Origin: a bacterium
GTDB lineage: Bacteria; Armatimonadota; Zipacnadia; Zipacnadales; Zipacnadaceae
Assembly: GCA_030603495.1 (NCBI GenBank)
Contig: JAUVXR010000006.1
Coordinates: 1-64,000, forward strand
Length of the DNA stretch: 64,000 nucleotides
Direction: 5' to 3'
The notes beneath the pieces were generated by a model. It saw nothing but the letters and a program-made list of their open reading frames with translations. It was not told where the DNA came from and did not search any database. Below are positions 1-64,000 of the stretch, one piece after another. Both the position numbers and the translations under genes were made by a program. Numbering within the stretch: position 1 is the first letter of the stretch; each line of letters starts with the position of its first letter.

Positions 1-232
1 TGGAGTTGTGCACCCTTGCGTTAGCTCGGCCAGAATTGTACAATATGGGGCGATCAAAGTAGCATAGTCGATCGGGAAGGTCCGGTCCGGTTGCTACGGC
101 CACATGTCGGGATCAGGTGGCCAGGTGCCGGACTTATTCTACGGCTCGGTCAGGGCAAAGCCGCGAGGCCTTTAATCTGGTAAGCGAGAGCCATACCGCC
201 CTGTATCGCAGCAACACGGTTTTGCCAAACGA

Positions 233-269
233 GTGCTGGTAACCCCGGACATTGCGAGGTTACCAGCAC
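233..269 (-). terminator. Hairpin after the first operon
   Basis: A perfect 12-bp inverted repeat (GTGCTGGTAACC at 233-244, GGTTACCAGCAC at 258-269) with a 13-nt loop lies 27 bases past the stop codon of the transporter gene ending at 296. No clear T-run follows on the minus strand, so it may be an RNA-stabilising hairpin or a weak terminator. The bases before it (1-232) hold nothing I can call a gene. Confidence 0.5.
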
Positions 270-295
270 AGAACACATGTCCACGTTAGCGGCGT

Positions 296-2284
296 TCAGT
301 AAGGCATCTGTGAGACGGATTTGCCGATAAGCGCCAGAGCAATCGTGCCCATGCCGACCAGGCCCATACCGCAGGAGAAGCCGGCGGAGAAGACCGTAGC
401 ATACTGCTTCCAGCGCCGCGCACCAAACATTGGTACGAAGTAGAACTGGCTGACGAGCGCCCCCACCATTTGGGGTATGATAGAATGTGGGAGGACCCCG
501 CCGATTCCACGCACCAGGCCGTACACCAGTAGAATAGGTAGGCGGAATGCGGACAGCACCGCGTACGTGCCTAGCGCCGCGACGAACCCTCCGGTAGCGT
601 AGCTGAGCCGCCACGCCTTGTAGAAGACACTTTGCTCGGGGTTGATCGTGGAGGTGAGCCATAGACCCCGCTGCAAGGCGCTGAGCGGCCACATCTTCTG
701 GGCGTAGGGATAGTACGCGGAGGGGATAGGTGCCAGGCGCCAGATGAACTGCCAGAACAGCAGACTACAGAAGATGCTAATGGGCAACATTATCAGCTCG
801 GCTTTAATGAGGCTGACGATTCTGTTGCCGGTCAGCTCTAGCACGCGGAACCCCTGAGCGGCTGAGCCCATGTTGAACAGCGGCATCGGAGCGAACCAGA
901 TGTCAACACCCTTATAGCCGCTGAAGATGATCGTCGCCTCCCTGACCATGGGGACACCAAAGTGCTGCCCTACCAACCCGATCAGACGGGCATTAACGTA
1001 CGACTCCAAGGGGCTAATCAGGAAGGCAAAAGCAAGAATGAAGACAATTGGAAACTTGGGCACCAGGATAGCGCACAGCACGACATAGCCCAACGCACCC
1101 AGACAGTAGAGGCCAATGGGCACCCAGAGCGGGAAGTCGCCCCGCCCGCGCGGCGGTTGCCAGCCCCCCCGAGTCTCCTCGCCCCGCATCCGGGCCTGCT
1201 GATCGTAGCGCCATTTCCTGTAAATCTCATAGAAGCCGATAACGGCCACGGCAACAGAGACACCGACTCCGATGCTAAAGTAGAAGTCGATATAATTATA
1301 GAACTGGGTGTTGATGGTATCCATACCCGGCCGCCATGTGTGGAGGATGCCCGCCCTGTACAGCATGGGGTTGACGATTGCCATAGCCAGCGCCGCAATG
1401 AAGCTGCCCACAGCAGCCCAGAAGGGCACAACGAAGCCATAGATGACGCTGCCCAGGTTAGTCATAAAGCCCATCGGGACAGCGGGCAGGATGCTCTCGG
1501 TGGTCCGGGTCAAGTCCACCCACGGAATCGGAATAAGCTGCACCGGCTGGGTCATTATGACCCCGGTAACAGTGGGTATACCCAGATAAATAGCGCCAAA
1601 GACCAAGCCGATCATCGCACCGATGGAGAAGGTACGCCAGCGCCAGGTTTCCTCCTTGGTGGTCGCTTCCGCCAAGGCAGTAGCGCCTTGGGCGGTAATT
1701 GCGGCGAAGGGGAAGGGCAGATTCTCGTAGTCAGAGGTGATGCGGAACACGGTATAGCCCATACCGAACCAGACCAGCCGGCCCAGCAATTGTCCGACTA
1801 CCGTGAGCACGATAGGGATCGCCCAGTCGGGATGGAAGAAGGTCCGCTCGGCCAGCGCCGGAGAGTCACCCGGTGGCACCACCCACGTGGGCACGCGACT
1901 GGCAATACCCATACCCTTAGCCGCAGGCGAGCGTACGAAATACTGATTGAACATCGAGCCAGCAAAGGCGCCACCGGCTAGTGCGAGACCGCCCTGCATC
2001 GAGGCCAGCGAAGCCGCAATATAGAAGAGGATGTAGACCTCGGCGCGCGACATAGTCACAAACGAGCGCCGGGCAAGTTCGGTAAAAAGGATGATGGTCG
2101 TCCACTCGGCAGCAGGGCCGAGCGTCTCGCCAGCTACCAGTCCCAGGTAGATAGCACCAGGCATCATAATAAACCCGACGAACAACGACCCCAGAATGGC
2201 CTTAGTCCCAAACCCGTCCACGTATTCATCAGGCTGATCCATCAAGTTACGGTAGAGCTCTATTTCAGGATCTGTATGAGCCAC
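296..2284 (-). CDS. OPT-like multi-pass membrane transporter (DUF6785/DUF6784 type)
   Basis: A 662-residue polytopic inner-membrane protein. After a short acidic N-terminus (to about residue 25) nearly the whole chain is hydrophobic helices, with a charged loop near residues 355-385 (GEETRGGWQPPRGRGD). The overall look matches the DUF6785/DUF6784 family, which is related to oligopeptide (OPT) transporters; the substrate is unknown. The start is GTG at 2284, preceded by GGAGG with 6-nt spacing, which is convincing. It is the last gene of the minus-strand operon that begins at 9198, 100 bp behind the M28-like/FtsX permease. That position suggests it handles the same substrates, but this is inference. 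Family call is from sequence character and memory of the family. Confidence 0.7.
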   Translation of the reverse strand: MAHTDPEIELYRNLMDQPDEYVDGFGTKAILGSLFVGFIMMPGAIYLGLVAGETLGPAAEWTTIILFTELARRSFVTMSRAEVYILFYIAASLASMQGGLALAGGAFAGSMFNQYFVRSPAAKGMGIASRVPTWVVPPGDSPALAERTFFHPDWAIPIVLTVVGQLLGRLVWFGMGYTVFRITSDYENLPFPFAAITAQGATALAEATTKEETWRWRTFSIGAMIGLVFGAIYLGIPTVTGVIMTQPVQLIPIPWVDLTRTTESILPAVPMGFMTNLGSVIYGFVVPFWAAVGSFIAALAMAIVNPMLYRAGILHTWRPGMDTINTQFYNYIDFYFSIGVGVSVAVAVIGFYEIYRKWRYDQQARMRGEETRGGWQPPRGRGDFPLWVPIGLYCLGALGYVVLCAILVPKFPIVFILAFAFLISPLESYVNARLIGLVGQHFGVPMVREATIIFSGYKGVDIWFAPMPLFNMGSAAQGFRVLELTGNRIVSLIKAELIMLPISIFCSLLFWQFIWRLAPIPSAYYPYAQKMWPLSALQRGLWLTSTINPEQSVFYKAWRLSYATGGFVAALGTYAVLSAFRLPILLVYGLVRGIGGVLPHSIIPQMVGALVSQFYFVPMFGARRWKQYATVFSAGFSCGMGLVGMGTIALALIGKSVSQMPY

Positions 2285-2384
2285 ACGACACCTCCGAGAC
2301 TATGCGAGCTTGCACATTGACTATCAAGACCGCCCGCCGAGCAGATGCTCCAAGTTCCGTCTGGCGCTCACAATCTGCGAGCTA

Positions 2385-5300
2385 CTACGCATTCATCTCA
2401 AGCCCAGACGAGGTGGCCGCCAGCATCTCTTCGGCCCGTACGCCGTACTCCTCTTTCTGGGCAACCGGGAATGTTCGCCACAACAGGTATTGCTTTCTGA
2501 GAGTGTTTATGAAGTTTCGGGTCACACGCAGCCAGGATGTGTCGTCACCGCTAGCCCGGACGATTTGAGCTTGGATTTCGAAGATCTCCTCGTCTTCAGT
2601 CGGAACGGTCTCAATAATAAGCTGCTCAGAGACCCCCAGGTCGTAGGGCGCCAGCCAGACCATTGCATTCAGCGCGTAGCCCATGCCATACTCGTAGTCC
2701 TGCTGAGAAAGACGGATATCATCCGTCGAGAACTGGCCCAAGGAGTAGTCGGTGTGAGCCGAGAAGTATTCGTGTAGGTACATATTCACGCCCAGCGCCT
2801 GGTCACCAGTAACGGTGAAGGGCAGCTTGATGTTCATCTTGTCGCCTTCGGGTTCGGGCATAACCCACCGGCGCTCGATGCCGGGCATAGCGATATCCGA
2901 AGCACGGCGAGCCGGATAGATCACCGAAGCGAGCACGGTCGCCATAATGATGAGCGTCGAGAGCACTGCCGACAGCGACGAGTAGTTGAGATTCAGTCCT
3001 GGCACCAGACCGGTCCGCACCAGTACCCGGGCCGCAACCTGCCCGATCAGGTACCCGATAATCGCGCCGAGGATAGCGTAGACGCAGGCTTCGGCAACGA
3101 ACAGAGCGGCAACGTGCGTCGGAGCCAGACCCAGCGAACTGTAAATGTAGATTTCGCGGACCCGCTCGTAGACCGAGCCAAGCATGGTATTGAGCACGAT
3201 GGCCGCGGCGATAAGGATGGGTATAATCAGGTCAGCCATACCCTGGAAGCCAGTGCTGCCAAAGGCACTGCATAGGTAGGTACGGCCTTTGACGCCGCCG
3301 TAGATGTTCAGGTCAATGCGCTGAACCAGCTCATCGAGGGTCTTGCTGACCTCGTCGGCGTCGTCAATACCGACGGCCACGGAGCGCAGCGTGCCACCGA
3401 CATTGAGCAAGAAGCTGTAGGGCACTACCACCATCATATCGGGAGCCAGGTGGATATACTCGCGACGCTGCTCGGCCTTGGAGGGCCGCCGGGTGACGGT
3501 GCGCTCCTCCCCGAACTGCCGGTCCGAGACCATGAAATCAACTGGGGTGAGCGCTTCGCCGTCCAGATCGGTCAGGTCAGCGAACTGGGCGGAGTGAATG
3601 ATACCGATGACCCGCATCTGCTTCCCGAAGATGCTCACGGACGCACTACCCACCTGCTCGGTCGTGACCTCCAGAGCGCTGGCCACACTCTCAGGCAGGA
3701 TACAAACGTCTTTCTCGCCCGGTTCAAACCACCGCCCACCCGGCAGCAGCGCGCTGTCAATGCCAGTGATCTGAGTCTCCGAAGGGGTCAGACCAAGCAT
3801 CGCAGTGGCATTGTAACTGTCGTCCCCACGCCGGATAGCCACAAACGACTGCTGCCCTGGCTCACCTGAGAAATACCAGGCGCGGGCCGCCACCGAATGC
3901 TCGGCGCCGAATTCATTGCTGAGGATGCGGTAGGTGGCCTCGCCCACCGGAAGCCAACTCAGATCGCGGATCATGACACCGTTATACTCGGCAAATCGGG
4001 GCAGCAACAGCTTGCTGGTGCGTGTTTGCTGCACCACCGAGGTAAAGGAAAGCACCGTGAATGTGAGCAGAACCAACGTGGCGGCCGTCAGCAAAGTGCG
4101 AGTCTTACGCCGGCGCATATTGGAGATGCCCAGGTTGAAGGCCGCCGCGGAGGCCCCCAGCCGGCCCATGTCAGCGCTGTGGATGCCAGTCTGCTGATAG
4201 CGAATCGTCTTCATCTGCTCCTCGAACTTCCGGACGATGATGCTAACCACGACGACGGTCAGAGCCAGGATGATGAAGGCGAGCAGAATGATAGCCGGGG
4301 TAAAGGTGATGGCGAAAGCAGGATGCACGAAGGCGATGACAATAAAGATCGCCAGAAAGATGCCTGCGTTGCCGGCGATTTGACCATAGATGTTGGGAGC
4401 CCCAAGGAGCAGGCGCTCGGCGAAGAAGGAGAAGGGCAGAAGCAGCGCCAGATAGAAGATGATCCCCTTGATTACGTCGTTCTCCGTGGCGCGCACCAAG
4501 GGATAGGCGCTTGACTCGTTGCTCCAGGCCGAGCGGGCATAGGTAAAGAACTTATCGTACTCGCGGGCGCGGAGATGCTGGGCGGCCGCGTCGAGCTGCT
4601 CCCGCGCCCGCAGGTGGGCCGCGGTGACCCGATCGTTCTCGATGCCGTGCTCCGCCAGCCGATTAATGCGGAAGTCATCCAAGCGCCACATATCCAGCGC
4701 TACGCGATAGGGCGTGGCATACAAAGAAGGATTATCATCCGCCAGGTATCCGATTCCTTCGCGTGCCTCAGCAGTAGAATTGATCAGGACGAACTGCAGG
4801 CCAAGTAGGCTGGCGGCCATGGTGACCTTGACCCGCATACCCGCCTGGGCAAAGACCACAGCCACCGGCTCATACGTAGAAGTCAGCTTAACTGCGGGCA
4901 GAGGCAGCGCGTATCCGTACTCGGTCGGTGCCGCTTCGGTAGCCGTGTCGTATACGTAGATCTCTGAGAGCAACTCGAAGAAGCGCTGGTCAATCATATC
5001 GTAAATCGCCATCGGCTTGCAGTGGAAGAGTACGACCGTACTCGGCTTTATCGGCTGGTTGAGTGAAAAGGTAATGGGAAAGTTGATGGCGCCGTTAACC
5101 CCCTGGTCAGGCGCCATACGAATTACACCACTACCCTGATAGTTGGTCTCGTCGTCATCATCGTCGAGCTTATAGCCTTCAATCGTAGCCTGACCGCTCA
5201 CCATACGGACGTTGGGCAGCCCGATAAGCGAATAGCGCCCACCAACCTCCGTTATCTCACCGGTCGCCTCGTCAACAGCATCAGCATTGGTCATGGCGAA

Positions 5301-7400
5301 AGCCTGATCTCGTACGCCCATCGCGGTCTTGTAGCGGGGGCGGGCCAAGGCAATGGCGTGAGGAACCGACTTGTCCGGGAAGGTGGCCACCTGCGGGTCG
5401 AATTCCACCAGCCGTCCCTTAACCTCCACGAAGTTGTCGGTCAGCTTCAGTTCGTAGAGATCATCAGGCTCTTCAATGGAAATCAGATCGGCGAGCAGAC
5501 AGCTCAGGAAGCGGGTCTGCTCGACGAGGTTCTCGATATCCACCTGGTCGGGCAAGTCAATCGGCGTGTCAACCAGCGGTCGGGAATCGTCAACAGTCGC
5601 CAGACCTAGGCCAGGGATACCGGCCAGCGAGGCAACCTCACTGGACAGGGCCAACTGCCCGGCCATATAGGTGTGCCATTCCTTGCCCTTGATCGCGTTA
5701 ATCCCGTCTACGAAACGGCTTTCGGCACTAACCGACAGGGCCCGGCCGATCACTTGACTGTACTCCCGGGCCTTCTTGCCGATATCTGAGAACTTCCACT
5801 GGTCATCTTCACCGTAGTTGTAGTAGTAGGCTTTGTAGAAGATGCCGAAGGTATCGTTGTGACTTGACAGATCAACAGCAAACCACAGATAGATATCCTC
5901 TTCACTGAAATCGAGTGTGGCGGTGAGACGATTGAGAGCCTCTTTGACCCCGGCTAGCGCGGCGGTCTTCTGCTGATCAGTGGCATCGCGGCCAATGCCG
6001 CGTGCCTCGGCGATGGCTTGCTTGGTCTGGCCCGCCTCCTGTTCAATCTCGGGCTTGCGGCTGCCAAACTTCTCGATCAGCCGCTGGCGCTCGGCCAGTT
6101 CGTCCTCCGTCAACTGATACTCGACGAGCTTACCAGCGTTGGGGTCGGTCCGCTGCGCATAGCCGACCACGCGGCCGAGCAGGCGCCCCTTCTTACCGGC
6201 GTCATTAACCTTGGAGAGCAAGGCCCGCAGACCCCGAAGTTGCTCATCCAGCGGCCGGGCCTTGCGCTCCAGGCGGTACTGCCCAGCCGGCTCGGTCCAT
6301 AGCCGCCGCGTCACTCTCTCAATTCCTTCGCGTGCCTCCGAGACTACTTCGAACATCCTCTTTACATGCGCGTCGCTGCGTGCCCCCCGGATGCGCTCGC
6401 GGATGAAGGCCTTCGTACCGGCCAGTCCCTCAAAATGCCCGGCGGTAGCCAAGAAGACAATGGTGCGCTTGGGCGGGTGCTGCCGGAAAGTTTTGATGAT
6501 CTGGAAGAGGGCAGCGATGCTGACGGCATTCTCGGCGCCCGGTGCCAGGGTGGGCGTAATGGCAATGCTGTCGTAATAGGCCTGGATTATGACCTGCTGC
6601 TTGCTCAAGTTCGGGTCGGTGCCTTTGATGCGACCTGTAATGTTCTTGCCGACGACCTCCCGCCAAAACATGTCACACTTGACGGTCACCTCGGTGTCGG
6701 GATTAACGGCCAGCAAAGCTAGGAGAGAGTCGGCAGTCTCTTTGGGCACCCAGAAACGGGGGATATCCACGGGCATGGACAAGAACTTCTCCTCGGCTTC
6801 ACCCCGCAGGGTAGTATCCGGCTCAATAAACAGGACGGCCTGCGCGCCCAGCAGGGGCGCATTGAACCAGGACCCACCGCAGTTGAAGTCAAGCAGGACC
6901 ACGCTGTCGGTCACTTCTAGGCCGTTAAATGCACGCAGCTTGCCATCCTTGGCGTAGATAAGCCTGCCGCTGATGCCCTTAGGAGGGGTCTTGGGACAGC
7001 GAACGAGGTTGGGCCAGATCGGGAGTATCTCCCACTCCCGGCCGCCGGCGGCGCTCAGACTGGCAACCCGGCCGCGCTGATCGCGCTTGACCCAGGGCAC
7101 CAGGACCGGAAACTCTTCGACAGCCACATCGTCCAGGCCCAGGCCGCGGAATCTGTCTTCGACCATCTTCGCAGCTACTTCACAGCCAGGATAGCCGGTC
7201 ACCCGGCTGTCCACGGCAGCTAGCTCGCGGACAACCTGGGCAATCTCCTGTTGCGAAACGCCTGCTGCTACCGACTCGTAATCGGTTTCGGAGGTCAGTA
7301 CGGGCTCATCCACTTGCGCCGCCACAACACCCGCGAGCACGACCAGGAAACCGATCAACGCGGCCCGCAAGAGGAAACATCCACGATGTGCCATAGTCAC
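2385..7400 (-). CDS. Giant FtsX-type permease with N-terminal M28-like peptidase domain
   Basis: About 1,670 residues; start GTG at 7400 or ATG at 7394. An N-terminal signal segment is followed by an M28-type aminopeptidase fold (about residues 40-350; PA-like insert near 130-240). The usual metal ligands look altered: the H-x-D position reads YYD (about 275), the GADD-like motif reads GAENAVS, and the catalytic Glu-Glu region reads AGHFEGLAG (about 320). Membrane helices occur near 975-1055, then a MacB/FtsX core starts at about 1092 (GISNMRRRKTRTLL) with the closing three helices near 1385-1490. A soluble tail of about 170 residues follows. FtsX permeases pair with an ATPase, here the next gene upstream (7472-8377, 71 bp away). 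Likely an envelope machine that couples ATP hydrolysis to a periplasmic domain; whether it cuts peptides is doubtful. Confidence 0.8.
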   Translation of the reverse strand: MTMAHRGCFLLRAALIGFLVVLAGVVAAQVDEPVLTSETDYESVAAGVSQQEIAQVVRELAAVDSRVTGYPGCEVAAKMVEDRFRGLGLDDVAVEEFPVLVPWVKRDQRGRVASLSAAGGREWEILPIWPNLVRCPKTPPKGISGRLIYAKDGKLRAFNGLEVTDSVVLLDFNCGGSWFNAPLLGAQAVLFIEPDTTLRGEAEEKFLSMPVDIPRFWVPKETADSLLALLAVNPDTEVTVKCDMFWREVVGKNITGRIKGTDPNLSKQQVIIQAYYDSIAITPTLAPGAENAVSIAALFQIIKTFRQHPPKRTIVFLATAGHFEGLAGTKAFIRERIRGARSDAHVKRMFEVVSEAREGIERVTRRLWTEPAGQYRLERKARPLDEQLRGLRALLSKVNDAGKKGRLLGRVVGYAQRTDPNAGKLVEYQLTEDELAERQRLIEKFGSRKPEIEQEAGQTKQAIAEARGIGRDATDQQKTAALAGVKEALNRLTATLDFSEEDIYLWFAVDLSSHNDTFGIFYKAYYYNYGEDDQWKFSDIGKKAREYSQVIGRALSVSAESRFVDGINAIKGKEWHTYMAGQLALSSEVASLAGIPGLGLATVDDSRPLVDTPIDLPDQVDIENLVEQTRFLSCLLADLISIEEPDDLYELKLTDNFVEVKGRLVEFDPQVATFPDKSVPHAIALARPRYKTAMGVRDQAFAMTNADAVDEATGEITEVGGRYSLIGLPNVRMVSGQATIEGYKLDDDDDETNYQGSGVIRMAPDQGVNGAINFPITFSLNQPIKPSTVVLFHCKPMAIYDMIDQRFFELLSEIYVYDTATEAAPTEYGYALPLPAVKLTSTYEPVAVVFAQAGMRVKVTMAASLLGLQFVLINSTAEAREGIGYLADDNPSLYATPYRVALDMWRLDDFRINRLAEHGIENDRVTAAHLRAREQLDAAAQHLRAREYDKFFTYARSAWSNESSAYPLVRATENDVIKGIIFYLALLLPFSFFAERLLLGAPNIYGQIAGNAGIFLAIFIVIAFVHPAFAITFTPAIILLAFIILALTVVVVSIIVRKFEEQMKTIRYQQTGIHSADMGRLGASAAAFNLGISNMRRRKTRTLLTAATLVLLTFTVLSFTSVVQQTRTSKLLLPRFAEYNGVMIRDLSWLPVGEATYRILSNEFGAEHSVAARAWYFSGEPGQQSFVAIRRGDDSYNATAMLGLTPSETQITGIDSALLPGGRWFEPGEKDVCILPESVASALEVTTEQVGSASVSIFGKQMRVIGIIHSAQFADLTDLDGEALTPVDFMVSDRQFGEERTVTRRPSKAEQRREYIHLAPDMMVVVPYSFLLNVGGTLRSVAVGIDDADEVSKTLDELVQRIDLNIYGGVKGRTYLCSAFGSTGFQGMADLIIPILIAAAIVLNTMLGSVYERVREIYIYSSLGLAPTHVAALFVAEACVYAILGAIIGYLIGQVAARVLVRTGLVPGLNLNYSSLSAVLSTLIIMATVLASVIYPARRASDIAMPGIERRWVMPEPEGDKMNIKLPFTVTGDQALGVNMYLHEYFSAHTDYSLGQFSTDDIRLSQQDYEYGMGYALNAMVWLAPYDLGVSEQLIIETVPTEDEEIFEIQAQIVRASGDDTSWLRVTRNFINTLRKQYLLWRTFPVAQKEEYGVRAEEMLAATSSGLEMNA

Positions 7401-7471
7401 CCCGTATTCACCACCTGATGCAGTATTGTCAAGATTGATTGTGCTTCAACTGGGTTCGATGGGGCTGATCT

Positions 7472-8377
7472 CTATTCCGCGTCTTCGATTTCCGAGCCCA
7501 GAGTACCGATCTCAAGCTTAAGGTCAGCCCGGTGCTCGATCCGCTCGACCTCCCCGTCGCGGATATGCACAATGCGGTCAGAGACGTCAATCATCTTGAG
7601 GTCGTGGGTGGCCGAAATGACGGTCACGCCACTTTCCTGATTAAGCTCCTTAAGTAAGTCAATGATCTCTTTGCCGGTTTGCAGATCGAGGTTACCGGTG
7701 GGCTCGTCAGCCAAGATGATGGCGGGGGCGTTGGCCAGCGCCCGGGCAACGGCCACGCGCTGCTGCTGGCCACCGGACAGTTCATAGGGTTTATGATCGA
7801 GCCGATCGTCCAAGCCCACCAACTCCAGCAGTTCGCGACCCCGGTCCATCATTTCATCGGTGCCCATACCGGCAAAGATCATCGGCAGAGTAACGTTCTC
7901 CAGCGCCGTCATAACCGGAATGAGGTTAAAGGTCTGGAAGATGTAGCCGATCTTTCGACACCGCAGCCAGGCGAGTTCGAAGGCATCAAGTTGCGCCATG
8001 TCTACCTCTTCGATGAAGCAGCGCCCCCCGGTGGGCTTATCCAGGCCGCCAATCATGTTGAACAAAGTACTCTTGCCCGAACCCGACGGCCCCATAATGG
8101 AGAGGTACTCGCCTCGCCGTACGTCCAGATCAACATCCCGCAAGGCCGGAACTTCGACCTCACCCATAACATATATCTTGCGCAGGTCGCGGGTGCGAAC
8201 GATGAACTCGTGGGTAGTGACCGAATCGTCACGAGCGATCGTCTTCATTCGCTCAGCACGTTCGTGTCCGACCTCCTCCATGACGTGACGCATATCGGCA
8301 TTGCACCCGGGGCAGACAGTGATAATTCCGGTTGTTTCGATCTCTTCGCCACATTCCGGGCACTTGACTTTGGCCAT
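7472..8377 (-). CDS. ABC transporter ATPase (LolD/MacB type) with N-terminal zinc ribbon
   Basis: A 301-residue cytoplasmic ATPase. Residues 6-25 form a zinc ribbon (Cys6, Cys9, Cys22, Cys25), which is unusual for this family. The ABC domain follows with Walker A GPSGSGKS (96-103), signature LSGGQQQR, Walker [12 protein letters not shown] and a switch His in SATHDLK, all intact. The open frame continues upstream to 9235, but that part overlaps the permease gene out of frame. The ATG at 8377 has AAGGAG six bases before it and is the real start. It lies between the two FtsX-type permeases (74 bp after one, 71 bp before the other), so it most likely powers both as one complex, in the manner of LolCDE or MacB. 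Confidence 0.9.
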
Positions 8378-8451
8378 ATCGGTCTCCTTGTCTCCCAAGT
8401 AGGTCCAACATTCAGTGCAGCACACAACGAACTTCCCGCCAACCTTTAGCC

Positions 8452-9198
8452 CTATATCTCGCTCTGCAAGGCGACGGCCGGTCGCATCCGTGCAGCCCGA
8501 ATCGCCGGCGCGATCGCAGCAATCAACGAAAGCACCGTGCCGATCAGTACGGCAATCACCAAGTAGAACAGCATCTGGCTCCAGTCCATCTTGGCGGCGA
8601 CCGAAAAGGTGCGCTCGCGGATAGCAAAGATGCCGAGCATGGCCATATGACCGAGGAGCGCTCCCAGCAGGGAACCGAGCACGCCCAGCAAGGCTGCTTC
8701 GATAAGGAAGAGACGGACGATGAAGTTGTCCAGCGCGCCAAGGCATTTCATTGTGCCGATCTCCTGGAACCGCTCGGTGACCGACATCAGCATCGCATTG
8801 GTGATCCCCACACCGCATACCAACAGTGACATCACCACCAGCCACGCCTGCCGGCTCGCCCGAGACTTCCTTGCCTGCTCGGCGGCGGCGATCAGATCTT
8901 GGGTACTCTTCTCGTCGGCTCCCCCAACAGCCGTGGCCTGAGCCAGCTCCTCGAGGTGCGCTCGCTCGCTGCGTTCCAGGCCTTCCTGAATTACCGCACC
9001 GGTCCATACCGAACTGAGGAAGGCAATGCCCAGGACAATGCCCGAGGCCGTGATGAAAGCTCGACCCAGCCGTATAGTGACATTGCGAAGGCTGATCCGA
9101 AAGGCGTCTCCCCAAGGCAGGGTCATTTGCCTCTGGATCTTTGCGCCCTCTTCGGCACCTCCCCCCACAAGTCTCGCCAAACCCTTGACGTCTAGCAT
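8452..9198 (-). CDS. Short FtsX-family ABC permease
   Basis: A 248-residue membrane protein. A first helix (about 42-66, FITASGIVLGIAFLSSVWTG) is followed by a short charged segment instead of the usual 200-residue MacB periplasmic domain, then the three closing FtsX helices (about 118-240) with the family-typical stretch ERFQEIGTMKCLGA between the first two. The shortened periplasmic part is the odd feature: the partner permease downstream carries a very large one. First gene of the minus-strand operon; AAGG lies 5 bases before the ATG. A good promoter is found at 9277-9305. Function by family: subunit of an envelope lipoprotein or peptide extrusion ABC system. Confidence 0.82.
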   Translation of the reverse strand: MLDVKGLARLVGGGAEEGAKIQRQMTLPWGDAFRISLRNVTIRLGRAFITASGIVLGIAFLSSVWTGAVIQEGLERSERAHLEELAQATAVGGADEKSTQDLIAAAEQARKSRASRQAWLVVMSLLVCGVGITNAMLMSVTERFQEIGTMKCLGALDNFIVRLFLIEAALLGVLGSLLGALLGHMAMLGIFAIRERTFSVAAKMDWSQMLFYLVIAVLIGTVLSLIAAIAPAIRAARMRPAVALQSEI

Positions 9199-9276
9199 TG
9201 CCGCCTTGACCTCGCTTTTCTCGGATGCGCTCCAAGAGCGTAGAAATACGAGTTCACCGGATTATTTTCACCAAAA

Positions 9277-9305
9277 ATAGTATCACAGGCTGGCAACTAC
9301 GTCAA
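9277..9305 (-). promoter_or_regulatory. Sigma-70 promoter of the ABC/M28-like operon
   Basis: On the minus strand TTGACG (9300-9305) and TACTAT (9277-9282) are separated by 17 bp. Transcription would start near 9270, leaving a leader of about 70 nt before the permease ATG at 9198. Confidence 0.65.
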
Positions 9306-9521
9306 GGAACTCAGGCCTCTTGCCCAACCCCCGAGAAGACAGACTTGCTTCGTCATCGGCTTGTTAATTTCCCTCTTACCCGCGCTTCTGCACTCTCCAA
9401 CATTGAGGGACACACCGCCTGCCGTATTGAGAATTCCGCACGGGTACGTGGTAATCCTCCTTACCTGCTGCCGCAAAGATCAGGAATCATTGTGGCCAGC
9501 CCATACAGACTCTCAAGATAC
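9306..9521. other. Intergenic stretch without a visible gene
   Basis: Between the operon promoter on the minus strand and the inverted repeat in front of the glycosidase-like gene I see no coding pattern, RNA gene or strong promoter. The short open frames here lack family resemblance. Confidence 0.5.
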
Positions 9522-9568
9522 GGCTGTGATATCCCGAAATAGACTAAGAGACGGCAGATATCACAGCC
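9522..9568. promoter_or_regulatory. Long inverted repeat in the leader of the glycosidase-like gene
   Basis: A perfect 12-bp inverted repeat, GGCTGTGATATC (9522-9533) and GATATCACAGCC (9557-9568), is separated by 23 bp. It ends three bases before the GGAGGG ribosome site (9572-9577) of the gene starting at 9588. It could be an operator for a dimeric repressor or an RNA stem next to the ribosome site; the sequence alone does not decide. Confidence 0.55.
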
Positions 9569-9587
9569 AGCGGAGGGTTAAGAGCAG

Positions 9588-12200
9588 ATGAGGCCCAGGC
9601 AGGGGCTCAGGCAGACCGTCAGAGGCGTATTGATAGCACTGGCCGCCGTCACGATAACCTGGTGTACCGTCCGGAGCACTGCGGCAGAGGAGTTTACCTG
9701 CCAGATCACTGCACCACGCCCGGCCCGTGCGTTTTTCCACGGGGAGTCAATCTATCTCATCGTTACAGTGAACGGGCCGGTCCAGCAGGCAACATATGTG
9801 ATTTATGACTATGAGGGACGCCGGCGCATCGCGGAGACGCTGGAGGTCGGTGAGGACGAGCCGCGCAAGCTCTCGGTACCCTTCCGTATGCCCACCGGCA
9901 TTTACTACATTACCCTGGACTTTCCCAGCGGGCAACAGGTCCAGGATGCCTTTTGTGTAATCCCGCGCCCCGATGACCAGGCCGGCGACTACGGGATATT
10001 CGGCTTCCACGTCTACAACCCCAGCGAGGATGTCACCCAAGCCCTGGCGCAGGCTGGCGTGCGCCTGGTACGCGACGACATGGACTGGCCAAATTCTGAG
10101 CCAGCGCCGGGGGCGTACTCACTGGATAAGGCTGAGGCCCGAGCCGAGCTGTTCAAGAAGTACGGGATCCAGTGGATACCGATTCTGGGCTACACCCCGG
10201 CATGGGCCGGCATGAAACCGGAGAACGCCAGCGGGCGAGCGGCGATCGCCAGCCACACCTGGGCCCCGGCAGAGACAACGCACTGGGCTGGATTTGTACA
10301 GCAAATGGCTAGCTACCTCGGCTCTCAGACCGTGCACTGGCCGTCCGAGGAGATAATCCCCCGCTCCGAAGCGCTGGCATCAGAGGACCTGCCGCTGGTC
10401 AACCGCTGGGAGATCTGGAACGAGGTAGATCAGAACTTCTACTACGGCTACTGGGGCAGGTATATGGACCTGCTGCGTATTGCCTATTGCACGCTCAAGA
10501 CCAGCAATCCGCGCAACCGAATATTGTACGGCGGCTCGTGCGGCCACTGGACGGAGCTGGGCCAGACCTACCACGCTAACGGCAAGTACTATTTCGACGA
10601 GCTAGCCTTTCATCCCGGGGGGTCGGACATCAGCAGTACCTTGGAGATCTATTACACTGGCTGCCCACAGATCGGTAACGGCTACGGCATCTACCGCCCG
10701 GCCAGCCACACCGAAACGTACCCCTCCCCACCAGCAGGCCTGAGCGAAGCCCAGTCAATGATCAGGCTCTATACCACGCTCAAGCAGTGGCAAGAGCAGA
10801 TATTCTGCACGTTTCACGGCGGGCGGATTGTCGGCGCAGCTGACCCGAATTCTTCGGCGCTGATGTGGCAGAAGGGCGATCAGCTTGTGCCCAACGCCAA
10901 GTACGTAGCCTTTGCTGTGGCCCGCTGGTTGCTATCCAATGCTACTTATGTTGGGCCCCTGGCCCTCGGCGAGGGCGTAGAGGCCAGCCTGCTGCTCAAG
11001 GGCGGACGACCAGTAGTAGTCTGCTGGGCTGACCTAGGCGCGACGATGGATATTGACCTGGCCTCCGACGCTCACTCCTTCGACGAGATGGGTAAGATGT
11101 TCCCGATGCCGGATCGCGACGGGACTGCTGCGGTGGTGCTCACCGCCAAGCCGCTGTTCATCTACGGCGTCCACTATCGCTACCTGGCCGAGGCTATCCG
11201 CAACCAGGCGGAACTATATCTGACTACCCACCAGGGCTTCGAGACCGACCGGGCGTTTGGTTACATCAGCACGCTGGAACGCGATGGGGCATGGGCATGG
11301 GCGGAGTGGCCCCGCCATTTTCGGCGGGCCATTGACTGGGCCACCGATGTGTGCGACCGGCGCCCGCGCTTGGGCCCTCAGGCCCTGGGCATACCCCAGA
11401 TGGTCACACACGGACAGCTCTACCGCACCGTGCGCAACTGCACGGACGCCGGCTATATCCACGGACCGACTCATCACGTGGTATATCGGCTGGAGTCGGT
11501 CAGCGAGTGGCTGGGCCGCGTTGCCGACGCGCGGGACCAGGTCTGGGAGGTCTACAACACCAAGGCCCGGTTCATTGATGACCTGCGCTGGCGCCTCGAC
11601 GAACTGAAAGCTCGCATCAGTGCCAATGATCTGACCTATCCTCTGGCCCAGCAGTCGGCGGATCGAGCCGAGTACCAGCTCGAACAGGCGGGCAATCATC
11701 ACCACAAGGGTGCATATCGGTCGGCAACCGGCCTGCACAACACCGCCGTGCTCCTGTCAAATCTGGAAGAGCCAGTATTACTGAAGGTCTTCGCCGTGGC
11801 CGACTTCGTTACCGGCACACAACTAGTCAAAGCTGTGGCGCTTGCCCCCGAACAGGAGCACAATCTACGGGTCACTATTTATAACTACACGGCGCATCCG
11901 GTATCAGGACACCTCATTTGGCACTTGCCTGAAACCTGGAGTCAAGCCACCATCACCAGGGTGTTCACGGCTCCCGCCTGGGGACACAGCGAGCCGGTCG
12001 AGTGTCTGGTGACTATTCCCGGGGAGCCGAAACCGTGGGTGGAGAAGCAAGCTTGGACGGCAGCCGGCTACATCACCCTGCGCCTGCCCGAGCCGATTGC
12101 AGCGGGGGCCGACCTGCAATTGTCGGGGTACTTGGACGACGGGCGCAACCTTGTGAATATGCACTACCAAGTTTGCGTCGGAGAGCTTCCCGTCGAATAG
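9588..12200 (+). CDS. Secreted glycoside-hydrolase-like TIM-barrel protein
   Basis: 870 residues. A signal peptide (about 1-34) is followed by a beta-sandwich domain (about 35-125) and a TIM-barrel domain (about 130-480) reminiscent of clan GH-A (GH39/GH5-like), with DYGIFGFHVYNP at the first strand and EIWNEVDQNFYYGYWG near residue 275, where WNE carries the expected acid/base Glu. The second catalytic Glu cannot be placed with certainty. A C-terminal half of about 390 residues follows, with a helical stretch (about 650-720) and a terminal beta domain. Likely exported and acting on polysaccharide or glycoconjugate. Start: ATG at 9588 with GGAGGG 10 bases upstream. Stands alone with its own leader repeat; hairpin behind it at 12222-12252. 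Exact family not assigned. Confidence 0.65.
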   Translation: MRPRQGLRQTVRGVLIALAAVTITWCTVRSTAAEEFTCQITAPRPARAFFHGESIYLIVTVNGPVQQATYVIYDYEGRRRIAETLEVGEDEPRKLSVPFRMPTGIYYITLDFPSGQQVQDAFCVIPRPDDQAGDYGIFGFHVYNPSEDVTQALAQAGVRLVRDDMDWPNSEPAPGAYSLDKAEARAELFKKYGIQWIPILGYTPAWAGMKPENASGRAAIASHTWAPAETTHWAGFVQQMASYLGSQTVHWPSEEIIPRSEALASEDLPLVNRWEIWNEVDQNFYYGYWGRYMDLLRIAYCTLKTSNPRNRILYGGSCGHWTELGQTYHANGKYYFDELAFHPGGSDISSTLEIYYTGCPQIGNGYGIYRPASHTETYPSPPAGLSEAQSMIRLYTTLKQWQEQIFCTFHGGRIVGAADPNSSALMWQKGDQLVPNAKYVAFAVARWLLSNATYVGPLALGEGVEASLLLKGGRPVVVCWADLGATMDIDLASDAHSFDEMGKMFPMPDRDGTAAVVLTAKPLFIYGVHYRYLAEAIRNQAELYLTTHQGFETDRAFGYISTLERDGAWAWAEWPRHFRRAIDWATDVCDRRPRLGPQALGIPQMVTHGQLYRTVRNCTDAGYIHGPTHHVVYRLESVSEWLGRVADARDQVWEVYNTKARFIDDLRWRLDELKARISANDLTYPLAQQSADRAEYQLEQAGNHHHKGAYRSATGLHNTAVLLSNLEEPVLLKVFAVADFVTGTQLVKAVALAPEQEHNLRVTIYNYTAHPVSGHLIWHLPETWSQATITRVFTAPAWGHSEPVECLVTIPGEPKPWVEKQAWTAAGYITLRLPEPIAAGADLQLSGYLDDGRNLVNMHYQVCVGELPVE

Positions 12201-12221
12201 GCCGGCCCGCAGCAAGTACCA

Positions 12222-12252
12222 AGCGAGCAGCCAAGTAGTATGGCTGCTCGCT
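12222..12252. terminator. Bidirectional hairpin between convergent genes
   Basis: AGCGAGCAGCC (12222-12232) pairs perfectly with GGCTGCTCGCT (12242-12252) around a 9-nt loop. It sits between the stop of the glycosidase-like gene and the stop of the convergent ferredoxin gene, so it probably ends both transcripts although neither side has a strong T-run. Confidence 0.6.
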
Positions 12253-12290
12253 CCCGCTTACCACGAAATTGCCGCAATTGTCCGAGACAG

Positions 12291-12479
12291 CTACTCTGCC
12301 CAGGCAATGGCTTCTACAGGACAAGTGTCAATGGCTTCCTGAATCGTCTCTTCGTCGTCACCCTCGGGATTCACGACCATAGAAACCCCCTCGTCATTCA
12401 TCCCGAAGGTACCGGGGGCAATGTCAACGCACAACTCACACCCGGTACAAAGATCAGCGTCTACTACTGGAATCGGCAT
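12291..12479 (-). CDS. [4Fe-4S] ferredoxin
   Basis: A 62-residue electron carrier of the small single-cluster type. The motif C-T-G-C-E-L-C at residues 11-17 and a distal CPVEAI near residue 54 supply four cluster cysteines. The second cluster of 2[4Fe-4S] ferredoxins is absent, as expected for the Desulfovibrio/Thermotoga-like type. Strongly acidic. The ribosome site is excellent (AGGAGGTGAG before ATG at 12479). No redox enzyme is adjacent, so the partner is unknown. Confidence 0.9.
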   Translation of the reverse strand: MPIPVVDADLCTGCELCVDIAPGTFGMNDEGVSMVVNPEGDDEETIQEAIDTCPVEAIAWAE

Positions 12480-12571
12480 CTTATCTCACCTCCTGATTCT
12501 GTGGCCAGTCGGCTTAGGGAGTTCGCCGACCGGTAGGCGATACCTTCTAATGTATCGCGGGAATGTCGCGC

Positions 12572-12586
12572 GCTGGTCGAACCAGC
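12572..12586 (-). terminator. Small hairpin behind the zinc-protein gene
   Basis: GCTGGT and ACCAGC pair around a 3-nt loop eight bases past the stop at 12595. A second hairpin, GCGATAC (12537-12543) with GTATCGC (12552-12558), follows. No T-run, so terminator function is uncertain. Confidence 0.35.
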
Positions 12587-12594
12587 CCGAGAGT

Positions 12595-13191
12595 CTACCA
12601 TTTTTTCTTCTTCATGTCACCCTCGGCCCGTACCTGCGTGGCCGGGCCGCCCGGAATCAGCTCGCCGTCCTGGTGGCAGTGCGGGCAGGTGGTCACCCAT
12701 CCGCGCTTGGTCTTGCGGGCGGAGCCCCCACAACTGACGGTCTGGCAATCGCTGCAGACAGCCAGGCCGGGCGAGCCGCACACCGGGCATCCCGGATAGT
12801 CGGTCAGGTGGAATTCGCCTTTGACGTCGCGGTAGCCGCCCGTCATCTGCGACTTATCTTCGGTGCCGGTCACTGGCTGAGCCCCGATGTACTCATACCG
12901 CCCGGGCTTGACTTCTTCAAAGCGGGCAATGAACCCACGGTCGGTCTGACTGCATATTGCCGGGATGTCCACCCAGTTGGCCGTGCCGTCCGCGACCAGC
13001 GCATCCAGTGCAGAGACCGCGGGCAATTGCGCAGCTTCGGGAAGCTCGGCCAACTCCTCAGCCGTTACCTCCAGTACGTCATCGCCGTCTGCCCCAGACG
13101 CAGGCTCGGGTTCGCCGTGGAGTTCAATCTCCAGCTCGCCCGCATCCGTGCTTTGCTCAGGCTGCTTTCCCCGCTCTTCGTCATTCGCCAC
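12595..13191 (-). CDS. Cysteine-rich zinc-binding protein, TerY-C-like
   Basis: About 198 residues. The first 60 residues are acidic and low-complexity. The C-terminal half carries GYRDVKGEFHLTDYPGCPVC, then a second pair (CSDC), a Cys in SCGG and CPHC, giving several knuckles that should bind zinc. The phrase with dVKGeFHL followed by CPxCG resembles the TerY C-terminal metal-binding domain, which normally follows a vWA domain; here no vWA domain is present. I place the start at GTG 13191, preceded by AAAGGCGG, rather than the TTG at 13212. Function unknown; no tellurite-type genes are nearby. Confidence 0.6.
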   Translation of the reverse strand: MANDEERGKQPEQSTDAGELEIELHGEPEPASGADGDDVLEVTAEELAELPEAAQLPAVSALDALVADGTANWVDIPAICSQTDRGFIARFEEVKPGRYEYIGAQPVTGTEDKSQMTGGYRDVKGEFHLTDYPGCPVCGSPGLAVCSDCQTVSCGGSARKTKRGWVTTCPHCHQDGELIPGGPATQVRAEGDMKKKKW

Positions 13192-13464
13192 CGTCCGACC
13201 GCCTTTCCCCAACGATCTCGCCCGAGATCAATAATTGCCTCAGCAACCTGTGTTCGCCTTTGCAGCGCAATATCCTGCCTGCGGCGTCGAGAAAAGAAGT
13301 AATGGAGTCACTCCACAAAGAGCTGAAGTGCCCTTCGCTCAGCGGCCAACTGACCCGGCACAGTTCCACGCATCAGCAATAAGCCAGCGTACCAGCTGAC
13401 TGCACACTCTATCATCTTGGGGCGACGTATCCAGCCTTCGCTGGCTTGCAGAGCCTGAACCCCG

Positions 13465-13494
13465 TTGACAAGGCGGCAAGCGAGCCTTTATAAT
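13465..13494 (+). promoter_or_regulatory. Consensus sigma-70 promoter of the oxidoreductase gene
   Basis: TTGACA (13465-13470) and TATAAT (13489-13494) are separated by 18 bp, both boxes matching consensus exactly. Transcription should begin near 13501, about 60 nt before the ATG at 13562. The rest of the 370-base gap back to 13191 shows nothing else except a short GATCTC/GAGATC inverted repeat at 13214-13229. Confidence 0.8.
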
Positions 13495-13561
13495 CGCTAC
13501 TGTGATGTGGTTGTCCAGCGCCACGACCTGGCCAACAATAATTGCACGGGAGGCGAGTAGC

Positions 13562-14596
13562 ATGGCACAGCAAGAAGTTGGCGTCGGCGTCATCGGACTG
13601 GGGACCTGGGGCGAGTGGCACCTGAAAACTTATGCCGATGAGCCCGGAGTGTATGTCGCGGGGGTATGCGACGTCAACGAAGAGTTGTTGGGCGAGCGTA
13701 CTGAGGAATATGGGGTAGCATTTGCGACCACCCACTACGAAGAGTTGCTGGCGCGAGATGATATTGACGCGGTATCGGTGGTCACGCCGGATTTCCTACA
13801 TCACGATATCGCCGTAGCCGCAGCCCAGGCCGGCAAGCACATCCTGCTGGAAAAGCCGATGGCGACCAGCCTGGAGGAAGCCTTGGACATCGCTGATGCG
13901 GTGCGTGAGGCCGGCGTCACCTTGATGCTCGACTTCCACAATCGCTGGAACCCGACCATCATTTCAATGAAAGAAGCAATTGATGCGGGCGAACTAGGCG
14001 AAGTAAAGATGGCCTCCTTGCGGCTTAGCAATCGCCTGTGGGTACCGACCGAACTGCTCAGTTGGGGCGGGCAAACCACGGTGGCGTGGTGGCTGGGGTC
14101 ACATGTCAGCGACCTGGCCTGCTGGCTACTGCAGGACAAGGTCGTCCAGGTCTATGCAGTAGCGCGCAGCGGCGTTTTAGCGGAGATGGGACTGAATACA
14201 CCGGATTTCTTCCATAGCATTCTCGAATTCAAGAACGGTGCGGTAGTCCACCTTGACAACTGCTGGATTTTGGGGGATGCTATGCCTGCAGTTATTGACT
14301 TCCAGGTAGAACTGGTGGGCTCTGAGGGTACGATGTACGCCGATTGTAGTCACAACTTGAGTTCACAGAAATACACTCACGAGGCAGCCGACTGGCCTAA
14401 TCCGCTGGTCGTCGTGGACTCCCACGGCGTGCCCCGAGGGTTCGCCCTCGAGAGCATCCGGCACTTCGCCCGCTGTATGGTTACCGGTGACCAGCCGCTG
14501 GTTTCTATGGAAGAAGCGCTGCACAATATCGAGATTGTGGCGGCAGTTCACGAGTCAGTCGAGCGCGGCGAGCCGGTGGAGATACCACAACAGTAA
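13562..14596 (+). CDS. Gfo/Idh/MocA family NAD(P)-dependent oxidoreductase
   Basis: 344 residues, normal for the family. The N-terminal Rossmann domain begins GVGVIGLGTWGEWHLKTY and contains the conserved EKP motif (LLEKPMATSLEEAL), whose Lys takes part in catalysis. The C-terminal alpha/beta domain follows from about residue 125. Members oxidise or reduce sugars and inositols; the substrate cannot be read here. The start is ATG at 13562, which has GGGAGG about 7 bases before it; the frame is open upstream to 13502 but lies within the leader. Probably cotranscribed with the sugar isomerase-like gene 46 bp downstream, a common pairing in inositol or sugar metabolism. Confidence 0.88.
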   Translation: MAQQEVGVGVIGLGTWGEWHLKTYADEPGVYVAGVCDVNEELLGERTEEYGVAFATTHYEELLARDDIDAVSVVTPDFLHHDIAVAAAQAGKHILLEKPMATSLEEALDIADAVREAGVTLMLDFHNRWNPTIISMKEAIDAGELGEVKMASLRLSNRLWVPTELLSWGGQTTVAWWLGSHVSDLACWLLQDKVVQVYAVARSGVLAEMGLNTPDFFHSILEFKNGAVVHLDNCWILGDAMPAVIDFQVELVGSEGTMYADCSHNLSSQKYTHEAADWPNPLVVVDSHGVPRGFALESIRHFARCMVTGDQPLVSMEEALHNIEIVAAVHESVERGEPVEIPQQ

Positions 14597-14642
14597 GCAA
14601 CCTACCAAGTCCCTCATCGGACACAGAGGGTGTGTACGGCCA

Positions 14643-15467
14643 ATGGCTTCGGGGCAAGACAGCGATATTAAGGTGATCCTGTGTACAATAGCCTATCGTG
14701 ACCGGCTGCTAGACTATGTATTGGATGTGGCAGCCGACCTGGGCTTCGACGGGGTGGAGGTATGGGGGCGTGAGCCGCACATCTCGGAGCAGTTCGACGA
14801 GAACCGAGTCCAGGCGGTGCGCAGGATGACCAAGGAACGAGGCCTGGCCACACCTGTGCTGGGCTCTTACTTGTGTTTCGGAGCGACCAACGAACGCCTA
14901 GAGGGCAAGATCGAACTGCACGACACTCTACACACGGCCCGGTGTCTGGGAACACCACTAGTACGGGTGTGGGCGTCGGATGTGGGATCGGCCCAGGCCA
15001 GCGACGCGGTCTGGAAAACAACGATTCAAGCAATTCGGGCGGCCTGCGAGCAGGCCGCGAAGCTGGGCATCACCTTGACCGCCGAGATGCACGAAGGCAC
15101 GCTGACCGATACGGCCCCCACCGCTAAGCGCCTTGTCGAGGACGTGGACAGCGAGTATTTCCGGCTCAACTACCATGTGTCCACACACGACGAACCCGAT
15201 ACACCACTTGAGCAGTTACAGATGATCCTACCCTATGTAGTCCACATGCATGCGCAGAACTACACGTCGCTCCAGAGCGAGGACGGGATCGAACACGCTG
15301 CGCTTAACGGTGGTGCAATAGACTATGCGCCGCTGGTAGGAGAGCTCAAAGCGGCCGGATACAACGGCTGCATCGCCGTAGAGTTTTCCTGGGCTGAAGG
15401 TGACAGCAAACGGGAAGCCCTCGCCGCTGACTTAGCGTACCTGCGAAGCCTAATTCAAAGCCAGTAG
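14643..15467 (+). CDS. Xylose-isomerase-like TIM-barrel sugar epimerase/isomerase
   Basis: 274 residues with the AP-endonuclease-2 type TIM barrel. The first strand (LDYVLDVAADLGFDGVEVWG) and metal-binding positions such as Glu in AEMHEGTLTD, HVSTHD, HMHAQN and the closing AVEFSW fit this family of metal-dependent isomerases. The substrate is not identifiable. Start taken as ATG 14643 because the similarity begins just after it and the open frame upstream overlaps the previous gene. Follows the Gfo/Idh/MocA gene, so both probably act on one carbohydrate. Confidence 0.82.
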   Translation: MASGQDSDIKVILCTIAYRDRLLDYVLDVAADLGFDGVEVWGREPHISEQFDENRVQAVRRMTKERGLATPVLGSYLCFGATNERLEGKIELHDTLHTARCLGTPLVRVWASDVGSAQASDAVWKTTIQAIRAACEQAAKLGITLTAEMHEGTLTDTAPTAKRLVEDVDSEYFRLNYHVSTHDEPDTPLEQLQMILPYVVHMHAQNYTSLQSEDGIEHAALNGGAIDYAPLVGELKAAGYNGCIAVEFSWAEGDSKREALAADLAYLRSLIQSQ

Positions 15468-15564
15468 ATGCCTGGAGCGTTTTACCTCGAGCCAGCGGTC
15501 GGCAGCCCGAGGGGCCGCTGGCCCCTAACCACCCGAAGCAAGGTGAGCCAGTCACTCCGGAACA

Positions 15565-16239
15565 ATGAGCATACAGGGACTGAACCGCCAGAATCTGTCC
15601 GATTACACCACCGAGGTAGTCCGGGCGGGTCGGGACGCCCGGCCAGAGGTCAAGTCTGTATCGCTGGATGGTAGCGACTTGGTGGTAAAAGACTACCGAA
15701 GCGGCAAGTCGCTGTTCGGGCGTTTACTCGGTCGCTTTCTAGTGCTCCGCGAGAAGGCAGCTTACGAGTGCCTGGACGGTCTCCGCGGCGTACCCCACTA
15801 CTACGGGACCCTCGACGCGTACGCCCTGATCCTCCAGCACATGCCCGCCCAACGGGTTACGGAGGTAGCACCAGACGCGGTTCCGCCGGGTTTCTTCGAG
15901 CTGCTCGCTGAGATTGTCGATAATCTCCACCGCCGGGGTATTGCCCACGGCGACCTACACAAGCTGGACAACATCCTCATCGACGAGAATGCCGAGCCGG
16001 TGATACTAGACTTCACTAGCGCCATCATGACCGGTTCCAATCCCCTGGCGGTGCTGCTATTCTCGGCTTTGTGCGAAGACGACTGGCGCGGCGTGTACAA
16101 ACTCAAGCGCGAAATTGCGCCCGAGCAGCTCACGGCTCAGGAGCGGGAGTTCCTGGCGCGGCGCAGCCTGGGTGAGCGGCTTTTCCGCCGCGTACGCGAA
16201 CCGTTCCGGACGCTGATCAAGCGCTGGGCAACGGACTAA
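15565..16239 (+). CDS. RIO/Kdo-kinase-like small protein kinase fold
   Basis: 224 residues. An ATP-binding Lys lies in DLVVKDY, a Glu helix in LREKAAYECL, and the catalytic loop HGDLHKLDN places the catalytic Asp at 130 and the metal-binding Asn at 135. The magnesium motif is DFT rather than DFG (Asp149). This compact form matches lipopolysaccharide/Kdo kinases and RIO/Bud32-like kinases. With the heptosyltransferase-type gene elsewhere in the window a role in envelope sugar phosphorylation is possible, but this is inference. Only 97 bp behind the isomerase gene; own ribosome site not obvious. Confidence 0.7.
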   Translation: MSIQGLNRQNLSDYTTEVVRAGRDARPEVKSVSLDGSDLVVKDYRSGKSLFGRLLGRFLVLREKAAYECLDGLRGVPHYYGTLDAYALILQHMPAQRVTEVAPDAVPPGFFELLAEIVDNLHRRGIAHGDLHKLDNILIDENAEPVILDFTSAIMTGSNPLAVLLFSALCEDDWRGVYKLKREIAPEQLTAQEREFLARRSLGERLFRRVREPFRTLIKRWATD

Positions 16240-16391
16240 CGCCACTTGGGGAACCTCTACGTGGCAGTTTCGTCATAACAACCAGAGGACGACTATTTGG
16301 GCGCGGCCAGGAACCATCCGGTGTTCAAGCAGCGTTCCTAGCTAAGGAAGAGCGCTGCGCGCTGGGGGGGGCTGCGTCGGCGGAGAGAAGC

Positions 16392-16973
16392 TTGTTGGGC
16401 ATATTGCGCCGCACACAATCAGCAGGCTACCGCAGGCGGGAATTCGAGCGGCTCGCGCGCCAGCACCAGCGCGATGTCTACAACGCCGCCCGGCGGCTTA
16501 CCAACAACATAGCCGACGCGGAAGACCTGGCCCAGGAAGCCCTGATCAAGGCCTACGTTTCTTTTGACCAGTTTGAGTCGGGCACTAACTTCCGCGCATG
16601 GATGCTGAAGATAGTGACAACTACCCATATTAGCCGGTGCCGCAAGCAGTCGCGCCAGCCGCAGACGATAACTTGGGAAGCCGAAGAAGGTGAGGGGCAC
16701 CCGCCGCGCCCATGGCATAGGTCTGCTGAGCCCACGCCCGAAGCAATCATTGTTGAGCAGCAGCTCGACGAGCCCGTCCAGGAGGCGTTGGCGCAAGTAC
16801 CGGAAGAGTTTCGGGGGGCGATTATCCTTTGTGATATGTTTGGGCTCAGCTATCGAGAAGTCGCCGAGGTACTCGAAGTCCCCCTGGGTACGGTGCGCAG
16901 CCGCATCTGTCGGGGCCGGCGGCTCCTGAGCAAGCACCTGCGAGAGTATGCTGAGAAGCATCGCTACCTGTGA
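16392..16973 (+). CDS. ECF-type RNA polymerase sigma factor (SigE/SigW-like)
   Basis: 193 residues. Region 2 spans about 27-92 (DVYNAARRLTNNIADAEDLAQEALIKAY, with the core-binding DAEDLAQE) and region 4 about 128-182 (EFRGAIILCDMFGLSYREVAEVLEVPLGTVRSRI) with its helix-turn-helix. No other starting codon fits, so the TTG at 16392 is used; GGAGAG precedes it by 5-6 bases. The stop overlaps the start of the anti-sigma gene, so both are made together. It probably directs a stress or envelope regulon; no clear autoregulated promoter was identified in the 150-bp gap before it. Confidence 0.9.
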   Translation: MLGILRRTQSAGYRRREFERLARQHQRDVYNAARRLTNNIADAEDLAQEALIKAYVSFDQFESGTNFRAWMLKIVTTTHISRCRKQSRQPQTITWEAEEGEGHPPRPWHRSAEPTPEAIIVEQQLDEPVQEALAQVPEEFRGAIILCDMFGLSYREVAEVLEVPLGTVRSRICRGRRLLSKHLREYAEKHRYL

Positions 16974-17770
16974 GGTCAGAGAAGATGTATGACCGCTGTT
17001 CAATCACACCCGAGACTTTGTCGGCGTTCGTTGATGGCGAGCTACCGGCCAGGGAGCAGCGTACGCTGGCGCAGCATATCACCACGTGCCAGGCGTGCAG
17101 CCACCAGCTCGGGACGATGTATGCGCTGAAGGTCTATGTCGGGTGCCACGACCAACAGCCCGCGAGTGTGCCCTCGCGTTTATGGGAGGCAGTGCGCCGT
17201 GGTTTAGACGAGGTGGACGTGGTGGTGAAGAAGATCGCCCCTATCGGACCCCGACCGGTGCCCGCCTGGCGGCTGGGCGCGCTGGTGGCAGCCGGGGTGC
17301 TACTGATAGTCCTGGCCGCAGGGGCCCGCCGTACCTTCGCACCCCCCTCGTGGAACTGGTCGCACCTGGCCCAGGCGCACAAGATTGCGGCCGCGCGTGT
17401 ACTGCCCGACATGACGGGCCTGGGACGATTCGGCACCACTGATGACGCCATGACCGAGGTGGCATGGCAGCCCGCCCACTCCCAAGCCATCCGGGCAGAC
17501 AGGTGCAGTGGCCGGCAGGAGCTCTACACCACCCGGGGCGCGGCCTTCTCACACTTCACCATTCCGTGCAACAGTCTGGACGTCTCAACTCTTACCCAGG
17601 TACATCACGCGGGCCAGTGGCTCTACCTCGACACCAGGGGGGACCTGGCGATGGTGGCCTGGCGTCAGGGCACGGGCTGGGGCATACTAGTGGGCGACTT
17701 CTATATTGAGCAGCTTCTTGCCCTCGCCAGACTCTATGCCCAGCCCGCTCGGTTGACCCCTGACTTCTGA
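16970..17770 (+). CDS. Anti-sigma factor with ZAS zinc finger and one membrane helix
   Basis: Up to 266 residues. The N-terminus carries the zinc-associated anti-sigma pattern ending HITTCQACSHQL (His-x3-Cys-x2-Cys, near residues 41-48), followed by a helical linker and one membrane helix (about 102-122). A periplasmic domain of about 140 residues completes it. It should bind the sigma factor in the cytoplasm and release it on an envelope signal. GTG at 16970 overlaps the sigma stop by four bases; an ATG at 16985 with GAGG upstream is an alternative. The second pair member of a classic regulatory operon. Confidence 0.87.
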   Translation: MRSEKMYDRCSITPETLSAFVDGELPAREQRTLAQHITTCQACSHQLGTMYALKVYVGCHDQQPASVPSRLWEAVRRGLDEVDVVVKKIAPIGPRPVPAWRLGALVAAGVLLIVLAAGARRTFAPPSWNWSHLAQAHKIAAARVLPDMTGLGRFGTTDDAMTEVAWQPAHSQAIRADRCSGRQELYTTRGAAFSHFTIPCNSLDVSTLTQVHHAGQWLYLDTRGDLAMVAWRQGTGWGILVGDFYIEQLLALARLYAQPARLTPDF

Positions 17771-17810
17771 ATACAAGCCTAGCCCAGTCAAGCTGGGCGT
17801 GTAGCTGCTT

Positions 17811-18557
17811 ATGACAACACCAGCCTGCATTATCCTGGCAGCTGGGGAAGGTACCCGGCTGAAGTCAAAACGCCCCAAGGCGCTCCAGCCGCTGTGCGGC
17901 AAACCGCTGGTCCTTCACGCCATTGACGCTGCCAAGCAAGCCCAAGCCGATCCGGTGGTCGTGGTCATTGGCGCTGGTCCCGACCAGATGCAAGCAGTGC
18001 TGGAAGGCCATGAAGTGCAGACCGTCTATCAAGCCCAGCGCAAGGGCACCGGCCACGCAGTGATGTGTGCCCAACCAGTGCTGGCTGACTATGAGGGAGA
18101 TATCATCGTAACCTGTGCCGATATCCCTCTGGTTCGCGCCCAGACCTTTGTCGAACTGGCCCGGCACCATGTCACCACCCAGGCTGCAGCAACCATCCTG
18201 ACTGCTACTTGCGGTGACCCCACTGGCTATGGCCGCGTCATCCGCGACCAGCAAGGCATGGTGCGTGAGATCGTCGAACACAAGGATGCCGACGAGCAGA
18301 CCCGGCAGATTACGGAGATCAACACAAGCATCTACTGCTTCGAGGCGGCCGCCTTGTTCGGGGCCCTGCCGCAGATAACGTCCAGCAACGCACAAGACGA
18401 ATATTACCTCACCGACGTCATCCCCGTGCTGATCAACCAGGGCCGACTTGTCGGGGCGGTTATCGCTGAGGATTGCGAGGAAGTGATGGGCATCAACACC
18501 CGTGCCCAATATGCCGAGGCCGAGAGGATCGCCCGTGACCGGGCGCGCCTGCGGTAG
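17811..18557 (+). CDS. GlmU-type N-terminal nucleotidyltransferase, single domain
   Basis: 248 residues matching only the pyrophosphorylase half of GlmU: LAAGEGTRLKSKRPKAL (nucleotide and phosphate binding), QRKGTGHAV, CADIPL (metal Asp), GYGRVIRD and EINTSIY. The left-handed beta-helix acetyltransferase half (about 200 residues) is absent; the next gene starts 30 bp later, so this is not a recent frameshift in sight. By family it makes a UDP-N-acetyl sugar from the sugar-1-phosphate. The acetylation step must be done elsewhere, or this copy has another sugar substrate. 40 bp downstream of the anti-sigma gene. Confidence 0.85.
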   Translation: MTTPACIILAAGEGTRLKSKRPKALQPLCGKPLVLHAIDAAKQAQADPVVVVIGAGPDQMQAVLEGHEVQTVYQAQRKGTGHAVMCAQPVLADYEGDIIVTCADIPLVRAQTFVELARHHVTTQAAATILTATCGDPTGYGRVIRDQQGMVREIVEHKDADEQTRQITEINTSIYCFEAAALFGALPQITSSNAQDEYYLTDVIPVLINQGRLVGAVIAEDCEEVMGINTRAQYAEAERIARDRARLR

Positions 18558-18587
18558 GACGAGCGGGTTGGAGATGCCCCCCTAATT

Positions 18588-19586
18588 ATGCTGGCAATCT
18601 TCCGGCTGGAACAGAAAGCGACGCTGTTACGCGAGCTGGCCACGATGCTCAAGGCCGGTGTATCCCTGGGGGAGGCCCTGCACGTCCTGGAGGGCCGGGC
18701 CGCTTATCCCCGACTGCGTGAGGCAGTCCTACACGGAGCCGAGCACGTTGACAAGGGGCACCGGTTCTCCGAAGTGCTGGCCGAGTATCCTGACGAGTTC
18801 TCCGAGCTGACTACGGCAGTCATCGCCATGGGCGAGCAGACCGGCCGGCTGGACGAATCCTTCGACCAGGTGGCCGGTTACCTCGAACGCGAGTATAGCC
18901 TGCGCCAGATGATTATGCGGGAGACCTTTTATCCCAAGGTTCTCCTGGTCGCTTGCATACTGATTCCCTTGGCCATACCCGCACTGATTCAAGCTATCAT
19001 GGGCTCTATCTGGTCCGGCCTGTGGCTGTTCCTCAAGACTCTGGCGAAGTGGGGATTAATCCTGGGAATTCCGGGCGGCCTCGTTTACCTGGTCTACCGC
19101 TCGTTGGGCAAAACCCAGCAGTCGCGGGAGGGCCTCGATTCGTTGAAGCTGCACATCCCCCTAATCGGCCCAGTGGTGCGCCGACTCGCGCTGGCCAGGT
19201 TCGCCCGCGCTTTGTCGTACACCTATTCGGCAGGCGTACCGATGGCGCAGGGTATTTCCCTGGCCGCCGCAGTGACCGGCAATGCCATTCTGGAGCGACG
19301 TTTCCAGGACGCCGTGCCGCTGGTCCAGCAAGGTTATAAGCTTTCCGACGCGCTGGGGAAGGCGCCCGACATTGATGATATGGCTATGCGTATGCTGCGG
19401 ACTGGCGAGCAGACGGGGGAGCTGGACAAGACAATGGAGCGCGTCGCCGAACATTTCGAGGCTTCCGCCGAGACCTCTATCCATCGCATGGCGGTAATGG
19501 CTCTGCCCCTCGGCGTAATCTTCGTCGGCATCATCGTCGGCATCATCGTCGTAAACTTCTACGTCCAGCACTACTCCGGGTTCTGA
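18588..19586 (+). CDS. Type II secretion / type IV pilus inner-membrane platform protein (GspF/PilC)
   Basis: 332 residues with two T2SSF repeats. The first begins LLRELATMLKAGVSLGEAL (about 10-125), the second LARFARALSYTYSAGVPMAQ (about 205-325). Hydrophobic segments lie near 115-160 and at the C-terminus (VIFVGIIVGIIVVNFYVQ). The protein forms the inner-membrane platform of secretion or pilus systems together with the ATPase, not found in this window. It stands as the last gene of a cluster with the sigma/anti-sigma pair; the pseudopilin at 23943 may use the same machine. Confidence 0.88.
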   Translation: MLAIFRLEQKATLLRELATMLKAGVSLGEALHVLEGRAAYPRLREAVLHGAEHVDKGHRFSEVLAEYPDEFSELTTAVIAMGEQTGRLDESFDQVAGYLEREYSLRQMIMRETFYPKVLLVACILIPLAIPALIQAIMGSIWSGLWLFLKTLAKWGLILGIPGGLVYLVYRSLGKTQQSREGLDSLKLHIPLIGPVVRRLALARFARALSYTYSAGVPMAQGISLAAAVTGNAILERRFQDAVPLVQQGYKLSDALGKAPDIDDMAMRMLRTGEQTGELDKTMERVAEHFEASAETSIHRMAVMALPLGVIFVGIIVGIIVVNFYVQHYSGF

Positions 19587-19616
19587 GGCTGGACCAAACC
19601 GTCCTGCAAGCGCATA

Positions 19617-19645
19617 TTGCCACGCCCGACCACGCGAAGTATAAT
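19617..19645 (+). promoter_or_regulatory. Sigma-70 promoter of panC-panD-nadC
   Basis: TTGCCA (19617-19622) and TATAAT (19640-19645) with 17-bp spacing. Start of transcription near 19652, leaving a leader of about 58 nt before panC. Confidence 0.7.
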
Positions 19646-19709
19646 TAGTCCCGACGAATGCCGCAGCAGAATCACGACCCCGGCGAAATGCAAGCGCTGG
19701 TGAATTGCG

Positions 19710-20567
19710 ATGGATGTAGTCACAACAGTTCTCGAGGCAAGAGCGAGTCTATCTACGGCTCGGGCGCAGGGCCAGACTGTCGGGCTGGTGCCGACAATGG
19801 GCGCGCTGCACGCAGCGCACCTCGCGCTGATCGAAGCTGCCCGCCGGCGCGATGACTTCGTGGTCATCAGCATCTTCGTCAACCCCACCCAGTTCGGTCC
19901 CGCTGAGGACTACGAGCTCTATCCCCGGGCCCTGGAGCGCGACGTGGAACTGGCTGAAAAGGCGGGCGTTGACCTGATATTCGCGCCGCCGCCCCAGGAG
20001 ATTTATCCAGAGGGTTTTGCGACCAGTGTCAGCGTCACCGGCCTAGCCGAGGGCCTGTGCGGGCGGTCCCGGCCGGGTCATTTCCCGGGCGTGACGACAG
20101 TGGTGGCCAAGCTGCTGAATATCGTCCAGCCCGACCGAGCCTACTTCGGCGAGAAGGATTACCAGCAGCTTGTCGTCATAAAGCGGTTGGCCGCAGACCT
20201 GAACATGCCGGTGGAGATCATTGGGCTGCCGACCGTACGCGAGTCTGACGGGCTGGCGGTCAGCACCCGGAATCAGTACCTCAGCACCGAGCAGCGGGCA
20301 GTAGCCCCCCGCCTCTACCAGGCGCTTCAGAGTGGCGCCGGACTGGCCCAACAAGGCGGTTCCGGCACGGAAGTAGAGCAAGCAGTCCGAGAAGCACTGG
20401 AAGGCGAAGCACTGTTTGATGTAGAATATGTGGAGGCTGTCCACCCGAATAGCCTGGCAGCGCGGGGCGAGGCCGGACTGCCTATGGTTGTTGCTGCGGC
20501 TGCGTATCTGGGCAATACTCGATTGATTGACAACATTAGAGTTGAAGAAGGCAGTGGTAATGCTTAG
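19710..20567 (+). CDS. panC: Pantoate--beta-alanine ligase
   Basis: 285 residues, typical for PanC, which joins pantoate and beta-alanine using ATP in the last step of pantothenate synthesis. Signature features: PTMGALHAAHLALI (the nucleotide-binding HxxH segment), IFVNPTQFGPAEDYELYPR, GRSRPGHFPGV, YFGEKDYQQL and STRNQYL. It overlaps panD by 8 bases, so product and co-substrate are made from one message; panD supplies its beta-alanine. Confidence 0.96.
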   Translation: MDVVTTVLEARASLSTARAQGQTVGLVPTMGALHAAHLALIEAARRRDDFVVISIFVNPTQFGPAEDYELYPRALERDVELAEKAGVDLIFAPPPQEIYPEGFATSVSVTGLAEGLCGRSRPGHFPGVTTVVAKLLNIVQPDRAYFGEKDYQQLVVIKRLAADLNMPVEIIGLPTVRESDGLAVSTRNQYLSTEQRAVAPRLYQALQSGAGLAQQGGSGTEVEQAVREALEGEALFDVEYVEAVHPNSLAARGEAGLPMVVAAAAYLGNTRLIDNIRVEEGSGNA

Positions 20568-20916
20568 GTTGATCGCTAAGGCCAAAATACAGAAGGCCAC
20601 AATCACCGATACCGAGCTGTACTACGAAGGAAGTATCGGCATTGACAGCGAAATTCTAGAGGCTGCAGACCTTCTCGCTGATGAGTGGGTCCTCGTAGTC
20701 AACCGTGACAACGGCGAGCGCTTCGAGACCTACATCATCGCCGAGCCGGCGGGCAGTGGCGTAATCCGCTTGTACGGGCCCTGCGCACGGCTGGGCGCGG
20801 TAGGTGACGTGGTTCACATAATGTCGTACTGTGCAATGGACGATGAAGAGGCCCGTGCCAGCCAGATGAAGGTAGTGGTGCTGGGCGAGGGCAACCATAT
20901 CGAGGTAATTAAATGA
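20560..20916 (+). CDS. panD: Aspartate 1-decarboxylase proenzyme
   Basis: 118 residues. PanD cleaves itself at Gly-Ser to create the pyruvoyl group that decarboxylates aspartate to beta-alanine. The cleavage site is visible in YYEGSIGID with Ser25, and the conserved LYGPCARLGAVGD follows (usually NGAAAR; here GPCAR). The start at ATG 20560 lies inside the end of panC, an 8-base overlap that indicates translational coupling. The stop shares bases with the start of nadC. Confidence 0.95.
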   Translation: MLRLIAKAKIQKATITDTELYYEGSIGIDSEILEAADLLADEWVLVVNRDNGERFETYIIAEPAGSGVIRLYGPCARLGAVGDVVHIMSYCAMDDEEARASQMKVVVLGEGNHIEVIK

Positions 20917-21779
20917 CGTCGCTTGTAAATGACCTTGAGGCTCCACCTCACATAATCCGTGACCTGGCCTCCCAAGCACTGGCCGAGGACATCGGCCCGG
21001 GTGACGCCACCAGCCAGGCCGTGATTTCGCCCTCAGTCCAGGCGGCTGGCCAGTTTGTTGCTAAGCAGGCCGGCATAATGGCGGGCATGGCCGTGGCCCG
21101 TCAATGCTTCCAGCAACTTAGCCCGAAGGTGCACTTCGCTACGCTGAAGCAGGCTGGCGAACGATTTGAGACCGCCGAGGTTCTCGCGGAGGTGGAAGGC
21201 GCGGCCCGCGCACTGCTGGCCGCCGAACGCACTGCGCTTAACTTCTTGCAGAGGCTCTGCGGCGTCGCCACACTCACCCGCCAGTTCGTGGACGCCACCG
21301 CTCACGCCAAAGCACAGATTGCGGACACACGCAAGACCACCCCGGGGGTCCGCGCATTGGACCGAGCTGCCGTCCGGGCGGGGGGCGGCAAGAACCACCG
21401 CCGCGCCCTGTACGACGGAATACTGATCAAGGACAATCACATTCGCCTTGCCGGCAGCATCGCTGAGGCTGTCGCCTCCGCTCGCAGCAACGTGCATTAC
21501 CTGTTCAAGATAGAGGTAGAGACGACCAGCCTCGATCAGGTACGCGAGGCTGTGGCCGCTGGCGCTGACATCATAATGCTCGATAACATGAGCATCGAAA
21601 TGATGCACGAAGCCGTGGCGATAATCGGCGACCAAGCGCTGATCGAGGCCTCTGGCGGCATTGATCTGAGCAACGTGGCCGAAGTAGCTGCGACCGGGGT
21701 TGATCTGATATCGGTGGGCACACTGACCCACTCGGCTCCGTCACTGGACATCAGCCTGGAGCTGCGTCCCGTTCCGTAG
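20913..21779 (+). CDS. nadC: Quinolinate phosphoribosyltransferase (decarboxylating)
   Basis: 288 residues, typical length. Makes nicotinate mononucleotide from quinolinate and PRPP in de novo NAD synthesis. Clear motifs: EDIGPGDATS near the N-terminus, ERTALNFLQRLCGVAT, ADTRKTTPGVRALDR, GGGKNHRRALYDGILIKDNH and the closing EASGGIDLSNV. Starts at ATG 20913, overlapping the panD stop (ATGA). No nadA or nadB gene is present in this window; both panD and nadB use aspartate, which may explain the grouping. Confidence 0.95.
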   Translation: MTSLVNDLEAPPHIIRDLASQALAEDIGPGDATSQAVISPSVQAAGQFVAKQAGIMAGMAVARQCFQQLSPKVHFATLKQAGERFETAEVLAEVEGAARALLAAERTALNFLQRLCGVATLTRQFVDATAHAKAQIADTRKTTPGVRALDRAAVRAGGGKNHRRALYDGILIKDNHIRLAGSIAEAVASARSNVHYLFKIEVETTSLDQVREAVAAGADIIMLDNMSIEMMHEAVAIIGDQALIEASGGIDLSNVAEVAATGVDLISVGTLTHSAPSLDISLELRPVP

Positions 21780-21825
21780 CCCGGCCCACCACTAGCCGGT
21801 CCGGGGGTGAACTTCGCTGCGCGTA

Positions 21826-23031
21826 ATGTTGAACCGCCACAAGCGGACGCCTGCCGCGGTTGTGCTGGTGTTGGTCCTGACCGCACTGAGCAGTGCTGCG
21901 CAACAGAATCTGGCCCAGGGCAAGCCGTACCTGTGCACCAGCGAGCTACTCCCCGGGTGGACTGGGCTAGTTGACGGTCTCCTATCCAGCGATCAACCTC
22001 CCGGGTGCTTCGCCACTGACAACTCGCCCAAGTTCCCTAAGGAAGTGATCATTGACCTGGGCGGGATCTTCCAGATAACCAAGATCGCCGTATACAACAG
22101 CCTCAACGGCAATACCCGCCATATCGCCATCTCCTCTTCCCTCAACGCAACGGATTTCGAGCCGCTGCGGCAGTACTACTTCCCGCCGGACAAGGTCCAG
22201 CCGCTGGTCCATTCGTTGCCGACTCATCCCCGCCGCGGGCGTTATGTCAAGATCAAAATGTACGACACCTGGACCGGCGGGACGAATGGCGACAACTGCC
22301 TGTACCTACGCGAGGTCGAAGTCTACGGTACCCCTGAGGGGAGCGCGGGCAACACAAGCGAACCGCCGGACACGATGGCCCTGGCCCGGTGGCAGCAGCC
22401 GCTGGTCAAGCCGGATACGGTGCGCTTGTTCCGTCGCTATTGTCTGGAGGCTAGCTCACAACTCACGGTAGCAGTACTGGGCGACAGTTTCGCGGCTGTC
22501 GACGGCCAGGACAATCCCACCTGGCCCGCACTGTTCGTCAATCGTCTCAAGCTACGCGGTGACTATCAAAGCATCGAGGTAATCAGTGTCGCCGGCGAAC
22601 CCGGGCTGGACAATCTGCCGCAACTGCAAGACAAGCTGGCAGGCTTCGCCTCGCTGGACCTGCTAATAATAGCTTACGGCACCGATGCCGCCCTGGCGGG
22701 TCAGCCGACGCTGGAGTTCCGCCGCCAACTCCAACAACTGGTACAAAGCGCCCAGCAGCAGTCAGCCGCGTTGATCGTCATAGTCACTCCAGCGCCTTTT
22801 GCCGCTGAGCCCGACTTAGCACGCTACGCGCAAGTCCAAGGCAAAGACGGCCTACGGCTGGCCCGAGCAGCCGAACAGGTGGCGGCCTTGACCAGCTGTC
22901 CCCTGGTCCGCACAGCCTCGGTGCTAGCCCGTAGCGGGCGCGACATTCGAGATCTATACCAGGACAACGTTCGCCTGAGCCAGTTGGCCGCGCTGACACT
23001 GAGCCGCGCAATGGAAGAGCTATTGTGGTAG
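21826..23031 (+). CDS. Secreted discoidin-domain protein with SGNH/GDSL hydrolase domain
   Basis: 401 residues: signal peptide (about 1-26), an F5/8 type C (discoidin, CBM32-like) domain at about 28-172 (NLAQGKPYLCTSELLPGWTG, KEVIIDLGGIFQITKIAVYN, YVKIKMYD), a linker, then an SGNH fold from about 205 (LTVAVLGDSFAAVDGQDNP, with GDS carrying the nucleophile Ser). The SGNH block with Asp/His near the end is less clear. It probably binds and deacylates extracellular polysaccharide. Similarity of the second half is weaker than of the first. Starts 46 bp after nadC. Confidence 0.7.
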   Translation: MLNRHKRTPAAVVLVLVLTALSSAAQQNLAQGKPYLCTSELLPGWTGLVDGLLSSDQPPGCFATDNSPKFPKEVIIDLGGIFQITKIAVYNSLNGNTRHIAISSSLNATDFEPLRQYYFPPDKVQPLVHSLPTHPRRGRYVKIKMYDTWTGGTNGDNCLYLREVEVYGTPEGSAGNTSEPPDTMALARWQQPLVKPDTVRLFRRYCLEASSQLTVAVLGDSFAAVDGQDNPTWPALFVNRLKLRGDYQSIEVISVAGEPGLDNLPQLQDKLAGFASLDLLIIAYGTDAALAGQPTLEFRRQLQQLVQSAQQQSAALIVIVTPAPFAAEPDLARYAQVQGKDGLRLARAAEQVAALTSCPLVRTASVLARSGRDIRDLYQDNVRLSQLAALTLSRAMEELLW

Positions 23032-23080
23032 GCAGCCAACGCCGGTCGAGGGGCAGCACAACAACACAAGGAGACAATAG

Positions 23081-23395
23081 ATGCGAGTATTTTGGGGCCT
23101 AATCCTGGGACTGGCTCTGTTCTTCCCCGGTATTGTCCTGGTACGGTGGCTGGGGCAAGACGTGCTCGGCTACACCGAGATGTCAGTGACCGACGGCTGC
23201 CTGGTACTCATCATCATTCTACTGTGCGTGATAGTCGTCACCGGCGCTCATCGTCGCGCCGAATCGGAGCGGTACTCCCGGCGCCAGCCCGCTGTTCCAG
23301 GACCGGAAATGGAACCATACCCTCGCCCAGAACCACAACGAGGGGTACGTCGCCCCAGGACCAGACGCTCCAGCCAGAGCCGCACCGGACGGTAG
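23081..23395 (+). CDS. Small two-helix membrane protein, basic tail
   Basis: 104 residues. Two hydrophobic segments (about 3-24 and 37-57) are followed by an arginine- and proline-rich cytoplasmic tail (60-104). AAGGAG stands before the ATG. No family recognised. Confidence 0.6.
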   Translation: MRVFWGLILGLALFFPGIVLVRWLGQDVLGYTEMSVTDGCLVLIIILLCVIVVTGAHRRAESERYSRRQPAVPGPEMEPYPRPEPQRGVRRPRTRRSSQSRTGR

Positions 23396-23436
23396 TCACC
23401 AGACCACTGTTCTTATAGAGATTGGCCAAGCCGCGA

Positions 23437-23829
23437 ATGACCGCTCAACCTTTTCCGCGCGCACATGTAGGCATGCTCATACTACTGTCGGCCATAGCAG
23501 CTTGCGGTGGGGTCCTGGGCTGCCGAGGCCCACAGAGCACCCGGAGCATTGACCAAGTGCAGGTGCTTGCCCAGCGCTTCTACGTCGAGGAGGGACGCAG
23601 CAAAGTACAGGTAGTCGCCAAAGTTGAGAATACCGGGAAGGCCGTCGTTGAGGCGGTAGAGGTTCAAGTGGTCTTGCGCAACTTCCGGGGTAGCATCTGC
23701 GGCAACAATATGATTCTGCTTGAGGACCTCCAGCCGGGGGAGGTTCGGAGCTTTGACGTGGGGGTAACCCGGCACGGCGGAGTGGCTACCGCAACGGTGG
23801 AACTGGCCCAGCCCGAGAGCGCTCCCTGA
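23437..23829 (+). CDS. Lipoprotein with FxLYD-like domain
   Basis: 130 residues from ATG 23437. A signal sequence ends in VLGC, a lipobox, so the mature protein starts with the lipidated Cys. The remainder (KVQVVAKVENTGKAVVEAVEVQVVLR ... LEDLQPGEVRSFDV, split here by a variable loop) has the pattern of FxLYD-type beta-sandwich domains, which are often found in envelope lipoproteins of unknown role. TTG at 23422 is a possible earlier start but has no better ribosome site. Confidence 0.65.
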   Translation: MTAQPFPRAHVGMLILLSAIAACGGVLGCRGPQSTRSIDQVQVLAQRFYVEEGRSKVQVVAKVENTGKAVVEAVEVQVVLRNFRGSICGNNMILLEDLQPGEVRSFDVGVTRHGGVATATVELAQPESAP

Positions 23830-23850
23830 AGGCAATATTTGGCTATGGCC

Positions 23851-23870
23851 CTCTGACACGACCGTCAGAG
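23851..23870. terminator. Short hairpin after the lipoprotein gene
   Basis: CTCTGAC (23851-23857) and GTCAGAG (23864-23870) pair perfectly around 6 nt, 22 bases past the stop codon. No T-run, so terminator activity is only possible. Confidence 0.35.
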
Positions 23871-23942
23871 ACCCAATACATATCTATCACAGGTCCGGTG
23901 CCCGCCAATATATGCACCTAATCAGGCGGGGAGAGGGTTGCC

Positions 23943-24563
23943 GTGCACTGGGGTCTGCCTTCAGGCTTCACGCTGGTCGAATTAGTAGTGGTAATAGCCA
24001 TTATCCTGATTCTGGCAGCTATGCTACTGCCGGTGTTTGAGCGTGCCACCAAGGCTGCCGAAGGTATCAGTTGCCTGGCGAATGTACGCCACATCGGCTG
24101 GGCCGCCCAGCTCTATGCCCAGGACCATGACCTGTACTTCCCTCCGGCGGTGATCGATGTTCCAGACAGCTCGCAGAAGGACTGCTGGGACATTCTGCTC
24201 CAGCCGTACTTGGGCACTGTTGCTATTTATCTGTGCCCTGCCGACGAGAATCCGACCGCCGGTCCTTCGTACACTAACTCGCTCAAACACAGCTATGGCA
24301 TTAACCTGGACGTGGCGATGGTCGGCGGCTACGCCGGCGCATCGCTGATGGAGACCCAGATAGACAAGCCCGCCGAGACGATCCTGTTTTTCGATCTGGG
24401 CCAGGCCAACTCGTTCGGCTGGCGCGCTGATTGGGCCAATATGTCTCAGTACGTGGCCGCCCGCCACAACCAATTCAGCAATTTCGTCTTCTGCGCGGGC
24501 AATGCGAAGCATATCAAGCCTGCCGAAACGCTGACCGACACCACCAACCTCTGGAAGCCCTGA
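23943..24563 (+). CDS. Type II secretion pseudopilin, prepilin-type N-terminus
   Basis: 206 residues. The leader ends SGFTLVELVVVIAIILILAA: cleavage after Gly8, Phe at +1, Glu at +5, then the hydrophobic helix. The C-terminal globular part has cysteine-containing loops (CLANVRHIGWAAQLYAQDHD, YLCPADENP) like the prepilins of Planctomycetota and Armatimonadota, although the usual H-x9-DG ending is replaced by RHNQFSNFVFCAGNAKHIK. GTG start at 23943 with AGAGGG upstream. Likely exported as part of a fibre or secretion pseudopilus; the GspF-like gene at 18588 could serve it. Confidence 0.82.
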   Translation: MHWGLPSGFTLVELVVVIAIILILAAMLLPVFERATKAAEGISCLANVRHIGWAAQLYAQDHDLYFPPAVIDVPDSSQKDCWDILLQPYLGTVAIYLCPADENPTAGPSYTNSLKHSYGINLDVAMVGGYAGASLMETQIDKPAETILFFDLGQANSFGWRADWANMSQYVAARHNQFSNFVFCAGNAKHIKPAETLTDTTNLWKP

Positions 24564-24574
24564 CCAGCCCTCCC

Positions 24575-24600
24575 GGTAGGACAGGCGTCTCGCCTGTCCA
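24575..24600. repeat. Palindromic intergenic repeat, type A (short form)
   Basis: GGTAGGACAGGCGTCTCGCC followed by TGTCCA; the core GGACAGGCG / CGCCTGTCC is a perfect 9-bp stem with a TCT loop. The same core is found at 54351 and 58233. It lies in the gap between the pseudopilin and amidase genes. Confidence 0.85.
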
Positions 24601-24672
24601 CAAGCGATCGGCGAGGCCGCCGTTATGCCAACCGGGGGAACGAACCTGCAATCCCTCCGAACGCCTCCGCCC

Positions 24673-24702
24673 TTGCCTCCAGGCCACTAAACCCCTTATA
24701 AT
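24673..24702 (+). promoter_or_regulatory. Sigma-70 promoter of the amidase gene
   Basis: TTGCCT (24673-24678) and TATAAT (24697-24702), spacing 18 bp. Start of transcription near 24709 gives a leader of about 28 nt before ATG 24737 and supports that start over the longer open frame from 24431. Confidence 0.65.
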
Positions 24703-24736
24703 CCAGGAAATAGCCGGTGCGAGGCATGCCGAAACG

Positions 24737-26446
24737 ATGCAGCCCAGATACATTCTACTCGTAGCAGTGGTCATCAGCGTTTTCCCTCTGGCCGCTTACG
24801 GTGACGCTGTGCAAAGCGTTTACTTGCAGGTGGCCGCTCACAAGATAAGCGGCGAGCCAGCATCTTGCGTGCAAAACGGTCTGCTGTGGGGGCCGGTAGA
24901 TGCCGTAGTGCGCTGCCTGGGAGCAGACGTGAACTGGCAGCCTGAGATCGATTTACTGGTCGCAACTACTGCCGAAGGCCGCGAGTTTCGGTTCGAGGCC
25001 GGCCATATCATGTTTAGGCGAGACGGCCAACTCGTACCTCTACCCGCACCGATGACGGTAGTTGACGGCATGCTAGTTGCGCCGCTTGCGCAGATCATTG
25101 AGGCCTTAGACGGCAAGCTCTCGTCGAACGAGGAGTTGACCCACTTTTACGTGACAGTGCCGATGGCCGAGCCGATAGTGCGGGCGGATGAGAAGGGCCT
25201 GGCAGTGGAGCTTAAGACGACGGGCCTCGTTACCGGCGAGGTCAAATACCTCGATGAGCCCCACCGGGCTTTCCTGGACATATCCGGTGCAGCGCCGCAT
25301 TCGGTCGCGGGTAAGCGCTATATCGGCCAGAACGGTATCTGGCGGCTGCGCTGGGGGCAGTTTGCCAGCCGGCCGGCGATCGCCCGCTACGTCCTTGACC
25401 TGCAAGCGGAGCAAGAGGTCGTCTGGCTGCCGCGGGCCGACGGTCGGGGCGGCTCACTGATCGTCGGGCGATTCGACGGAGATGAGCCGGAGTTGCCCGT
25501 CCGATTTCCTGAACTGGCAAGCACACAGATACACCAGCGGGCCGATGATGCCACCGTCGTGGAGCTTGCCCTGTCTCTACCGGTGGAGCTGGACTACGAT
25601 GTGCTCAGCCAGCCGTGGCGTGTCCGCGTGAAGCTCAAAGACGCCCAGACTGGCGGGAAGCTGCTCCGGCAGCGAGCATCCGGGGGAATTGTCAGGGCCC
25701 TCGAAGCGATACCGACCGACGACGGCGTGAAGGTTGACATTTACCTCAACCAGTTGATCGGCTTTGAGCTCTGCACACGGACAACTGGCAGGGGTTCCGA
25801 AGTGAAGTTGACCTTCAGCAAGGCGCAGCTTTGTGATCAGCTTATAATGATTGACCCGGGACATGGCGGCGAGGATACCGGCGCTCGCGGCCAGAATCTA
25901 GTGGAGAAGGAGATCAATCTGGACGTGGCTACGCAGGTCGTCCACAAGCTGATAGCTGAAGACTGCCTGGCGATGCTGACCCGCGATGGCGACGTGGCTG
26001 TTGATCTGTTCGACCGCCCGAGGCTCGGCCAGCAGGTCGGCGTTGATGCCTTCGTCAGCATCCACTGTAACGCGATGCCCCAGCGCGACACCAACTGGGG
26101 CACCGAGACATACTACTACACACCGCAGAGCAAGATGCTGGCAGTGATCATTCACCAGGAGCTTCTCAGAGCGCTCGGCCGCAAAGATAACGGCGTGCGG
26201 CGGGCCCGCTTCGTGGTCATCCGCGAGACTGAAATCCCCTCGGTCCTGATAGAGCTGATGTACCTTAACCATCGTGACGAAGAGAAGCTGCTGGCCCAAC
26301 CTGAGGTGCGGGCCGCCGCCGCCCAGGCGATCGTCCGGGGGCTGCGCCAGTACTACGAGGGGCAGGGCAAACCGCAGCCAGATGCACAAGAGCCAGCCAG
26401 TGGCGATGTACAGTTGCTCGACGACAGTACGAACGGAGGCGAATGA
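24737..26446 (+). CDS. N-acetylmuramoyl-L-alanine amidase, secreted
   Basis: 569 residues: signal peptide (1-22), copper-amine-oxidase-N-like domain (about 25-130), AMIN-type beta domains (about 150-365) and a C-terminal Amidase_3 domain (about 370-550). Zinc ligands are visible as His in DPGHGGEDTGA, Glu in VEKEINLDVA and His in VSIHCNAMP; the catalytic Glu is in SVLIELMYL. It splits the lactyl-L-alanine bond of peptidoglycan, usually during daughter-cell separation. The open frame extends upstream to 24431 but that region is the previous gene and a repeat. Four bases before rph. Confidence 0.92.
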   Translation: MQPRYILLVAVVISVFPLAAYGDAVQSVYLQVAAHKISGEPASCVQNGLLWGPVDAVVRCLGADVNWQPEIDLLVATTAEGREFRFEAGHIMFRRDGQLVPLPAPMTVVDGMLVAPLAQIIEALDGKLSSNEELTHFYVTVPMAEPIVRADEKGLAVELKTTGLVTGEVKYLDEPHRAFLDISGAAPHSVAGKRYIGQNGIWRLRWGQFASRPAIARYVLDLQAEQEVVWLPRADGRGGSLIVGRFDGDEPELPVRFPELASTQIHQRADDATVVELALSLPVELDYDVLSQPWRVRVKLKDAQTGGKLLRQRASGGIVRALEAIPTDDGVKVDIYLNQLIGFELCTRTTGRGSEVKLTFSKAQLCDQLIMIDPGHGGEDTGARGQNLVEKEINLDVATQVVHKLIAEDCLAMLTRDGDVAVDLFDRPRLGQQVGVDAFVSIHCNAMPQRDTNWGTETYYYTPQSKMLAVIIHQELLRALGRKDNGVRRARFVVIRETEIPSVLIELMYLNHRDEEKLLAQPEVRAAAAQAIVRGLRQYYEGQGKPQPDAQEPASGDVQLLDDSTNGGE

Positions 26447-26449
26447 ATC

Positions 26450-27178
26450 TTGCTGCGCATAGATGGTCGTGACAACGAAGATCTGCGCGACCTATCCATC
26501 AGTCGGAGCATTAGCAAGTATGCCGAGGGGTCCTGTCTCATCGAGATGGGCGATACCGTAGTCCACTGCACTGCGACGGTAGATGACCGCGTGCCCGCTT
26601 GGCTGGTAGACAGCCACCAGGGCTGGGTAACTGCCGAGTACGGGATGCTACCCCGCGCGACCACCGAACGCTCGCCGCGTGAAGCTACGCGTGGCCAGCG
26701 CAGCGGGCGCAGCCAGGAGATCAGCCGGCTCATCGGGCGGTGCCTGCGTGCGGTGGTAGACTTACATCGGCTCGGCCAGCGGGCCATCCAGCTCGACTGC
26801 GACGTGCTTCAGGCCGATGGGGGCACCCGTACCGCTGCCATTACCGGCGCCTATGTTGCCCTCGCCGAAGCATGCGGCTACCTGCGCGAGAAAAAGTTGC
26901 TGAAGAGCTGGCCGCTGCGCGACCAGGTGGCTGCCATTTCGCTGGGGCTGGTCTCTGGCGAGCTGCTGCTCGATCTGTGCTACGAGGAGGACAGCCGGGC
27001 GGCTGTAGATATGAACCTGGTGATGACCGCCAGCGGCTACGTAGTGGAGGTCCAGGCAACAGCCGAGGGCGCGCCCTTTTCAGTCAAGCAAATGGACCAG
27101 ATGTTGGCTCTGGGCCGCCAAGGGTTGACGGCGATATTCGCCAAGCAAGAAGAAGCGCTGGCAGATCTGACCAAATAG
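26450..27178 (+). CDS. rph: Ribonuclease PH
   Basis: 242 residues, typical. A phosphate-dependent exonuclease that trims tRNA 3' ends. Motifs: GRDNEDLRDLSI, VTAEYGMLPRAT, SGRSQEISRLIGRCLRAVVD, CDVLQADGGTRTAAITGA and the ending QATAEGAPFS. Start codon is TTG at 26450 with GGAGG ten bases before it; no ATG fits. It directly follows the amidase. In many bacteria rph and rdgB are neighbours; here they are separated by a TPR gene. Confidence 0.95.
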   Translation: MLRIDGRDNEDLRDLSISRSISKYAEGSCLIEMGDTVVHCTATVDDRVPAWLVDSHQGWVTAEYGMLPRATTERSPREATRGQRSGRSQEISRLIGRCLRAVVDLHRLGQRAIQLDCDVLQADGGTRTAAITGAYVALAEACGYLREKKLLKSWPLRDQVAAISLGLVSGELLLDLCYEEDSRAAVDMNLVMTASGYVVEVQATAEGAPFSVKQMDQMLALGRQGLTAIFAKQEEALADLTK

Positions 27179-27295
27179 GCACATAAGGCCCAAGGGATTT
27201 TCCCGTCAGCAAGAACGTATCTGGGAAATCTCGGATTATGTGCGGAGGAGCATACTCGCAGTAAGGAGCACGTTGGGCGAAGGGGGTGGAGCGAA

Positions 27296-29197
27296 ATGTC
27301 TGAGCTTAGCAAGAAGACAGACTCACACCGATGGATAACTGCCCTCGTGGTGGTGGCAGTGGGGATATGGATACTGCTGGCACTAGCTGCGGGCTTGTTT
27401 GCCCTATATGCGTGGCCTTCCGTAGCACAAGAGCTGTTTCTGTCGCAGGCTGCGAAACGCCAAGAGCCACTGGCTGCCGCCGTAGCTCCCAAGGCGACAG
27501 TGGCGGTTGTTCCATTTGTGAACGAGTCACCAGAGGTAGATTACGAGTGGTTAGGCTACGGTTTCGCGTATGGCACGGTCAGCCGACTTGCCAACTTCGA
27601 AGAACTGGTGATTGCCCGACCCGAAGAGATTCGCGAAGAGCTTGCCAATGAACAATCTGAGCTCACGCTCGGTGACATAACTAGCCTGGCTGCGGCTCAG
27701 GAGGCCGGAGAGGCAGTCTATGCTGATTACGTGCTCATGGGCAACTGTGCCAAGTCGGGCGACGAGATACGAGTGACCGCCCAAATCGTTGAGGTCGCCA
27801 CGGGCAATATCCACAGCGAGCGTGCGGGCGTGCGTGAGTACGCCAATATATTCGACTTCCAGGCCGAGCTTGTCCGATGGGTGGCCGACACTCTGGATGT
27901 CACCACCGACTCTGCTAGGCTGGAAAGGATAGAGTACAAGCCTACACAATCTATCCCCGCCTATGAGTGCTTCGGTCAAGGGGTGATGCACTATTACCGG
28001 GGTGAGTATGAAGAGGCCGCTGCCGCTTGCCAGAAGGCGGTGGATATTGATAGCGATCTTGCAGATGCCTATGTTGTCCTGGCTCGGGCTTTAGGCTGCC
28101 AGGAAGAATATGGTGAAGCCATTGCCCAGTTGAAGAAGGCCGAGAAACTGGATGCTGAACGACCCTACCTGCATTACTACCTCGGCATAGCGTACGAGGG
28201 GAACGAGGACTACGACGAGGCCGTGGATCAGCTCCGCCAGGCGGTGCAGTGCTACCCGTCCGATCCGCACGTTCGCCGCTGGTTAGGCAATGCTTACCAC
28301 GAGAGCTACCAGTATCCCAGGGCTATTGCCGAATACAAGGAGGCGTTGGTACTGCGGCCCAATTGGGCCCTGGTACATTGCGACCTGGGTTGGAGCTATC
28401 ATGTGTCGGGTAGGACCAATAGAGCCATCGAAGAGTGTAAGAAGGCGATCCAGCTTTGCCGGGCCGGGAACGACCTCCTCAGAGGCTCGGCTCACCATGT
28501 CCTGGGACGTGCCTACGGAGACCGAGGAGAGCTTGAGAAGGGGCTTTACCATTTAAAACAGGCGGCAACTTTGGCTCCTAACAAGGGAAATATCCAGTAT
28601 AACCTAGCCCGCACATACAAAATGCTGGAGCACTGGGATGAGGCAATTGCCTGCTATGAGAAGGGAGTCATCATCTTTCGCGAAAAGCAGGACCTCATTG
28701 GTGAGGCAGACTGCCATTATGGTATCTCCAGAGTCTACCAAAAGAAAAGGGAACATCAACTTGCCCTGAAGCACTGCAAGAAGAGACTAGATCTAGTGCT
28801 TGCTGCAATTGAGAAGCATGAGACGCGAAAGCAGGAAGCCCTGAGGAGCGGTGACCAACAGACAGCGGCAAACGAGGCCGCGAAAGTTGAAGAACTGCGG
28901 TATGGGGAGCTTGCCTCTGCCTATAATAGGTACGGTGCCGTTCATACCCGGCTCGGCAAACCTGAGGTTGCGATAGAGTATGTGAACAAGGCCCTCGAAC
29001 TCAATCCAGATTATTACTGGGCTCATTGGAACCTTGCCTTTGCTTATGACAACATGGGCGAGAAAGACAAGGCGATCTATCATTACCAAAAGCGCCTGGA
29101 CGAGGCTCCTTCATGGGAGGAAGACGATGAGCATGCACAGCATGCGAGAAAGCGCCTGGAAGAGCTAAGGGGCGAGTTGGAGGAGTTAAGCGAATAA
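27296..29197 (+). CDS. Membrane-anchored TPR protein with FlgO/CsgG-like domain
   Basis: 633 residues. One membrane helix (about 14-42) precedes a domain at about 62-195 (VAVVPFVNESPEVDYEWLGYGFAYGT is split: PFVNES, WLGYGF) of the kind found in adenylate-cyclase-like TPR proteins and FlgO, where it helps gather a multi-protein complex. Then about eight or nine TPR units follow to residue 620 (for example AIAQLKKAEKLDAERPYLHY, AIEYVNKALELNPDYYWAHW). The gene has more AGA/AGG and A/T-ending codons than its neighbours by eye, and it sits between rph and rdgB, so it looks like a later insertion. Ribosome site GGGTGGAG. Role unknown. Confidence 0.75.
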   Translation: MSELSKKTDSHRWITALVVVAVGIWILLALAAGLFALYAWPSVAQELFLSQAAKRQEPLAAAVAPKATVAVVPFVNESPEVDYEWLGYGFAYGTVSRLANFEELVIARPEEIREELANEQSELTLGDITSLAAAQEAGEAVYADYVLMGNCAKSGDEIRVTAQIVEVATGNIHSERAGVREYANIFDFQAELVRWVADTLDVTTDSARLERIEYKPTQSIPAYECFGQGVMHYYRGEYEEAAAACQKAVDIDSDLADAYVVLARALGCQEEYGEAIAQLKKAEKLDAERPYLHYYLGIAYEGNEDYDEAVDQLRQAVQCYPSDPHVRRWLGNAYHESYQYPRAIAEYKEALVLRPNWALVHCDLGWSYHVSGRTNRAIEECKKAIQLCRAGNDLLRGSAHHVLGRAYGDRGELEKGLYHLKQAATLAPNKGNIQYNLARTYKMLEHWDEAIACYEKGVIIFREKQDLIGEADCHYGISRVYQKKREHQLALKHCKKRLDLVLAAIEKHETRKQEALRSGDQQTAANEAAKVEELRYGELASAYNRYGAVHTRLGKPEVAIEYVNKALELNPDYYWAHWNLAFAYDNMGEKDKAIYHYQKRLDEAPSWEEDDEHAQHARKRLEELRGELEELSE

Positions 29198-29287
29198 CGG
29201 CGGATTGGAGACAACGCTTCGTATGCCCGACGGACTACAGCAGCGAAACGACCATAGTAGCCACTGGACAGCCAGGAGCCGCCCAGA

Positions 29288-29917
29288 ATGACGCCGCCGC
29301 GACGGGTCTTGGTGGTCGCCTCGGAGAACCCCGGCAAGGTCCGGGAAATCCGCGAACTGCTGAGCGCGGCCCCGGTGCAGGTGATCGCGTTGAGCGACCT
29401 GCCTGCCCCGCCACAGCTCAACGAATCGCACGACGACTTTGCCGGTAATGCCGCGGAGAAGGCTACCAGCGCAGCCCGGGCTACTGGCTACCTGGCCCTC
29501 GCTGACGACAGCGGGCTGGTCGTACCAGCGCTGGGTGGTGCTCCCGGGGTACACTCCAGCCGCATTGCTGACAGCGATCCGGATCGCATCGCGTGGCTGC
29601 TGGAGCGGATGGGCGGTCTGACCGGCGAGCAGCGCGCCGCCTATTTCCTATGCGCCGTGGTGCTGGCTGACTCGCAGGGCAGCGTGCTGGGGGCGTGGGA
29701 GGGTCGCGTTGACGGTTTGATAACCGCTGAACCGAAGGGAACAGCGGGCTTCGGCTATGACCCGGTCTTCTGGTACTCGCCGGCTCAAAAGACCTTCGCC
29801 GAAATGAGCGCGCAGGAGAAGAACCAAGTGAGCCACCGCGGCCGGGCGCTGCGCGCTTTTGCACAGGATCTGCCGGATATTCTAGCTCTCAATACCCGTA
29901 ACAGAGCGATCGAATAG
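29288..29917 (+). CDS. rdgB: XTP/dITP diphosphatase
   Basis: 209 residues. Hydrolyses non-canonical purine triphosphates to keep them out of DNA and RNA. Visible motifs: VVASENPGKVREIRELL (nucleotide binding), ALADDSGLVVPALGG, WEGRVDGLI, GTAGFGYDPVFWY and SHRGRALRAF. Six bases separate it from the GT9 gene, the first step of a seven-gene run that extends to 35432. ATG at 29288. Confidence 0.95.
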   Translation: MTPPRRVLVVASENPGKVREIRELLSAAPVQVIALSDLPAPPQLNESHDDFAGNAAEKATSAARATGYLALADDSGLVVPALGGAPGVHSSRIADSDPDRIAWLLERMGGLTGEQRAAYFLCAVVLADSQGSVLGAWEGRVDGLITAEPKGTAGFGYDPVFWYSPAQKTFAEMSAQEKNQVSHRGRALRAFAQDLPDILALNTRNRAIE

Positions 29918-29923
29918 CGCTTT

Positions 29924-30982
29924 ATGCCAACCTTATCAGAAGATCAATCCCAGTCACTGCAACGCATCTTGCTGGTCAGGCGCAGTTCGCTCGGCGACAT
30001 CATTAACACGATGCCGACGCTGGTCGCGCTGCGCCGGGGTTTTCCTGACGCATATATCGCCTGGCTGGTGGACCATCGCTTCTCGCAGATACTCGAGGGG
30101 CACGAATGCCTGGACGAGATCATCCCGGTGCGCCGGTACAGTGCCCGCAAAGTCCTGCCGCTCATCGGCGAGCTGCGCCGGGCGCGACGGCTGCTGCACG
30201 GCAGACACTTCGATATTACTGTGGACACTCAAGGGCTGCTGAAAAGCTCGGTGCTCTGCTACCTATCGGGAGCGCCCCGGCGCCTGGGATTTGATGACGA
30301 GCGCGAATTCAGCCGCATGCTTATGAATGAGTCGGTGCCTGCCGAGCAGGATATGCACGCAGTGGACCGCTTCCTGCTGATGGCCAAATACCTGGGCTGT
30401 CCTACTGAGCCGGTAGAGTTCCGTGTACCGATCGCCGAGGCGGCTCGGCAATGGGTCGGGGAGTTTCTGGCGGCCAATTCAGCGCTGGCCGATCGGCCGC
30501 TGGTCGGCCTCAATCTGGGGGCTACCGGGGCGCACCGGCGCTGGCCAATGGAGTATTTTGCCAGATTGGCGCAGATGCTGCACGACGGCCCGGGTGCGGC
30601 AGTAGTTCTGATCGGCGGTCCAGGTGATCGAGCCCTCGCCGAATCCGTCAGACAACAGACAACTGTCCCGCTAATTGATGCCGTCGGCCAAACGACGCTA
30701 CGCCAATTGCCGGCTCTCATTTCACGCTGCGACGTGCTGATATCGGGAGACACGGGGTCAATGCACATTTCTGTAGCATTGGATAGACCGACGGTTGCGC
30801 TGATCGGCCCAACCTTCCCGCACCTGACCGGCCCTTACGGGGATAACCATATCCTGCTGTGGTCGAAGCCGGAGTGCGCCTGCTGGAACAAGCCGACCTG
30901 CCGAGACTACCCGTGTATGCGGGCGATCTCACCGGAAAGCGCCCTGCAAGCCGTGGTGGAGTTGCTCGCGCGCGATACCTGA
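29924..30982 (+). CDS. Glycosyltransferase family 9 (LPS heptosyltransferase type)
   Basis: 352 residues. GT9 N-terminal domain: ILLVRRSSLGDIINTMPTLV, with ADP-heptose-type acceptor loop DPG-like patterns; C-terminal nucleotide-binding half with NLGATGAHRRWPMEYFARLA and LISGDTGSMHISVALDRPTV (the DTG-H region diagnostic of the family). Enzymes of this family add heptose to lipid A-Kdo, so the host likely makes an LPS or similar glycolipid. Donor specificity is not visible. Cysteine cluster CACWNKPTCRDYPC near the C-terminus. Confidence 0.87.
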   Translation: MPTLSEDQSQSLQRILLVRRSSLGDIINTMPTLVALRRGFPDAYIAWLVDHRFSQILEGHECLDEIIPVRRYSARKVLPLIGELRRARRLLHGRHFDITVDTQGLLKSSVLCYLSGAPRRLGFDDEREFSRMLMNESVPAEQDMHAVDRFLLMAKYLGCPTEPVEFRVPIAEAARQWVGEFLAANSALADRPLVGLNLGATGAHRRWPMEYFARLAQMLHDGPGAAVVLIGGPGDRALAESVRQQTTVPLIDAVGQTTLRQLPALISRCDVLISGDTGSMHISVALDRPTVALIGPTFPHLTGPYGDNHILLWSKPECACWNKPTCRDYPCMRAISPESALQAVVELLARDT

Positions 30983-31018
30983 CCCGTTGCGTTTATTGCC
31001 CGCAGGTTCTGCACTGAT

Positions 31019-32104
31019 ATGCTTATTGAAGAAGACCGACGAACTGAGTGGAACGATTTCGTCGCGGCTTGCCCCCACGGCGACGTCCTCCAATGCTGGG
31101 AGTGGGGCGAACTGAAAGGTCGCACCGGTTGGCAGCCGCTGCCGATAGCGGTGGTAGAGGGCGACCGAATCGTGGCCGCGTGTCTGGTGCTCAAGCGCTC
31201 GGTGCCGCTGATCGGTAGCTGTCTGCTGTACGCCCCACACGGGCCAGTCGTGGACTTTGCCGACGAATCCACATGGCCTCGCCTGCTCGACGAGCTAAGA
31301 CAACTAGCCGCAGCGCACCAGGCGATGGCGCTGAAGATTGACCCGGCAATTCCGGTGGAGCGTGCTGACATCGTGGCTGCCCTGGAGCAGGGCGGATTTC
31401 GGCGACATAATGGAGAAGGGGATTTCGGCGGAGTACAGCCGCGCTACGTAATGAAGGTGGACATCAGTGGTGACCTGGACGAGTTGCTAGCCCAGTTCAA
31501 GTCAAAAACGCGGTACAATATCCGTTTGGCGGAGCGCAAGGGGGTGACCGTGCGTCTGGGCCATCGGGATGACTTACCCGATTTCTACGAGATCCTAACA
31601 GCCACCGCCGAGCGCGACGGCTTCGTGGTGCGCGAGATATCATACTTCTACGATATCTGGGACCTGATCATCAAGGCCGGTCTGGGCCAGCTCTTTCTGG
31701 CTTATGCCGAAGGCAAGCTGGTGGCGGGCACCCTTGCTTTTGCGCTGGGGCATCAGGCCTGGTACGTCTACGGCGCCTCCAGCTACTCTCATCGCAACCT
31801 GATGCCCAATTACCTGCTACAATGGCATATGATACAATGGGCCAAGGACCGCGGCTCTACCGTGTTTGACATGCGGGGCGTTGCCCGGGAGATAGACGGC
31901 CAAGCGCAGGGGGAACTGAGTGGGCTTAACCGGTTCAAACGAGGCTTTGCGCCTCAGTATGTCGAATACATCGGTGAGTGGGATCTGGTCTTCCGGCCCG
32001 GCCTATACCGGTTATTAAACCTAGCCCAGCCGATTGCGCAGAAAGCAGGCAAGCTCAAATCCCGGCTCCGGGGCCCATCCCACCGCAGTAAGTCTAGTCG
32101 TTAA
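31019..32104 (+). CDS. FemA/B-type aminoacyltransferase with GNAT fold
   Basis: 361 residues with two GNAT-like halves. The diagnostic KSKTRYNIRLAERKGVTV lies near 161-178 and the second half carries GHQAWYVYGASSYSHRNLMP and HMIQWAKDRG. Family members attach amino acids to lipid II side chains, or in Gram-negatives to other peptidoglycan or lipid precursors. Placed 36 bp after the glycosyltransferase and 11 bp before tldD, so an envelope role fits. Substrate unknown. Confidence 0.85.
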   Translation: MLIEEDRRTEWNDFVAACPHGDVLQCWEWGELKGRTGWQPLPIAVVEGDRIVAACLVLKRSVPLIGSCLLYAPHGPVVDFADESTWPRLLDELRQLAAAHQAMALKIDPAIPVERADIVAALEQGGFRRHNGEGDFGGVQPRYVMKVDISGDLDELLAQFKSKTRYNIRLAERKGVTVRLGHRDDLPDFYEILTATAERDGFVVREISYFYDIWDLIIKAGLGQLFLAYAEGKLVAGTLAFALGHQAWYVYGASSYSHRNLMPNYLLQWHMIQWAKDRGSTVFDMRGVAREIDGQAQGELSGLNRFKRGFAPQYVEYIGEWDLVFRPGLYRLLNLAQPIAQKAGKLKSRLRGPSHRSKSSR

Positions 32105-32115
32105 GGGACTCATCA

Positions 32116-33510
32116 ATGCAAGAGCTAATCGAGAAGACTCTGCAGCGCGCCCAGCACAAAGGCGCCCAGTTCGCCGACTTACGCATAGGGGACGGTGAGC
32201 AGACGGCCGTCGAGGTCGAAGACGGTCGGGCTGATACCATCTCACATTCCTCGGTCAGTGGTGCCGGCCTGCGCGTGCTCGTTGACGGGGCGTGGGGTTT
32301 TGCGCCGACCAACAAGGTTGGCACCAGCGAGCTAGACCAATGCGTGGATGACGCGGTAGCAATGGCGCGCACCGCCAGCAGTAGCGTAACCGAGCCGGGG
32401 GTCGTTGCCGAAGTCGAGCCGGTGCAGGCCCGGGTGAGCACTACCTACGGGATTGATCCCTCAGAGGTCCCGCTTGCTGACAGAGTCAGTGCCGTCTTTG
32501 AATTAGACCAGGTGGCGCGCGCGCAGGACCCGGAGCGGATTGTAAACACGGTGGCAGTCTATGCTGACAGCTCCGCCCGGATGCAACTGGCCAATACCTT
32601 TGGCACTTACATCGAGTACGAATCGGTGCGCTGTCGGATCGGCGTGGTGGTCACTGCTCAGCAAGGTGATGTCCGCCAGCGGACCGCGGACTATCAGGCG
32701 AATGCCGTGGGCTACGAGCTGATCAATGACACCGATCCCGAGGAGTTCGCCGGGGGCATCGCCCGCCGCGCGGTGAAGCTGCTGGAGGCTGCGCCCCCAC
32801 CCGCCGGCAAGTTCGAAGTCATCATAGGCCCCAAAATCTGCGGACTGCTCACTCATGAGGCTTTCGGGCACAACTGCGAGGCTGACGCCGTCTGGGCGGG
32901 CAATTCGATTCTCGACGGCAAGATCGGCGAGCTTGTGGCAGCGCCGATGATCACCATCATAGATGACCCGACACTCCCCGGCGCTAACGGGTCATACCAG
33001 TACGATCACGAAGGCGTCGCGGCGCAGCGCCACGTGCTGGTGGACAATGGCGTATTGCAGACCTTCTTGCACAGTTTAGAGACCGCAGCGCGCTTTGGGG
33101 TTGAGCCTAACGGTGCCGGCCGCGCCGGCGGCCATAAGTCCCCGCCGCAGGTGCGGATGAGCAATACCTTCATCGCCCCGGGTGACGCCAGCTTGGACGA
33201 GATGATCGCCGACATTGACCACGGGCTGTATCTCAAGGGGGGCCAGTGGGGATACGTCTTTACCGCCCAGGGGCAGTTTACCTGCAACGTCGAGGAGGCT
33301 TACGCTATCGAGAAGGGCCAGCTTGGCCAGCACTACCGCAACGTCAACATCTCCGGGATGACCCTCGAGACGCTGCAGGGAGTCACCGCGGTGAGTGACG
33401 ATGTGGTGTTGCGCAACGGGGGCACCTGTGGCAAGGGCGGCCAGGGTGTACCGGTAGACACCGGGGGGCCTCACCTGAGCATTGCCGAGATGGTCGTAGG
33501 AGGGCAGTAG
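32116..33510 (+). CDS. TldD-family metallopeptidase
   Basis: 464 residues, usual for TldD. The zinc motif HEAFGH is at 247-252 (His247, Glu248, His251 region), followed by C/E-rich NCEADAV. Typical blocks: RIGDGEQTAVEVEDGRAD near the start and SGMTLETLQGVTAVSDDV near the end. TldD normally works as a heterodimer with TldE (PmbA), trimming leader peptides of modified peptides such as microcins; no TldE partner is in this window. In an operon with rdgB, GT9, FemAB, a membrane protein and a PqqD-like gene. Confidence 0.88.
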   Translation: MQELIEKTLQRAQHKGAQFADLRIGDGEQTAVEVEDGRADTISHSSVSGAGLRVLVDGAWGFAPTNKVGTSELDQCVDDAVAMARTASSSVTEPGVVAEVEPVQARVSTTYGIDPSEVPLADRVSAVFELDQVARAQDPERIVNTVAVYADSSARMQLANTFGTYIEYESVRCRIGVVVTAQQGDVRQRTADYQANAVGYELINDTDPEEFAGGIARRAVKLLEAAPPPAGKFEVIIGPKICGLLTHEAFGHNCEADAVWAGNSILDGKIGELVAAPMITIIDDPTLPGANGSYQYDHEGVAAQRHVLVDNGVLQTFLHSLETAARFGVEPNGAGRAGGHKSPPQVRMSNTFIAPGDASLDEMIADIDHGLYLKGGQWGYVFTAQGQFTCNVEEAYAIEKGQLGQHYRNVNISGMTLETLQGVTAVSDDVVLRNGGTCGKGGQGVPVDTGGPHLSIAEMVVGGQ

Positions 33511-33526
33511 TAACCGGGACCCGACG

Positions 33527-33925
33527 ATGAACAATGCTACCGAATGGATAGCAATAGGCGCAGTGGTGACGGGAGCCACGATATTCTTCAGCTATCTCGT
33601 CTACCTCAGGGCTACCGCTCTGGGCCATCACCCGCGGGGGATATGGCGAGCACTGGTGATCGTCTGGCTATGCTTAGTGGCCACGATAGTAGTCCTCGCC
33701 GGGGCCCGGGCGATCCTGGGCGGGCCCATTATTGAATACGCTGCCCATCGCGGCAGCTTTCGGCTGGGCGGGGACCGACCAGAGAGCTTCTACGTAATAG
33801 CGGCTGCCCTCGTTGTGGTGGGCCTGCTACTGTACGTAGCGCTACGCACGGTCCGGCAGCTTCAAGAGTCACCCGACGATGATGCGGAACCGCCGTATCC
33901 GCCCCCGTCAGAAGAGAGCACCTGA
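33527..33925 (+). CDS. Three-helix membrane protein of unknown function
   Basis: 132 residues: hydrophobic segments at about 7-26, 42-64 and 88-110, then an acidic, proline-rich tail (DDDAEPPYPPPSEE). No family recognised. Sixteen bases after tldD and two bases before the phosphoesterase gene, so it is translated in the same operon. Confidence 0.7.
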   Translation: MNNATEWIAIGAVVTGATIFFSYLVYLRATALGHHPRGIWRALVIVWLCLVATIVVLAGARAILGGPIIEYAAHRGSFRLGGDRPESFYVIAAALVVVGLLLYVALRTVRQLQESPDDDAEPPYPPPSEEST

Positions 33926-33927
33926 CT

Positions 33928-34854
33928 ATGATCATTACCGCGATAGTCCTGTGGGCGGTGCTCGGCGCCACGGTGCTCTTCTGGGTCTATGCCTCGCTGA
34001 TTGAACCCAGGCGCCTACACGTGCGCCACATCGAGATACCTTTGCCCAACCTGCCCCCGGAACTGGCCGGCCTGCGTATCGCTCACCTTTCTGACCTGCA
34101 CTGCGCCAACCAGCCCGGCGCAGCTCAGGTCCCCAGCCAGGCCGCGGCTGAGACGCTCCGCGCGGCACCCGACCTGGTCCTAATCACAGGAGATCTGTCT
34201 AGTGGGTCCGGCAATATGGCCTACACCGCCGATCAGATCAGCGGTCTCCGTGCTCAGTACGGAGTCTATGCCGTACTGGGCAATCACGACTGGGACTCTA
34301 CCCTGGGCAACTATCTGTTCGGTAGTCCGGAACCGCCCGTGACCCTCGCCCGCTGGGAAGAGACCTTATCGAGCACCCAGGTAGAGCTGCTGGAGAACGC
34401 TAGCCGTACGCTTGTCATTAGGGGCCAGACGGTTACGCTGGTGGGTATTGGCGATCCCTCGTGTGGGCGGGACGATCTGCCCGCCGCGCTGGCGAACGCC
34501 GGCCCGGCCGACTTGAAGATCTTGCTGGCGCACTCCCCGGATGCCATTGATCTACCCGGCGCGGACTGGGCCGACCTCCTGCTGGCCGGCCATACTCACG
34601 GCGGCCAGTGCCAACTGCCAGGTTGGGGCAGTGTCTGGGCACCGGTCTGGCAATTGCGCCAGCGCTCAGATGGACTGTTCCGGTTTGACGAGACAGTCGT
34701 CCACGTCAGCCGAGGCATCTGCGCCGGGATGGATGCCCGTTTTTTCTGCCCGCCGGAGGTATGCATCATCACGCTGGTGCGCGGGCCAATACAACAGATG
34801 AGCGCCACGCCACGGTTCGTAGACGAGGCCGAATGTTCCGGGGCACCCAGTTAG
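33928..34854 (+). CDS. Membrane-anchored metallophosphoesterase (YkuE/LpxH-like)
   Basis: 308 residues. An N-terminal helix (about 2-23) anchors a calcineurin-like domain with all metal motifs: LSDLHC (Asp, His), LITGDLSSG, VLGNHDWDS, LAHSPD and AGHTHGGQCQLP. Such proteins cleave phosphodiester or pyrophosphate links, and the YkuE group acts at the cell surface. Two bases after the membrane protein and 11 bases before the PqqD-like gene. Substrate not readable. Confidence 0.87.
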   Translation: MIITAIVLWAVLGATVLFWVYASLIEPRRLHVRHIEIPLPNLPPELAGLRIAHLSDLHCANQPGAAQVPSQAAAETLRAAPDLVLITGDLSSGSGNMAYTADQISGLRAQYGVYAVLGNHDWDSTLGNYLFGSPEPPVTLARWEETLSSTQVELLENASRTLVIRGQTVTLVGIGDPSCGRDDLPAALANAGPADLKILLAHSPDAIDLPGADWADLLLAGHTHGGQCQLPGWGSVWAPVWQLRQRSDGLFRFDETVVHVSRGICAGMDARFFCPPEVCIITLVRGPIQQMSATPRFVDEAECSGAPS

Positions 34855-34865
34855 GATAGATAATA

Positions 34866-35432
34866 ATGCGGATGATAGCTAACATCTTAAACAAGATCCA
34901 TTTGCGCAAAGCCCAGCCGGCCATCACCCGCCGTCAGGCCATGCAGGTCCGGCCTCTACGCAACCCCCATCTAGAATGGGAGCACAACGAAGAGGGCAAC
35001 GTCGTGGCCACTCTGACCCGCCGCGTTGGGCTTCGAGGTAAGATACTTACCTTCTTCCTTTCCGTCCCGGAGGCCCGGCCCGTCGTCCTCGATGAAGTGG
35101 GCAGCTTCGTCTGGGATATGTGCGACGGCGAGCACAGCGTGGAGGACATTACCGAGGCCCTCTGCAGCAAGCATAACCTCAGCCGCCGCGAAGTTGAGAT
35201 CTCTCTGAATGAGTATATGCGGATACTGGGCAAGCGAGGGATGATCGTCATCGCCGTCCCTCAGGAGATAATGGCCGAGCTGAGCGAGGAAACCAAGCGA
35301 GCTTTGGGCATCCAAGACCTGGCGGCAGATGAAGAGGCGTCGGCGGCGCTGCTCGAGTCTGCCCAGGACGCGGAGAACAACAGACAGGAAGATCAGGGGA
35401 CCAGCTCCGCTTCGGCTTCTGATCAGGAATAG
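34866..35432 (+). CDS. PqqD-like peptide-chaperone protein
   Basis: 188 residues. The central part (about 62-120; VVLDEVGSFVWDMCDGEHSV then EDITEAL) is the PqqD wing fold, which carries peptides to radical-SAM or other modifying enzymes. The N-terminal 60 residues are basic and the C-terminal 45 residues acidic and low in complexity. No radical SAM gene, precursor peptide or other PQQ gene is nearby, but a TldD peptidase lies in the same operon. The last gene of the run that began with rdgB. ATG preceded by AGGATAGA, a weak ribosome site. Confidence 0.75.
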   Translation: MRMIANILNKIHLRKAQPAITRRQAMQVRPLRNPHLEWEHNEEGNVVATLTRRVGLRGKILTFFLSVPEARPVVLDEVGSFVWDMCDGEHSVEDITEALCSKHNLSRREVEISLNEYMRILGKRGMIVIAVPQEIMAELSEETKRALGIQDLAADEEASAALLESAQDAENNRQEDQGTSSASASDQE

Positions 35433-35452
35433 CCTAGCTGAGCCAAGACTAC

Positions 35453-35728
35453 TTACTCGCTGGCAGCCTGGGCTGTTCCTGCTTGCCGCGCCAGTACTGA
35501 CTTCTTGCGACCAGCGCGCCGGGGGTGCAATACACCAGCCTTGGTAGCCTTGTCAATGGCCTGATAAGCACGATTGAGGGCTTCCTGGGTCTCTTGCTCA
35601 TCGCCGCTACGCACTCTCTCGAGGGCCGCGCGGGTGGCGTACTTGATCTGATCCTTGAACTGGCGATTGCGCCGTGTGCGCTTCGCCGTTTGGCGAATGT
35701 GCTTGTGCCGCGCCTTTATCTGAGGCAT
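35453..35728 (-). CDS. rpsT: 30S ribosomal protein S20
   Basis: 91 residues, very basic, with the S20 patterns AKRTRRNRQFKDQIKYATR, AYQAIDKATKAGVLHP and RKKSVLAR. It binds 16S rRNA early in 30S assembly. The gene faces the PqqD-like gene tail to tail with a 20-bp gap. A promoter stands at 35800-35829 and the 65-nt leader has mutually exclusive small stems (CTGCC/GGCAG and GCCGC/GCGGC), which might serve the translational self-control known for S20 in other bacteria; that is inference. Confidence 0.97.
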   Translation of the reverse strand: MPQIKARHKHIRQTAKRTRRNRQFKDQIKYATRAALERVRSGDEQETQEALNRAYQAIDKATKAGVLHPRRAGRKKSVLARQAGTAQAASE

Positions 35729-35799
35729 ATCGAACTCTCTTTCGTATCATTCAACTAAATAGCCGCCTGCCAGCCTGCTCTGCCAGCGGCAGCCTCATT

Positions 35800-35829
35800 A
35801 TTATAGCACACCCACGCCAGTAAAAGCAA
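35800..35829 (-). promoter_or_regulatory. Promoter of rpsT
   Basis: TTGCTT (35824-35829) and TATAAT (35800-35805), spacing 18 bp, on the minus strand. It lies behind the terminator of the upstream RNA, so rpsT does not depend on that transcript. Confidence 0.75.
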
Positions 35830-35884
35830 GCAGCCACACAGATCTGGGCTCAAGTGACTACGCCAGCTCACGGCCTCCGTCTGG

Positions 35885-36102
35885 AAAAATAGGCAGCCGA
35901 GCTCCCTTCGGGGCGGAAAAGAGCTCGGCTGTATTCTTGCTACCTACTGGCTTCAATGCTGTCTGTGTAACGTAGGTAGCTGAGGCCCGTAGACTCAACC
36001 TGCCAACAGATGAGGAGGCGATCTTTGCTGCGTCTCGGGCTGCATACACTGCTGCCGTTCGAGGCTTGTATATAGATATAGGTCCAGACTTATACAAGCT
36101 TC
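35885..36102 (-). ncRNA. Candidate structured small RNA, about 218 nt, family unknown
   Basis: Between rpsT and the methyltransferase lies a complete minus-strand transcription unit without a credible reading frame. Its promoter is a perfect TTGACA-17-TATAAT (36109-36137). Its start is near 36102. A first stem follows at once (GCTTGTATA 36064-36072 with TATACAAGC 36091-36099), another at 35939-35980 (GCTACCTAC with GTAGGTAGC, 9 bp), and the unit closes with a 10-bp terminator stem AGCCGAGCTC/GAGCTCGGCT (35895-35930) followed by ATTTTT (35885-35890). A CCTCCTC stretch near 36013-36019 could pair with ribosome sites. I could not match it to RNase P RNA, SRP RNA, tmRNA or a known riboswitch; 6S RNA is not excluded. 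Confidence 0.65.
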
Positions 36103-36108
36103 TACATC

Positions 36109-36137
36109 ATTATAGCAACTCTCACAGTAAATGTCAA
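36109..36137 (-). promoter_or_regulatory. Perfect consensus sigma-70 promoter of the candidate RNA
   Basis: TTGACA (36132-36137) and TATAAT (36109-36114) with 17-bp spacing, on the minus strand. This is the best match of any promoter in the window and implies a strong, constitutive RNA. Confidence 0.85.
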
Positions 36138-36181
36138 GGCCTATGCGAAACTTTTTTCGACCAGTACCAGCCCCCGGCTGG

Positions 36182-37114
36182 CTAGACCAAGTCCACACTC
36201 AGCAGCACCTTGTTCCCCACTCCCAGCAACCGCAGCACCCGTTCCGCGCCCCAAGTGATACTGCTGAGCAGCCCAGCGCCAACCTGCGACTCACCCAGCC
36301 CGTCGCTTACCGGCCCGGGGGGCAGGTCGAGGTATAGCCGCTGCTGGCGTACCCGGAGGTAGTCGCCGTGTATCATCTCCCTGAGGCGCACAGCAGACAG
36401 CCGCGTGGGTTCAATCCGTGAGTACTCACGGCGGTGCGCCAGCCGGAGCCGGCCGAGCAGATTAAAGATGGCCCCGGTATAGGGCTCAATAATAACCAAC
36501 CGGTGGCGAGCAACGCGCACCAACTCGGCAAAGCCCACCGCCGGATCAGGGGTGTGGTGCAGCCCTGCCACAACGACAGCCAAGTCAAAACTGCCCTCGG
36601 GGAAGGGAAGATGAAGAACGTCGGCCTGCACATAGGGCACCTGGTAGCCCCTGGCGGCGGCGCGCTTGGCCAGGCCGCGCAGGGCTTGCGCAGAGAGATC
36701 CGAAGCAGAGACCTGGTAGCCCGCCTTTACCAGTGCTTCGACTTCATAGCCGGTACCGCAACAGGCGACGTGCACCGACCCCTTCTCAGGGAGACCCTCT
36801 GCCAGGGCTGCCAGCAGATGCCCCAGGCGCTCCTCCATGCGCCGGCGGCGGTAGCGGGGATGGAAATCCGGTTTAAAAACAGCCTTGTCGGGGAGCTGAC
36901 CAAAATGCTCGTCCTGCCCGGCCATCTCCTGCCGCCCTGCCGCTGACAGCCCGGCCCAGTCCACCATACGAGGCACACCGTCCGTGATAGCGTACGCTGT
37001 ATCACATTCGGTGCACCGCAGCTCTCGTCTGTCGTGCCGCAGGTGTCCGCGGCAGGTCGGGCAGACCAGCAGGTCCAGGCGATCCCAGGTTGTCTCAGTC
37101 TCGTGACCGGCCAT
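36182..37114 (-). CDS. SAM-dependent methyltransferase with Trm112-like zinc domain
   Basis: 310 residues from ATG 37114. Residues about 15-50 form a Trm112-like zinc ribbon (LVCPTCRGHLRHDR, LRCTECDTAYAITDGVPRM), followed by a class I methyltransferase: motif I VHVACCGTGYEVEAL, then ASDLSAQALRGL, ADVLHLPFPEGSFD and GLHHTPDP. It resembles methyltransferases that act on lipids or small molecules, sometimes linked to envelope sugars. A longer frame reaches 37201 but would need a TTG start with no ribosome site. No signs of operon partners downstream except the RNA unit. Confidence 0.82.
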   Translation of the reverse strand: MAGHETETTWDRLDLLVCPTCRGHLRHDRRELRCTECDTAYAITDGVPRMVDWAGLSAAGRQEMAGQDEHFGQLPDKAVFKPDFHPRYRRRRMEERLGHLLAALAEGLPEKGSVHVACCGTGYEVEALVKAGYQVSASDLSAQALRGLAKRAAARGYQVPYVQADVLHLPFPEGSFDLAVVVAGLHHTPDPAVGFAELVRVARHRLVIIEPYTGAIFNLLGRLRLAHRREYSRIEPTRLSAVRLREMIHGDYLRVRQQRLYLDLPPGPVSDGLGESQVGAGLLSSITWGAERVLRLLGVGNKVLLSVDLV

Positions 37115-37351
37115 GAATGGCACGTCATCTATTTCGCCGCTCCGAGTAGCTATCCTGCCGCAGGAGCCAATTCGCTCGACCTCACAGGCAACAACAGCCA
37201 AAAAACAATGGGCTCAAGTTGCTCATTTCGGGAACCGAATGGACATCAAACACGTCCAATATAGGAATACCACAAGCAGCCAAGTACGGCGCGAGAGCAT
37301 TCGCGCCTGTGTAACTTGGTGCCATCTACCATAACAAGCCGATCTCGCGGG

Positions 37352-37357
37352 TATACT
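37352..37357 (+). promoter_or_regulatory. Possible -10 box placing the subtilase start codon at +1 or +2
   Basis: TATACT ends eight bases before the ATG at 37365, which would make the message leaderless. No ribosome-binding site is visible in front of the ATG. The -35 region is poor, so this is a weaker call than the similar cases near 53269 and 62416. Confidence 0.4.
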
Positions 37358-37364
37358 GATAGCT

Positions 37365-40300
37365 ATGAATAAGCCAATCCGTCACGGGTCATCGTCGGTG
37401 CTACTGGTTTGTCTGGTGACACTCGCGCTCACCGCCCAGAGTTCTCCGGCTCAGCGCCAACTGGTTACCGTACCCCTGCCTGGTCCGGGCTACCAGACGA
37501 TAGGCCCGCAAGGGACCACACGCGTGATGCCAGCCCGGGCCGTGGCCGATCGCTTGATTGTCAAGCTGCGCCCTCACGTCGGGCCACAGCAGCTTGGGCC
37601 GTTGGCTGCAGCGACTAGCTCGCAGGTCGAGAAGGTCCTGCCTCTCAGCGGGATGCTCGTGGTGCGTCTGCCCGCCGGCAGTAGCCTACTGGCGGCGGCA
37701 GCACAGTTCGAGGCCCGGCCCGAGGTCGAGTTCGCGGTGCCCGATACCCTGGTTTATCCGGCACTCATACCCAATGACCCGGAGTATAGCAAGCAGTGGC
37801 ACCTGCCCAAGATTGATGCCCCCCAGGGCTGGGACCAGACTACGGGCACATCCACGGTCACCATCGCAGTCATTGATTCAGGTTGTGATATGGATCATCC
37901 CGACCTCGCAGCCAAGATCTGGACCAACCCGGGAGAGATACCGGGCAATAGCTTTGACGATGATGGCAATGGCTACGTTGACGACGTCCACGGCTGGGAT
38001 TTCTACGACGATGACAACGACCCTACTCCTGAGCCAACGGGAGGCGTTGACGAGAACGTCTCTCACGGCACGCTGGTGGCCGGCACAGCCGCCGCTCTAG
38101 GTAACGAAGGCTGGGGCGCAGCCGGGATTGACTGGCACGCTAAGATAATGGTCCTGCAAGTCTTCCCCGCCAGTGGCAGTGGGTCGGTTTCCACAGTAAT
38201 AGAGGCAATTGACTACGCCACCGCCAACGGCGCAGATATCATTAACCTCAGCCTGGGCGGCGGCTTCAGTGAAGCCTTCTCCCCCCCGGTTGTCGCGGCG
38301 TACGAGGCGGGCAAGGTCGTCGTAGCCGCAGCCGGTAACGGCAACGGGGAATTTGCCACATGGAGCGGTTCGTGGGAGTCACCTGCGTGCAACGACGGCC
38401 CTATCGGCCGCGAACTGATTGATAACTATGTGCTGGGCGCGGCGGCAACCGACCAGGATGACCGCAAAGCCTCCTTTAGCAACTACGATGGCACTGATGG
38501 TAAGCTATTGGACGTAGCCGCACCGGGGCAGAATATCTACGGTCCGGCCTTCTATGACGGCGACCAGTTCGACGAGTATTGGTACACCAATGACGGCACT
38601 TCCTTTTCAACTCCGATCGTCTCAGGGATTGCGGCGCTGCTTATCGCACAGAATCCGGCGCTCCGCGGCAATCCTGCCGCTGTCTACGACCTGATTCGCG
38701 GTACAACCGATAACATTGACGCACTCAACCCGGGCTACGCCGGGAAATTGGGCACCGGCCGGGTGAACGTCGCCCGCGCTCTGGGCGTGCCCACCCCACC
38801 GGAGCCGGTTACCAACCTCCAGGCCCAAGATACTGCCGGCGACGAGGGCGGGAGCATCACTCTTACCTGGCTCAAGTCACCCGACGACGGTGGCGGGAGC
38901 AATTCCGTCACTAGCTATGTTGTCCGGCGGCAGGTCGGGACCACCGGTGGGTTCAGCGACATCGCCAGCTTGCCACCGGGCACGCAGCAATACGATGACG
39001 ACTCCGTCAGCGACGGGACATATTACTATTACGTGATCCGCACCGTGGCCGATACTCTTTACGCTGACTCAGCGGTAGCCGGGCCAGCACAATCACGCGA
39101 CGACTTACCACCACCGCAGATCACCACCCTGACGGCTTGCGACCGGCCTGGTGATGCCGGCGGTACTATCGAACTGGAGTGGACCTACACCCCGCCCGCC
39201 GATTTCACTCTCTACAGCATCTACCGCCATCACCGCAACTTCACTACCGTTGAAGGGCGTACGCCGCTGATAACCTTCAGCAATCCGGCCACTGGCGAGT
39301 GGACCGATACCAGCGTGGTAGACGGCGCTGATTACTACTATGCTGTCACCGCGACTGACGATAACGACAATGAGAACAAGATCGTCCAGACCGCCGGGCC
39401 GGTGCAGTCGTATCCCAACGACGACATCCCCTTCGGCGCCGGTCTACAGATGTTGTCAGCGCCGGCGATACCCCTTGACCAGCATCCCGCTACCCTGTTC
39501 GGCCTGAATCCCGAGGATCTGTTCAATCGCTACGCGGGATGGGACATAGCCGTTCAGAATTACGTGCGTTATGAGAACGAGCCGCTTCCCGAGATTCTCA
39601 AGCTGGAACTGGGCCGCGGCTTCTGGGTAGACCTGCCCGGCCCGGCTGTGGTCACACCCGAAGGCCCCTCGGCACCGGCGGGCGACTTTGACGTGGCACT
39701 CGAATCTGGGTGGCAACTGCTGGGCAACCCCTTCTTCGGCCCGACCGATTTCAGCGCGTGCACGGTCACCTACCAGAGCACCACCATGGATCTGCTCAGC
39801 GCGCACGTCCAACATATTATCGCTGCCATTGCCTGGATCTACGACCCCGATGAGGGCACCTACAATATGCGCGGTGCCGACATCACCGGCCAGCGCCAGA
39901 TTCCGCCGTGGTACGGCTTCTGGCTGCGCGCGTATGAGCCGTGCGTGCTTACCATTCCCCGGCCTACCGGCCCCTCCAGTGTAGGGGTGACGACCAGTCA
40001 GATCGCGGCACAGGAGGGGGACTGGTCGCTACGGCTGGTCGCCGCCAGCCGTGATGGCCGGGATACGGACAACTTCTGCGGGGTGCGCCCCAATGCAGTT
40101 GTCACCAAGGTCGAGAACCCCCCGCCGGTGGGCGGAATGGTTGATCTCTACATGACGGATGCCGACTCAGGCCGCCGCCTCGCCGTTAGCTACGATACCC
40201 AGGCCGCTGCGGAGCATGAGTGGGACGTGGTGGTGGCCTGGTCACGGCCGGCCGATGAAGTGAGTATCTCCTGGCCCGACATCACCAACCTGCCCGGGGA

Positions 40301-40727
40301 CTACGATGCGGTACTCAAGGACCTGGACGCCGGTGCGACCGTCAACCTGCGGCTCCAGCCCCGGTACACCTTTGCCGCTGAGCGGCCCGGCAGCCGCCAC
40401 TTCCAGCTCTCGGTCGTGCCGGCCAGCAGTCAGCCAGTTATGCTTACTTCCGTCGCAGCAGTATCGCGCACCGGCGGTGGCGAACTGATCTTTACTCTCT
40501 CCCAGCCGGCGCAGTGCGCGATACGGATAATGAACATCGCCGGCCGAACGATCCGCGTGCTGGAGACGAGCCAGGTACACGCTGCCGGTCAGAACATCGT
40601 GCCATGGAATGGCCGTGCCGACACCGGCAGTAGTGTGCCTAGCGGCCGCTACCTCGTTCAGATCGAGGCGGCCGCATCCAACGGCACCACCGCCCGCGCC
40701 CTGCGCACCCTCAACATCACCCGCTAA
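37365..40727 (+). CDS. Secreted subtilisin-like serine protease with Fn3 and FlgD-like domains
   Basis: 1,120 residues. Signal peptide (about 1-29), a pro-domain (about 48-128, ADRLIVKLRPHVG), then an S8 protease domain with intact triad: Asp171 (AVIDSGCDMDHPDL), His234 (VSHGTLVAGTAAA), Ser413 (DGTSFSTPIVSGIAALL). Fibronectin-III-like domains follow (about 480-690), a beta-rich region, and a C-terminal FlgD Ig-like sorting domain (IRIMNIAGRTIRVLETSQV ... WNGRADTGSSVPSGRYLV) as used for export/anchoring in several Gram-negative phyla. An extracellular or surface protease. ATG start near a -10 box. Confidence 0.93.
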   Translation: MNKPIRHGSSSVLLVCLVTLALTAQSSPAQRQLVTVPLPGPGYQTIGPQGTTRVMPARAVADRLIVKLRPHVGPQQLGPLAAATSSQVEKVLPLSGMLVVRLPAGSSLLAAAAQFEARPEVEFAVPDTLVYPALIPNDPEYSKQWHLPKIDAPQGWDQTTGTSTVTIAVIDSGCDMDHPDLAAKIWTNPGEIPGNSFDDDGNGYVDDVHGWDFYDDDNDPTPEPTGGVDENVSHGTLVAGTAAALGNEGWGAAGIDWHAKIMVLQVFPASGSGSVSTVIEAIDYATANGADIINLSLGGGFSEAFSPPVVAAYEAGKVVVAAAGNGNGEFATWSGSWESPACNDGPIGRELIDNYVLGAAATDQDDRKASFSNYDGTDGKLLDVAAPGQNIYGPAFYDGDQFDEYWYTNDGTSFSTPIVSGIAALLIAQNPALRGNPAAVYDLIRGTTDNIDALNPGYAGKLGTGRVNVARALGVPTPPEPVTNLQAQDTAGDEGGSITLTWLKSPDDGGGSNSVTSYVVRRQVGTTGGFSDIASLPPGTQQYDDDSVSDGTYYYYVIRTVADTLYADSAVAGPAQSRDDLPPPQITTLTACDRPGDAGGTIELEWTYTPPADFTLYSIYRHHRNFTTVEGRTPLITFSNPATGEWTDTSVVDGADYYYAVTATDDNDNENKIVQTAGPVQSYPNDDIPFGAGLQMLSAPAIPLDQHPATLFGLNPEDLFNRYAGWDIAVQNYVRYENEPLPEILKLELGRGFWVDLPGPAVVTPEGPSAPAGDFDVALESGWQLLGNPFFGPTDFSACTVTYQSTTMDLLSAHVQHIIAAIAWIYDPDEGTYNMRGADITGQRQIPPWYGFWLRAYEPCVLTIPRPTGPSSVGVTTSQIAAQEGDWSLRLVAASRDGRDTDNFCGVRPNAVVTKVENPPPVGGMVDLYMTDADSGRRLAVSYDTQAAAEHEWDVVVAWSRPADEVSISWPDITNLPGDYDAVLKDLDAGATVNLRLQPRYTFAAERPGSRHFQLSVVPASSQPVMLTSVAAVSRTGGGELIFTLSQPAQCAIRIMNIAGRTIRVLETSQVHAAGQNIVPWNGRADTGSSVPSGRYLVQIEAAASNGTTARALRTLNITR

Positions 40728-40909
40728 GTGACAATTGCACCCCCACAACCTCCCGGCCCGTCAGCATGGTCCGAGCCGGGGGCTGTACGCGCGGAGAGCT
40801 GTCGGAAGTAGAGAGGCAGGATGATAGTCTCCAGGTACCATGCAGGAAAAAGGTGCTGCGCTGGCGAAAGTACCAATCCAGGGCAGGTCCTGCCTACGGA
40901 CATCAACGA

Positions 40910-41353
40910 ATGAGTGCAAACGGACATCACATTCTGGTGGTGGAAGACACGCCGACGAGCATGAAGCTATCCCGGCTGGTGCTGGAGAATGCCGGCTTTA
41001 CTGTGGATGGTGCGGAGACCGGCGCTACCGCGCTGAATGCTGCCCGCGACCGGCACTACGATGCTATTGTGCTCGACCTGAAGTTATCGGGCATTGATGG
41101 GTTGGCAGTTGCCCGGCAGTTGCGCGCTCGTCCGGTAACACAATACACACCCATAGTGGCGGTGACGGCCTGCGCAATGCCCGAGGACGGGGAGCGGGCC
41201 CTGGCGGCGGGCTGCAACGGCTACCTCACCAAGCCGATTGACGTCAGCCGATTTGCCGAGGAGATCAGACATCATATCGTGTCTGCCCACAACTCCACCC
41301 GGGGGCCCGGCCCCGGCACAACCGTTAACCGAGGAGACACAAGCCGCCGATGA
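40910..41353 (+). CDS. Single-domain response regulator
   Basis: 147 residues: a receiver domain with acidic pocket HILVVEDTPTSM, phosphorylatable Asp in IVLDLKLSGIDGL, conserved Thr in AVTACAMPEDG and Lys in YLTKPIDV. No output domain; a Ser/Gly-rich tail of about 25 residues follows. Similar to CheY/DivK-type or polar-growth regulators. Start at ATG 40910; the open frame upstream to 40766 has no similarity. No histidine kinase nearby. A four-base overlap couples it to the next gene. Confidence 0.85.
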   Translation: MSANGHHILVVEDTPTSMKLSRLVLENAGFTVDGAETGATALNAARDRHYDAIVLDLKLSGIDGLAVARQLRARPVTQYTPIVAVTACAMPEDGERALAAGCNGYLTKPIDVSRFAEEIRHHIVSAHNSTRGPGPGTTVNRGDTSRR

Positions 41354-41628
41354 GAGAGTTCATCAACCTACTCTGGGCGCTTCTGGGCGCTATTCTGGGG
41401 CTGGCGGTAGGCCTACTGGCCGATATGTTTGCTTTCAATACCTTTACTGAGCCGCTGCAAACCAATCCGACCCTGGCGGGAATCGTGTTGTTTGGCCTAC
41501 CTGCGATGGGCATGGTGGCCGGAGGATCGGTGTCGCTATATATCACTGCCCGAATAGACAGGACACGCCGGGAGAAGGCGCGCGCGGCGCGCAAGAAGTT
41601 CGGTGCCGCGGGACGCAAGAAGAAATAA
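41350..41628 (+). CDS. Small two-helix membrane protein with basic tail
   Basis: 92 residues. Two hydrophobic segments (about 6-26 and 43-66) are followed by a highly basic tail RRKAR-type (TRREKARAARKKFGAAGRKKK). ATG overlaps the response-regulator stop (ATGA). Family unknown; the Lys/Arg tail may contact nucleic acid or phospholipids. Confidence 0.65.
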   Translation: MREFINLLWALLGAILGLAVGLLADMFAFNTFTEPLQTNPTLAGIVLFGLPAMGMVAGGSVSLYITARIDRTRREKARAARKKFGAAGRKKK

Positions 41629-41648
41629 CGCCGGAAAGGGGGATTCCC

Positions 41649-41918
41649 ATGAGTGAAAGTGAAGCAGGTCCTGAGGAACTGATCGGCGAGGCGACCCATT
41701 ATTTCCCACATGTGAAGGCCGCGGTCTTCAAACTGGATACAGGCATCCGGATAGGTGATACAATTCACATTCGCGGACACACCACCGACTTCGTCCAGAC
41801 CATCGAGTCAATGCAGATTGACCACGCGGACGCGGATGCGGCCGGGCCCGGCGACGACGCGGCCATTCTGGTCAACGACAAGGTCCGCGAGGGCGACAAG
41901 GTCTACCGCGTCGAGTAG
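41649..41918 (+). CDS. EF-Tu domain-2-like small protein
   Basis: 89 residues that resemble only the second beta-barrel domain of translation GTPases: GEATHYFPHVKAAVFKL, IRIGDTIHIRGHTTDFVQTI, ESMQIDH, and NDKVREGDKVY. Databases usually call such stand-alone proteins 'translation elongation factor-like'. It has no GTPase domain. Possible roles include binding tRNA or RNA. It lies about 120 bp in front of the tmRNA gene on the same strand, an arrangement that could matter. Ribosome site AAAGGGGG before ATG 41649. Confidence 0.78.
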   Translation: MSESEAGPEELIGEATHYFPHVKAAVFKLDTGIRIGDTIHIRGHTTDFVQTIESMQIDHADADAAGPGDDAAILVNDKVREGDKVYRVE

Positions 41919-41997
41919 TGGGTCTCGTTACCCCGGCACGCGTACAGGAGAGCCAGCAGTTGCTGGCTGAACCTGGCGGTGTGCCCGCTCGTCCATG

Positions 41998-42026
41998 TTA
42001 GTGAAAGCACTGGTTTGTGGTATAAT
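41998..42026 (+). promoter_or_regulatory. Promoter of ssrA
   Basis: TATAAT at 42021-42026 with the weaker -35 TTAGTG at 41998-42003 (17 bp). Transcription would start about 6 nt before the mature 5' end at 42039, which is consistent with RNase P trimming. A small GCCAGCA/TGCTGGC hairpin at 41951-41966 lies behind the EF-Tu-like gene. Confidence 0.65.
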
Positions 42027-42038
42027 GTAGATGATAGT

Positions 42039-42393
42039 GGGGGCGAACTGGATTCGACGGGGAGCCAGTGCGTCACGGCTGCAGGCCGAGATCTCCGCTG
42101 CCTCGTAAAACGCGGAAAACAATAACTGCCAATAACCAACTGGCACTCGCTGCTTAATCACTAAGCAGCACGTCCCCCCGGCCCCGCTAGTCGGGTTGGG
42201 GTGTGGCGTAATAAGATTAGCTACTCGCTGGCGGCCGCTGGGACAGTCGGCGGGGAAACTTAATCCCAGATAGCTCCTGGATCAAGCCCGGTACGAGGGC
42301 TCATCAGGGGCGAAACCTAATACTCGTACTAAGCCTGTAGAAGCTTTGTCGGCAGCTCTTCGGACGCGGGTTCGATTCCCGCCGCCTCCACCA
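42039..42393 (+). ncRNA. ssrA: Transfer-messenger RNA
   Basis: 355 nt. The 5' end GGGGGCGAACTGGATTCGAC and the 3' end GGTTCGATTCCCGCCGCCTC followed by CACCA pair to form the tRNA-like half (acceptor GGGGGCG with CGCCTCC). The resume site follows AATAACT and the tag reads GCC AAT AAC CAA CTG GCA CTC GCT GCT TAA, giving A-N-N-Q-L-A-L-A-A. tmRNA frees stalled ribosomes and marks the unfinished protein for proteolysis. The normal partner SmpB is not in this window. Confidence 0.95.
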
Positions 42394-42438
42394 GCCTTCG
42401 CTCGGGAAACTCTGACAAGTTCCCCGAGCTACGGCTGG
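42394..42438 (+). terminator. Hairpin after ssrA
   Basis: A long stem with GCTCGGG (42400-42406) and CCCGAGC (42423-42429), an inner AACT/AGTT pair and an outer CCAGCC/GGCTGG pair that overlaps the CCA end of the tmRNA. A T-run is missing. It may set the 3' boundary for processing. Confidence 0.5.
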
Positions 42439-42489
42439 CGCGCCACTCTCGCACACAGTATTGACACTTCCTTTCAGGAGAGGGATAAC

Positions 42490-42723
42490 ATGCCCGAACG
42501 CAAAACCTACCACGTGACGCCGCACCCCGACGGAGGCTGGAAGGTGCAAGGAGAGGACGCATCTCGGGCCTCAAGCATCCATGACACGAAGGCCCCAGCG
42601 GTCGAACGGGCGAAGGAACTGGCAAAGCGTCAGCCCCTAGGACAGGTCGTCATTCACAAGGAGAATGGCACGATCCAAACAGAGCATACCTATGGCAAGG
42701 ACCCCTGTCCACCACCCGGATAG
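42490..42723 (+). CDS. DUF2188-type small protein
   Basis: 77 residues: YHVTPHPDGGWKVQGEDASR, then RAKELAKRQPLGQVVIH and a short tail. This matches the DUF2188 pattern (YHVtP..dGgW.v...ga.ra.....k..A...a), a small domain of unknown role often in accessory or mobile regions. ATG has AGGAGAGGG upstream. It sits right behind ssrA, a known hotspot for insertion of mobile DNA. Confidence 0.75.
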   Translation: MPERKTYHVTPHPDGGWKVQGEDASRASSIHDTKAPAVERAKELAKRQPLGQVVIHKENGTIQTEHTYGKDPCPPPG

Positions 42724-42843
42724 ACAGCTATTCGGAGAAGTCACGTAGGTATCAGGCCCAAGGGGAATTCACGATGCCCTGTGTGAAGAGGCGCCCGTAG
42801 GGCTTGCGAGTATTGTCGGGGCATTGTGGCGAAGGAGGAGCAG

Positions 42844-43812
42844 ATGGCAGCCCCGAGGGTATTCATAAGCTCAACCTGGTACGACCTCAAGTACATCCGG
42901 GAGAACCTCGACTATTTCGTCAGTAGTCTTGGCTATGACCCAGTCCTGAGCGAACAAGGCGGGGTCTACTATGATCCGGATCTGGACGTACAGGATGCCT
43001 GCTTGGCAGACGTTCCCTCGTGTCAGATGTTGGTGTTGATAATCGGTGGGCGCTACGGTACGCAGTACCGAGACATGCAAAAGTCGGTGACCAATGCTGA
43101 ATACGATAGGGCTGTACAAGCAAGGATTCCGGTTTTTGCGTTGGTTGAGCAATCTGTGCACGAGGAATACAACGTCTACATCGCGAACAAAGATAATCCC
43201 GACGTTGACGAGAACAGTATTACCTACCCCTCAGTGGCCGATACCAGGATATTTGAGTTCGTAACCAAAGTTCAAACCCAAGCGGCGAACAATGCCCTGA
43301 TACCCTTCTCGGACTTTGGGGCTATCCGGGACTACCTCCAACAGCAATGGGCTAGCATGCTGTATCGCTTCCTCACTTCAGAAAATGAGGCGAAGCGCGT
43401 GGGAGACTCGCTAAGCTCACTTGCTCAGGCAACTGAGAAGATCAATTTCTTGATGGAACAGCTTGTGGATTCCGTTGGGACACATATAGCGAAGTTGAAT
43501 GTGGAATTCTACGATCATATGCTGGCCTATGGAGTTGTCCGGGATCTCAGCTTCTGGCGCATGCGTCCGTCACCCAGCGACATATTGAAACACGATTCCA
43601 TTGAGGACCTGTGCGATGGGCAGATAGAGGTCATATCCTACTCGGGACACGACCTAGACGACAGCTCAATTACCGGGGGTGGGCCCCCGTACCATCTAAA
43701 CGCCCGAAAACTTGAGGTGATGAGCAACGAGTATGCACAATTGCGCAAGGAGCTTATCGAACGACTCCAAGAAGAGGATCGAACCGTCGAGCAATTCTTG
43801 AGCGAAGCATAG
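42844..43812 (+). CDS. DUF4062-domain protein (TIR-like fold), possible defence protein
   Basis: 322 residues. The N-terminal 100 residues match DUF4062 (PRVFISSTWYDLKYIRENLD, DVPSCQMLVLIIGGRYGTQY), a TIR-related domain that in bacteria often sits at the N-terminus of NLR- or effector-type proteins. The remainder is mostly helical, without a recognised ATPase or protease domain. The start is ATG 42844: AGGAGG stands five bases before it and lies inside the longer frame that begins at GTG 42826. Codon use is more AT-rich than the neighbours and the gene follows ssrA, so horizontal transfer is likely. Whether it defends against phage is inference. Confidence 0.72.
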   Translation: MAAPRVFISSTWYDLKYIRENLDYFVSSLGYDPVLSEQGGVYYDPDLDVQDACLADVPSCQMLVLIIGGRYGTQYRDMQKSVTNAEYDRAVQARIPVFALVEQSVHEEYNVYIANKDNPDVDENSITYPSVADTRIFEFVTKVQTQAANNALIPFSDFGAIRDYLQQQWASMLYRFLTSENEAKRVGDSLSSLAQATEKINFLMEQLVDSVGTHIAKLNVEFYDHMLAYGVVRDLSFWRMRPSPSDILKHDSIEDLCDGQIEVISYSGHDLDDSSITGGGPPYHLNARKLEVMSNEYAQLRKELIERLQEEDRTVEQFLSEA

Positions 43813-43857
43813 GTAAGTTGTATGCTCATCTGCGTCACGCGAAGCTGAGAATGTTCA

Positions 43858-46386
43858 TCAACGTACGCTCCGACACCCATTAAGGAACCCGCACACTCTT
43901 GCATCTTCTCCGTCCGTTTCGACCGTAACCATTCCCGACTGGCCGGTGATAGCCAGCTCGACCGAGCGCGGCATTGGCTCAGCGGCGTCCGGAGCAATCG
44001 CCTCGCCGCCGGAGACGATCCCCAGGCGGGGCTGGCTTAATCCGATGACGGGCCCAGCATAGCGCAAACTGCGGCCGTGGTGGGGCATTTGCATTATCGT
44101 GCTGCGCAGAGAGATGTCATGCTGCCGACTCCAGGTAATCAGCCGCTCCAGCCCTGCTTTCTCCTGGTCGGCCAGCATCAGCAGGGATACCCCGCCGTAC
44201 TCCAGGCGCAGGGCTATCGAGTTATTATTAAGGTCGTCGCGCGAGCCGCGAATTAGCGGCCGGCTGGGCGCGAGCGCCAGGGCCTCTACTCCAATGCCGA
44301 GGTCAATCCGCCCGCCTGCTCGCACCGTCGTAACAGGCACTTGGTACTGCTTCGCGGCATTCTCTACCGCCTGCCATACGTTGGTGTCAGGATTGAAGCC
44401 CGGTTCGAGGATGAGATCAACTGGCAGCCGCGCGAGCAGGCGCGGGACGGCATTGCAGTGGTCCGACTGCGGGTGCGTGATGACCAGCGCATCGAGGCGG
44501 CGGATGCCCCGCCGGCTCAGGAAGGGCAGTATGACGCGGTCAGCGAGCACCTCTCCGCGCAGTCCGGGGTACTGCCTGCTGCCCGCATCTACCATCAGGA
44601 CCTGTCCACCCGGCGCCTCGATCACCGCGCACTGGCCCTCCCCCACCGCCAGGAAGGTTACGCGCAGCGACTGATCCCGGTTGTGCACCGCCACCAGCAT
44701 CGCTACAAGGGCAACGGCTGCCACCAGGCTGATTACTATCCAGCGTCGGTCAAGGCTCCGGACCAACTCCACTGCACGGCTCCGCAGGGCCGGCTTAGCT
44801 GCCACCAGAATCAGGCCGCCGACTACCACATACCACAGGAGCACCATTGGCCCCGAAAAGTAGACATTGTCGAAGTAGGCGCCGGGCAATCGCGCGAACA
44901 GCTCATTACTCACAAGCATTATCTGCATCAGTACGCGGGCAAGGCCGCAAAGCATCGTCGTGACCGGCATTAGAACTGAGCCGGTGACCAGCGCGATCAT
45001 CCCCAGCGGCATCACCAACATCGAGATAGGCACCGCGATGGCGTTGGCTAGATTCGCCGACCCGGCGAAACTATAGAAGTTGCAGGCGAGAATCGGCGTG
45101 ACCATAATCCACGCCCCGAGCGTCGCCAGCAGCACCGTAGCCACCAGATGAGGCCGGTGAACCACACCCAGGATGTCGCGGTAGCTGCGCGGCGCGTACA
45201 GACTCACCCCGATGGCCGCAGCGAACGTAAGCTGCGCACCAACGTTGAAGACGGTGTCGCTGTCCGCGATCACCAGTACAAACACAGCCAGCGCCACCGC
45301 GTTGGGCAGGTCGTAACGCCGGCCGGTGACGAGAGCGTAGACCAGAATACCGGCCATCACCAGCGACCGACTCACCGAGGGCCCGAGGCCGGCTAACAGG
45401 GCAAATCCCACCACTACTGGACCGATCAGCAGGGCGTGCCACGGACCCAGTGCGCGTCGCCGGCCGGCGGTGACCAACAGGATCAGAGTGAAGATGATGA
45501 AAGTCACCTGGGCACCGGAGACCACCAGCAGGTGAATCGTCCCGGTCTGGCGGAATGTGTCCTCGGTATCCTTGTCTATTCCCCGCGTTGCGTGGAGACC
45601 GTAGACCATACCCGCCATCAGATGGGCATAGAAGTCCGAGTCAGGCCCGGGCATCGCCTTTTCCAGATTCGCCAGCGCCCGTTGCCGGGCAAACTGCATA
45701 AGATTCTTCAGCTTGAACCGCCAGGGCATCAATCCCGGCAAGGGCTGCATGACCTGCACACGCGCCTGGGCAGTTATCCCCCGGCGCGCCAGGTAGCGGC
45801 GCATGTCAAACTGGCCCAGGTTCATCGCTGGTGGTGGCAGCGCGAGGTCAGTCACCCCAGCCGAGACCCTCTGCCCCACCTTTAGTTCTTCCTCCCAATC
45901 TGACTCGGCCAGCGACACCCGCCCTGTCGCCGACCACGCGGAGCCGCCGCTAGCCACTGACTCCGCAGCTACAATCAGGCGGCGCCAATACGAATGCTGC
46001 TCGGAAATCTCCACCACCCGGCCGACTACCAGGGCCTGTTCGCGAGGGGCAAAGCGGGAGATATCGTGCGGGGGCACCACAAACTGCACTGCGTGCAGGC
46101 AAATCCCGGCAATAAAGAAGGCCGCGGCCAGCCACAGGTGACTGTAGACCGACCTACCCCGGGCAACTAGGAAAGCTATGCCAAGGGCAGCCAAGGGAAT
46201 GAGCAAGCTTGGGGAGAAGCCTATGCGTAGACGTTCGGCGGCGACTATACCCAGGACCAAAGCCACCGTCACTGAGACCAACGGGCGATAGCCGAGGTGC
46301 CGGAGCAACCTCCAGGGTCGGGTCTCGCCTACGGAAGTCTGTTCAGTCGTGTTGTGCGAGCTTGGCAAAGAGCTATCCACTAGCAT
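43858..46386 (-). CDS. comEC: ComEC/Rec2 family DNA-uptake channel protein
   Basis: 842 residues, typical. An N-terminal domain of unknown function (about 60-200), the competence membrane domain with many helices (about 250-545; PGPDSDFYAHLMAGMVYGLH, GTIHLLVVSGAQVT) and a C-terminal metallo-beta-lactamase domain (about 570-815; VDAGSRQYPGL, THPQSDHCNAVPRL as the H-x-x-x-D-H metal site). ComEC carries single-stranded DNA through the inner membrane. Alone here, without comEA. Minus strand, divergent from the ABC exporter at 46569. Confidence 0.93.
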   Translation of the reverse strand: MLVDSSLPSSHNTTEQTSVGETRPWRLLRHLGYRPLVSVTVALVLGIVAAERLRIGFSPSLLIPLAALGIAFLVARGRSVYSHLWLAAAFFIAGICLHAVQFVVPPHDISRFAPREQALVVGRVVEISEQHSYWRRLIVAAESVASGGSAWSATGRVSLAESDWEEELKVGQRVSAGVTDLALPPPAMNLGQFDMRRYLARRGITAQARVQVMQPLPGLMPWRFKLKNLMQFARQRALANLEKAMPGPDSDFYAHLMAGMVYGLHATRGIDKDTEDTFRQTGTIHLLVVSGAQVTFIIFTLILLVTAGRRRALGPWHALLIGPVVVGFALLAGLGPSVSRSLVMAGILVYALVTGRRYDLPNAVALAVFVLVIADSDTVFNVGAQLTFAAAIGVSLYAPRSYRDILGVVHRPHLVATVLLATLGAWIMVTPILACNFYSFAGSANLANAIAVPISMLVMPLGMIALVTGSVLMPVTTMLCGLARVLMQIMLVSNELFARLPGAYFDNVYFSGPMVLLWYVVVGGLILVAAKPALRSRAVELVRSLDRRWIVISLVAAVALVAMLVAVHNRDQSLRVTFLAVGEGQCAVIEAPGGQVLMVDAGSRQYPGLRGEVLADRVILPFLSRRGIRRLDALVITHPQSDHCNAVPRLLARLPVDLILEPGFNPDTNVWQAVENAAKQYQVPVTTVRAGGRIDLGIGVEALALAPSRPLIRGSRDDLNNNSIALRLEYGGVSLLMLADQEKAGLERLITWSRQHDISLRSTIMQMPHHGRSLRYAGPVIGLSQPRLGIVSGGEAIAPDAAEPMPRSVELAITGQSGMVTVETDGEDARVCGFLNGCRSVR

Positions 46387-46460
46387 ATCCGGTCAGCAGA
46401 GAACGCGGATGGAGACTACGGAACACTTCGCGGGCGGTACGACCAAGTCCTCCGCCCTCG

Positions 46461-46489
46461 TAGCCACTACAGGTGGTTTGTGATACAAT
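46461..46489 (+). promoter_or_regulatory. Possible promoter of the ABC exporter gene
   Basis: TACAAT (46484-46489) preceded by TG, an extended -10 type, with a poor -35 (TAGCCA at 46461). 17-bp spacing. Confidence 0.4.
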
Positions 46490-46568
46490 AGCAGCATCCG
46501 ACCAGGCAACTACACTGAGTGGCAGCTACCTCACCAAACGGTAACGCAACAGCAAAGGACTTGATACG

Positions 46569-48437
<1,869 letters not shown>

Positions 48438-48484
48438 GCGAAAGTCCGTCGGCCCGGATGGTCGCCCCAAGAGAAGATGGCAAG

Positions 48485-49330
48485 ATGAGCTTGAACTGGG
48501 ATGAAGCAAGGAAACTGGTAGTGCAGATGCGCTCCGAAGGCGCCACCTCCGAGGAAATCAGAATGTCACTGCGCGATGCAGGCTGCTCTGAGATCAAGAT
48601 ATCCAAGCTGGCGCCGACCCAAGCGCAAGGCAGCCCGGTACTACCACTTCTTGCTCTGTCGCTGGGCCTATTGTCTCCATTCTTCGCCGCTCTGGTGTTC
48701 CCCGTGCTGGCCCGGGTCACTCACCGCACTCCGTCGTCGGAGCTACTCTGCCGAGGACTCCTGATGCTTGCTCCCCTGACGGTGCCCATTACACTGGGCA
48801 TCATCGCACTTGCCACGCGGAGCGGGCGGAAATACGCAGCCGCCGTCGGGATTGCGCTGCCGGGGGTCATACTGGTGTTCATGCTGTCAATCATCTTGGG
48901 TGATGCTCTACGGGGCCCAGGCCCAACAATCCGGTGTCTGTCCAACATCAAGAACCTCGCGCTATCCCAGATGATCTATGCCTCGGACTGGGAAGAGCAC
49001 TTCCCACCTGCTCAAAGATGGCCTGAATGCATCTTCGAGTACCTCAACGAGGAGAAGGTCTTCCTTTGTCCGGGCGACAACCGTAACGCAAAGCATCAAT
49101 TTGCTGGCGTCGAAACTAGCTACACCATGAACGCGCTCTGTGGTGGGCTGAGGCTTGATAGTTTTGAGAAGCCAGGGGACACCGTTCTGCTTTTCGACGG
49201 CACGAAACTCTTCGGCAGCCACGGGGCCGCCGCATTTCGACACCACGAGGGCCTGAATGTGGCCCTCGCGGACGGCCATGCCCGGTGGTGTTCACGAAAC
49301 GACTTTCTGCGGTTGCGACTCGAGCCGTGA
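48485..49330 (+). CDS. Membrane protein with pseudopilin-like H-x9-DG C-terminal domain
   Basis: 281 residues from ATG 48485 (an ATG at 48458 is also open). The first 35 residues look like a small helical domain (WDEARKLVVQMRSEGATSEE), then three or four membrane helices (about 52-155), then a globular end with RCLSNIKNLALSQMIYASDW, VFLCPGDNRN, YTMNALCGG and FRHHEGLNVALADGHARW. That last part is the H-x9-DG domain of Planctomycetota/Armatimonadota prepilins, but here it is attached to membrane helices and not to a prepilin leader. Function unknown. Codon use slightly unlike neighbours. Confidence 0.72.
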   Translation: MSLNWDEARKLVVQMRSEGATSEEIRMSLRDAGCSEIKISKLAPTQAQGSPVLPLLALSLGLLSPFFAALVFPVLARVTHRTPSSELLCRGLLMLAPLTVPITLGIIALATRSGRKYAAAVGIALPGVILVFMLSIILGDALRGPGPTIRCLSNIKNLALSQMIYASDWEEHFPPAQRWPECIFEYLNEEKVFLCPGDNRNAKHQFAGVETSYTMNALCGGLRLDSFEKPGDTVLLFDGTKLFGSHGAAAFRHHEGLNVALADGHARWCSRNDFLRLRLEP

Positions 49331-49447
49331 CGGCCCAAGTCAGTCATCGCTCACGGCCGGCTCCCCGTAGTAGGCACACGGCCTTCCTCGAGAGGTAGAG
49401 CAGACGCTAGACGGGGACAGATAGAGGCAGACAACGGCAGGCGAGGC

Positions 49448-49927
49448 TTACGGGCAGGGCCTAAAAACGATCCGGTACTCCTCGTTCTCATCTATTCCAT
49501 CAACATAGTCAAATTCGAATTCGTCGCCGAACTCCCGGCACCACTCGGCCAGTTCTGCTGGCCAGATCACACTGCTGATCTGCTTCTCCAAATGCTCACG
49601 GCCCGACTTGCGCAGCAATTCCCGCCACTGGCAGTGGGTGACAACGAACACTACACCGTCGGGCACTTCATCCACGCGAAACAGGTGACCGTCAGCCCGC
49701 AACTTCAAGCTGAAGCAGGCGGTCAAGTCGGCGATGGAATTGCCAGTGATGCCCAGGACCTCGCGCGCCTTGCGCGCCTGGATTTTGGGCACAATCTGCC
49801 AGACTTTCTCGTCCAATGCCAGGGCGTGCTCGAAGCCGTGAGCCTCCTCGACCGTCACAAACCACAGTCCATCTACCGCCGTATACGACCGCCGCAAGTA
49901 TTCAACCAGCGCCTTGTCCTGGTTCAT
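49448..49927 (-). CDS. DUF6125-like protein
   Basis: 159 residues from ATG 49927 (GTG 49936 is an alternative). NQDKALVEYLRRSYTAVDGLW followed by HALALDEKVWQIVPKIQARK matches a family of uncharacterised proteins often labelled DUF6125 or aminothiazoline-carboxylate-hydrolase-like. A conserved Cys lies in THCQWRELL. Acidic end. No operon partner evident; the gene ends toward the pseudopilin-like gene. Confidence 0.65.
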   Translation of the reverse strand: MNQDKALVEYLRRSYTAVDGLWFVTVEEAHGFEHALALDEKVWQIVPKIQARKAREVLGITGNSIADLTACFSLKLRADGHLFRVDEVPDGVVFVVTHCQWRELLRKSGREHLEKQISSVIWPAELAEWCREFGDEFEFDYVDGIDENEEYRIVFRPCP

Positions 49928-49989
49928 TGGCACCACCCCGAAAAAGAGTAGCCGCGCACGATGTGTGATCTGGTAGGTATGTTATTTCG

Positions 49990-50057
49990 TAGGAGCGACA
50001 TTCTTGTCGCGATGGTGTCATACACTGGACTGAGTCGCGGCAAGAATGTCGCTCCTA
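49990..50057. repeat. Palindromic repeat, type B, inverted pair
   Basis: Two 23-bp arms, TAGGAGCGACATTCTTGTCG (49990-50009, continuing CGA) and its near-perfect inverse (50035-50057), separated by 22 bp with one mismatch. The sequence also occurs at 55547 and, interrupted, at 58138. It lies between the phosphomannomutase stop and the DUF6125-like gene and may form the end of the former's transcript. Confidence 0.85.
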
Positions 50058-50077
50058 TCGCACGAAAACGGCTCGTA

Positions 50078-51436
50078 CTACAACTGTGCCTTCACGCGGC
50101 TGACCAGCTCCTCCCCAATGCGGTCACGGGCTTGGGGAGTTTTGCCCTCCCAGCGCATAACCAACTCCTCAGCTGTATTCGAGGCGCGGATCAGCGCCCA
50201 GCCCTCAGGCATCTGAACGCGGGCGCCATCCACCTCCAGAACCGGGTGCTCTTCGCGATAGCTCGCCGCCACCTGCTCGACCACCTGCCACTTGAGCGCA
50301 TCCGGGCAGTCCATCCGTATTCCGGGCGCGGGGAAGTACCGGGGCAAGTCCGCCACAATATCACGCAGCGGCTTGTCCTGGGACGAGAGGCTACCCAGCA
50401 GCCGGGCGGCAGCGTAGGCGGCGTCGTCGAACTTGATGTAGGGGTTGCCGAAGTAGCAGTGTCCAGAGGTCTCGAAGCCCAGCGGCGAATTCACCCGGCG
50501 CATGCCGTCGAGGATGAACGGATAGCCGCACGCAACCATCTCCACCCACCCGCCCCACTGCTCCACCTGGTCAATCAGCGCCTGCGAGCAGCGGACCTCG
50601 GTGACAATGGTCGCCGGGGCGTCAGCCAGCACCTCGCGGCACAGCGGCACCACATAGTTGTCGGGCCAGACCATTGCACCAGTGTGATCCACCACCGAAA
50701 TCCGGTCGCCGTCAGCGTCAATGGCGACACCCAGGTCGGCGCTGGTCTCGACGACGCGCTGCGCGCAGTGGGTCATGGCCTCCTCGCTCAGCGGATCCGG
50801 CGAACGGTTGGGAAACGTCCCATCAGGCTCCGCGAACAGCACCTCCAGCTCGTGCCCAAGGGCTGCCAATAGCCTTGGTGCGTTGAATGTGCCGCAGCCG
50901 TTGCCCACGTCCAGTACAACCTTCAGCGAGCGCTGGGCACTAACCTGGGCCGCTGCGATCTCAAAATACTTCGGCCAGATGTCACGCTGCTCACATCTGC
51001 CCTGGCCCTCTGCAAAGTTGCCAGCTATTGCCTGCTGATAGAGCTCCTGGAGCTGGTCGCCGTAGAAGGGCCAGTCACCCAGGCGCAGTTTGATCCCGTT
51101 GTACTGCGGCGGGCGGTGGGAGGCGGTAATGCCCATGCCGCCGTCGGCCTGCCACAGGCCTATAGCGAAGTAGACCACTGGTGTAGGGCACTGGCCGATG
51201 TCAATCACCTGGCAGCCGCAGCTCACCAGCCCCTCGATAGCCGCCGCACAAAGTTCTTCAGACGAAGGGCGCAGGTCGCGGCCGACGACAACTGTAGCGC
51301 TCGCAGGATTGGGGAAGCGGCTGGCGTAGGACTGCGCGATAGTGCGGACGACCGCCGGAGTGATCTGGCTGCCGACCTCCCCTCTGATGTCGTAGGCTCG
51401 GAAAATGCTAGAATCAATCTCTACCGCAGCACTCAC
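50078..51436 (-). CDS. Phosphomannomutase/phosphoglucomutase
   Basis: 452 residues of the alpha-D-phosphohexomutase family. The phosphoserine loop reads GITASHRPPQYNGIK (usually TASHNPPxYNG), the metal loop is AIDADGDRISVVD, the sugar loop FETSGHCYFG (usually GExSGH) and the phosphate loop RASNTAEELVMRWEG. It interconverts mannose or glucose 1- and 6-phosphates, feeding sugar nucleotides for the envelope. GTG start with AGAGGTGA upstream. The changes in the serine and sugar loops are mild but notable. Confidence 0.9.
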   Translation of the reverse strand: MSAAVEIDSSIFRAYDIRGEVGSQITPAVVRTIAQSYASRFPNPASATVVVGRDLRPSSEELCAAAIEGLVSCGCQVIDIGQCPTPVVYFAIGLWQADGGMGITASHRPPQYNGIKLRLGDWPFYGDQLQELYQQAIAGNFAEGQGRCEQRDIWPKYFEIAAAQVSAQRSLKVVLDVGNGCGTFNAPRLLAALGHELEVLFAEPDGTFPNRSPDPLSEEAMTHCAQRVVETSADLGVAIDADGDRISVVDHTGAMVWPDNYVVPLCREVLADAPATIVTEVRCSQALIDQVEQWGGWVEMVACGYPFILDGMRRVNSPLGFETSGHCYFGNPYIKFDDAAYAAARLLGSLSSQDKPLRDIVADLPRYFPAPGIRMDCPDALKWQVVEQVAASYREEHPVLEVDGARVQMPEGWALIRASNTAEELVMRWEGKTPQARDRIGEELVSRVKAQL

Positions 51437-51512
51437 GGCATCACCTCTGAAAGACTAGACTGTGCGGAGTCGGAAGCTTCGGGGGCCCTAGCAGCACGAT
51501 TTGGGCCAAGCA

Positions 51513-53258
51513 TCAGTACATCCGCCGCGCGCCGACGTAACGAGGGGCATAGTAGCTATCAGTAATGTGGCTAATCTTGACGCGGGAACGCGAATTGGAG
51601 GCATGGATAAACTTGTTGTCGTTGATGTAGAGACCGACGTGAGAGATGCCGCGCCGGTAGGTGTTCTTGAAGAAGACGACATCACCCGGCTGCAATTGGC
51701 CACGCGAGACCGGCTTGCCCTGGAGAAATAGCCCCGGACTGGTGCGGCCCACCTTGGTGCCGTGGCGGCCCATTACGTACTGCACAAAGCCCGAACAGTC
51801 GAAGCCGCCTGGGCTTTCCCCCCCGCGTACATACCGATGTCCCAGGTACTTCAGCGCTGTCTGGATTATCTGACTACCCTTGTTACGGCTAGCGGAGCCG
51901 GTTGCTATGCCACCTTCCTGACGGGCAATGCGCTCTTCGCGGGTGTCAATCAGCCAACTGGCCACCCAGCCGGTTTTGCCGTTGTCCAGTAAGACCTTGT
52001 ACCAGTCGCCCTGCTGGTCAGTGATTATTACCTGGGTGCTGAGCACCAGCTCGCCAATCTCCGCATGCTCTGCGCTCGGGCCATCGCGCAGGTTGACCTC
52101 CGGTCGGGCCACCCAACCGACATTGACCTCGATCTGCTCGCCGTTCTGCTCAGTGGTAATCGCCTGGCCCGGCGGCAGGAAGCTCACCACCCAGCCGGCG
52201 GCCCAGCCGACCTTCCCCTCCCCTGTCTTGATCCGGCACCAGTGACCCTCGGCACCCATCACTTCGATCTTGCTGCCGCGCTCAAGCTGGAACTGAACCG
52301 GACGCTCCGTACTTGGCCCGCTGCGCACGTTGACACGGTCCTCATCAATCCAGGCGTAGAGCTCCTCGCTGGGTGGGGCTGGTTCCTTGTATTCTGGCGA
52401 CGGAAAATCAGGAGGCGGCGCGGGCAGCGGCGGCGTACTAGCTCGCGAGCCCTCGCCCTCCTCGACCTTAATCAACCACTCAGCCACCCAACCGGTATTC
52501 CCGCCGTGGACGGTTACCTGCTTCCAGTCACCCTTTTCCCCAAAGATATACAATACCTGGCCCTTTTTGAGCGTGGCCACTATATCAGAACTGGTGCTAG
52601 GCTCCATGCGCAGGCGGACGTTGTCGCCCTCAACATAACCCTTGGCTGACGTCCACCCGCGGTTGCTGGCCGTAGCGCCTCCACGTTCGGCCAGCTTGCG
52701 GCCCGCCTCGACGTTGAATTCGAGCATATCCCCCCGGATCCAGCCCTCGCCGCCGGGAGTCCTACACTTGATCCAGTCGCCGCGCTGGCTGAGCTTGTAA
52801 ACCTTGGTACCCCGCGGCAGAGAGCCGTAGCGCTCGTAGCCCAGCCCAGGGCCGCTGCGCACATTGCCCGCGCTTACATTGATCCAGGAGGGGGGATTAC
52901 CAGTAGAGACAGTTTGCACCGCCGAACTCGCCTCCGCCAACTGCCGGCCCTTGTCGTAGGAGAACTCCAGCAGCCATTCGGCTACCCAGCCCCAACTGTC
53001 ATCGGGCAGCCTGGCCCAGCACCACCGGTTGCGGAAGGCCGTCACGTAGAGCTTGGTGCCCTTGGTCAGCGTGCCGATTTTCTGGCGATCGGTGCCCGGG
53101 CCGCTGCGCACGTTCAGTGTCTCCGCCTTGACCCATGCTGTCCAGACCTTCCTATCAGCATGCACCGCCGTGCCTATCAGCACCGAGGTCAACAGAAATA
53201 CCCCAACCCACAACAGCACAGCTTGGCCCGTCATTTGGCGGCGCAAATCTACCTGCAT
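51513..53258 (-). CDS. Secreted NlpC/P60 peptidoglycan hydrolase with five SH3b domains
   Basis: 581 residues from ATG 53258: a signal segment, then five bacterial SH3 repeats (about 30-100, 115-180, 190-265, 295-360, 370-445), each with LNVRSGPG-like cores, then an NlpC/P60 domain (about 460-580) with catalytic Cys in FDCSGFVQYV, His in GISHVGLYI and a third residue in FIHAS. These enzymes cut the D-Glu to diamino-acid bond of peptidoglycan stems; SH3 repeats hold them on the wall. The TTG at 53279 is open but lies upstream of the predicted transcription start, so the ATG is preferred. Confidence 0.9.
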   Translation of the reverse strand: MQVDLRRQMTGQAVLLWVGVFLLTSVLIGTAVHADRKVWTAWVKAETLNVRSGPGTDRQKIGTLTKGTKLYVTAFRNRWCWARLPDDSWGWVAEWLLEFSYDKGRQLAEASSAVQTVSTGNPPSWINVSAGNVRSGPGLGYERYGSLPRGTKVYKLSQRGDWIKCRTPGGEGWIRGDMLEFNVEAGRKLAERGGATASNRGWTSAKGYVEGDNVRLRMEPSTSSDIVATLKKGQVLYIFGEKGDWKQVTVHGGNTGWVAEWLIKVEEGEGSRASTPPLPAPPPDFPSPEYKEPAPPSEELYAWIDEDRVNVRSGPSTERPVQFQLERGSKIEVMGAEGHWCRIKTGEGKVGWAAGWVVSFLPPGQAITTEQNGEQIEVNVGWVARPEVNLRDGPSAEHAEIGELVLSTQVIITDQQGDWYKVLLDNGKTGWVASWLIDTREERIARQEGGIATGSASRNKGSQIIQTALKYLGHRYVRGGESPGGFDCSGFVQYVMGRHGTKVGRTSPGLFLQGKPVSRGQLQPGDVVFFKNTYRRGISHVGLYINDNKFIHASNSRSRVKISHITDSYYAPRYVGARRMY

Positions 53259-53268
53259 ACCATCGGGA

Positions 53269-53298
53269 ATTATACCCAATCGCTTCCTACATAGTCAA
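53269..53298 (-). promoter_or_regulatory. Promoter that would give a nearly leaderless NlpC/P60 message
   Basis: TTGACT (53293-53298) and TATAAT (53269-53274), 18-bp spacing, minus strand. Transcription would begin near 53262, four bases before the ATG at 53258. No ribosome site could fit in between. Confidence 0.65.
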
Positions 53299-53443
53299 AC
53301 TGCCGCACCCGACGCTCGCACGTATGTGCGGCCACACTGACCCACGGGCGAGCTATTGCTACTGACATTTCTGTGCGCTCAGAGGTTCACCACAATGGCT
53401 CTGTCCTGTCGCCCACGTTCTCGGGCACGCCGCGCGCATGAGT

Positions 53444-53472
53444 TTGCATTCGCACAGCCGATTTGCTATACT
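53444..53472 (+). promoter_or_regulatory. Promoter of dapB
   Basis: TTGCAT (53444-53449) and TATACT (53467-53472), 17-bp spacing. Start near 53479, leaving about 38 nt before the dapB ATG with a good GGGGAGG ribosome site. Confidence 0.7.
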
Positions 53473-53516
53473 TCCTATCTACCGCTGGAGAACTGATCGT
53501 CTCGGGGAGGGCCAAG

Positions 53517-54320
53517 ATGTCGGCGGAGAAGATAACCATTCTGGTAACTGGTGCCTGTGGACAGATGGGTAGGTATGTGGTAGCCGGCGTCCTCGATGCG
53601 CCCGATATGGAGCTGGTCGGGGCAGTGGACCCGGCGGGCCGCGGTAAGCCGCTCAGCGAGATCGTGTCCGGGGCGCCTGAGGATGTTGTCTGCAGCGGAC
53701 ACTTGGCCTCGGCCCTGGCGGAGAGCCAGCCCCAGGTCATGATTGACTTCACCCATCCCGACGTGGTCATGGACAATACCCAGGCTGCCTTGAACGCGGG
53801 GGTGGCCTGCGTGGTCGGCACCACCGGATTCTCGCCGGTGGACCTTCAGGTGGTCGAACAGATGTGCCGGAAGAAGCACACGCCCTGCATCATCGCGCCG
53901 AACTTCAGCATCGGGGCGAACCTGATGATGAAATTCGCTGCCGAGGCGGCCAATGACTTCGACTACGCCGAGATCATCGAGCGCCATCACGAGAAGAAGG
54001 CCGACGCGCCCTCGGGCACTGCCCTGATTACCGCTGAAAAGATGACCCAGGCGAGCGAGCGACCCCTGCGCGACGTGCTGACCGCCCGCGAGAAGCTACC
54101 GGGCTCGCGCGGGGGCGCGACCGAGGGCATCCGCATCCACAGTGTGAGGATGCCCGGCTACATCGCCAACCAGGAAGTGGTACTGGGCGGCACCGGCGAG
54201 GTGCTCAAGATCGAGCATATCACCACCAGCCGGGAGTGCTTCATTCCCGGCGTGCTCCTGGCAGTGCGTAAGATCCTCGAGATGGAAGGACTGACCTACG
54301 GGCTCGATAAGATTCTCTGA
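53517..54320 (+). CDS. dapB: 4-hydroxy-tetrahydrodipicolinate reductase
   Basis: 267 residues, normal. Reduces hydroxytetrahydrodipicolinate in the lysine/diaminopimelate route, which also serves the cell wall. Motifs: ITILVTGACGQMGRYV (dinucleotide binding), VVGTTGFSP, APNFSIGANLMMKFA and IIERHHEKKADAPSGTA with the catalytic His and Lys. Start at ATG 53517 with GGGGAGG 7 bases upstream. asd, which supplies aspartate semialdehyde for the same route, follows after a palindromic repeat. Confidence 0.96.
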   Translation: MSAEKITILVTGACGQMGRYVVAGVLDAPDMELVGAVDPAGRGKPLSEIVSGAPEDVVCSGHLASALAESQPQVMIDFTHPDVVMDNTQAALNAGVACVVGTTGFSPVDLQVVEQMCRKKHTPCIIAPNFSIGANLMMKFAAEAANDFDYAEIIERHHEKKADAPSGTALITAEKMTQASERPLRDVLTAREKLPGSRGGATEGIRIHSVRMPGYIANQEVVLGGTGEVLKIEHITTSRECFIPGVLLAVRKILEMEGLTYGLDKIL

Positions 54321-54350
54321 CGAAACATTGAGCATGGTTCATTGCGACAC

Positions 54351-54407
54351 GGTAGGACAGGCGTCCCGCCTGTCCCAAATGCCGACAGGCGAGACGCCTG
54401 TCGTACC
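54351..54407. repeat. Palindromic repeat, type A, complete inverted pair
   Basis: 57 bp: GGTAGGACAGGCGTCCCGCC..., continuing TGTCCC, then AAATGCC, then GACAGGCGAGACGCCTGTCG with final TACC. Each half is itself a stem, and the halves are inverse to each other. It lies 14 bases before the asd start, thus in its leader. Confidence 0.9.
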
Positions 54408-54421
54408 GCATAGAAGAGGTG

Positions 54422-55495
54422 ATGTCTGTGGCCGTACGAGCCGGATTAGTCGGCGTCGGCCCAGTGGGAGACCGGATCGTAACCTGTCTTAGGGAACGCA
54501 GCTTTCCGCTGGCCCAGTCGCTGCGGGTGATGGCGACCCGCAGTCGTCGCGAGGTGCTCGGTGGTGAGGAGTTCGACGTCCAGGAGACGCGAGCCGAGTT
54601 GCTCGCGGACCTTGATGTGGTCTTCTTCGCCGGGCGCGAGGGCGGCAAGGGTGCCAGCGTCCAGTGGGCGGAGACCGCTATCAACAACGGGGCCTACTGT
54701 ATTGATAACGGCAGCGACTTCCGGCTGGACCCAAATGTGCCGCTGGTCGTTCCCGAAATCAACATGGACACGGTCAACGAGCAGACCAAACTCATTGCCA
54801 GCCCCAACTGCTCGACGATTCAACTGGTCGTCGCGCTGGCGCCGCTGCACCGGGCAGCGGGCATAAAGCGCGTCGTCGCTTCGACCTACCAAGCGGTCAG
54901 CGGCTGGGGGCAGGCGGCCGTCGAGGAGATGGAGCGGCAGTTGCCGAACTGCTTGGGCGGGGATCCGGTGGAATGTGATCCCAGCATCTTCGCCCGGCCC
55001 ATAATGCTCGACTGCATCCCGCATATTGACCGCTTCCTGCCCGATGGCTACACCAAAGAAGAGCTGAAGATGGTCAGCGAGACGCGCAAGATTCTCGACG
55101 AGCCAGATATGCCAATTACCGCCACCGCAGTGCGCGTGCCGATCCCCATCGGCCATAGCGAGTCGGTCAACGTCGAGTTCGAGCGGCCTATCACCCGCGA
55201 GGAAGCAATAGAGATTCTTAGTAAGGCGCCCAGCGTAGTGGTCATTGATGGCCCTACGCTGGATCCCAATGCGCTCGAGCACCGCGACGCGCCGGAGGAG
55301 TTGCAGTATCCGACTGCCGCCGACTTGCGCCAAGACGAATACAAGGATATGGTCCTGGTCGGCCGCATTCGCCAGGATGAGACTATCGAGAACGGCCTGA
55401 ATCTGTGGATCGTGGCCGATAACTTGCGCAAAGGTGCGGCGACCAACGTCGTGCAGATCGCCGAAGCGATGCTGGAGCGAGGGCTGCTAGGGTAG
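54422..55495 (+). CDS. asd: Aspartate-semialdehyde dehydrogenase
   Basis: 357 residues. Makes aspartate semialdehyde from aspartyl phosphate, the branch point to lysine, threonine and methionine. GLVGVGPVGDRIV binds NADPH, the catalytic Cys130 lies in IASPNCSTIQLVVAL and the family's RVPIPIGHSESVNVEF and NLRKGAATNVVQIAE are clear. ATG 54422 follows AGAGG; a GTG three bases upstream is possible. The ribosome site stands just after the palindromic repeat at 54351-54407. Confidence 0.95.
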   Translation: MSVAVRAGLVGVGPVGDRIVTCLRERSFPLAQSLRVMATRSRREVLGGEEFDVQETRAELLADLDVVFFAGREGGKGASVQWAETAINNGAYCIDNGSDFRLDPNVPLVVPEINMDTVNEQTKLIASPNCSTIQLVVALAPLHRAAGIKRVVASTYQAVSGWGQAAVEEMERQLPNCLGGDPVECDPSIFARPIMLDCIPHIDRFLPDGYTKEELKMVSETRKILDEPDMPITATAVRVPIPIGHSESVNVEFERPITREEAIEILSKAPSVVVIDGPTLDPNALEHRDAPEELQYPTAADLRQDEYKDMVLVGRIRQDETIENGLNLWIVADNLRKGAATNVVQIAEAMLERGLLG

Positions 55496-55546
55496 AAGAT
55501 AGGATGCAGGACACGACATACCGGCGAGAGCAGGAGCGCATTAACC

Positions 55547-55640
55547 GGTAGGAGCGACATTCTTGTCGCGACCAGGAAACGGTCCTTCGACAGGCTCAGG
55601 ACAAGCGGGCGGATGTTCCTGCGGAATATTCGCCCCTACA
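55547..55640. repeat. Mosaic of several palindromic intergenic repeats
   Basis: A type B repeat (GGTAGGAGCGACATTCTTGT ending CGCGACC, 55547-55573) is followed by a CCTTCGACAGGCTCAGGACA element (55584-55603) and by GCGGGCGGATGTTCCTGCGG with AATATTCGCCCCTACA (55605-55640), where the two ends GGCGGATxTT / AATATTCGCC are inverse. These are different repeat families placed end to end between asd and argC. Confidence 0.8.
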
Positions 55641-55738
55641 GACGGCAACGACAAGCGCGACGGGCAGTTCGACGAGCTCACCGGAAACGAGACGCCCATC
55701 GTGCCGGTAGATTGCATAGTTGGCGTAAGGAAGTAGCT

Positions 55739-56782
55739 ATGACTAAGATAGGCATACTGGGTGCAGCCGGATACGGCGGCGCCGAGCTAATCAGGCTGCT
55801 ACTGGGGCACTCCGAGGTGGAGATCGTCTACCTGGGCGGGCATACTACCGTGGGCGAGCAGATCGCCGAGCTGTATCCCAATCTGGCCGGCAAGATTGAT
55901 ATGGTCATCGGGGAGAGCGCCGTGCCGCCCGTGGTCGAGCGCGGAGCGGAGGTGCTCTGCTCGGCGTTGCCGCACAAGGTGGGCGCCGATATTGTAGCTG
56001 AGGCGCTCGACAGCGGGCTGAAGGTCATTGATTTCTCCGCAGATTTCCGGTTGAAGGATGTCGCCCAGTACGAGAAGTACTACCAACATCATCCCCACCC
56101 CGAGATGCTGGCCGAGGCCGTCTACGGGCTGCCCGAGCTGCACCGGGAGGAGATCATCCCGGCTCGGCTGGTGGCGGCACCCGGCTGCTTCCCCACCGGC
56201 GCAATCCTGGCACTGGCCCCGGCAGTCGAGGCCGGCCTGATCGGCACCGACGGCATCATCGTGGACAGCAAGACCGGGGTCTCGGGTGCGGGCCGCACCA
56301 ACCTGGATCTGGCCTTCCACTTTCCCGAGATCAACGAATCCCTCAAGGCCTACAAGGTGGCAGAGCACCGCCACACTCCCGAGATTGACCAGGAGCTATC
56401 CCTGCTCAGCGGCCAGCCGCTACAAGTAACCTTCGTCCCCCACCTCATCCCGGTAACGCGCGGGATTCTGACCACCGCCTACGGTCGGCTGCACGAGGGC
56501 ATCTCAGAGAGCCAGGTACGGGATGTCTACGAGCAGTTCTACGCCAACGAACCGTTCGTTATAGTCATGGCGCCCGGTGAGCAGCCCACCACCAAGCAGG
56601 TCAGCGGCTCGAATAACTGCCACATCGGGCTGGTAGTGGCTGAAAAGACAGGCCAGCTTATTGTCACTTCGGTCGTTGACAACCTGATCAAGGGGCTGTC
56701 CGGGTCAGTACTGCAGTGCCTGAACCTGATGATCGACTGCGCCGAGACAACGGCGCTGGAAGCGCCAGCCCTGTGGCCGTAG
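55739..56782 (+). CDS. argC: N-acetyl-gamma-glutamyl-phosphate reductase
   Basis: 347 residues. Third step of arginine synthesis. IGILGAAGYGGAELIRLLLG binds NADPH, the catalytic Cys150 lies in APGCFPTGAI, and GVSGAGRTNLD, HRHTPEIDQEL and VPHLIPVTRGI are typical. ATG 55739 is preceded by AAGGA; the longer frame starting at 55613 would run through repeat DNA and is rejected. argJ follows after 79 bp. Confidence 0.96.
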   Translation: MTKIGILGAAGYGGAELIRLLLGHSEVEIVYLGGHTTVGEQIAELYPNLAGKIDMVIGESAVPPVVERGAEVLCSALPHKVGADIVAEALDSGLKVIDFSADFRLKDVAQYEKYYQHHPHPEMLAEAVYGLPELHREEIIPARLVAAPGCFPTGAILALAPAVEAGLIGTDGIIVDSKTGVSGAGRTNLDLAFHFPEINESLKAYKVAEHRHTPEIDQELSLLSGQPLQVTFVPHLIPVTRGILTTAYGRLHEGISESQVRDVYEQFYANEPFVIVMAPGEQPTTKQVSGSNNCHIGLVVAEKTGQLIVTSVVDNLIKGLSGSVLQCLNLMIDCAETTALEAPALWP

Positions 56783-56861
56783 CAAGACAGGCAAGAGAGC
56801 AGGAGGGACTACAGGCACGAAGTATCGCCCGGAGCTTCTTCCAGTCCCAGGAGAACTAACC

Positions 56862-58103
56862 ATGTCGGCCAACCTGTTTGAGATAATCGAGGGCGGTATT
56901 ACCGCGCCCGAAGGCTTTTCCGGAGCCGGCGTGCACTGCGGCATCAAGCCCGATTCCCTGGACCTGATGCTGCTGCATTCCGAGCCTCGGGCCGCCGCGG
57001 CCGTGACCGTCACGACCAACTCGTTTCGGGCCGCGCCGACCTACATTGCTCAGGAGCACACCGCCGACGGCTGGGCCCATACCGTTGTGGCTAACAGCGG
57101 TAACGCCAATGCCGCCACCGGCGAGTCGGGCATGAGTAACGCACGGCTCATGGCTGAACTGACCGGCCGGGCCCTCGATATCCGGGCCAGAGACGTGATA
57201 GTCTGTTCGACCGGCAAGATCGGCGAGCAGCTGCCCATGGACAGGATCGAGGCGGGCATCGCCCAGGCCGCGGGCCAGCTTACCCGCCAGGACCCCGAGT
57301 CCATCACCCGCGCCATAATGACTACCGATACCTTTCCCAAGATGGTCTCGGTGCAGTTCCCGGTCGGCGGCGTTACGGTCAAGATGGGCGGCATCGCCAA
57401 GGGTGCGGGAATGATCTGCCCACAGATGGCGACGATGCTCTGCTTCCTGACCACCGACCTCGCCATCACGCCCGAGATCTTGAAGACCAGCCTCCAGCAG
57501 ACGGTGCGGCAGTCGTTCAACTGTATCTCGGTGGACGGCTGCATGAGCACCAACGATACGGTGGCAATCCTCGCCAACGGTGTCGCCGGCAATAAGCCAA
57601 TTCTCAGCGATCATTCGCCGGGCTACGAGGCGTTCCTGGCGGCCCTGACCTATGTCACGCAGGAGCTGGCCAAGATGATCGCCCGTGACGGCGAGGGGGC
57701 CACGAAGTTCGTCGAGATCACAGTCGCAGGAGCGAAAGACTGGGAACAGGCCCAGCACATCGCCCGAGCCATTGCCAACTACGACATCCTCAAAACTGCC
57801 ATCTTCGGCGAGGACTTCAACTGGGGACGGATTGCTGCGGCGGTCGGTGCCGCCGACCGAGCCCTTGACCCCAGCACAATTACTATCACCTGGGCAGGAA
57901 TCACCGCGTGGGACCGTGGCAACGTGGCTGAGTTCGACGCCGCCGAGGCTAAGTCCGCAATGCAGGCCGATGAGATCACAATTGAGGTAGACCTGGGCAT
58001 CGGTGAGGCCCAGGCGACGGTCTGGACGTGCGACTTGACGTACGACTACATCAGAGAAAACGCCGGGCCCGATGTGTACGATAGTACAGTGGATAGTAGA
58101 TAG
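56862..58103 (+). CDS. argJ: Bifunctional ornithine acetyltransferase/N-acetylglutamate synthase
   Basis: 413 residues, the usual size. ArgJ cleaves itself before a Thr and then recycles the acetyl group from acetylornithine to glutamate. The cleavage motif is GAGMICPQMATMLCFLTTD with Thr191; NSGNANAATGESGMSNAR and FNCISVDGCMSTND are conserved. AGGAGAAC precedes the ATG. Together with argC it gives part of the cyclic arginine route; argB and argD are not in this window. Confidence 0.96.
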   Translation: MSANLFEIIEGGITAPEGFSGAGVHCGIKPDSLDLMLLHSEPRAAAAVTVTTNSFRAAPTYIAQEHTADGWAHTVVANSGNANAATGESGMSNARLMAELTGRALDIRARDVIVCSTGKIGEQLPMDRIEAGIAQAAGQLTRQDPESITRAIMTTDTFPKMVSVQFPVGGVTVKMGGIAKGAGMICPQMATMLCFLTTDLAITPEILKTSLQQTVRQSFNCISVDGCMSTNDTVAILANGVAGNKPILSDHSPGYEAFLAALTYVTQELAKMIARDGEGATKFVEITVAGAKDWEQAQHIARAIANYDILKTAIFGEDFNWGRIAAAVGAADRALDPSTITITWAGITAWDRGNVAEFDAAEAKSAMQADEITIEVDLGIGEAQATVWTCDLTYDYIRENAGPDVYDSTVDSR

Positions 58104-58137
58104 TGGACAGGAAACGACACAGAGCAACACGAATTGG

Positions 58138-58191
58138 TAGGAGCGACATTTCATCCGCCGTAGCTTGAGCGAAGGCGGGTCTTGTCGCGAC
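58138..58191. repeat. Type B repeat interrupted by another repeat
   Basis: TAGGAGCGACATT (58138-58150) and CTTGTCGCGAC (58181-58191) are the two parts of the type B repeat seen intact at 49990 and 55547. Between them stand exactly 30 bases (58151-58180) starting TCATCCGCCGTAGCTTGAGC and ending GAAGGCGGGT, themselves a CCGCC/GGCGG palindrome of another common type. This is a nested insertion. Confidence 0.85.
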
Positions 58192-58232
58192 TAAGAACCG
58201 GGGTTCGTGAAGCTCGCCCCAGCCGTGCTCCC

Positions 58233-58348
58233 GGTAGGACAGGCGTCTCGCCTGTCCAGACTTACTGTGGGGCCACCCTGGCAGCTATGGTACACAGGGT
58301 GGATGCCTGTCTCATCTAACCAGCGACAGGCGGGACGCCTGTCGTACC
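58233..58348. repeat. Type A repeat pair with internal hairpin
   Basis: A left half GGTAGGACAGGCGTCTCGCC (58233-58252) with TGTCC, and a right half GCGACAGGCGGGACGCCTGT (58323-58342) with CGTACC, flank about 65 bp that hold CCACCCTG (58273-58280) and CAGGGTGG (58295-58302), an extra hairpin. The right end reaches to 20 bases before the ThuA-like start. Confidence 0.85.
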
Positions 58349-58368
58349 GAATGAGAAGGAGAGAAGTC

Positions 58369-59115
58369 ATGGCAACAATCCGCGTTACGGTCTGGAACGA
58401 ATTCCGCCACGAAAAAGAGAAAGACGCCGTCAAGAGCGTCTACCCCGACGGTATGCACGAGGCTATTGCCGCATATCTGGGCCAGCGGCCCGGCTTGACG
58501 GTGGGGACGGCCACCCTCGATGAGCCCGAGCACGGGCTGACTGAGGAGGTGCTCGCCGAGACGGATGTGCTGATCTGGTGGGGACATTCAGCTCACGCCG
58601 AGGTTCAGGATGAGATCGTGGACCGCGTCCAGGCGCGCATTCTCGACGGGATGGGCCTGATCGTGTTGCACTCTGGGCACTTCTCCAAGATCTTCAAGCG
58701 TATGATGGGCAGTTCCTGTGCCCTCAAATGGCGCGAAGTGGCGGAAAAGGAACGACTCTGGGTGGTCAATCCTGTCCACCCCATCACCCAGGGGCTGGGG
58801 CCGCACATCGAACTGCCCCATACCGAGATGTACGGTGAGCCGTTTGATATCCCCACACCCGACAAAGTCATCTTCATCAGTTGGTTCGCGGGCGGCGAGG
58901 TCTTCCGCAGCGGCTGTACCTGGACTCGGGGCAAGGGCAATATCTTCTACTTCCGCCCCGGCCACGAGACCTTCCCCATCTTCCACAATCCCGAAATCCT
59001 CAAGGTCATCGAAAACGCCGTGCGCTGGGCGGCCTTCGCCGGCAGTACGGAAGTTGACATGTCGGTCGGCAATGTCCCACCGCTCGAGGACCTGTCCGCC
59101 AGGAAGGGACAGTGA
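58369..59115 (+). CDS. ThuA-like (glutamine-amidotransferase fold) protein
   Basis: 248 residues. The whole chain matches ThuA/trehalose-utilisation proteins ([78 protein letters not shown]), which are linked to sugar uptake and oxidation. The start is ATG 58369 with AAGGAGAG upstream; the longer frame to 58207 just translates the repeat. It stands alone between repeats and a PEP-CTERM gene. Confidence 0.85.
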
Positions 59116-59326
59116 TGGATCAGAGCAAGCCAGGTTAGTTTCAGGTTCACGCACAGAAGGTTTTCCGAGGGTTCCGGTTTACTGGCCCTGCTCGTCCGTG
59201 TCAAGTCCTACGAGCGGGAACTTGCAGTGGATTCGACGAATGTCAAACTAACCAGAGGCAAGTGGGGAATCCCAGCTGAGCAAACCAGGTTGAAGGAGGA
59301 GTTCTTGCGGACGCGGGGAAACTTAC
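59116..59326. other. Intergenic stretch without a visible gene
   Basis: I find no coding frame, repeat or RNA signal here. A promoter follows at 59327. Confidence 0.5.
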
Positions 59327-59355
59327 TTGCAGTTCAGGGCCTGCTCTGATATACT
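59327..59355 (+). promoter_or_regulatory. Promoter of the PEP-CTERM gene
   Basis: TTGCAG (59327-59332) and TATACT (59350-59355), 17-bp spacing. Start near 59362, about 54 nt before the ATG at 59416. Confidence 0.7.
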
Positions 59356-59415
59356 GCTATCAACCTCGTAGTACGAGAGCACCGACCGGGCCGAATCGTC
59401 GAGCGAGGATTGGTC

Positions 59416-60372
59416 ATGCGATGCACATGGGTGTTGGTGATTGTAGCTCTGATGTGGCTGGGCGCTAGCCTCGCTCAGGCAGATGTTCGCTCTGATGCCA
59501 CCGCTTGGCCTTACCCCGTCAACCAGCTTATCGACAGCACCTACGACGACTACGACCCGCAAATCCACAACGGCCAGGTTGCCTGGGAGGGCTACGGAGG
59601 CGGATGGGACCTCGAAATTTTCTTCTGGGATGGCACTTTCGACGGCGAGGGTAACCCTACTGGCATCGCCCCGCTTACCAACAACAGCTACGACGATTAC
59701 GACCCGCAAATCCACAATGGCCAGGTTGCCTGGCATGGCAAAGAAGGCGGCAGCGACTACGAGGTCTTCTACTACGACGGCACCAGCACCACCCAGCTTA
59801 CCAACAACGCCTACACCGATTGGTACCCGCAAATCCACAACGGCCAGGTTACCTGGTATGGCTACGACGGCAACGACTTCCAAATTTTCTTCTGGGATGG
59901 CACTTTCGACGGCGAGGGTAACCCTACTGGCACCACCCCGCTTACTGCCAACAGCTACGCCGATTACTACCCGGAAATCCACAATGGCCAGATTACCTGG
60001 TATGGGGAAGAAGGCGGCAACGACGCCGAGATCTTCTATTATAACGGGACCAGCACCACGCAGCTTACTACCAACAGCTACTACGATGCCGACCCGCAAA
60101 TCCACAACGGCCAGATTACCTGGTGGGGCTACGACGGCAGCGACTACGAAATCTTTTACTGGGACGGCAGCACTATCTACCAGGTAACGGACAACACGTG
60201 GGACGACCGGTCCCCGCAGATTTGGAATAGTCAGATTACCTGGTGCAGTAGGGTGAACGATGGTGATTGGAAGATAATGGAGGCGCACATCCCCGAGCCG
60301 ACCACCATCGCCCTCTTTGGACTGGGGCTACTTGGCCTGGGCGCGAAGCTGCGCCGGCGCCGCCAGAGTTGA
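59416..60372 (+). CDS. PEP-CTERM surface protein with beta-propeller-like repeats
   Basis: 318 residues from ATG 59416, which has GAGGA six bases before it. A signal peptide (about 1-22) precedes six repeat units of 40-49 residues with the pattern DYDPQIHNGQVxWxGYxGxxxEIFxxDG, alternating long (FFWDGTFDGEGNPTG) and short (YYDGTSTTQLT) forms, like blades of a TolB-type propeller. The C-terminus IPEPTTIALFGLGLLGLGAK plus LRRRRQS is a PEP-CTERM sorting signal: Pro-Glu-Pro, membrane helix, basic end. Exosortase removes it at the surface; no exosortase gene is in this window. The repeats are nearly identical in DNA sequence, a sign of recent duplication. Confidence 0.9.
   Translation: MRCTWVLVIVALMWLGASLAQADVRSDATAWPYPVNQLIDSTYDDYDPQIHNGQVAWEGYGGGWDLEIFFWDGTFDGEGNPTGIAPLTNNSYDDYDPQIHNGQVAWHGKEGGSDYEVFYYDGTSTTQLTNNAYTDWYPQIHNGQVTWYGYDGNDFQIFFWDGTFDGEGNPTGTTPLTANSYADYYPEIHNGQITWYGEEGGNDAEIFYYNGTSTTQLTTNSYYDADPQIHNGQITWWGYDGSDYEIFYWDGSTIYQVTDNTWDDRSPQIWNSQITWCSRVNDGDWKIMEAHIPEPTTIALFGLGLLGLGAKLRRRRQS
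59561..60218 (+). repeat. Tandem in-frame repeats of the PEP-CTERM gene
   Basis: The segment AAATCCACAA(C/T)GGCCAG recurs at 59561, 59708, 59831, 59975 and 60098, with a degraded sixth copy near 60218. Spacings of 147, 123, 144, 123 and 120 bp show that a two-unit block of about 270 bp was duplicated. Confidence 0.85.
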
Positions 60373-60457
60373 GCGAGCCGGTTCACCTAAGCAACCAAGC
60401 AGTCCCCTGAAAAGGGCTCGACAATGCGCCACCCCAGAGCCACCAGGTATAATCCGC

Positions 60458-60486
60458 TTGACTTCTGGGTATCCATAGGCTATAAT
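60458..60486 (+). promoter_or_regulatory. Promoter of the leuA leader
   Basis: TTGACT (60458-60463) and TATAAT (60481-60486), 17-bp spacing. Start near 60493. Confidence 0.75.
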
Positions 60487-60492
60487 CCGGTC

Positions 60493-60799
60493 AAATTGAA
60501 GCTGCAAAGACGATGACGGGGAGTAGTAGGCGCGGGGAGGATAACAGAGAGGTCGCTCCTGGCTGAAAGGCGACTATCCGAAGCGCACTGAAACTCGCCC
60601 CCGAGTCGCGGGCTGAACCGGCCCTCACTAGGCCCAAGTAGGTACCGACGGAGTTCCCGCCGTTACAAGGGAAGCGGTATCGGAGAGTTGTTGCTCTCCC
60701 GTGCCGTACAGAGCGGGCCGCTTCGGCGGCCAATTAGAGTGGTACCGCGGATTGCTTAGGTCTTCCGTCTCTTAAGAGATGGGAGGCTTTTTCGTTTTT
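60493..60799 (+). promoter_or_regulatory. T-box leader of leuA
   Basis: About 300 nt. The T-box sequence AGAGTGGTACCGCGG is at 60736-60750, with UGGU placed to pair with a tRNA ACCA end. It is followed by a 12-bp terminator stem (GTCTTCCGTCTC 60760-60771, GAGATGGGAGGC 60776-60787) and TTTTT (60788-60792). Stem I features GATGACGGGGAGTAGT and AGAGAGG lie near 60512-60552. A CTC at 60594-60596 is the likely leucine specifier. Uncharged tRNA-Leu would prevent termination and turn leuA on. Confidence 0.85.
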
Positions 60800-60838
60800 G
60801 GTACTCTATTTGCTGCAGCAATACAGGAGGAGATGAAG

Positions 60839-62353
60839 ATGCCCAGAGTAATCAGAATCTTCGACACAACCCTGCGTGACGGTGAGCAGTCACCCGGCGC
60901 CAGCCTGAGCGTAGATGAAAAGATAGCGATAGCCCACCAGCTCGCCGCGCTTAACGTGGATATCATCGAGGCCGGCTTTCCCATCTCGTCGCCGGAGGAC
61001 TTCGAGGCGGTGCGCCGTGTGGCTATCGAGGTACAGGGGCCGGTGATCTGCGGCCTGGCCCGCACGATGCCGGAAGACATTGACTGCAGTTGGGAGGCGG
61101 TGAAGGAGTCAGAGCGCCCGCGCATCCACACTTTTGTCAGCACCTCGAAGATTCACTTGGAAACGACCCTCAAGAAGACAGCCGCCGAGGTGCTGGAGAT
61201 AGCGGTGACCGAGGTGCGCCATGCGCGGGAGCTGTGTCCAGACGTAGAATTCTCGCCGATGGATGCCACCCGCACCGACCTGGACTACCTGGCCGAGATC
61301 GTCCAGGCGACGATCGAGGCAGGGGCGACGACCGTCAATATTCCCGACACCGTCGGCTACGCCACTCCCTGGGAGATGCATGATACGATCACTTACCTGT
61401 TCGAGCACGTCGCCAACATTGACCAATGCACTATCAGCGTGCATTGCCACGACGACCTGGGTATGTCCGTAGCGAACTCCCTGGCGGCGGTGAAGGCGGG
61501 CGCTGGCCAGGTGGAGTGCACTATCAACGGGATGGGCGAACGCGCGGGCAATGCCTCGCTGGAGGAGATCGTGATGGCACTGCATACGCGCGGCGCGGAG
61601 CTCGATGCCACGACCAACGCCTGCACCCAGCAGATCACAAAAACCTCGCGGATGGTCTCGAACCTGACCGGCTTCGTCGTCCAGCCCAACAAGGCGATTG
61701 TGGGCGAGAACGCCTTCGCCCACGAATCCGGTATCCATCAGCACGGCGTGATTATGGACCGGCAGACCTACGAGATAATGCGGCCCGAGGACGTAGGCCT
61801 CAGCGAGAGTGTATTGACCTTGGGACGGCGCTCGGGCCGCCACGGACTGCGCCAGCGTCTCGAGGAGTTGGGTTATAAGGTTCACGACGACCAGATTGAC
61901 GCGATTTACGAGCGTTTCCTCAGGATCGCCGACAAGAAGAAGCAGGTCTATGACGAGGACTTGCAGATGATAATGCACGAAGCAACGACACAGGTGCCCG
62001 AGATCTGGGAACTGATCAGCGTGGAGACTACGTCCGGCGGCACGCCCACCGCCACGATGACGCTGCGCAAGGAGGGTGAAACGCATACCGATGCGGCCAC
62101 CGGCAACGGGCCCGTGGACGCCGCCTACCAGGCGATAGAGCGGATTACCGGCGTTAGCCTGACGCTAGATGACTACTCACTGCGCAGCATCAGCACCGGT
62201 AAGGACGCTATCGGCGAGGCGACGGTGAAGGTCCGGCGCAACGGACAGGAGGTCATCGGCAAGGCCAGCAGTACCGACATCATCGAGGCCAGCGCGAAGG
62301 CCTACCTGAACGCGGTCAACCGCCTGCTGGTCAAGGAGAACCAGGCGAAATAG
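60839..62353 (+). CDS. leuA: 2-isopropylmalate synthase
   Basis: 504 residues. First committed step of leucine synthesis: acetyl-CoA plus 2-ketoisovalerate. The TIM barrel has DTTLRDGEQSPGASLS, metal-binding HCHDDLGMSVANS and NGMGERAGNASLEE, followed by HESGIHQHGV, and a C-terminal leucine-feedback domain from about residue 385. AGGAGG lies 8 bases before ATG 60839; an ATG six bases upstream is only 2 bases from it. Control by the T-box in front. Confidence 0.96.
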   Translation: MPRVIRIFDTTLRDGEQSPGASLSVDEKIAIAHQLAALNVDIIEAGFPISSPEDFEAVRRVAIEVQGPVICGLARTMPEDIDCSWEAVKESERPRIHTFVSTSKIHLETTLKKTAAEVLEIAVTEVRHARELCPDVEFSPMDATRTDLDYLAEIVQATIEAGATTVNIPDTVGYATPWEMHDTITYLFEHVANIDQCTISVHCHDDLGMSVANSLAAVKAGAGQVECTINGMGERAGNASLEEIVMALHTRGAELDATTNACTQQITKTSRMVSNLTGFVVQPNKAIVGENAFAHESGIHQHGVIMDRQTYEIMRPEDVGLSESVLTLGRRSGRHGLRQRLEELGYKVHDDQIDAIYERFLRIADKKKQVYDEDLQMIMHEATTQVPEIWELISVETTSGGTPTATMTLRKEGETHTDAATGNGPVDAAYQAIERITGVSLTLDDYSLRSISTGKDAIGEATVKVRRNGQEVIGKASSTDIIEASAKAYLNAVNRLLVKENQAK

Positions 62354-62357
62354 GCAC

Positions 62358-62393
62358 AGAGGGCAGCGGGCAGCGCGTCGGCCGCTGCCCTCT
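62358..62393 (+). terminator. Terminator of leuA
   Basis: AGAGGGCAGCGG (62358-62369) pairs perfectly with CCGCTGCCCTCT (62382-62393), loop 12 nt, 5 bases past the leuA stop. The T-run is short (TCTT). Confidence 0.6.
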
Positions 62394-62421
62394 TGCCAAA
62401 AAGCCGCTTATGTCGTAGAAT
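62393..62421 (+). promoter_or_regulatory. Promoter that would give a nearly leaderless murC message
   Basis: TTGCCA (62393-62398) and TAGAAT (62416-62421), 17-bp spacing. Start of transcription would be near 62428, three bases before the ATG at 62431, and no ribosome site stands before that ATG. Confidence 0.55.
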
Positions 62422-62430
62422 ACCAGCGTC

Positions 62431-63831
62431 ATGACCAACGGTGCTGTAACGACACACGTCCTGAAGCTGGAACCGGGACAGCATGTACACCTCATCGGCA
62501 TCGGCGGCGTGTCAATGAGTGCTCTGGCGCTGGCCCTGCACCACAAGGGGCTTCGCATCACCGGCTCGGACAAGGCCAACTCCGAGACGGCACAACAGCT
62601 CCGGACAGCAGGCATCCCCGTAGCCAAGGGACAGGCCGCGGAGAATATCGGCGGGGCCGATATCATCGTCTACACCACCGCTATCTCCGAGGACAACCCC
62701 GAACTGATCGCGGCCCACAACAGTGGTCAGCCGGTTATCCATCGCTCAGATCTGATTGCCTACCTCCTGGACCAGAAGCAACGAATCGCCGTGGCCGGCA
62801 CCCACGGTAAGACCACCACGACCGCAATGATAGGCACGATCTTCCTGGAACTGGGCTACGACCCGACTATCTTTGTGGGCGGCCACTGCCACAACCTCGA
62901 CAGCAACTTCCGCCTGGGCGAGAGCGACCATGCCGTATTCGAAGCATGCGAGAGCGACGGCTCCTTCCTGGCTTACGACCGCTGCTCGCAGGTGCTGACG
63001 AGCATCGAGACCGACCATCTGGACACTCACGGCAGCTTTGACCGTCTCCGCCAGACCTTCGCGGACTTCGTACGGCTGGTTGACCCCCAGGGATTCGTGG
63101 CGTATTGGGGTGAGAGCAACGAAGTGCGCGAGGCCGTCCTGAGCAGCTCCGCGCGGCTCATCTCCTACGGAATTAGCCCGGAGTCGGACGTGACGGCGAC
63201 TGAGATTGCCATCACGGCGCAGGGCATAGGCTTCACACCGTTGATTCTCCTCGAGCCGCTGCAGCCGGTCAATTTGCAGGTGTTCGGCCGACACAATGTC
63301 CTTAATGCGCTGGGAGCACTGGCCGCGGCGTGTGGCGCAGGGCTGCCCATGGATGCGGCTGCTAAAGCCCTAGCCAACTTCCAGGGCGTCAGGCGGCGCT
63401 TTGAACTACTCGGCCAGGTGAATGGCTACTTAATCGTTGACGACTACGCTCACCACCCCACAGAGATTCAGGCAACGCTGGCAACAGCCCGCGAGCACTT
63501 CGATACCCGGATCGTGGCGGTATTCCAGCCTCATCTGTACAGCCGCACCCGGTACCTAATGGAGGACTTCGCCAATTCGTTCGATGACGCAGACGTGGTC
63601 GGGATAACCGACATCTACGCCGCGCGCGAAGAACCTCGTGACGACGTTAGCGCCCAGGAGCTGTGTGAAAAGATCCATGCCCGGCACCGCGACAAGCAGG
63701 TGGTATACCTGCCGACCATTGACGAGGCAGTTGCTTTCCTGAGGGAGAACGCTACGCCCAACGACCTTGTCATCACTATCGGCGCCGGTGACATCCGGCA
63801 AGCCGCTGAGCAGTTAGCAGCCACCGTGTGA
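62431..63831 (+). CDS. murC: UDP-N-acetylmuramate--L-alanine ligase
   Basis: 466 residues. Adds the first amino acid to UDP-MurNAc in peptidoglycan synthesis. N-terminal UDP-binding domain HLIGIGGVSMSALAL, P-loop AVAGTHGKTTTTAM, FEACESDGSFLAY, SIETDHLDTHGS and the C-terminal VDDYAHHPTEIQATL are all clear. The stop is followed by a frame that looks like a membrane protein, in the position where murB or ftsQ is often found. Confidence 0.96.
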   Translation: MTNGAVTTHVLKLEPGQHVHLIGIGGVSMSALALALHHKGLRITGSDKANSETAQQLRTAGIPVAKGQAAENIGGADIIVYTTAISEDNPELIAAHNSGQPVIHRSDLIAYLLDQKQRIAVAGTHGKTTTTAMIGTIFLELGYDPTIFVGGHCHNLDSNFRLGESDHAVFEACESDGSFLAYDRCSQVLTSIETDHLDTHGSFDRLRQTFADFVRLVDPQGFVAYWGESNEVREAVLSSSARLISYGISPESDVTATEIAITAQGIGFTPLILLEPLQPVNLQVFGRHNVLNALGALAAACGAGLPMDAAAKALANFQGVRRRFELLGQVNGYLIVDDYAHHPTEIQATLATAREHFDTRIVAVFQPHLYSRTRYLMEDFANSFDDADVVGITDIYAAREEPRDDVSAQELCEKIHARHRDKQVVYLPTIDEAVAFLRENATPNDLVITIGAGDIRQAAEQLAATV

Positions 63832-63882
63832 CCAAAAGCAGCCGCAGATACAGTAACGATAGGAACATTCTTAGCAGCAGGG

Positions 63883-64000
63883 GTGTGTCACACAATTCAA
63901 CGCTTGGCCGGTCGGCAATTAGCTGGGCGACGCTATCGGGTCGCCAGCGCAGTGAAGCTGGTGGGACTGACCGTAGTCCTGAGCTTCCTCTACGGTCTGG
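63883..64000 (+). CDS. Start of a membrane protein, possibly FtsQ (cut by window end)
   Basis: Only 39 codons are visible. From GTG 63883 the translation begins with a basic stretch (GRQLAGRRYRV) and runs into a hydrophobic helix (KLVGLTVVLSFLYGL), like a single-pass protein with a cytoplasmic positive start. A place 51 bases behind murC in the division and cell-wall region makes FtsQ plausible, but the part seen is too short to decide. Other frames here do not give a hydrophobic segment. Confidence 0.4.
   Translation, partial: MCHTIQRLAGRQLAGRRYRVASAVKLVGLTVVLSFLYGL

Follow-up and report, generated by a model that had tools for sequence, protein, structure and literature searches.

The closest described systems are small RNAs that carry C-rich or anti-Shine-Dalgarno (anti-SD) loops. 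The alpha-proteobacterial alpha-r14/NfeR1 RNAs ('cuckoo RNA', Rhizobiales) are free-standing, trans-acting sRNAs, in which conserved hairpins with variable stems present unpaired anti-SD motifs; hairpins with CCUCCUCCC loops silence mRNAs at translation initiation regions (PMC10746234, PMC3927594). RNAIII of Staphylococcus aureus is also named as a C-rich-loop sRNA (PMC3927594).

The RNA gene considered here lies in a stretch of 64,000 nucleotides (the window; positions 1 to 64,000 of contig JAUVXR010000006.1) from a member of Candidatus Zipacnadia, an Armatimonadota class that was described from marine sediments (PMC10290634). Like alpha-r14/NfeR1, its product is read as a free-standing trans sRNA with conserved hairpins, variable stems and unpaired anti-SD motifs. 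It differs in the absence of CCUCCUCCC, its length of about 215 nt, its phylum and the lack of an Rfam match, and also in its four domains, with a long P1 arm and the blocks CGCAGCA and GCGCCCAGGCUGA. A motif listing across 38 homologues gives no repeated exact CCUCCUCCC loops; CCYCC(U) is present instead. The best reading is that the Zipacnadia RNA would be analogous to the alpha-r14/NfeR1 RNAs, and not a member of that group. With RNAIII it has in common C-rich hairpin loops able to pair with Shine-Dalgarno (SD) sequences, whereas sequence and Rfam indicate no relation and the Zipacnadia RNA is much shorter and has no coding part. It is also of the same length class as 6S RNA (RF00013), with which it shares a strong promoter, single copy and a long helical arm.

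The RNA is absent from Rfam 15, and a search of the literature on RNAs of Armatimonadota gave nothing relevant. For a poorly studied, mostly uncultured class, it is the first concrete candidate for a lineage-specific regulatory RNA of high abundance, conserved there like 6S RNA as a single-copy, structured RNA with a near-consensus promoter. A covariance model is now available to annotate it, and its loops provide a testable idea, namely anti-SD regulation beyond the well-studied phyla.

The RNA gene and its transcription unit

The RNA comprises four domains: the 5' hairpin P0; the P1 arm, consisting of an outer and an inner helix and an apical region of 25-30 nt; the P2 hairpin; and the terminator hairpin P3 (Table 1). 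Its 5' end would lie 6-7 nt past the -10 box, and its 3' end within the T-run. Compared with dinucleotide shuffles, the fold is more stable by 4.8 sd, and none of 200 shuffles is equally stable.

Table 1. Features of the RNA locus in the window. Positions are those of the window; R2 is the covariance model described in the text.
Feature	Positions	Strand	Basis
Promoter, sigma-70-type TTGACA-17-TATAAT, extended -10	36109-36137	-	12/12 match
RNA, about 215 nt	35885-36102	-	Model R2 match 35884-36101, 162.8 bits, E 3e-45
P0, 5' hairpin, 9-bp stem GCUUGUAUA/UAUACAAGC	36064-36099	-	36099-36091 with 36072-36064
P1 arm	35985-36040	-	Outer helix 36040-36036 with 35989-35985; inner helix 36030-36027 with 35999-35996
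Anti-SD-like motif GCCUCCU, P1 apical region	36013-36019	-	CCYCC conservation; CCUCCU of 16S 3' end
P2 hairpin, 9-bp stem GCUACCUAC/GUAGGUAGC	35938-35981	-	35981-35973 with 35946-35938
P3, terminator hairpin, C-rich loop (CCCC 35913-35910)	35894-35931	-	Pairing and loop motif
T-run TATTTTT of intrinsic terminator	35885-35891	-	Sequence
Upstream neighbour, Trm112p-like + class I methyltransferase	36182-37201	-	Pfam PF08241, PF03966
Downstream neighbour rpsT (ribosomal protein S20), own promoter	35453-35728	-	Pfam PF01649

The elements that the initial annotation had read from the window are confirmed, apart from the length of one stem. The exact TTGACA-17-TATAAT on the minus strand (36137-36132 and 36114-36109, with a 17-nt spacer and a TG that precedes the -10 box) matches at all 12 positions in a promoter scan with the laxer threshold of 9/12, for which chance alone would give 0.4 promoter-like sites in this region. 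Both 9-bp stems, the one at the 5' end and the second, are present in the fold. The terminator, described as a 10-bp stem and a T-run, proves right as to hairpin and T-run and wrong as to length; its stem has about 15-16 bp, followed by CCTATTTTT. The separate rpsT promoter placed behind the terminator corresponds to a promoter-like site that is weak (9/12), and a similar GTGCTATAATA-like site occurs in congeners.

TTGACA or TTGACT is found upstream of 36 of the 38 homologues together with a -10-like box, at a spacing of 17 in nearly all; in the other two (G017 and G022), TTGACA straddles the boundary of the aligned start. This near-invariant promoter suggests that synthesis of the RNA is strong and constitutive. 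Almost all homologues have a near-consensus promoter and a terminator of their own and, as judged by sequence, the gene is a free-standing transcription unit.

Distribution and covariation

A DNA search of relatives adds five members of the window's genus that carry the RNA; a further copy was seen in a seventh member on reading its rpsT locus. A covariance model from seven genus sequences (R1) has matches in other families of the order. A second model from 24 sequences (R2), run against 291 Armatimonadota genomes, yields one clear match in each of 37, all from the class Zipacnadia (46 genomes). Thirteen of the 37 lie outside the training set of R2, with E-values from 1e-35 to 1e-12; examples of such untrained matches are G024, G019, G032, G021, G029, G025, G015, G017, G022 and G042. 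The match in G041 is weak (E 0.003), yet TTGACA-17-TATAAT and a terminator are correctly placed, making this a probable 38th homologue.

For the eight class genomes without a convincing match, a renewed search with laxer filters gave weak matches only. Weak partial matches in G013 (L128) and G037 (L129) were set aside as chance, with long open frames or no promoter or terminator. Outside the class, the R2 search of the 291 genomes likewise returned weak matches, none convincing: those in G213, G273, G079, G184 and G248, and L152 from among the matches that a further search added, were read and rejected on the same grounds. The large searches used stricter filters, and as far as searched the family appears confined to the class Zipacnadia.

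Covariation was assessed in two alignments. In 24 sequences aligned with MAFFT, pairing holds for 85% of cells, and both partners have changed in 31 of the 43 pairs. Not one of these measures is attained in 500 shuffles. Sliding the partners lowers pairing to 33-42%; since RNAalifold derived the structure from this very alignment, that comparison is somewhat tilted in its favour. An alignment of 37 sequences, which was made by a model and leans to the structure, has 87% of cells paired and both-side changes in 35 of 43 pairs (0/500 shuffles), with 298 both-side-changed cells against 106 in shuffles and 35-41% pairing in slid controls. Compensatory changes support all helices. In P0, with the consensus UUGUAUAGG..CCUAUACAA, 80-82% of cells are paired; the P1 helices have 85-92% of cells paired and both-side changes in 6/9 pairs, P2 shows such changes in 9/10 pairs, and P3 in 14-15 of 15, with 90-97% of cells paired. 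Conservation of the stems had been set beforehand as a point on which the proposal could fail; they are kept, with compensatory changes across 37 sequences. The suggestion in the initial annotation that the locus holds something undescribed is upheld by this conservation in 37-38 genomes, and by the absence from Rfam 15; a real, well-supported and undescribed RNA family is near-certain on the sequence data.

The pairing partner of the P1 3' strand differs between lineages (window 35984-36102 and homologues). Most use the P1 5' strand, whereas a segment of the P0 loop is the better partner in family f2, in g3, in G042 and in part of the window's genus. For both pairings, own pairs are more stable than swapped pairs (-17.0 against -11.2 and -13.9 against -10.6 kcal/mol, among related and hence not independent sequences), which indicates that a closing helix is retained across the change of partner. 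Pairing of the P0 loop with the P1 3' strand, used in model R1, was dropped as the consensus because the wider alignment favours the 5'/3' pairing of P1, which the P0-loop pairing replaces in some lineages. Family f5 can form both, as a possible pseudoknot or two-state arm; the latter would possibly consist of two 5' segments competing for one 3' strand.

C-rich loops and a proposed mode of action

The P1 apical loop contains CCYCC in 26 of 37 homologues and CCYCCU in 21, against 8.6 and 2.3 expected when each loop is shuffled, and the loop of the P3 terminator has the C-rich motif CYCC in 27/29 (11.7 expected); the sequences are related, so these counts are not independent. Many of the CCYCC and other C-rich loop motifs are predicted to be unpaired. 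The 16S rRNA of the window's genome ends in CACCTCCTTT and shares CCUCCU with the P1 loop, so that the apical loop copies the anti-SD core. The idea that the CCTCCTC patch (36018-36012) could bind ribosome sites gains support from the conservation of CCYCC across families. Within the window's genus, five of the seven genomes show a weakened or shifted apical motif, and a C-rich terminator loop is missing from family f5; the conserved, predicted-unpaired anti-SD loop is therefore not invariant. A gene-start test of SD use in the window's genes does not separate real starts from out-of-frame starts.

The preferred reading, to which we assign an about even chance of being correct, is a new sRNA, made constitutively and acting in trans by pairing with SD regions; the RNA is probably an abundant regulator of translation. 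The P1 arm would hold up the apical loop with its CCYCC motif, and the terminator hairpin would offer a second C-rich loop in most lineages. Both loops may bind G-rich SD regions of selected mRNAs, and this pairing would block ribosome loading on the bound mRNAs. Hfq may help where it is present. It is found in 29 of the 46 class genomes, including that of the window; since several RNA-bearing genomes (such as G009, G012, G015 and G017) have no Hfq match, it is, allowing for incomplete genomes, not a general requirement and probably not essential. Within Zipacnadia, Hfq is patchy, with no match in families f2 and f4 and genus g4, and is present in other families.

Competing readings of the locus

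In congeners whose contigs show both neighbours, the RNA stands between the methyltransferase gene and rpsT. This position, directly upstream of rpsT (S20) and on the same strand in the genus, would suit a cis-acting leader or attenuator, but the terminator stands before a separate rpsT promoter, and in G008 the RNA follows the same methyltransferase gene with Hsp20 next and rpsT elsewhere. Other families have an unrelated gene next, or one on the opposite strand. Neighbours outside the genus include Hsp20 (g3) and, on the opposite strand, a radical SAM protein, a PrsW protease or a transpeptidase, and in f5 a gene read from sequence, not from a domain scan, as folylpolyglutamate-synthase-like lies upstream. 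Neighbours that vary by lineage, with the next gene often on the opposite strand, argue for a free-standing RNA that acts in trans. The RNA is neither an rpsT leader nor tied to one operon; the leader reading is rejected on this changing context and retains next to no likelihood. In the window, a TTG frame of 79 codons runs across the region and could point to an mRNA for a small protein, but the position, frame and length of open frames vary between homologues, indels are not multiples of three, and changes preserve base pairs. No conserved reading frame is found among the 38 homologues, in keeping with the earlier view of about 218 nt without a credible protein, here an RNA of about 215 nt; a small-protein gene is rejected as extremely improbable.

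Known RNAs fare little better. Against Rfam 15, the locus gives nothing at the gathering score, and relaxing the limit to E 10 adds only matches that are eukaryotic, partial or at chance level; none of the homologous loci has an Rfam RNA at the site. The covariance search proposed in the initial annotation thus finds no match to a common RNA, and its statement that the RNA is not RNase P, SRP RNA, tmRNA or a riboswitch stands, with nothing credible at gathering or relaxed thresholds. The models for SRP RNA, tmRNA and RNase P do not match at the locus; the window's genome has a separate SRP RNA gene (G000:C17), and in G009 the RNase P gene is distinct from the RNA and lies about 500 nt away from it. 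With no model match and separate genes for these RNAs, identity with 6S, SRP RNA, tmRNA or RNase P is rejected. A divergent or second 6S RNA, formerly the main alternative, would fit the similar length (about 200 nt), the strong promoter and a long P1 arm with internal loops. However, the 6S model has no match with E up to 10 at 35700-36300, P0, P2 and the terminator hairpin are foreign to 6S architecture, and the 6S RNA of the window's genome lies on another contig (G000:C10:70377-70552, 78 bits). A separate 6S is found in 34 of the 46 class genomes, the two RNAs being distinct, co-occurring loci in most of them, and neither the 6S locus L001 nor the SRP loci match R2; a divergent 6S is strongly disfavoured and very unlikely. 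Another rival is a protein-binding RNA that serves as a scaffold or sequesters its partner; it would resemble 6S or CsrB in principle, without being related to either. The unpaired blocks GCGCCCAGGCUGA and CGCAGCA, which neighbour the anti-SD motif, are about as conserved as it is, and their conservation is unexplained by SD pairing; they would be protein sites, with the C-rich loops as part of them. The near-consensus promoter and single copy, as in housekeeping RNAs, and the conserved multi-helix architecture are also consistent with protein binding, whereas no known protein-binding motif is recognised, and the 6S model is unmatched with the genuine 6S separate; we consider a protein-binding RNA somewhat unlikely.

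Aside from an sRNA with selected mRNA targets, a rather improbable but broader role would be that of a class-wide housekeeping RNA, either mimicking the 16S anti-SD sequence and tuning translation globally, or assembling a new ribonucleoprotein on its conserved unpaired blocks; its P1 arm would possibly have two states.

The Trm112p-like zinc domain fused to a class I methyltransferase adjoins the RNA in most members of the genus, as well as in a single genome from a sister genus. The window also contains a tmRNA gene at 42039-42393 (+; RF00023, 196.7 bits) and a T-box leader at 60504-60775 (+; RF00230, 110.6 bits).
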